Source: Anaerolineaceae bacterium (GTDB lineage: Bacteria; Chloroflexota; Anaerolineae; Anaerolineales; Anaerolineaceae). From it: a stretch of DNA of 22,812 nucleotides. Below the pieces are notes generated by a model. The model was not told where the DNA came from. It made no database searches and was given only the letters and a program-made list of their open reading frames with translations. Location: positions 1 through 22,812 of the forward strand of contig PMIV01000155.1 of assembly GCA_003158355.1 (NCBI GenBank). The letters run 5' to 3'. Positions 1-22,812 of this stretch are shown here, in pieces. Each line of letters starts with the position of its first letter. Position 1 is the stretch's first letter. A program made the position numbers and the translations under genes.

Positions 1-145
1 ATGGGTATGTGTATGATGTGTATGAAGCGAGGAGCTTTTACACCTTTCTTGGCATACCTTTATCCAAATAGATAAAAAACCAGCCTAAAAAAAGTGTACT
101 GCTCCAGAAATGAGTTTTATGGAGCAGCCCAAAGATAGAAGATAC
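1..145. other. left edge, no gene assigned
   Basis: This stretch may hold the 3' end of a + strand gene that starts outside the window. Frame 1 is open from base 1 to a TAA at 73-75, and frame 3 is open to a TAG at 69-71. Both tails are too short to identify, so neither is called. A small inverted repeat follows (ctgctcca at 99-106, tggagcag at 120-127). The strong terminator just downstream suggests that a + strand transcript does end here. Confidence 0.4.
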
Positions 146-174
146 GCCCGGGATTGCTCCCGGGCTTTTTTATT
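146..174 (+). terminator. intrinsic terminator
   Basis: A perfect 8-bp GC-rich stem (gcccggga at 146-153, tcccgggc at 158-165) with a 4-base loop is followed at once by six T's and an AT-rich tail. It ends whatever unit enters from the left edge and insulates the SAM riboswitch downstream. Confidence 0.9.
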
Positions 175-212
175 TGTAAGCGAAAGTGCAACAAACAACT
201 GAATACGAATCG

Positions 213-313
213 CTCTTATCCAGAGAGGCAGAGGGACCGGCCCTATGAAGCCTCGACAACCAGTTCATTTGAACAAGGTGCCAATTCCGGCAGAACAATC
301 TGGAAGATGAGAG
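213..313 (+). promoter_or_regulatory. SAM-I (S-box) riboswitch aptamer
   Basis: The sequence matches the conserved S-box layout. The P1 arms are ctcttatc (213-220) and gatgagag (306-313), pairing with one G-U wobble. The agaggcagagggac block, the ggccctatgaagc block, the cgacaacc element and ggtgccaattcc follow in the expected order and spacing. This class binds S-adenosylmethionine and switches methionine and sulfur genes off when SAM is plentiful. It lies just before metA and is followed by a terminator hairpin, so control is probably by premature termination. Confidence 0.96.
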
Positions 314-328
314 GAGATCAATTTATCT

Positions 329-365
329 AGACCTCTTCTTATCATTTAGAAGAGGTCTTTTTTAT
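329..365 (+). terminator. riboswitch-controlled terminator (expression platform)
   Basis: A perfect 11-bp stem (agacctcttct at 329-339, agaagaggtct at 348-358) with an 8-base loop is followed by a T run. It sits 15 bases after the SAM-I aptamer. The 5' arm (cctct at 332-336) can pair with agagg at 310-314, which overlaps the 3' strand of P1. That gives a plausible antiterminator when SAM is absent, with termination when SAM is bound. Confidence 0.92.
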
Positions 366-387
366 AAACTTAGAAAAGGAAGAAATA

Positions 388-1323
388 ATGCCAATAAAAA
401 TACCCGATAAATTACCTGCTTTCGAAACTCTGACCAAAGAGAATATTTTTGTGATGAGCGAAGAACGCGCAACCTCACAGGATATACGAGCTTTAAAAAT
501 TGTTATTTTGAATTTAATGCCCACAAAAATAGCCACAGAAACTCAATTGCTGCGTTTGCTTGGGAATACATCGTTACAGGTTGAAGTGACCTTACTACGA
601 ACCAGTACCCACCAAAGCAAAAACACTCCTGAAGAACACTTATTGAATTTTTATCAAACATTAAATCAAATAAGTAACCAAAATTTCGACGGATTCATTA
701 TTACAGGGGCACCGGTCGAGCAGTTGTCTTTTGAAGAAGTGGATTACTGGAAAGAGTTGGAAGAAATATTAGACTGGGGATTACAACATGCTTATGCACA
801 ACTTTATATTTGCTGGGGAGCGCAAGCTGCCCTTTACCATCAATATGGAATTCCCAAATATTCTTTAGCAGCCAAACAGTTTGGTGTCTTTAAACATCAT
901 ATTACCGAAAAGAATGTGCAATTGCTGCGAGGTTTTGATGATACGTTTTATGCTCCACACTCGCGCCATACAGAAATTCGCCGGGGAGATATCGAAAAAG
1001 TACCCGGCTTAAAAATATTAGCTGAATCAAACGATGCCGGTATCTATATTGTGGCCAGTGATGACCACCGCCGTGTCTATGTTACGGGTCATTCAGAATA
1101 TGATCCGTTCACCCTGAAAGCGGAATATGACCGTGATGTTGCCGCAGGTTTACCAATCTCTGTACCGGTCAATTATTATCCCAACGATGATCCTGCTCAG
1201 ACACCAGTTGTACGCTGGCGCGGGCATTCTCACTTATTGTTCGCTAATTGGATCAATTACTACGTGTACCAAGAAACACCATACGATCTTACACAATTCA
1301 AACAGTTTATTCCGTTTGGATGA
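388..1323 (+). CDS. metA: homoserine O-acetyltransferase (MetA family)
   Basis: This enzyme acylates the hydroxyl of homoserine, the first committed step of methionine synthesis. At 311 residues it is full length for the family. The catalytic set known from E. coli MetA is at the same positions: Cys142 in CWGAQA, and His235 and Glu237 in GHSEYDP. Residue 111 is Glu ([10 protein letters not shown]). In this family Glu111 goes with acetyl-CoA use, and Gly111 (as in E. coli) with succinyl-CoA, so I infer an acetyltransferase. The downstream gene is an O-acetylhomoserine sulfhydrylase, which fits. The ATG at 388 has an aaaggaag ribosome site. Transcription is probably controlled by the SAM-I riboswitch immediately upstream. 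Many databases would label it homoserine O-succinyltransferase by name alone. Confidence 0.96.
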
Positions 1324-1600
1324 TGAAAAGGAGAAAAAGATCAACAACAATAATGATAACAACGATGTCTGGGTTTTATGAATCATAAATAATTTATTCC
1401 AAAAGATTGGAGGCTGTGGTAGTGAAAAAAAACAATTTCAAAAATCAAGCATGCGGTGTTGTAACACAGATTGAGTTGTGTTGTTGAAAAAATTGAGCAC
1501 GAAGAGATAATCTACAATGGCAAAATTGAATATAAAAGAGCTTTTTAAAAGCATAACTAAAAAAAATAAGATTAGCGGAAACCCGCAGAAGGAAAATAAA

Positions 1601-2905
1601 ATGTCTAACATTAAAGATTCAAAAACATGGGGTTTTACAACGAAGCAGGTCCATATTGGTCAGGAACATGCAGATCCCGTATCTGATTCAAGAGCAGTTC
1701 CTATTTATGCAACTACTTCTTATGTATTTCATAATGCACAGCATGCGGCTGACCGCTTCGGGCTTCGTGATGCAGGGAACATCTACGGCCGGTTGACAAA
1801 TACAACTCAATCAATTTTCGAAGAGAGAATCAACGCTCTCGAAGGCGGCGTGGCAGCACTGGCATTAGCTTCCGGCGCAGCAGCAGTCAATTACACGATT
1901 ACAGCGTTGGCAGCCCATGGTGAACATATCGTCTCCGCCAAGACCATTTATGGTGGTACATATGATTTGCTTGAGCATACCTTACCGCTCACCAATGGTA
2001 TCACTACAACCTTTGTGGATCCCGAAGTTAAAGGTTCGTTTGAAGCGGCGATCAAGCCGAACACCAAAGCGATCCTTATCGAAACTCTTGGCAATCCGAA
2101 TTCGAATATCATCGATATCGAAGAAGTTGCCAAGGTAGCTCACAAACACAAAATTCCATTGGTGATCGATTCAACTTTTGCTACTCCATACCTGGTCAGA
2201 CCCATTGAATACGGTGCAGATATCGTGATTCATTCAGCCACCAAGTTCATCGGCGGACATGGTACAGCGATCGGCGGTGTGATCGTTGATAGCGGTAAAT
2301 TCGATTGGAAAGCATCCGGCAAATATCCCTGGATTTCAGAACCCAACCCCAGCTATCATGGTATTTCCTTTGCTGATGCTGTAGGACCAGCCGCATTCGC
2401 CACCTACATTCGTGCGATTTTACTGCGCGATACCGGTTCCACGCTTTCTCCATTCCATGCTTTTATTTTCCTGCAAGGATTAGAGACGCTTTCTCTGCGT
2501 GTAGAACGGCATGTTGAAAACGCGCTGAAGATTGTTGACTATCTTGCCAAACAGCCGCAGGTAGAAGCGGTTCACCATCCATCTCTTGAGAGTGAACCCA
2601 GCCATCACCTGTATAAAAAATACTTCCCGAAGGGCGGCGGTTCGATCTTCACCTTTGAAATCAAGGGAGATGACAAGACAGCACAGAAATTTATCGACAA
2701 TCTGCCGATCTTCTCATTACTTGCAAATGTTGCAGATGTAAAATCTCTCGTCATTCATCCTGCAAGTACGACACATTCTCAATTAACTGCTGCTGAATTG
2801 CTTGACCAGGGTATTAAACCAAATACCATTCGTCTTTCTATCGGTATCGAAGATGTCAATGACTTGATCGCTGCGTTGGATTCTGCTTTTCAAGCAATCA
2901 AGTAG
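1601..2905 (+). CDS. metY: O-acetylhomoserine aminocarboxypropyltransferase (sulfhydrylase)
   Basis: A PLP-dependent Cys/Met-metabolism enzyme that replaces the acetyl group of O-acetylhomoserine with sulfide to give homocysteine. The PLP lysine lies in the motif HSATKFIGGHGTAIGG. Other family marks are the N-terminal TTKQVHIGQ and NPNSNIIDIEEVA segments and the C-terminal VADVKSLVIHP and IRLSIGIED segments. From the ATG at 1601 it has 434 residues, normal for MetY. That start has a good gaagga ribosome site. The frame stays open to an earlier ATG at 1517, which would add 28 Lys-rich residues atypical of the family and has a weaker ribosome site. It follows metA in the same direction with no clear terminator between them, so both are probably under the SAM-I riboswitch. 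Confidence 0.95.
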   Translation: MSNIKDSKTWGFTTKQVHIGQEHADPVSDSRAVPIYATTSYVFHNAQHAADRFGLRDAGNIYGRLTNTTQSIFEERINALEGGVAALALASGAAAVNYTITALAAHGEHIVSAKTIYGGTYDLLEHTLPLTNGITTTFVDPEVKGSFEAAIKPNTKAILIETLGNPNSNIIDIEEVAKVAHKHKIPLVIDSTFATPYLVRPIEYGADIVIHSATKFIGGHGTAIGGVIVDSGKFDWKASGKYPWISEPNPSYHGISFADAVGPAAFATYIRAILLRDTGSTLSPFHAFIFLQGLETLSLRVERHVENALKIVDYLAKQPQVEAVHHPSLESEPSHHLYKKYFPKGGGSIFTFEIKGDDKTAQKFIDNLPIFSLLANVADVKSLVIHPASTTHSQLTAAELLDQGIKPNTIRLSIGIEDVNDLIAALDSAFQAIK

Positions 2906-2998
2906 GGTTTCCTTAGTAGAGATCTAGAGATAATCGAAGATCTCGAAGAAATTTTGTAGGATTTGGATCAGGCACTGCAATCAGTCTGACCAGACAAT

Positions 2999-3049
2999 AT
3001 TCTCCTTCACCTGATGCTTTCAGTCTTCTGAAAGCATCAGGGGGAGAAT
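2999..3049 (+). repeat. long inverted repeat upstream of tRNA-Cys
   Basis: A perfect 14-bp stem (cctgatgctttcag at 3010-3023, its complement at 3028-3041) with loop tctt is extended by an outer 7-bp stem (attctcc at 2999-3005, ggagaat at 3043-3049) across a small asymmetric bulge. No T tract follows on the + strand, so it is not a standard intrinsic terminator. It ends 9 bases before the mature tRNA, so a role in processing or in ending the metY message is possible. A weaker 7-bp repeat (gagatct at 2919-2925, agatctc at 2938-2944) lies further left. Confidence 0.75.
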
Positions 3050-3058
3050 GCAAGAGAT

Positions 3059-3129
3059 GTTCACGTAGCCAAGTGGCAAGGCAACGGTCTGCAAAACCGT
3101 GACCGCGGGTTCGAGTCTCGCCGTGAACT
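3059..3129 (+). tRNA. tRNA-Cys (anticodon GCA)
   Basis: A full cloverleaf of 71 nt can be drawn. The acceptor stem is gttcacg/cgtgaac, the D stem gcc/ggc, the anticodon stem acggt/accgt with loop ctgcaaa (GCA anticodon), and the T stem gcggg/ctcgc with loop ttcgagt. Base 73 is U, the usual cysteine identity element. The CCA end is not encoded (the next bases are ct) and must be added after transcription. It lies between metY and a pair of CxxC proteins. Confidence 0.96.
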
Positions 3130-3164
3130 CTGGGACTAAAAATAAAAAAATTGGAGGTATAGAA

Positions 3165-3653
3165 ATGTCGGATTCGTTGAAACAACTTGATCATGCACCT
3201 CTTGGCACTAATCAGGCCACAATTATTGTTTTATTGCTTGTCGCATTTGTTTTAAACCTTCCCTGGTTGGTCACCCTGGTAGCGTTGGCAATGATTCTGG
3301 GAACCGTATTCAAACGGCCAGGGTTCGGTTTCTTGTATACGGCGCTGTTGAAGAAGTGGGGTTGGGTGAAACTTGATGTTTTTCCGGATAATCCAGAACC
3401 TCATCGGTTCGCGCAGGGGTTTGGCGGTGTGGTTGCTGCCGGATCGGCAGTCGCGCTCTGGTTGGGTGCTTCCACTTTGGGTTGGATATTAACCTGGGTG
3501 GTGATTTTACTCGCATCAGTCAATTTATTTCTCGGTTTTTGCGCTGGCTGCGCGGTCTATTATTGGCTTAATGCGCTAAAAGTACCTGGATTCAAGAAAT
3601 CTGCTCCCAGTGGAGTGTTCCCGGGGCTGCGGCCGAAAAAGAAGCTGGCATAA
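3165..3653 (+). CDS. DUF4395 membrane protein
   Basis: A 162-residue inner-membrane protein of the DUF4395 family, whose function is not established. Hydrophobic segments lie at about 18-49 (probably two helices), 86-101 and 105-135. The family signature NPEPHRFAQGFGG is at 76-88, and a CxxC pair (Cys126, Cys129, in GFCAGCAVYYW) sits in the last membrane segment. The ATG at 3165 has a strong ggaggt site. Upstream in-frame starts lie inside the tRNA and are rejected. The gene begins 35 bases after the tRNA and its stop overlaps the start of a thioredoxin gene, so the two are probably translated together. Pairing with a thioredoxin and the CxxC suggest a redox or sulfur-relay role, which is inference. 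Confidence 0.88.
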   Translation: MSDSLKQLDHAPLGTNQATIIVLLLVAFVLNLPWLVTLVALAMILGTVFKRPGFGFLYTALLKKWGWVKLDVFPDNPEPHRFAQGFGGVVAAGSAVALWLGASTLGWILTWVVILLASVNLFLGFCAGCAVYYWLNALKVPGFKKSAPSGVFPGLRPKKKLA

Positions 3654-4060
3654 TGTCGGATTCGATCATTCGTCTGGTTTTCAGTATTGGTTTGATCTTT
3701 CTGGGGTGGGTGGCTTATCGGTTGGTGAGATCGATCTCTTTACATATAGCCGGAAAGAACAGTCTAAATTTGGCTGGAACAAATCGTGCTTCCAAAACCA
3801 TTGTTTACTTTACAACGCCGGATTGTGTCGCGTGTATTTCAGCGCAAAAGCCGGCGTTGAATCAACTCAAAGAAACGCTGGGAAATGAATTGGAAGTAAT
3901 CGAGATCAATGCTTACGAGAAACCAGAACTAGCCAAGGAATGGGGTGTGATGAGTGTACCCACCACATTTATTCTGGATGCAAACGGTGTTCCATTTACA
4001 GTGAATTATGGGGTGACACCTTTTAAGAAACTGTTGGAACAAATAAACCGTTCAAGGTAA
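3653..4060 (+). CDS. membrane-anchored thioredoxin-like protein
   Basis: A 135-residue protein with one N-terminal hydrophobic segment (about 6-22), probably a membrane anchor, then a thioredoxin fold. The active site is TTPDCVAC (Cys58, Cys61), and the conserved cis-proline is in SVPTTFILD (Pro103). The CVAC centre differs from the usual CGPC, so its redox potential may differ. The start shares one base with the stop of the DUF4395 gene (taatg), which implies translational coupling. The first four residues (MSDS) and their 12 bases are the same as in the DUF4395 gene. It probably transfers electrons to or from that partner. I would not give it a trxA symbol. Confidence 0.87.
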   Translation: MSDSIIRLVFSIGLIFLGWVAYRLVRSISLHIAGKNSLNLAGTNRASKTIVYFTTPDCVACISAQKPALNQLKETLGNELEVIEINAYEKPELAKEWGVMSVPTTFILDANGVPFTVNYGVTPFKKLLEQINRSR

Positions 4061-4143
4061 TGTAACAAAGGCTTTATTTTATTGGATCAATACTGTGGTT
4101 CACATTCCATTTATCAAGAATTAAGTTCTTGTAGAAAAAAGAT

Positions 4144-4836
4144 ATGATCTCTAGAAAAATTGAATTCGATCTTGCTCCAGAATTACTTTCCAGCGGTTTG
4201 TGCGGTATTTATTTTGTGATCAGTGGTCTGTCAAACCGCGATAGCGACAATGGATTTGAAGTTTATAAAGATCAGCAGTTGCAACACTTACTTGAAACGC
4301 TGACCCCAGAGCAGGTGCAGCAGGATGTGATATTAAAAGGGTATCGTGAGCTGCATACCCATTTTGGTTTCTCGAATCGGAACTTTCCTGCTGCGCCAGA
4401 AACATTGGCTGAAAACCTGCTCAAATATCACCGTCTGGTGCAAGTTAACTTATTGGTAGATATCTACAATCTGGTTTCTCTCGAAACTCATGTGGCATTA
4501 GGTGCTCATGATTTAACCAATGTGGTTGGCAATATTCATTTGAGGCCAATGACAGGGGACGAGGCTTTCTGGCCGCTGGGGTCACTTGAGCCCAAAAAGG
4601 CGCGACCGGGGGGTTATTCTTACATCGACGACGCCAATGATATCTTGTGCATGCTCGATTCGAGGCAGGTGGAAAAATCAAAGGTGACTTCGGCGACCAC
4701 AGAGAGCTTTTACATATTGCAAGGTAATGCGCTTACCAGCCCGGAAAAACTCCATCAATGCGCAGAGTATCTGATCGAGTTGACGAAGCGGTATTGTGGG
4801 GGAGAAGAATATTATCTCTATCCTAAAGCTGAATGA
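4144..4836 (+). CDS. B3/B4 (PheRS beta-like) tRNA-binding domain protein
   Basis: A 230-residue soluble protein that I recognise as a stand-alone B3/B4 domain of the kind found in the beta subunit of phenylalanyl-tRNA synthetase, where it edits mischarged tRNA. Typical segments are YRELHTHFGFSNRN (67-80), the helix-strand block KYHRLVQVNLLVDIYNLVSL (94-113), SLETHVALGAHDL (112-124), and GYSYIDDANDILCMLDSRQ near 157-175. No synthetase catalytic domain is attached. The family is often annotated as a possible amino-acid deacylase, but the true substrate is unknown. The ribosome site before the ATG at 4144 is weak (aaaaaag). It follows the thioredoxin gene by 83 bases, and a terminator shared with the arabinose operon follows. 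Confidence 0.85.
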   Translation: MISRKIEFDLAPELLSSGLCGIYFVISGLSNRDSDNGFEVYKDQQLQHLLETLTPEQVQQDVILKGYRELHTHFGFSNRNFPAAPETLAENLLKYHRLVQVNLLVDIYNLVSLETHVALGAHDLTNVVGNIHLRPMTGDEAFWPLGSLEPKKARPGGYSYIDDANDILCMLDSRQVEKSKVTSATTESFYILQGNALTSPEKLHQCAEYLIELTKRYCGGEEYYLYPKAE

Positions 4837-4841
4837 TAATT

Positions 4842-4882
4842 AAAAAAGTAAGGATGAACCAGCGAACTCTGGTTCATCCTTA
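4842..4882 (-). terminator. intrinsic terminator of the arabinose operon
   Basis: A perfect 14-bp stem (taaggatgaaccag at 4849-4862, its complement at 4869-4882) with a 6-base loop lies between two converging units. Read on the - strand it is followed by a run of T's (the six A's at 4842-4847), so it should end the araD transcript. It may also stop the + strand B3/B4 gene, although no T run follows in that direction. Confidence 0.85.
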
Positions 4883-4905
4883 TCCAAAAAAGCGATTTTT
4901 ATTTT

Positions 4906-5592
4906 CTATTGGCCGTAATAGGCATTTTTTCCGTGTTTGCGGAGAAAATGTTTGTCGAGAAGCTCTTTCTGCATAGGAGAAAGCTTTGAGTTCAAAGTGA
5001 GAGCATGATATTGCATGAAAGCAACTTCTTCCAACACAACTGCTGCTTCAACTGCTTTCTTTGGAGTTTTGCCCCAGCAAAAAGGACCATGACTTTGTAC
5101 AAGAACGGCAGGAATTGCATCGGGATCAATATCTTTGTAGGTCTCGATAATCACTGTGCCAGTTTCTTTCTCGTAATCTCCGGCGATCTCTGACGGAGTC
5201 AACATTCGCGTGCATGGAATTGCACCATAGAAATGGTCTGCGTGCGTTGTCCCTGTTGGAATGATCGACTTCCCGGCCTGGGCAAAACTAGTGGCCCAAC
5301 GGCTGTGAGTGTGCACAATACCGCCAATGTTTGGAAATGCCTTGTACAACTCAACATGTGTGGGTGTATCAGAGGATGGCTTCAATTTGCCCTCGATGAC
5401 TTTGCCATCGAGATCGACAATTACCATATCGTCTTTGGTCATTTCCTCATAACCAACCCCTGAGGGTTTGATCGCAACCAAACCGCTGGCCCGATCGATC
5501 CCCGATACGTTGCCCCAGGTAAAGGTAACCAGACCATATTTGGGCAGAAGCAGGTTAGCCTCCAACACTTGTTGTTTCAGTAATTCCAGCAT
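4906..5592 (-). CDS. araD: L-ribulose-5-phosphate 4-epimerase
   Basis: A class II aldolase-fold enzyme that epimerises L-ribulose-5-phosphate to D-xylulose-5-phosphate, the last step of arabinose catabolism before the pentose phosphate or phosphoketolase routes. At 228 residues it matches the family (E. coli 231). The zinc ligands are visible as His94 and His96 in VHTHS and His168 in QSHGP. Asp119 in THADHFYG matches the catalytic aspartate. The C terminus AYYGQ is also typical. The start lies one base after the stop of araA, and its weak ribosome site (ggga) is inside araA, which implies coupled translation. It is the last gene of the operon. Confidence 0.96.
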
Positions 5593-5593
5593 A

Positions 5594-7072
5594 TTATCCC
5601 AGCTTCCAGAGCAAGTCGTTAACCCGGAGTTCTTTGATCAGTTCTTCTGTAGTGGTTTTCTCAGTGAGATGGACATATTCGATATCCATCATTACAGCCC
5701 AATCTTGAAGCATTTCCGGGGTGGCGTCATAGGTCAATACCGTGTGGTGAGCTCCACCGCAGGTGATCCACTGGCGGATGCCTTCACGGAGATTCGGTTT
5801 AATCTTCCACATTACCCTGGCGACAGGTAAATTCGGCATTTCCATGATTGGTTTGACGCATTCGACGTCTTGAACGATCAAGCGCAGACGTCCACCCATA
5901 TCGATCAGAGAGATCACCACCGCTTCACCGGCATGACCTTCGAAAACAAGGCGAGCCGGCGCTTCTTTACCGCCAATTCCAAGCGGGTGAACCTCGATGT
6001 GGGGTTTTGCGGCTGCGATGGATGGACAAACCTCAAGCATATGGGCACCCAAAGAGTATTCGTTATTCTTCTCATAATGATAGGTGTAGTCTTCCATGAA
6101 AGAACTGCCGCCCTTAAGACCCTGGGTCATGGCTTTGATAATATGGGTCATCGCGCCAGTTTTCCAATCGCCTTCAGCGCCGTATCCATATCCCTTCGCC
6201 ATCAAATTCTGAGAAGCAATGCCGGGAAGTTCTTCCATCCCCCAAAGATCCTGGAAGGTATTGCTGTAAGCATCCGCGTGTTCTCTCTTGAGGATGCGTT
6301 CCATGGCAATTTCTTCCTTGGCCTGGTAATAAACCGCATGTAGATCTTCAGTCTTTAATTCATATGCGGCCTTGTATTCTTTGACTTTTTCTTCAGCTTC
6401 TTTATCCGTGACTTTACTAATCTCATTTACAAGTTCACCCACCGGCCAGGTATTGACCTGCCAGCCCAATTTGATCTGCACTTCAACCTTGTCACCTTCA
6501 GTCACAGCTACTTCGCGCATGTTATCGCCAAAGCGAACAACGGATAAATTTTGGCTGACCTTATACCCGACTGCAGCCCGCATCCATTCGCCAAGTGACT
6601 TAATCGCACTTTCATCTTTCCAATGGCCAACGATCACTTTCCGGTGCAAACGCATTCTGGCTCCAATGAAGCCATGTTCGCGATCTCCATGAGCTGCCTG
6701 ATTGAGATTCATGAAATCCATATCAATCTCTTCGTTGGGAATATCGTGATGGTATTGGGTAGCGAAATGGCAATACGGCTTCTGTAATAGAGCAAGCCCA
6801 TTGATCCACATCTTCGAGGGAGAAAAAGTGTGGCACCAAGCGACCAGACCGACACATTTATCGTCAAAGTTCGCATCCTTAATGATCTTGGTGACTTCCT
6901 CATTCGATTTGATCGTGCCTTTATAGATAAATTTGCACGGAATGTTTTCGTTCGCGTTAATATATGTTGCGATTTCCTGGCCGCGTTTTGCCACGGTTTC
7001 AAGAACTTCAGATCCATATAATAATTGCGAACCAACTACAAACCAGACTTCTTGCTCTTTTAGATTTACCAT
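5594..7072 (-). CDS. araA: L-arabinose isomerase
   Basis: Converts L-arabinose to L-ribulose in the cytoplasm with a divalent metal. It is 492 residues long, against about 500 for E. coli AraA. The expected metal ligands are present: Glu300 in GYGAEGDWK, Glu327 in [10 protein letters not shown], His344 in GAHMLEVCP, and His442/443 in GGAHHTVL. The N-terminal [12 protein letters not shown] and the segment [10 protein letters not shown] are also family hallmarks. The ATG at 7072 has a gtggag ribosome site. It lies between the kinase and araD in one operon and gives the best evidence that the whole locus handles arabinose. Confidence 0.97.
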
Positions 7073-7119
7073 TTTCTAAACTCCACTTTAATTTTCTCTC
7101 ATATTTGTAATAATGATTA

Positions 7120-8727
7120 TTACTTGAAAGCATCCACAGCCGCTCTTTCAATAACCAATCCTTTTTTGTAGCGGTCCATAAATGCAATAAACCCTTCAAC
7201 ATCTTTTTTGTCGGGCGAAATTGTCGACCCGGCGTTACCGGCGAAAACATTTTTGGAAAGATAAACTTCCAAAGGTTCGTTTTCTTTCTTATTGAGCATG
7301 TACGAAGCTAATAATGCGATCCCCCAGGGGCCGCCTTCGCTGGCAGTATCCATAACAGAAACGGGGACGTTCATTGCTGCTGCCATAACTTTTTGGCCCA
7401 CTCCCTTGGTTTTGAAAAAACCACCGTGCCCAAGGACTTGATCTACTTTAACGTGTTCTTGTTCAAAGAGAATATCCAGACCAATTTTCAGCGCGCCAAG
7501 CGCTGAAAATAGATGAACTCGCATGAAATTCGCGAGAGTGAAATGGCTTTCAGGTGTGCGGACAAACAAAGGACGGCCTTCTTCAAAATGAGTGATATGC
7601 TCACCTGAAAAATAATTATAGGAGAGGAGATCACCGCAATCTGCCTCGCCTTCGAGTGCTTTTTGGTATAGCATTTCAAATAATTTTGATTGATCAATCT
7701 CGACACCAAGTACACCAGTAAATTCACGGAACAAGCCGACCCAGGCATTGAGATCAGTTGTACAGTTGTTGCAATGAACCATGGCAACATGCTTGCCTGT
7801 GGGCGTGGTCACCATATCGATCTCGGGATAAACTTTGGATAATGGTTTCTCCAAAACGATCATGGCGAAGACAGAGGTCCCGGCAGAAACATTGCCAGTA
7901 CGCACTGCAACGCTGTTAGTCGCGACCATACCAGTGCCGGCATCCCCCTCAGGTGGGCATAAGGGAATTGCTGGGCGCAGATTACCAGTAGGATCAAGCA
8001 ATTTAGCACCATCTTCAGTGAGAACACCGGCTGAATCACCAGCTAAAAGGACTTCGGGTAAGATCTCTTGAAGCTTCCATGGATAGTTTTCTGATTTTAT
8101 TTTTTGGTTGAAAAGATCAATTTTATGAGCATCGTAACTGTTGGTTTTACTGTCGATTGGGAACATTCCTGATGCATCGCCAATACCCAAGACTTTATGA
8201 CCGGTTAGCTTCCAATGGACATAACCTGCCAGCGTAGTCAGGAACTTGATATCTTTAACATGGGGCTCTTTGTTTAAAATTGCTTGATAAAGGTGAGCAA
8301 TGCTCCAGCGCTGTGGAATATTGAATTGAAAAAGGTTGGTTAGATCCATCGAGGCTTGTTCGGTCATGGTATTCCGCCATGTGCGGAAGGGTACAAGTAA
8401 ATTGTCATTTTTGTCGAATGGCAGGTACCCGTGCATCATAGCGCTGAATCCGATAGAACCAATCGTCTTGAGCGGGATATTGTATTTTTCAAGAACTTCA
8501 GCGCTCAGCTTTTGGTAACTATCCTGCAGGCCTTTCCAAACATCCTCAAGACTGTATGTCCAGATGCCATTTTCGTATTGATTTTCCCAATCATGGCTAC
8601 CCGATGCCAGCAGCGTATGGTCTTCACCGATCAGAACTGCTTTGATACGAGTTGAACCGAACTCAATGCCTAAAGTGGTTTTTCCGCTTTCGATTTCTCT
8701 TTTGATTTCGTTATGATCTATATTCAT
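7120..8727 (-). CDS. araB: L-ribulokinase, FGGY family (xylulokinase-like type)
   Basis: An ATP-dependent sugar kinase of 535 residues. The N-terminal phosphate motif is [10 protein letters not shown] (20-29), with Glu where most FGGY kinases have Asp. Next come [13 protein letters not shown] (93-105), the probable catalytic base region [10 protein letters not shown] with Asp262, the ATP-site segment GNVSAGTS (278-285), and near the C terminus [10 protein letters not shown] and SEGGPWGIA. It resembles the xylulokinase-like kinases found in araBDA clusters of Clostridia and Bacteroidetes rather than E. coli AraB. Function is therefore assigned from context with araA and araD, and a general pentulokinase remains possible. 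The ATG at 8727 has a ggag site 7 bases upstream. Confidence 0.85.
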
Positions 8728-8999
8728 GCTCAGACTCCATAAAGGTTGTAATTATTCATCTACTGCTTACTTTTTCAACGGGTAATGACGTATAGTATGT
8801 TTTATTACCGAGCATGTTTCCGGGTATTTTACGATTCAAGTAAGTAATCCGATTGAACTGTAATTCTCTTTTTGTTCAAGTCTTTCTTTCACCTGTGTAC
8901 TATTTTTACAATTTAGGTGAAAGAAAGACTTTATTTGTTCTAGAACCTTTTTGCATCAAACAACTCTTGCGAAGTCCTTGTTTGAGTAGAGCATTTCTA
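8728..8999 (-). other. 272-bp gap between lipoprotein and kinase genes
   Basis: There is no coding potential here. The right half holds the large inverted repeat listed separately. Near the kinase, a weak promoter-like pair can be drawn on the - strand: ttgaaa (8773-8778) and taatta (8749-8754), 18 bases apart. This is low confidence because the transcript would begin almost at the ribosome site. A loose pair of ggtaat/attacc half sites lies at 8781-8786 and 8804-8809. They recall half of the operator upstream of the LacI gene but do not form the same palindrome. Confidence 0.4.
8871..8940. repeat. 17-bp perfect inverted repeat with flanking 7-bp direct repeats
   Basis: The arms aagtctttctttcacct (8878-8894) and aggtgaaagaaagactt (8915-8931) are perfect complements around a 20-base AT-rich loop. 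The 54-bp unit is bracketed by tttgttc on both sides (8871-8877 and 8934-8940). It lies inside the arabinose operon. On the - strand no T run follows, so it is not a textbook terminator for that direction. Flanking direct repeats are what a small inserted element would leave, but chance is possible in such AT-rich DNA. Confidence 0.8.
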
Positions 9000-9917
9000 T
9001 TATTTATCGGAAATATCGATTACATGGCTAATGAATAGCCGTTGTTGTTTTGATTCAACACTCACTAATAAATATAAACCGGTGGCATCGCTTGGAACAG
9101 TTACCGTCGTGGTCCAATCAGACACACCGTTCACTGGTGTAATTGGAGCATCAGCCAGATGAGGACTCTCATAAAAGCCGTAAATAATGCCTTTAGAATC
9201 GATCACTGGTGGTTTACCAATATGAACGTATGTTGGCGATTGACTTGCATTTGAGTTTTCCCAAGACAACTCCAATCCAGTATCCGTACGTTTCACATCT
9301 TTAAGTGATAGTTTGCATTGGTTGATCGCTTCTATTGCTACGTTGGATTTCTCAATGAGACCATCAACCTTTTGCGCAACGGGATACTGCAGGTCTGTGA
9401 CTACCTTATCAAGGTTCAAATCAAAATCAGCATTAGTTGATTTTGGCGTGACATAATAATTGAAATTACCCGTCGAATAGGAGTAGTTGATCTTTAGCTT
9501 TGAGCCAGCTTCAGCTTTAGCTCCCTTGCATTCGACATACAAAAGCTGAGTCTCAGGTTTCATTTTTGTGCCTGCGGTATATCCACTCATTTGAAAACCT
9601 GGAGCTAGATAATTACCACCGGTACCAACAAAAACAGTCTCACAATTTGTGGTTTTACCATCACTGGTTGTAAGTACTGCAGGTTTGTCTGCTAATGCTT
9701 GCATAACGCTCCAATCAGCAGTCTCATTCCGTATCGTAATATCGACGTGTAAATCACCAGAGTCGGAAGCGCCTACCTTTGTAACGAAGGCGCTCCATCC
9801 CTTGGATACAGTAGATGTTGGAGTCGAAACCGACTCTGGAGTGACGATATATGCGCAGGCATTAAGCAATAATCCAATCAGTAAAATCAGGGCTACTTTC
9901 TTGCTCGTTTTTGTCAT
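9000..9917 (-). CDS. putative lipoprotein, unknown function
   Basis: I do not recognise a family with confidence. The 305-residue product begins with a lysine-rich start, a hydrophobic segment and a lipobox (LLNAC, Cys21), so it should be a lipoprotein outside the membrane. The rest looks like two beta-rich domains: residues about 35-160, which include DLHVDITIRNET and recall DUF4352-like immunoglobulin-type modules, and about 190-305, which ends in TVTVPSDATGLYLLVSVES. The ATG at 9917 has a clear aaaggag site, and an in-frame TTG further upstream is rejected. It sits between the second permease and the kinase in the same direction, so it is probably an accessory part of sugar uptake or sensing. 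That role is inference. Confidence 0.8.
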   Translation of the reverse strand: MTKTSKKVALILLIGLLLNACAYIVTPESVSTPTSTVSKGWSAFVTKVGASDSGDLHVDITIRNETADWSVMQALADKPAVLTTSDGKTTNCETVFVGTGGNYLAPGFQMSGYTAGTKMKPETQLLYVECKGAKAEAGSKLKINYSYSTGNFNYYVTPKSTNADFDLNLDKVVTDLQYPVAQKVDGLIEKSNVAIEAINQCKLSLKDVKRTDTGLELSWENSNASQSPTYVHIGKPPVIDSKGIIYGFYESPHLADAPITPVNGVSDWTTTVTVPSDATGLYLLVSVESKQQRLFISHVIDISDK

Positions 9918-9973
9918 TCTTGCTCCTTTAATCAAATCTAACCAATTCCCGGTGAAGTTGGGACCTTTTGAGA

Positions 9974-11569
9974 TTACTTGCTGAAGACGGGAACAAGTTG
10001 TGTAATTTCACCACTCATTATCCAATATTCTGAAGGAGCATCAGTGCCGCCGTCAACTGCTTCAACAGTCTTGGACTTACCTTGATAAACAACTGTTGTA
10101 TTGTAGTGGAAACACTGATCACAAGGCTTGTGATATGTGGAATACATATTGTCTGTGAACCACTCCATATTATTTATATCAGTAAGAACTTTATTGATTT
10201 GGTCGGGCGTAACCGTTTTTTCTTTCTTTTCGGTACCGTTATCCGATACGATTCGTCCATCGGGGTACAGTGCGGATAATTCATCGATACAGTCCATACC
10301 GCCATTACGCTCATAGGTAATAACGGCTCCATCTGCAATGAATTGTTTAGCCAAATCATTTCTAAAAGGTTTCAACTGGCAGTTTGTTACTGTCGGGGTG
10401 GGGTTTGCTGCTGCTGTATTTTTTGCATTTTTATCTACAAAATAGAAGATCAAAGAAGATGCAATGATCACGACTGCAGCTATACCTCCGTATAAAGCAG
10501 TTTTCTTTTTTCTGGCTGCTGCATCGGAATCGGTAAGCTTAATTGGCGAGATCTTTTTAGCGTTAATATTAACCAGAAGACTTTGAATTCCAATGAAAGC
10601 CAAGGTCAAAACGCCAATTGCAATACTCGTCCACCAGGAACTTAATTTGCCATTGAATTGGATGATCATTTGAATCAAGGCAGTTGTTAGAACTCCAAAA
10701 AGAGTACCAAACATATAGCCTTCGCCGCCAGTTAACATTGTGCCGCCGATGACTACAGCTGCTATTACGGTCATTTCAAAACCAGTTGCATGAGAACCAT
10801 GACCTGATCCAACATAAATGCTGTAGGCAATGCCTGCCAATGCTGAGCAAAGGCCGTTCACCGTATAAACTAAAATTTTTGTACGATCAACTGGTAACCC
10901 CATTAATCTGGCAGATTGTTCATTCGCTCCACCATTCCCGCCAATGGCGTAAATGGTTCTACCAAATTTTGTAAAGTGAGCAACAAATAAGGCAATTATA
11001 AATATTGTCATGCTCAACACTACAAGAGGTGTAATATAGGCACCTTTTTTGGTGACTACATCGGCCAGCCCAGGAATCAAAATTTTTGTTCCTGCCAGTA
11101 ATTTATAAAGCGGATCGTAAATACGAATCTCGCTATCGCTGATGATATAGCACATACCACGGGCAAACCACATTCCTGCAATGGTTGCGATCCAGGGATG
11201 TACTTTTAGGTAAGCAATAAATGTCCCCATTACTGCCCCAAGAGTCATTCCCATAATAAGCATGAGTCCAAAAACTATCCAGGGATTTACACCAGCTTGT
11301 AACAATGCTGCTGAAGCTGTAGCAGTCAGAGCCACCACACCACTGACTGATAGGTCAATTCCCCCGGTAAACACAACAAAGGTTTCTCCAATCGCGCTAA
11401 TTAGCAAGAATGGGGTGATGATAAAAAGGGTAAAGAAAGCTTGCGGATCACGCATTCCTGCATAGGAAAATGCGCCAAAAGAATACGCAATAATGAATAG
11501 GAAGATAGTTGCTGCAAGTGGGAGAAACTTGCGATTTTTTGAAATAGCTAAACCAAAACGTGTCATCAT
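9974..11569 (-). CDS. ABC sugar permease (YjfF/RbsC type) with extra C-terminal domain
   Basis: The first 335 or so residues are a normal membrane permease of the ribose/galactofuranose class, with the family motifs GGIDLSVSG (69-77), AIGGNGGANEQSARLMGL (208-225) and VIGGTMLTGGEGYMFGT (273-289). Usual family members stop near residue 330. Here the frame runs on to 531: a charged stretch, one more helix (about 358-378), a TPTPT linker, and a domain of about 135 residues with four cysteines (397, 427, 483, 486; the last two as CDQC). That domain should face outwards. Its ITYERNGGMDC and YPDGRI pieces recall small emfourin/DUF6438-like modules, from memory only. The start overlaps the previous permease by 4 bases (atga), with a ggaggt site. 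Confidence 0.88.
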   Translation of the reverse strand: MMTRFGLAISKNRKFLPLAATIFLFIIAYSFGAFSYAGMRDPQAFFTLFIITPFLLISAIGETFVVFTGGIDLSVSGVVALTATASAALLQAGVNPWIVFGLMLIMGMTLGAVMGTFIAYLKVHPWIATIAGMWFARGMCYIISDSEIRIYDPLYKLLAGTKILIPGLADVVTKKGAYITPLVVLSMTIFIIALFVAHFTKFGRTIYAIGGNGGANEQSARLMGLPVDRTKILVYTVNGLCSALAGIAYSIYVGSGHGSHATGFEMTVIAAVVIGGTMLTGGEGYMFGTLFGVLTTALIQMIIQFNGKLSSWWTSIAIGVLTLAFIGIQSLLVNINAKKISPIKLTDSDAAARKKKTALYGGIAAVVIIASSLIFYFVDKNAKNTAAANPTPTVTNCQLKPFRNDLAKQFIADGAVITYERNGGMDCIDELSALYPDGRIVSDNGTEKKEKTVTPDQINKVLTDINNMEWFTDNMYSTYHKPCDQCFHYNTTVVYQGKSKTVEAVDGGTDAPSEYWIMSGEITQLVPVFSK

Positions 11570-12657
11570 TCCTTTACCTCCTTTTGCTTATTTGTTCCAA
11601 AAATTTTCCGCAAGAAACCTTGAACCTGTTGAGAGTAGAGGATGATCACAATAACTACCACTAATGCTTTGACTGCAATAATCGCACTAGCCGGAACACC
11701 CAATGCAAGCGTTGATGTGGAAGTGGCCTGGATAACCAGTGCTCCGATCATGCTTGCCAGGAGTGAGAACCGCCCCCCATCCATTGATGTTCCCCCAATG
11801 ATGACTGCCAAAATGGCATCGAGTTCCATATAAAGGCCAATTTGATTCGCATCGGAGGTTCTAATACTCGAGCTAACAACCAAAGCAGCTACACCTGCAC
11901 AAAAACCACAGAAAACATATGTGAAGAGTTTTACCCGTTTTGCATTTATTCCTGCAAAGAAACTTGATCGAGAATTTGCACCTACAGCCTCGATAAACAA
12001 GCCAATAGATGTTTTGCGAGTTATCAACCAGGCAATTGCGAAAATAAAAGCTGCAATGTAAAGGGAAAATGGTAAGATGATCCAGCCGTTACCAATATAA
12101 GCATAGGTATCATTAAAGATAATGATTTTGATTGCATTGGTGATGAGTTGAGCAATACCACGCCCAGCAATCATCAAAATCAAGGTAGCGACCATAGGTT
12201 GGATCTTTCCATAAGTAACCAATACCCCGTTCCAGAGACCGCATAGGGAGGCAACTATAAGTGGAACTAAAATCACAAGCCATAAGGGGGTAAAACTGTA
12301 AGTCGAATTGCCAACCAGCGAGGAAATATCTTGACTTAGTTTTAATCCAATGATCGTTGGGTTGATAAGAATACAGGCTACAGAAGAAGCAATTGCCATT
12401 GTTGCGCCTACAGAGATATCAATACCGCCAGTGGCAATCACCAAAGTCATACCTATTGCCAATATCATAATTGGCACACTATTTCTCAATACATCAATGA
12501 AACTTCCATACAAGTGGCCTTGCTTCATTTCAAGTTTGAAAAAACCGGGAATGACTATAAGGTCAAAGAGCAGGATTATTGCTAAAGCAATTAATGGAAA
12601 GAATATCTTGCTTTCGACTAATTTTTTAAACCGAAAATTGGATAAAAATTTTTTCAT
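11566..12657 (-). CDS. ABC sugar permease (YtfT/RbsC type)
   Basis: A 363-residue multi-spanning membrane protein, the first of two permease subunits of a CUT2-class importer. The conserved ATGGIDISVGA motif is at about 75-85, and the EAA-like loop EAVGANSRSSFFAGIN precedes LDAILAVIIGGTSMDGGRFS. It most resembles YtfT of the E. coli galactofuranose importer (order ytfQ-ytfR-ytfT-yjfF), and gene order here is the same. It starts 2 bases after the ATPase stop and ends with a 4-base overlap into the second permease, so the subunits are probably made in balance. Arabinose as substrate is inferred from the araA and araD genes downstream. Confidence 0.92.
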   Translation of the reverse strand: MKKFLSNFRFKKLVESKIFFPLIALAIILLFDLIVIPGFFKLEMKQGHLYGSFIDVLRNSVPIMILAIGMTLVIATGGIDISVGATMAIASSVACILINPTIIGLKLSQDISSLVGNSTYSFTPLWLVILVPLIVASLCGLWNGVLVTYGKIQPMVATLILMIAGRGIAQLITNAIKIIIFNDTYAYIGNGWIILPFSLYIAAFIFAIAWLITRKTSIGLFIEAVGANSRSSFFAGINAKRVKLFTYVFCGFCAGVAALVVSSSIRTSDANQIGLYMELDAILAVIIGGTSMDGGRFSLLASMIGALVIQATSTSTLALGVPASAIIAVKALVVVIVIILYSQQVQGFLRKIFGTNKQKEVKE

Positions 12658-12659
12658 AA

Positions 12660-14177
12660 TTATTCGCTCCCTGCAATAGACTTCATAATTTGCTGTTCAG
12701 TCACATCACCGCTTAGTTCAGTAACTTTTTTGTGATCACGCAAGATTACGATTCTATGACTTGTACGTAAGACTTCTTCCAGTTCCGAAGAGATAAATAC
12801 ACAAGACATTCCTTCTTCGGCTAATGAAAGAACTAACTTCTGAATTTCTGCCTTGGCACCAATATCAATACCTCTTGTGGGTTCATCTAATATTAGCAAA
12901 CGTGGGTTTGTTGCCAACCACCGAGCTAAAATCACTTTCTGTTGATTGCCGCCGCTTAGATTTTTTACCAATTGATCTGGTGAAGGGGTTGAAATATTGA
13001 GGAGCTTGATATACTTATCTGCAATCGTATATTGTTCCTGCAGACGCAAATACTTGAACCAACCCAGGCTGGCTTGCATTGCCAGAATGATGTTTTCCCT
13101 TATAGTCAGGTCAGCAACAATACCTTCTTTTTTCCGATCTTCCGGGCAAAGGGCAATTGCTCGTTCAATAGAATCAATAGGTGTGAAATTCTTGACGACT
13201 TTTCCATCCATCGTCATTGTTCCGGAATCCGGTTTGGTAATGCCGAATAATAATTCAGCAATTTCAGTACGGCCAGAACCTAAAAGCCCCGCCAAACCAA
13301 CGACTTCACCGGAATGTAATTGGAGGTCAAATGGCTCAATAGAACCAGAATGGCCGATGCCTTCTAATTCGATCAATGGTTCGGATTTAATCATGTGACC
13401 GCTATCTGATTTCAGCTTTGTCATATCATCAAATTCGGTGATTGTTCGTCCGATCATTTTTGTGATCAATTCAAGTTTGGGGAGGGAAGCAGTTTTATAA
13501 GTTCCAACAAGTTTTCCGTTACGTAAGACGGTAATTTGATCTGAAATATCATAAACTTGATCCAAGAAATGGGTGATAAAGATGATCCCCATTCCCTCAT
13601 TTTTTAGTTTACGCATTACTCCAAATAATTGTGCAGTTTCATGTTGGGTTAAGCTGGATGTAGGTTCATCAAGGATTAAAACTTTGGCTGAAGATATAAC
13701 CAAAGCCCGTGCAATAGCAGTCATTTGTTGAATGGCCACTGAACAAGAACCTAAAACTTTTGTAACATCAATATCAATGTCCAATCCCAACATGGCTTTT
13801 TTTGCCTGAGCATTCATAGTATTCCAATCAATGCGTCCCCATTTCATTGGTTGACGACCGATCAGAATGTTCTCAGAAATGGTCAAGTTTGGGCAAAGGT
13901 TCACTTCCTGATAAACTGGGTTAATCCCCAGACTTTGAGCATGTAGGGGTGATTTAATGCTGACTTCAACGCCGTCTAAAGAAATGGTTCCTGAATCGGG
14001 ATGTTCAACTCCAGTTAAAACTTTAACCAAAGTTGATTTACCTGCCCCATTTTCTCCCACAAGGGCGTGAATTTCACCTTTATTCAAAGAAAAATCAACT
14101 CCTTGAAGGGCGTGAACTCCTGGAAACGATTTTACAATATCTTTCATTACAATTATAGATTTAGTCGATTCTGACAT
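12660..14177 (-). CDS. sugar ABC transporter ATP-binding protein (double ATPase)
   Basis: A 505-residue protein with two fused nucleotide-binding domains, as usual for CUT2 importers (RbsA, YtfR). The first half has Walker A GENGAGKST (41-49), the relaxed signature CSVAIQQM (145-152) and Walker B KVLILDEPT. The second half has the normally degenerate Walker A GLLGSGRTE, signature LSGGNQQK and Walker B RLLILDEPTRGID. I chose the ATG at 14177 because a gagg site lies 6 bases upstream. The ATG at 14189 lies immediately upstream of that gagg and has no site of its own. It follows the binding-protein gene after a stem-loop and is tightly linked to both permeases. Confidence 0.95.
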   Translation of the reverse strand: MSESTKSIIVMKDIVKSFPGVHALQGVDFSLNKGEIHALVGENGAGKSTLVKVLTGVEHPDSGTISLDGVEVSIKSPLHAQSLGINPVYQEVNLCPNLTISENILIGRQPMKWGRIDWNTMNAQAKKAMLGLDIDIDVTKVLGSCSVAIQQMTAIARALVISSAKVLILDEPTSSLTQHETAQLFGVMRKLKNEGMGIIFITHFLDQVYDISDQITVLRNGKLVGTYKTASLPKLELITKMIGRTITEFDDMTKLKSDSGHMIKSEPLIELEGIGHSGSIEPFDLQLHSGEVVGLAGLLGSGRTEIAELLFGITKPDSGTMTMDGKVVKNFTPIDSIERAIALCPEDRKKEGIVADLTIRENIILAMQASLGWFKYLRLQEQYTIADKYIKLLNISTPSPDQLVKNLSGGNQQKVILARWLATNPRLLILDEPTRGIDIGAKAEIQKLVLSLAEEGMSCVFISSELEEVLRTSHRIVILRDHKKVTELSGDVTEQQIMKSIAGSE

Positions 14178-14222
14178 GAGAAACCTCATTCTTTATAAGG
14201 CATGTTATTTCGCTTGGTTTGG

Positions 14223-14250
14223 GAAGGAGCGGCGAACCCGCCGCTCCTTC
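14223..14250 (-). repeat. intercistronic stem-loop after the binding-protein gene
   Basis: A perfect 12-bp stem (gaaggagcggcg at 14223-14234, its complement at 14239-14250) with a 4-base loop lies in the 130-base gap between the binding-protein gene and the ATPase gene. On the - strand no T run follows, so most transcription probably continues. Such stem-loops after binding-protein genes commonly protect the upstream message from 3' decay, which makes more binding protein than membrane parts. Confidence 0.8.
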
Positions 14251-14307
14251 TTTAATCTAGTGTTAAATCAATTCAATTTCAGTTTTGCCATTTCAATTAG
14301 AAAAATC

Positions 14308-15429
14308 TTAGTATTTACGAGTTGCTAAAATGGCTTTTAATGCATCAGCGCCTTGAGCTGCGAAGAACTGGCCTTCCTGTGAAGGAGTCCAGGTAGCAAC
14401 AGAGGTGTCACCATTCATAGCTTTGAGTGCTGCTTCATAGACCTGCGGAGCAAGCAGTGGATTGCATTCGATATCAGCATTCAATTCGCCAGAGATCAAA
14501 TATTTGAAACCATCAGCGGTGGCATCGAAACCAATAACTTTGATGTCTTTTCCGGGAACGAGACCAGCTTCTTTGATAGCCTGGATGGCGCCGATTGCTT
14601 CTTCATCATTGTGGGCCAATACACCCTGGATATCTTTGCTGTCTTTCAAGAAGGCTTCCATGACTGCTTTGGATTCAGGAACGCCCCAGTTACCAGTTTG
14701 GGTTGCGGTGATGGTAATACCACAATCGGTCATTTTTTCGCGGAAACCTTTTGCGCGATCGATAGCAGCAGACGCACCAACGGCACCTGAAATCTCAACA
14801 ACGTTCTTCTTGGTGCTGTCTTTCAGAAGGTCGCACATGGCTGCAGCGCCTTCATGACCTTCATTGATGAAGTCTGAACCGATGTAGGTGTAGTAGGTGG
14901 AGGGATCGGCATCAATACGGCGGTCTTCCAAAACTACGACTTTACCATTGGCTTTTGCTTCAGCTAAAACATCATCATAACCAGTCACATCAAGGGCTGC
15001 CATAACGATGACATTTACGGAAGGATCCTGGTTGAATTGATGGAAAGCAGACACCTGGTTCTCAAGTTTATTTTGGGAATCATAGAATTTCAGAGTTATG
15101 CCTTCTTGGGTTGCGGTATCTTTGAAGGAGGAGGTGTTCGCAGCGCGCCAGCCACTTTCAGAACCAGTTTGCAGGAAACCGACAGTCAAATCTTTATATG
15201 TGCAGTTTGGAGCGCATTTAGCCACAGGAATTACATAACCACCGGAGGTGGTTGGGACAGCAGGGGCTGCTGTGGTTGCTGCAACTGCGGTGGTTGCTAC
15301 AGCTGCGGGTGCAGTAGTGGCAGCGGCTTCGGTGGGTGCAGGGGTTGCAGCAGAAGCGCATGCGCTTAATGCCATAGTGAGGACTATTGCGATTACAAAA
15401 ATCTTAAAGATGCTCTTTTTGCTAATCAT
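14308..15429 (-). CDS. sugar ABC transporter substrate-binding lipoprotein (YtfQ-like)
   Basis: A 373-residue type I periplasmic-binding-fold protein. It starts with a signal sequence and lipobox LSAC (Cys24), then a low-complexity Ala/Thr/Pro linker up to about residue 62 that tethers it to the membrane. The mature part begins near LTVGFLQTGSESGWRAANT, which closely follows the start of E. coli YtfQ (galactofuranose/arabinose-class binding proteins). VLEDRRIDADP and GVLAHNDEEAIGAIQAIKEAG are also typical. The ATG at 15429 has an aggag site. It is the first transporter gene after the regulator. Arabinose is the likely ligand by context, but related sugars such as galactofuranose or arabino-oligosaccharides cannot be ruled out. 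Confidence 0.93.
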   Translation of the reverse strand: MISKKSIFKIFVIAIVLTMALSACASAATPAPTEAAATTAPAAVATTAVAATTAAPAVPTTSGGYVIPVAKCAPNCTYKDLTVGFLQTGSESGWRAANTSSFKDTATQEGITLKFYDSQNKLENQVSAFHQFNQDPSVNVIVMAALDVTGYDDVLAEAKANGKVVVLEDRRIDADPSTYYTYIGSDFINEGHEGAAAMCDLLKDSTKKNVVEISGAVGASAAIDRAKGFREKMTDCGITITATQTGNWGVPESKAVMEAFLKDSKDIQGVLAHNDEEAIGAIQAIKEAGLVPGKDIKVIGFDATADGFKYLISGELNADIECNPLLAPQVYEAALKAMNGDTSVATWTPSQEGQFFAAQGADALKAILATRKY

Positions 15430-15597
15430 TTCTTCTCCTATTTCTATATCGAACGTTTTGAGTTAAAATCAACTAGCGACCACACTCGTTATAGATTACG
15501 AGTCTGTTCGTCATGTCCGGAAATGCCCTATGAGCCATAATTCATTAAGGGCATTTCTTCTTAACGATGATAATTTCTACCACCTCCTTTATATAAT
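15430..15597 (-). promoter_or_regulatory. leader between regulator and binding-protein gene
   Basis: This gap of 168 bases holds three signals. Just after the regulator stop is a strong Shine-Dalgarno-like run (aaaggaggtgg, 15580-15590) with no ATG, GTG or TTG start at a usable distance. Next is a 10-bp inverted repeat (gaaatgccct at 15520-15529, agggcatttc at 15548-15557) with an 18-base loop. Third is a short palindrome, actcgt-N8-acgagt (15484-15503). No convincing -35/-10 pair was seen. The stem-loop may set different levels for regulator and transporter, and the palindrome could be a second protein site. Confidence 0.5.
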
Positions 15598-16626
15598 TTA
15601 TGAACTTTTTCGAATGATCAGCTCAGGCTGAATCATGATATATTTTGGTTCATTGCCGATTTTTTCTTCCAGCTTCTGCTCAATTTGGGTAATCAATTCA
15701 GTAACTGCAACTTTGCCTAATTCTTCCTGATTTGGATTTACCGTTGATAAAGATGGAGTAAAAAATTCAGACTCAGGAATATCATCAAATCCGATCACAG
15801 AAATTTCTTGGGGTATCTTTTTACCAATCTCAAGAGCAGATTGAAAGATCCCTAATGCCATTTGATCGTTCCCAACAAGTATGGCATCCATTTCAGGATA
15901 TTTATTCATTAAATCGAGGAATGCAGTCTTTCCACTTTTAGACGACCAATTACCTTCACTCCACATTCTATCGGTTACTTGAACTCCGGTTTCAGATAGC
16001 ACTGTTTCCCAGCCTATTTTTCGCTGGCGAGATTCCCACCAATCTAATGGGCCTGTAATGTGGGCAATATTTTTTCTTCCATGCTGGATAAAGTACTCAG
16101 TGGCCGCTTTTGCGCCGTTGTAATTATCGGTGGTTACAATTGAGACATTATTCTGTTCTTCCATGGTCAGGAAAATGATCGGTATATCGATCAGCGGTAA
16201 AATGTCTTTTAACCAAAAGCGATTATCTTCAATTTCTGGGGCTGCCCAGATAATTCCGTCAACCTGATGGGATTTAAACCATTGCAGCAAAGGCATCACA
16301 TCGGTTGAATTTGAACTGGCCAATTCTTTAAGCAATAAACCATATCCAAGTTCTTCTGCTTTGCTGGTAATTCCGCTCAAAGTCCGTGAAGGACCAAAAA
16401 ATTTTAAACCAACAGTAACTACACCTAAGAGAAAACTTTTTTGTCTGCTTAGGCTCTGGGCAACTGCGTTAGGCTGGTAATTTAATTCAGCCATAATCCC
16501 TTTTACCCGTTTTCGAGTTTCATCTGAAACATCTTGTCTATTGTTAAGCACACGTGAAACAGTTTGCCTTGATACTCCTGCTTTTTCCGCGACATCATAG
16601 ATAGTATTTTTACTATTCTTGATCAA
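15598..16626 (-). CDS. LacI-family transcriptional regulator of the arabinose locus
   Basis: A 342-residue repressor. The N-terminal LacI helix-turn-helix is TIYDVAEKAGVSRQTVSRVLN (about residues 8-28), followed by the hinge motif NYQPNAVAQSL. The rest is a sugar-binding periplasmic-fold domain with family marks VDGIIWAAPE, DAILVGNDQMALG and ISVIGFDDIPES. The start is a TTG at 16626 with an aggaag ribosome site. No in-frame ATG exists before the DNA-binding domain. It lies first in the arabinose operon and directly downstream of two LacI-type palindromes, so it probably represses its own promoter and the operon until a sugar (arabinose or a relative) binds. The name AraR is avoided because the classical AraR is a GntR-LacI chimera. 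Confidence 0.93.
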   Translation of the reverse strand: MIKNSKNTIYDVAEKAGVSRQTVSRVLNNRQDVSDETRKRVKGIMAELNYQPNAVAQSLSRQKSFLLGVVTVGLKFFGPSRTLSGITSKAEELGYGLLLKELASSNSTDVMPLLQWFKSHQVDGIIWAAPEIEDNRFWLKDILPLIDIPIIFLTMEEQNNVSIVTTDNYNGAKAATEYFIQHGRKNIAHITGPLDWWESRQRKIGWETVLSETGVQVTDRMWSEGNWSSKSGKTAFLDLMNKYPEMDAILVGNDQMALGIFQSALEIGKKIPQEISVIGFDDIPESEFFTPSLSTVNPNQEELGKVAVTELITQIEQKLEEKIGNEPKYIMIQPELIIRKSS

Positions 16627-16660
16627 GGCTTCCTCGAAATTAGCAATTTTTGGACGTGAG

Positions 16661-16686
16661 CGGTCACGTGATCGGTAACGTTACCG
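16661..16686. promoter_or_regulatory. two overlapping LacI-type operators
   Basis: The first site, cggtcacgtgatcg (16661-16674), is a 14-bp palindrome with one mismatch. The second, cggtaacgttaccg (16673-16686), is a perfect 14-bp palindrome. They share two bases and their centres are 12 bp apart. The pair is also framed by gtgag (16656-16660) and ctcac (about 16687-16691), so the whole block has an outer 9-bp inverted repeat (gtgagcggt/accgctcac). The central CG is typical of LacI-family sites. The block lies just downstream of the promoter -10, where a bound repressor would block transcription. Confidence 0.88.
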
Positions 16687-16695
16687 CTCACAACT

Positions 16696-16724
16696 ATAAT
16701 AGCAAGAATCAAATCGGAAGTCAA
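16696..16724 (-). promoter_or_regulatory. sigma70-type promoter of the regulator/arabinose operon
   Basis: On the - strand, -35 TTGACT (16719-16724) and -10 TATTAT (16696-16701) are separated by exactly 17 bases. Transcription would begin near 16689, directly at the operators, with a leader of about 60 bases before the TTG start of the LacI gene. This is the clearest promoter for the whole 12-kb arabinose unit. Confidence 0.8.
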
Positions 16725-17161
16725 TAGGTTTTTGGCAATCTGATATTTAGGGTAAATATTATTAAGTTATTGGTATCGGCTATTTAATTCATTTTATTAT
16801 TTTATTACCGTGAAAGTGCTCAAAAAAGCCAAATTGTGGAATGAAAATTACCTAATCTCTTCACATTGTAGTTTCGATAAAATAAAGTTATTTCAATCGG
16901 AATGGTTGCATTAAAAACTTGTTGTAATCAAGGTTAATTTTACTGATCAATCTCTGGAGAATATGGGAAGAGACTGGTATCGATTTTTCTTCAATGGCTC
17001 AAGTAATCTTTGCACACTCAAACTAAAAACGCCTATTGCCGCGGTCTGTGCGTCCTCGAAAGGCAGTAATGAGAGGGATGGGCGTTTGGATGATTGTAAC
17101 GGAAGCAGACAGGGTTTTTCTTTCCCGGATACCCGGCTGGGGAGCCATTGACATTTCCTGT
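16725..17161. other. AT-rich gap between guaB and the regulator
   Basis: No supported gene lies here. The left two thirds are very AT-rich and carry no recognisable reading frame. The short open frames toward the right have no ribosome site and no recognisable protein features. A possible terminator for the purine operon is listed separately. Confidence 0.5.
17021..17087 (-). terminator. possible terminator of the purine operon
   Basis: On the - strand, aaacgcc (complement of 17081-17087) can pair with ggcgttt (complement of 17027-17033), followed by a short T run. The enclosed loop is about 47 bases, with room for an inner gcc/ggc pairing. This is longer than a normal intrinsic terminator, so the call is weak. 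Confidence 0.35.
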
Positions 17162-18643
17162 CTAATTACCGCGCTGATAATTAGGCGCCTCACGGGTGAA
17201 TGTGATGTCATGTGGGTGGCTTTCAATGAGCCCGGCGCCGGTGATACGAATCAGTTTTGCCTTGGTTCTGAGGTCAACCAGGTTGGCTGCGCCGGCATAT
17301 CCCATGCCTGACCGCAATCCTCCGATAAGTTGGAAAACATAATCGTCAAGTGAACCTTTCATCGGGACCATGCCTTCTACCCCCTCCGGGACGAGTTTAT
17401 CAGATCCTCCCTGACTGGTGCCATAGCGGTCTTTCCCGTACCCCTGAAGAGCGCCCATCGATCCCATGCCGCGATAGGTCTTGTATTGACGGCCCTGATA
17501 GAGGATCTCTTCACCGGGAGATTCGATCATCCCGGCCAGCAGACTGCCTAACATGATGGTATCCGCACCGGCCACTATGGCTTTGACGATATCGCCGCTG
17601 TATTTTATGCCGCCGTCAGCAATGATGGGAATGCCCAGCGGCCGTGCCTCTTTTGCGCAACGGTAGATCGCCGTCAACTGCGGCATGCCCGAACCGGAGA
17701 TGACTCGTGTGGTGCAGATCGATCCGGCACCCACGCCCACTTTTATGGCGTCCGCTCCGGCTTCGATCAACGCTTTGGTACCCTCTTCGGTTACAACATT
17801 CCCGGCAATAAGCGGAAGGTGCGGCTGAAGGGATTTGATACGACGGATGGTATTAATCACGTTGGCAGTATGACCGTGGGCAGTATCGATCACGACCACA
17901 TCCACACCCATTTCCACCATTCTCTCAATACGTTCTTCTACATCTGCGCCAACCCCCACGGCTGCACCGACCAGAAGTCGGCCGCGATCATCTTTGGAAG
18001 CATTCGGATATTGAATTTTTTTCTGGATATCCTTAATCGTGATCAATCCTTTTAAGTGGCCGTTGTCGTCGACAAGGGGAAGTTTTTCAATGCGATGCGT
18101 TTTCAGGATCTTTTTAGCCTGATCAAGGGTTGTGCCAATTTTTGCGGTAACCAGGTTTTGAGAGGTCATAAACTCCGTTACCGGGTGCAGCATCTCTTCC
18201 GGTTCTGCAAAACGTGTGTCACGGTTGGTAAGGATGCCAATCAGTTTATTCGATATCGGATCGATCACCGGTAAACCACTGATGTGAAAACGGCCCATGA
18301 TCTCTTCTGCTTCCGCCAGCGTGGCTTCTGGTGAAAGGGTGATCGGATCGGCGATCATGCCTGATTCAGAGCGTTTGACAATTTCAACTTCACGCGCTTG
18401 TTCGGTTGGAGACATATTGCGATGGATGATGCCAATGCCGCCTTCACGTGCCAGTGCAATAGCCAGGCGTGAATCAGTGACCGTATCCATGGCTGCTGAG
18501 ATCAGGGGAATGTTTAGCTGAATGTCGCGTGTCAATTGTGTATGCACATCCACTTTGGAGGGCAGTACTTCACTATAACCCGGTTCAATTAGAACATCAT
18601 CAAAGGTAAGGGCTTCTATCTGCTCAAACAAGGTTTGATTCAT
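17162..18643 (-). CDS. guaB: IMP dehydrogenase
   Basis: Oxidises IMP to XMP with NAD+, the first step from IMP to GMP. It has 493 residues and the usual layout: the barrel start [12 protein letters not shown] and two CBS domains inserted at about 95-150 and 155-210. The catalytic loop is [13 protein letters not shown] with Cys310, followed by [13 protein letters not shown] and the flap motif [10 protein letters not shown] (404-413). I chose the ATG at 18643 because of its aggag site and the family start. The longer frame reaching 18715 overlaps the end of purH and adds atypical residues. It begins 14 bases after purH and is the last gene of the purine operon in this window. Confidence 0.97.
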
Positions 18644-18657
18644 TCTTTCTCCTAGAA

Positions 18658-20157
18658 TTAATGTCGGAAATGACGGTAGCCGGTAAAGACCATACTGATT
18701 CCCTTTTGGTTGCATAGATCGATCGATTCCTGATCGCGAACAGAACCTCCGGGTTGGACAATGGCTTTGATGCCGAAACGAGCCGCTTCTTCCACTGAAT
18801 CGGGGAAGGGGAAGAACGCATCAGAGGCCATCACTGCACCCACTGATCTGTCTCCGGCTCGCTGTTTGGCAATTCTAACGCAATCCACACGGTTTGGCTG
18901 CCCGCCGCCGATACCCACAGTGGCTTCACCCTGCGCGAAAACGATCGAGTTGGATTTAACATGCTGGCAGGCCGTCCAGGCAAATTTCATCGAAGCCATT
19001 TCGGCAGCGGTTGGTTGGGCAACGGTGACGACCTTCCAATTTTCCTGAGTTTTGTCGCCGAAATCAACCTCCTGACGCAGCAATCCGCGAATGATGGAAC
19101 GGTACTCCACTTTTGGTTCCACTTCAAGGTCAGGCATTTGCACCAGCCGCAGGTTCTTTTTCTTGCCCAAAATGGTTAAGGCTTCTTCTTCGAAGCCAGG
19201 TGCGATAACGCACTCCACAAATAAATCGCTAATTGCCTGGGCCGTGGCGGTTTCGATGATGCGGTTAGCAGCAATGATACCGCCATAAGCAGAAACCGGA
19301 TCGCTGGCCAAAGCGTCTTGATAGGCTTTGAGCTGGTCATCAGCAGAGGCCATGCCGCAGGGGGAGAGATGTTTGACGATGACGATGCTGTTATTTTTGA
19401 AGCTGACCACGGCCCTCCAGGCGGCGTCAAGATCGAGCATGTTGTTATAGGAGAGTTCCTTACCATGCAGGACTTGCCCGCCTAAAGGAGTGCCGCCTTC
19501 GGTATAACTCAACAGGGCAGCAGACTGATGCGGGTTTTCTCCATAACGCAAAGATTGCACCGGATAGAGGGTGAGGGATTCTGCGCCTTTGCCCTCAAGG
19601 TAATTGGCGATGGCCTGGTCGTAATGAGAGGTAAGACGAAAACCTTTTATTGCCAGGTGACTGCGCACGGTTTGATCCAGACTTCCGGCTTTCAGCTTTT
19701 GCAATACGGAAGGGTAATCTTTTGGATCGCAGACTAGGGTGACCCGGTCATTGTTCTTCGCTGCTGCACGGATCAGTGCTACGCCGCCAATGTCGATCTG
19801 TTCAATTGCATCTGCTAGGTTGACATCCGGTTTGGTGATGGTGGCCTCAAAAGGATAAAGATTGACAACAACGAGGTCGATGGGTGCCCAGCCGAGCGAT
19901 TTGAGCTGAGCGAAGTCCTCTGGGGTGTTGCGGGCCAATATTCCACCGTGAATGGCCGGGTGCAAAGTCTTCACCCGTCCGCCCAGAATTTCTGGTGAAC
20001 CGGTGTAGTCGGCCACTTCTGTGACCTTTAAATTGTTTTGCAGTAATAATTTGGCGGTGCCGCCTGATGCCAGCAATTCCCAACCGAGAGAAACGAGTCC
20101 ACCGGCGAATTCCACCAATCCGGATTTATCATAAACTGAAATTAACGCTTTAGGCAT
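18658..20157 (-). CDS. purH: bifunctional AICAR formyltransferase / IMP cyclohydrolase
   Basis: Performs the last two steps of IMP synthesis. The N-terminal methylglyoxal-synthase-like cyclohydrolase domain begins [14 protein letters not shown] and includes [11 protein letters not shown] and [16 protein letters not shown]. The transformylase part has [11 protein letters not shown] (family usually KHxNPCG), [25 protein letters not shown] and the C-terminal [19 protein letters not shown] and [11 protein letters not shown]. At 499 residues it is slightly short against about 530 in E. coli but appears complete. The ATG at 20157 has a ggagg site and overlaps the end of purN by 8 bases. An upstream in-frame start inside purN is rejected. 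Confidence 0.96.
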
Positions 20158-20755
20158 GAGATTCCTCCATTTCAAGAATTTGATGAGCAATAGTTTCAAT
20201 TAGCAATTGATGTTCGCAAAGATGGACTCTTTTTTGCAAGTCTTGAAGGGTGTCCTTTGGCTTGATCTCGACTGTTCTTTGCGCTAGTACAGGACCCAGG
20301 TCTATGCCTTCATCTGGAACGAGATGAACCATTACACCTGTGCAGCGGATTTCACCGTGCTGATAGGCATCATAAGCACGTTCGATGGCTTCGACACCGG
20401 GGAAGGTTCCGGGCAAAGCAGGGTGAAGGTTGAGGATGCGGCCTGGAAAATGGCTGATAAAAGCCATGCTTAAAATGCGCATCCAGCCGGCCAGGATCAC
20501 CAGGTTGGGATGGTAGGACATCACCAAATCTGCCAGTTCGGCATCGTAGGCTTCGCGTTCCTGTGTTTTTAATTTTGGTTTTACCAGGGCTGGAATGCCC
20601 GCCGTTCTGGCCCTTTCCAGGCCGTAAGCCTCTTTGGTGTTGGAAATCACGGCTTGAATCTTGACGTTTAGTTTATCATTACGAGCTGCATCGATGAGTG
20701 CCTGCAAATTACTGCCGTTACCGGAGATCAACACCACGATCGCTGCTTGTTTCAT
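20150..20755 (-). CDS. purN: phosphoribosylglycinamide formyltransferase (folate-dependent)
   Basis: Transfers a formyl group from 10-formyl-tetrahydrofolate to GAR. It has 201 residues. The phosphate-binding start is VVLISGNGSNLQAL, and the catalytic residues are visible as Asn109 and His111 in NLHPALPGTFPG and an aspartate in VPDEGIDLGPV (probably Asp148). The loop HPALPG is a small variation on the usual HPSLLP. The ATG at 20755 overlaps the stop of purD-purM as atga. The longer frame to 20806 is rejected because the MKQAAIVVLISGNGSN start fits the family. It lies directly behind the fused purD-purM and is probably coupled to it in translation. Confidence 0.96.
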   Translation of the reverse strand: MKQAAIVVLISGNGSNLQALIDAARNDKLNVKIQAVISNTKEAYGLERARTAGIPALVKPKLKTQEREAYDAELADLVMSYHPNLVILAGWMRILSMAFISHFPGRILNLHPALPGTFPGVEAIERAYDAYQHGEIRCTGVMVHLVPDEGIDLGPVLAQRTVEIKPKDTLQDLQKRVHLCEHQLLIETIAHQILEMEESHA

Positions 20756-22812
20756 CGGATCAACACCTGGGCACGAGGGCCTGGTTGGAGTTCGCCGATC
20801 ACCCATAGGGGTTCCGGGATAATAGAACGAATAGTGGGCAAGTTCTCCGGGCTGATCACTGCCACCATCCCAATGCCCATATTGAAAACGTGGAACATTT
20901 CCATCAAGTCAATTTCGCCTTGAGCCTGAAGCCAATTATATATGGAAGGAACAGGCCAGGATGAGAGATCAATGACAGGCTGCAAATTTTCTGGCAGAGA
21001 GCGGGGAATATTTTCGATGAATCCTCCGCCGGTGATGTGAGATAATCCTTTGAAATAAGAGATCGCTGGCTTGAGAATATTCAGATACGAGCGGTGAGGA
21101 GCCAGCAGCGCATCAGCCAGATTGGATTTGAGTTCCTGGCGGTAGACCAACAGGTCTTCATCCCGGCAGATCTTGCGGATCAGCGAATACCCATTGGTGT
21201 GCGGTCCGCTCGAGGCAAACCCTAACAATAGATCACCCGGCTGCATGATAGAAAGGTTGGGAAGAATATTCTTGCGTTCTACCAGCCCCACGATTGTTCC
21301 AGCCACGTCGAAGGTCTGGTTCTGATAGACTCCCGGCATTTCGGCAGTCTCCCCACCTAACAGAGCGCAGCCTGCAAGGCGGCAGGCAGAAGCCATTCCG
21401 CTGACAATTTCGGCGACCAGTTCCGGTTTTAATTTTGCGGTTGCGAAATAATCGAGGAAGAACAGCGGGCTGGCTCCCTGCACGAGGATGTCATTAATAC
21501 AATGATTGACGATATCTTCCCCGACCCCGGCCAGGCGCCCCAGGCGCGCAGCCAGTTCAACTTTCGTCCCCACGCCGTCGGTGGAAGCGACGAGGACGGG
21601 GTTCTCTCCCAGATTCGAGGCATCAAACAATCCGCCAAAAGAGCCGATCCCTGCCAGTACACGCTCATTGTACGTCGATTGAACCGTTTCTTTCATTAAA
21701 TACACAGCACGGTTCCCGGCATCAATATCCACCCCCGCACTTTGATAAGTACTTGCTTTGTTGGCGCTCCTCAATCCTTTTTGCGCGATGTCGCGGCGGT
21801 ACTGCATGCCAGTAAAGGTAATTCGAGACACGGCCGAATAAGCGTCCTCAATAGCAGAACCCAATGTGGAATTCCAGCAGGTAACCCCAAGAACGCGGCC
21901 ACCTGAATTAAGCGTGCGTACTCCATCCAGACGAGTGCTGGCATGGAAGACCATGCCGTTTTGCAGAGACGCATCCAACCCGCTAATGGGATAGCCGGTC
22001 TGGAATTTCCCCGGATATCCGCCTGAAGCCAGCACTACACAGACTGCTGTATCTTTGTTCCATTGGATCTGTGTTTCATTTAAAGTACCCCGTGTACAGG
22101 CAGTAAAAATTTCCAACAGGTCAGATTTCAACAAAGGCAAGATTACCTGGGTCTCAGGGTCCCCAAAACGAGCATTAAACTCAAGTGTTTTTATTCCATC
22201 ATCAGTCAACATCAGACCTGCATATAGGACCCCGACATAGGGGGAACCTTCTTTTCGCAGCCCGTCAACAGTTGGCTGCAAGATAGCCTTGATCGTGTTC
22301 TTGATTTGATCCTGGGTCAGACAGTGGGCAGGGGCATAGGTACCCATGCCGCCGGTGTTGGGTCCTTCATCGTTATCCAGCAAACGTTTGTGATCTTGAG
22401 CGGGCGGCATTACCGAAAGAGTTTGACCGTCGCAAAAAGCCAACAAAGAAACTTCTTCCCCTTGCAATCGCTCCTCGATGACAACTTCCTCCCCGGCTTC
22501 ACCGAATTGCCTGCCGACCATGATCTCCTGCAAAGTGGTTAGCCCTTCTTCCAGAGAATCCGGCAGGATCACCCCTTTCCCAGCAGCCAGACCGGATGCT
22601 TTGATCACAATTGGATAAGTCATCGAGCGCAGATGCTCACAGGCTTTTTGATAGTCAGCAAAAACAGCAAAACGGGCAGTGGGGATATGATGACGCTGCA
22701 TGAATTGTTTCGAAAAACATTTGGAAGATTCGATCTGGGCGGCCGCTTGCGAAGGCCCAAAGACTGCAATCCCCTGAGCGCGCAGCCCATCGCTCACTCC
22801 GGCGGCCAAAGC
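20752..22812 (-). CDS. purD-purM: PurD-PurM fusion: GAR synthetase / AIR synthetase (5' end outside window)
   Basis: One open frame carries two enzymes. The N-terminal part (first about 346 visible residues) is GAR synthetase: FGPSQAAAQIESSK, the ATP-grasp segment KASGLAAGKGV, DHKRLLDNDEGPNTGGMG, and EFNARFGDPETQ. It ends at the usual MQYRRDIAQKGL. After only about 8 linker residues (junction near 21750-21770) AIR synthetase begins with STYQSAGVDIDAGNRAV. It continues with the ATP-site STDGVGTK, the HCINDILVQGASPLFFLDY block, GGETAEMPG, SSGPHTNGYSLIR and HITGGGFIEN. About the first 75 residues of PurD lie beyond the right edge. The TTG at 22807-22809 is an internal leucine codon, not a start. 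The fusion has the same order as yeast ADE5,7 and the animal GARS-AIRS-GART enzyme. Confidence 0.93.
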   Translation of the reverse strand, partial: ALAAGVSDGLRAQGIAVFGPSQAAAQIESSKCFSKQFMQRHHIPTARFAVFADYQKACEHLRSMTYPIVIKASGLAAGKGVILPDSLEEGLTTLQEIMVGRQFGEAGEEVVIEERLQGEEVSLLAFCDGQTLSVMPPAQDHKRLLDNDEGPNTGGMGTYAPAHCLTQDQIKNTIKAILQPTVDGLRKEGSPYVGVLYAGLMLTDDGIKTLEFNARFGDPETQVILPLLKSDLLEIFTACTRGTLNETQIQWNKDTAVCVVLASGGYPGKFQTGYPISGLDASLQNGMVFHASTRLDGVRTLNSGGRVLGVTCWNSTLGSAIEDAYSAVSRITFTGMQYRRDIAQKGLRSANKASTYQSAGVDIDAGNRAVYLMKETVQSTYNERVLAGIGSFGGLFDASNLGENPVLVASTDGVGTKVELAARLGRLAGVGEDIVNHCINDILVQGASPLFFLDYFATAKLKPELVAEIVSGMASACRLAGCALLGGETAEMPGVYQNQTFDVAGTIVGLVERKNILPNLSIMQPGDLLLGFASSGPHTNGYSLIRKICRDEDLLVYRQELKSNLADALLAPHRSYLNILKPAISYFKGLSHITGGGFIENIPRSLPENLQPVIDLSSWPVPSIYNWLQAQGEIDLMEMFHVFNMGIGMVAVISPENLPTIRSIIPEPLWVIGELQPGPRAQVLIR

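Follow-up and report, generated by a model that had tools for sequence, protein, structure and literature searches.

The window analysed here (the whole stretch of 22,812 nucleotides, contig PMIV01000155.1 of an Anaerolineaceae bacterium) carries, all on the minus strand, a run of genes that begins with a LacI-type regulator at 15598..16626 (best match NF007075, 278.3 bits, below its cut-off of 340) and continues with a lipid-anchored (as judged by eye) YtfQ/GafA-like sugar-binding protein at 14308..15429 (NF041827, 239.8 bits, below 510), a YtfR-like ABC ATPase with two nucleotide-binding stretches at 12660..14189 (684 bits, below 850), a YtfT-like second permease at 11566..12657 (313.5 bits, below 535) and, overlapping the latter by 4 bp, the gene with which this work is concerned: a fused permease of 531 aa at 9974..11569, recognised from its open frame and its homologues. 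Downstream of it lie a conserved partner lipoprotein of 305 aa (9000..9917, counted from the ATG at 9917, the open reading frame listing reaching back to a TTG at 9935), a sugar kinase in the AraB position at 7120..8727, for which no NCBIfam cut-off was reached (the best model, XylB, gave 106.5 of the 380 bits), L-arabinose isomerase AraA at 5594..7072 (727.6 bits over a cut-off of 622) and L-ribulose-5-phosphate 4-epimerase AraD at 4906..5592 (393.7 bits over 389.1). A perfect 17-bp inverted repeat with arms 20 nt apart is seen at 8878-8931, between the lipoprotein and kinase genes, and is possibly a terminator or an mRNA hairpin that may separate the importer from the ara genes; a promoter and terminator scan returned counts that were both below the shuffle means, and no weight is given to it. 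Further along, at 3099-4060, a small membrane protein is directly followed by a thioredoxin-like one (by eye), near two genes resembling methionine-synthesis genes, whose names were likewise assigned by eye.

The binding protein matches PDB chains 6hyh, 6hbd and 6hb0, which are solved YtfQ-type structures, at E of about 1e-60, and it is encoded together with two BPD_transp_2 permeases and a double ATPase, which is the gene set of the GafABCD/YtfQRT-YjfF importers (e.g., Shewanella GafABCD and the system of E. coli YtfQ). All four importer proteins miss the cut-offs of their NCBIfam equivalogs (in addition to the three scores given above, the permease part of the fused protein scores 329.6 bits of the required 363 with its best model, the galactofuranose permease YjfF, NF008630), so the importer is best regarded as a diverged branch like GafABCD/YtfQRT-YjfF and not as the equivalog itself. 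At least one AraA, AraB or AraD homologue is present in the available stretch at 21 of the 29 fused loci, and no ara gene is found at the remaining eight, three of which (L072, L078 and L099) are on contigs ending early. The linkage with araBAD is a further likeness to the Gaf systems: Shewanella GafA binds L-arabinofuranose, and, in the consulted part of the same source, araBAD linkage is reported only for Clade II GafA systems (Drousiotis et al., PMC10191376). Operon context and homology to GafA together make import of L-arabinose, probably as L-arabinofuranose, the likely role of the importer in the window. The consulted part of that description (PMC10191376), however, mentions no added helix, domain or lipoprotein, whereas the importer in the window has all three.

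The fused permease reads as one unbroken frame of 531 residues, just as the sequence-only reading of this DNA had described it without naming the strand. Its residues 1-335 (10565..11569) constitute a YjfF/GafD-type permease, within which Pfam BPD_transp_2 accounts for residues 47-324 only, the NCBIfam YjfF model being 331 positions long, and permeases of GafABCD/YtfQRT-YjfF end near residue 335. What follows here is a Lys/Arg-rich connector of residues 336-355 (10505..10564), predicted to be cytoplasmic from its K+R count, an added transmembrane helix at about residues 356-382 (10424..10504) and a four-cysteine domain of residues 397-531 (9977..10381), predicted to be outside, with C397, C427, C483 and C486, H480 and the motifs YERNGG and VDGGTDAP..YW. 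The added helix, which had been proposed from the letters alone, is seen both as an extra hydrophobic stretch at 356-382 and as a helix at 349-385 in the full-length structure model; the four cysteines were placed correctly as well, while the supposed TPTPT linker actually reads NPTPTV. In the same model the permease part is of moderate confidence and the domain after residue 400 is confidently modelled with the exception of its last residues, the model of the four-cysteine domain having a pLDDT of 91.8. It had also been argued that no ATG lies within residues 303-424, and indeed there is no methionine between those at 301 and 425; GTG/TTG codons, on the other hand, are present within this interval (at 321, 323, 367, 373, 399 and 406).

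The only point in favour of an artefact, in which two genes were joined by misassembly or a frame error, is that the draft assembly behind the window has 292 contigs. Used as a query, however, residues 336-531 match 208 of 998 candidate proteins at E ≤ 1e-3, which is far beyond chance, and all 120 of these matches that were listed (the window's own protein among them) contain BPD_transp_2; the recurrence of the fusion, which the earlier reading had marked out for checking, is thereby established. An alignment of the window's protein with 106 others, each of at least 500 aa, has all four cysteines in every one of its 107 rows, as well as E420, R421, N422, G423, G424 and H480. Once short database proteins are included, which raises the depth to as many as 149 rows at a position, 149/149 still have C427, C483 and C486 and 135/135 have C397, with H480 falling to 145/149 and N422 to 146/149. 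With homologues coming from many assemblies and the fused rows forming one clade, an artefact or frameshift is already refuted and its probability can be considered practically nil; a separate domain gene using one of the GTG/TTG codons as an alternative start was also rejected, the 107 full-length aligned rows reading as one protein. There are 43 short database proteins that have the domain but no permease, and among 14 of them P0122 and P0123 are fragments starting inside the last helix of the permease, P0130 and P0136 are fragments starting at internal methionines, and P0140 and P0159 could be genuinely separate domain genes.

The orientation of the domain can be judged from the charges flanking the added helix: mean K+R over the 107 rows is 7.3 for residues 336-357 before it and 1.0 for residues 380-396 after it (5.0 for the loop at 198-232), which, under the positive-inside rule, puts residues 336-357 in the cytoplasm and therefore the domain outside. 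Lipoprotein signal peptides were recognised by eye at the start of those free relatives of the domain that were inspected, which fits this placement, so that the outward topology assumed in the earlier reading probably holds. The same free relatives help to sort the cysteines. C483 is kept in 22 of the 23 and C486 in eight, 13 having an arginine at the latter position within a CCDR-like motif, whereas C427 is found in none and C397, by alignment, in two (the nearest free form, L028, which is outside the 23, has all four); such differing retention suggests two independent disulfide pairs, C397-C427 and C483-C486. Furthermore, 26 positions that are at least 95% conserved in the fused domains are conserved below 35% in the 23 free relatives, as would be expected of a transporter-specific interface.

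The lipoprotein encoded next to the fusion had been called an orphan, and it is this label that has to be given up, whereas its link with the fusion is supported. A homologue of it is the next downstream gene in 29/29 fused loci in a scan of genome contigs (“next gene” here meaning open frames of at least 90 aa, and a few of the loci being near copies of each other). A second locus set gives 11/11 fused against 0/8 unfused loci, with the 11 partly overlapping the 29 and the contig of one unfused locus (L070) ending 195 bp after the permease. After the removal of identical permeases the lipoprotein gene is downstream in 31/31 fused and 0/35 unfused rows, the window having been entered by hand as fused with lipoprotein among the 31 and at least 900 bp of downstream sequence being available for 33 of the 35. 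The gene thus neighbours the fusion at all fused loci examined and is a conserved partner. Three of its cysteines, that of the lipobox and two more, do not vary over an alignment of 14 rows; in a wider one the lipobox cysteine is retained in 30/32 rows and each of the others in 32/32. A profile search finds 1,890 relatives at E ≤ 0.01, all of them unnamed or “hypothetical” among the 120 matches listed, and no Pfam family is reached, one of 14 members giving a weak Ig-like match (Big_3_3, E 0.039); searches of both the lipoprotein and the four-cysteine domain against PDB sequences gave no informative match.

Of 61 genomes, made up of the window's and those of 60 relatives, six (the window's own included) have a full-length fused match and a seventh (G053) has one interrupted by the end of a contig; G007, G017, G025, G028, G046 and G051 have unfused relatives that share 47-57% identity with the permease part. 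In the window's own genus 3/16 genomes have the fusion, so its distribution is patchy. For the class, 396 genomes were searched for each of the domain, the lipoprotein and the permease, and genomes with matches recur; as 8 or 5 first-pass candidates were scored in each genome, absences hold at that sensitivity. A permease match at E ≤ 1e-50 is found in 33 of these genomes, of which six are fused and 27 unfused; the fused ones are 62-66% identical to the window's permease (the window itself aside) and the unfused ones 41-61%, the 61% case being a contig-edge fragment over residues 63-332. The full-length lipoprotein is present in the same six genomes as the fused domain, and the 27 unfused genomes have neither a strong domain match nor a full-length lipoprotein. 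In a tree of 66 permeases, obtained by a quick search after identical permeases had been removed and with three distant long-branch rows as the outgroup, the 31 fused rows make up one side of one branch (SH-aLRT 100), and a single change accounts for the fused/unfused label; most simply, the extra helix and domain were gained once in evolution. Homologues ending at residue 335, which the sequence-only reading would have held against the fusion, do occur, but they form this separate unfused set and are no sign of error.

A few loci stand somewhat apart. Fused loci L080, L083 and L093 are in assemblies titled Cellulomonas, Acidimicrobiales and Spirochaetales; the close partner of L083 in the tree is L079, which belongs to the same isolate series but is a Chloroflexi locus, so that mis-binning is likely, and L093 may be a case of transfer. 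Partial lipoprotein matches are found in two other class-sample genomes, G268 and G353, and in the former (L063, 6400-8730) a 41-position remnant of the lipoprotein lies some 1.5 kb away from a free-standing, lipidated version of the domain that has four cysteines besides the lipobox one, with a WD40 protein between the two, so this locus is perhaps a decayed relic of the fusion/lipoprotein system. Further fusions could be present in G117, G168 and G144, where the domain profile weakly matches parts of long open frames (442-652 aa).

Taken by itself the domain is below detection with Pfam; it nevertheless has relatives, being homologous to Emfourin (PF20242) and DUF6438 (PF20033) through free lipoproteins. 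The fused-domain profile (A2) finds free lipoproteins that match both families, and, in the reverse direction, a profile of 23 free lipoproteins (which had themselves been collected with A2) finds 107/107 fused proteins and none of 107 shuffled controls. The Emfourin gathering score is passed by 4 of the 10 free relatives scanned, and DUF6438 reaches up to 29.4 bits on free relatives against a cut-off of 30. For the 43 A2 rows, Emfourin is not among the families matched at E ≤ 10 (with filters dropping most matches above 0.1), and DUF6438 is matched by one row at E 0.05, below its gathering score. The fused domain differs from both families in its two further conserved cysteines (C397 and C427), in many transporter-specific residues and in being attached to a permease by a helix. 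In a structural comparison, the model of the domain matches Mago nashi, a protein of the exon junction complex, clearly above background over most of its length; identity in the structural alignment is 11-13% and no shared function is implied. Mago nashi is not among the PDB-sequence profile matches of the domain up to E 10, and the whole fused model gives no Foldseek match at E ≤ 1e-3, its best rows being Mago nashi through the domain and HmuUV through the permease part. What had been read from the letters as a true, recurrent and outward-facing fusion linked to a lipoprotein therefore stands, with the reservation that neither the domain nor the lipoprotein is without relatives.

It seems to us that there is about an even chance that the domain is a permanent docking surface, on an arabinose importer of the GafABCD/YtfQRT-YjfF kind, for the lipoprotein and/or the binding protein. 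One permease would have gained an extra transmembrane helix together with a cysteine-paired, Mago-like and Emfourin-related domain; the helix would carry the domain to the outer face, where, at the mouth of the importer, it would most likely dock the partner lipoprotein and/or the lipid-anchored sugar-binding protein and so assist in retaining the loaded binding protein or in delivering it. Within this proposal the fusion and its conservation, the single clade, the partner gene and the operon are established by sequence and the outward orientation is well supported, and the pairing of the cysteines, the physical contact of the domain with its partners and the effect of such contact are what we infer. 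An outside docking module is favoured by the strict gene pairing, the fused-specific positions, a cysteine pair of the binding protein and weak correlations taken together. The pair in question, Cys199/Cys236, is present in 28/29 fused-locus rows of the binding protein and 0/6 unfused ones, which indicates that the binding protein changed along with the permease. Partial distance correlations over 25 loci, corrected for three other importer parts (a weak test on which we do not rest the proposal, the loci being few and related), are 0.29 between the domain and the lipoprotein (permutation p 0.034), 0.34 between the domain and the binding protein (p 0.004) and a non-significant 0.105 between the lipoprotein and the binding protein (p 0.12); since the signal for the binding protein is no weaker than that for the lipoprotein, they have also been counted against the proposal. 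The same applies to the kinase without a ribulokinase model match, to the eight loci without an ara gene, to the unfused relatives, which manage without domain and lipoprotein, and to Emfourin, the nearest characterised sequence family, being a protease inhibitor and not a dock.

It is because emfourin has been described as an inhibitor that protease inhibition appears to be the main rival to docking: the domain would be an importer-tethered, emfourin-like inhibitor that blocks metalloproteases and shields the exposed importer and its lipoproteins, which we consider unlikely. Emfourin inhibits protealysin and thermolysin, and its gene adjoins an M4 peptidase gene in Serratia, according to the consulted part of PMC9505478. 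No such adjacency was found here, and, although M4 peptidases in 4/12 fused genomes against 0/7 others lean slightly towards an inhibitor (numbers that are too few to tell), none was found in the other eight fused genomes, including the window's own (84% complete). Similarly improbable is a sensor, in which the domain and the lipoprotein would bind free sugar or answer to the redox state outside and gate the importer. A small-molecule pocket could be formed by the many polar and aromatic residues that vary little or not at all (E420, R421, N422, H480, D506, Y515 and W516), and H480, C483 and C486 are close in sequence, but the cysteines look like independent structural pairs, to judge by their retention in the free relatives, and no sugar-binding fold is among the structural matches listed for the domain; by inference, docking is favoured over sugar or redox sensing. 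A role as spacer or anchor, with the domain and the lipoprotein keeping the importer beneath an S-layer or a layer of the cell wall, is quite unlikely. A 305-residue partner with no Pfam family beyond the single weak Ig-like match might speak for it, but the association was found with no importers outside this clade, relatives of the same class that lack the fusion have neither part, and no wall-binding Pfam family was matched.

ABC importers are usually described with fixed parts, i.e., permeases, ATPase and binding protein, and ABC permeases fused to their own binding protein exist as well (the GlnPQ/OpuA type). The protein described here is like the latter in that an extracytoplasmic domain is covalently joined to a permease, and unlike them in that the binding protein is a separate gene and the fused domain has no binding-protein Pfam match, its structural rows being Mago nashi. 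The kind of importer is known, and so is the domain family, albeit poorly characterised; no report of the permease-domain fusion was found among the papers listed from the open-access literature. Importers of this kind probably work with extra surface parts that have so far gone undescribed, one clade having two further outside parts that come together at every locus examined, and, if these dock the binding protein, they would open a direct way of studying how, in this phylum, a lipid-anchored binding protein finds its importer. A bolder version, which we regard as rather improbable, is that the clade has an obligatory outside subcomplex, made up of the permease-borne Mago-like domain and the dedicated lipoprotein, that receives the binding protein, and that the domain family represents the Mago nashi fold on bacterial surfaces, as a branch of it; were it true, the core protein of the eukaryotic exon junction complex and a large family of surface domains in Chloroflexota could have a common ancestry. 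No report of a Mago/Emfourin link was found among the papers listed from the open-access literature. Widespread short lipoproteins of Anaerolineae (L029-L051) that have CCDR or CxxC and a motif resembling YERSGG, for which no function was found here, belong with Emfourin/DUF6438 too, and the link would provide the first structural frame for these unannotated proteins.
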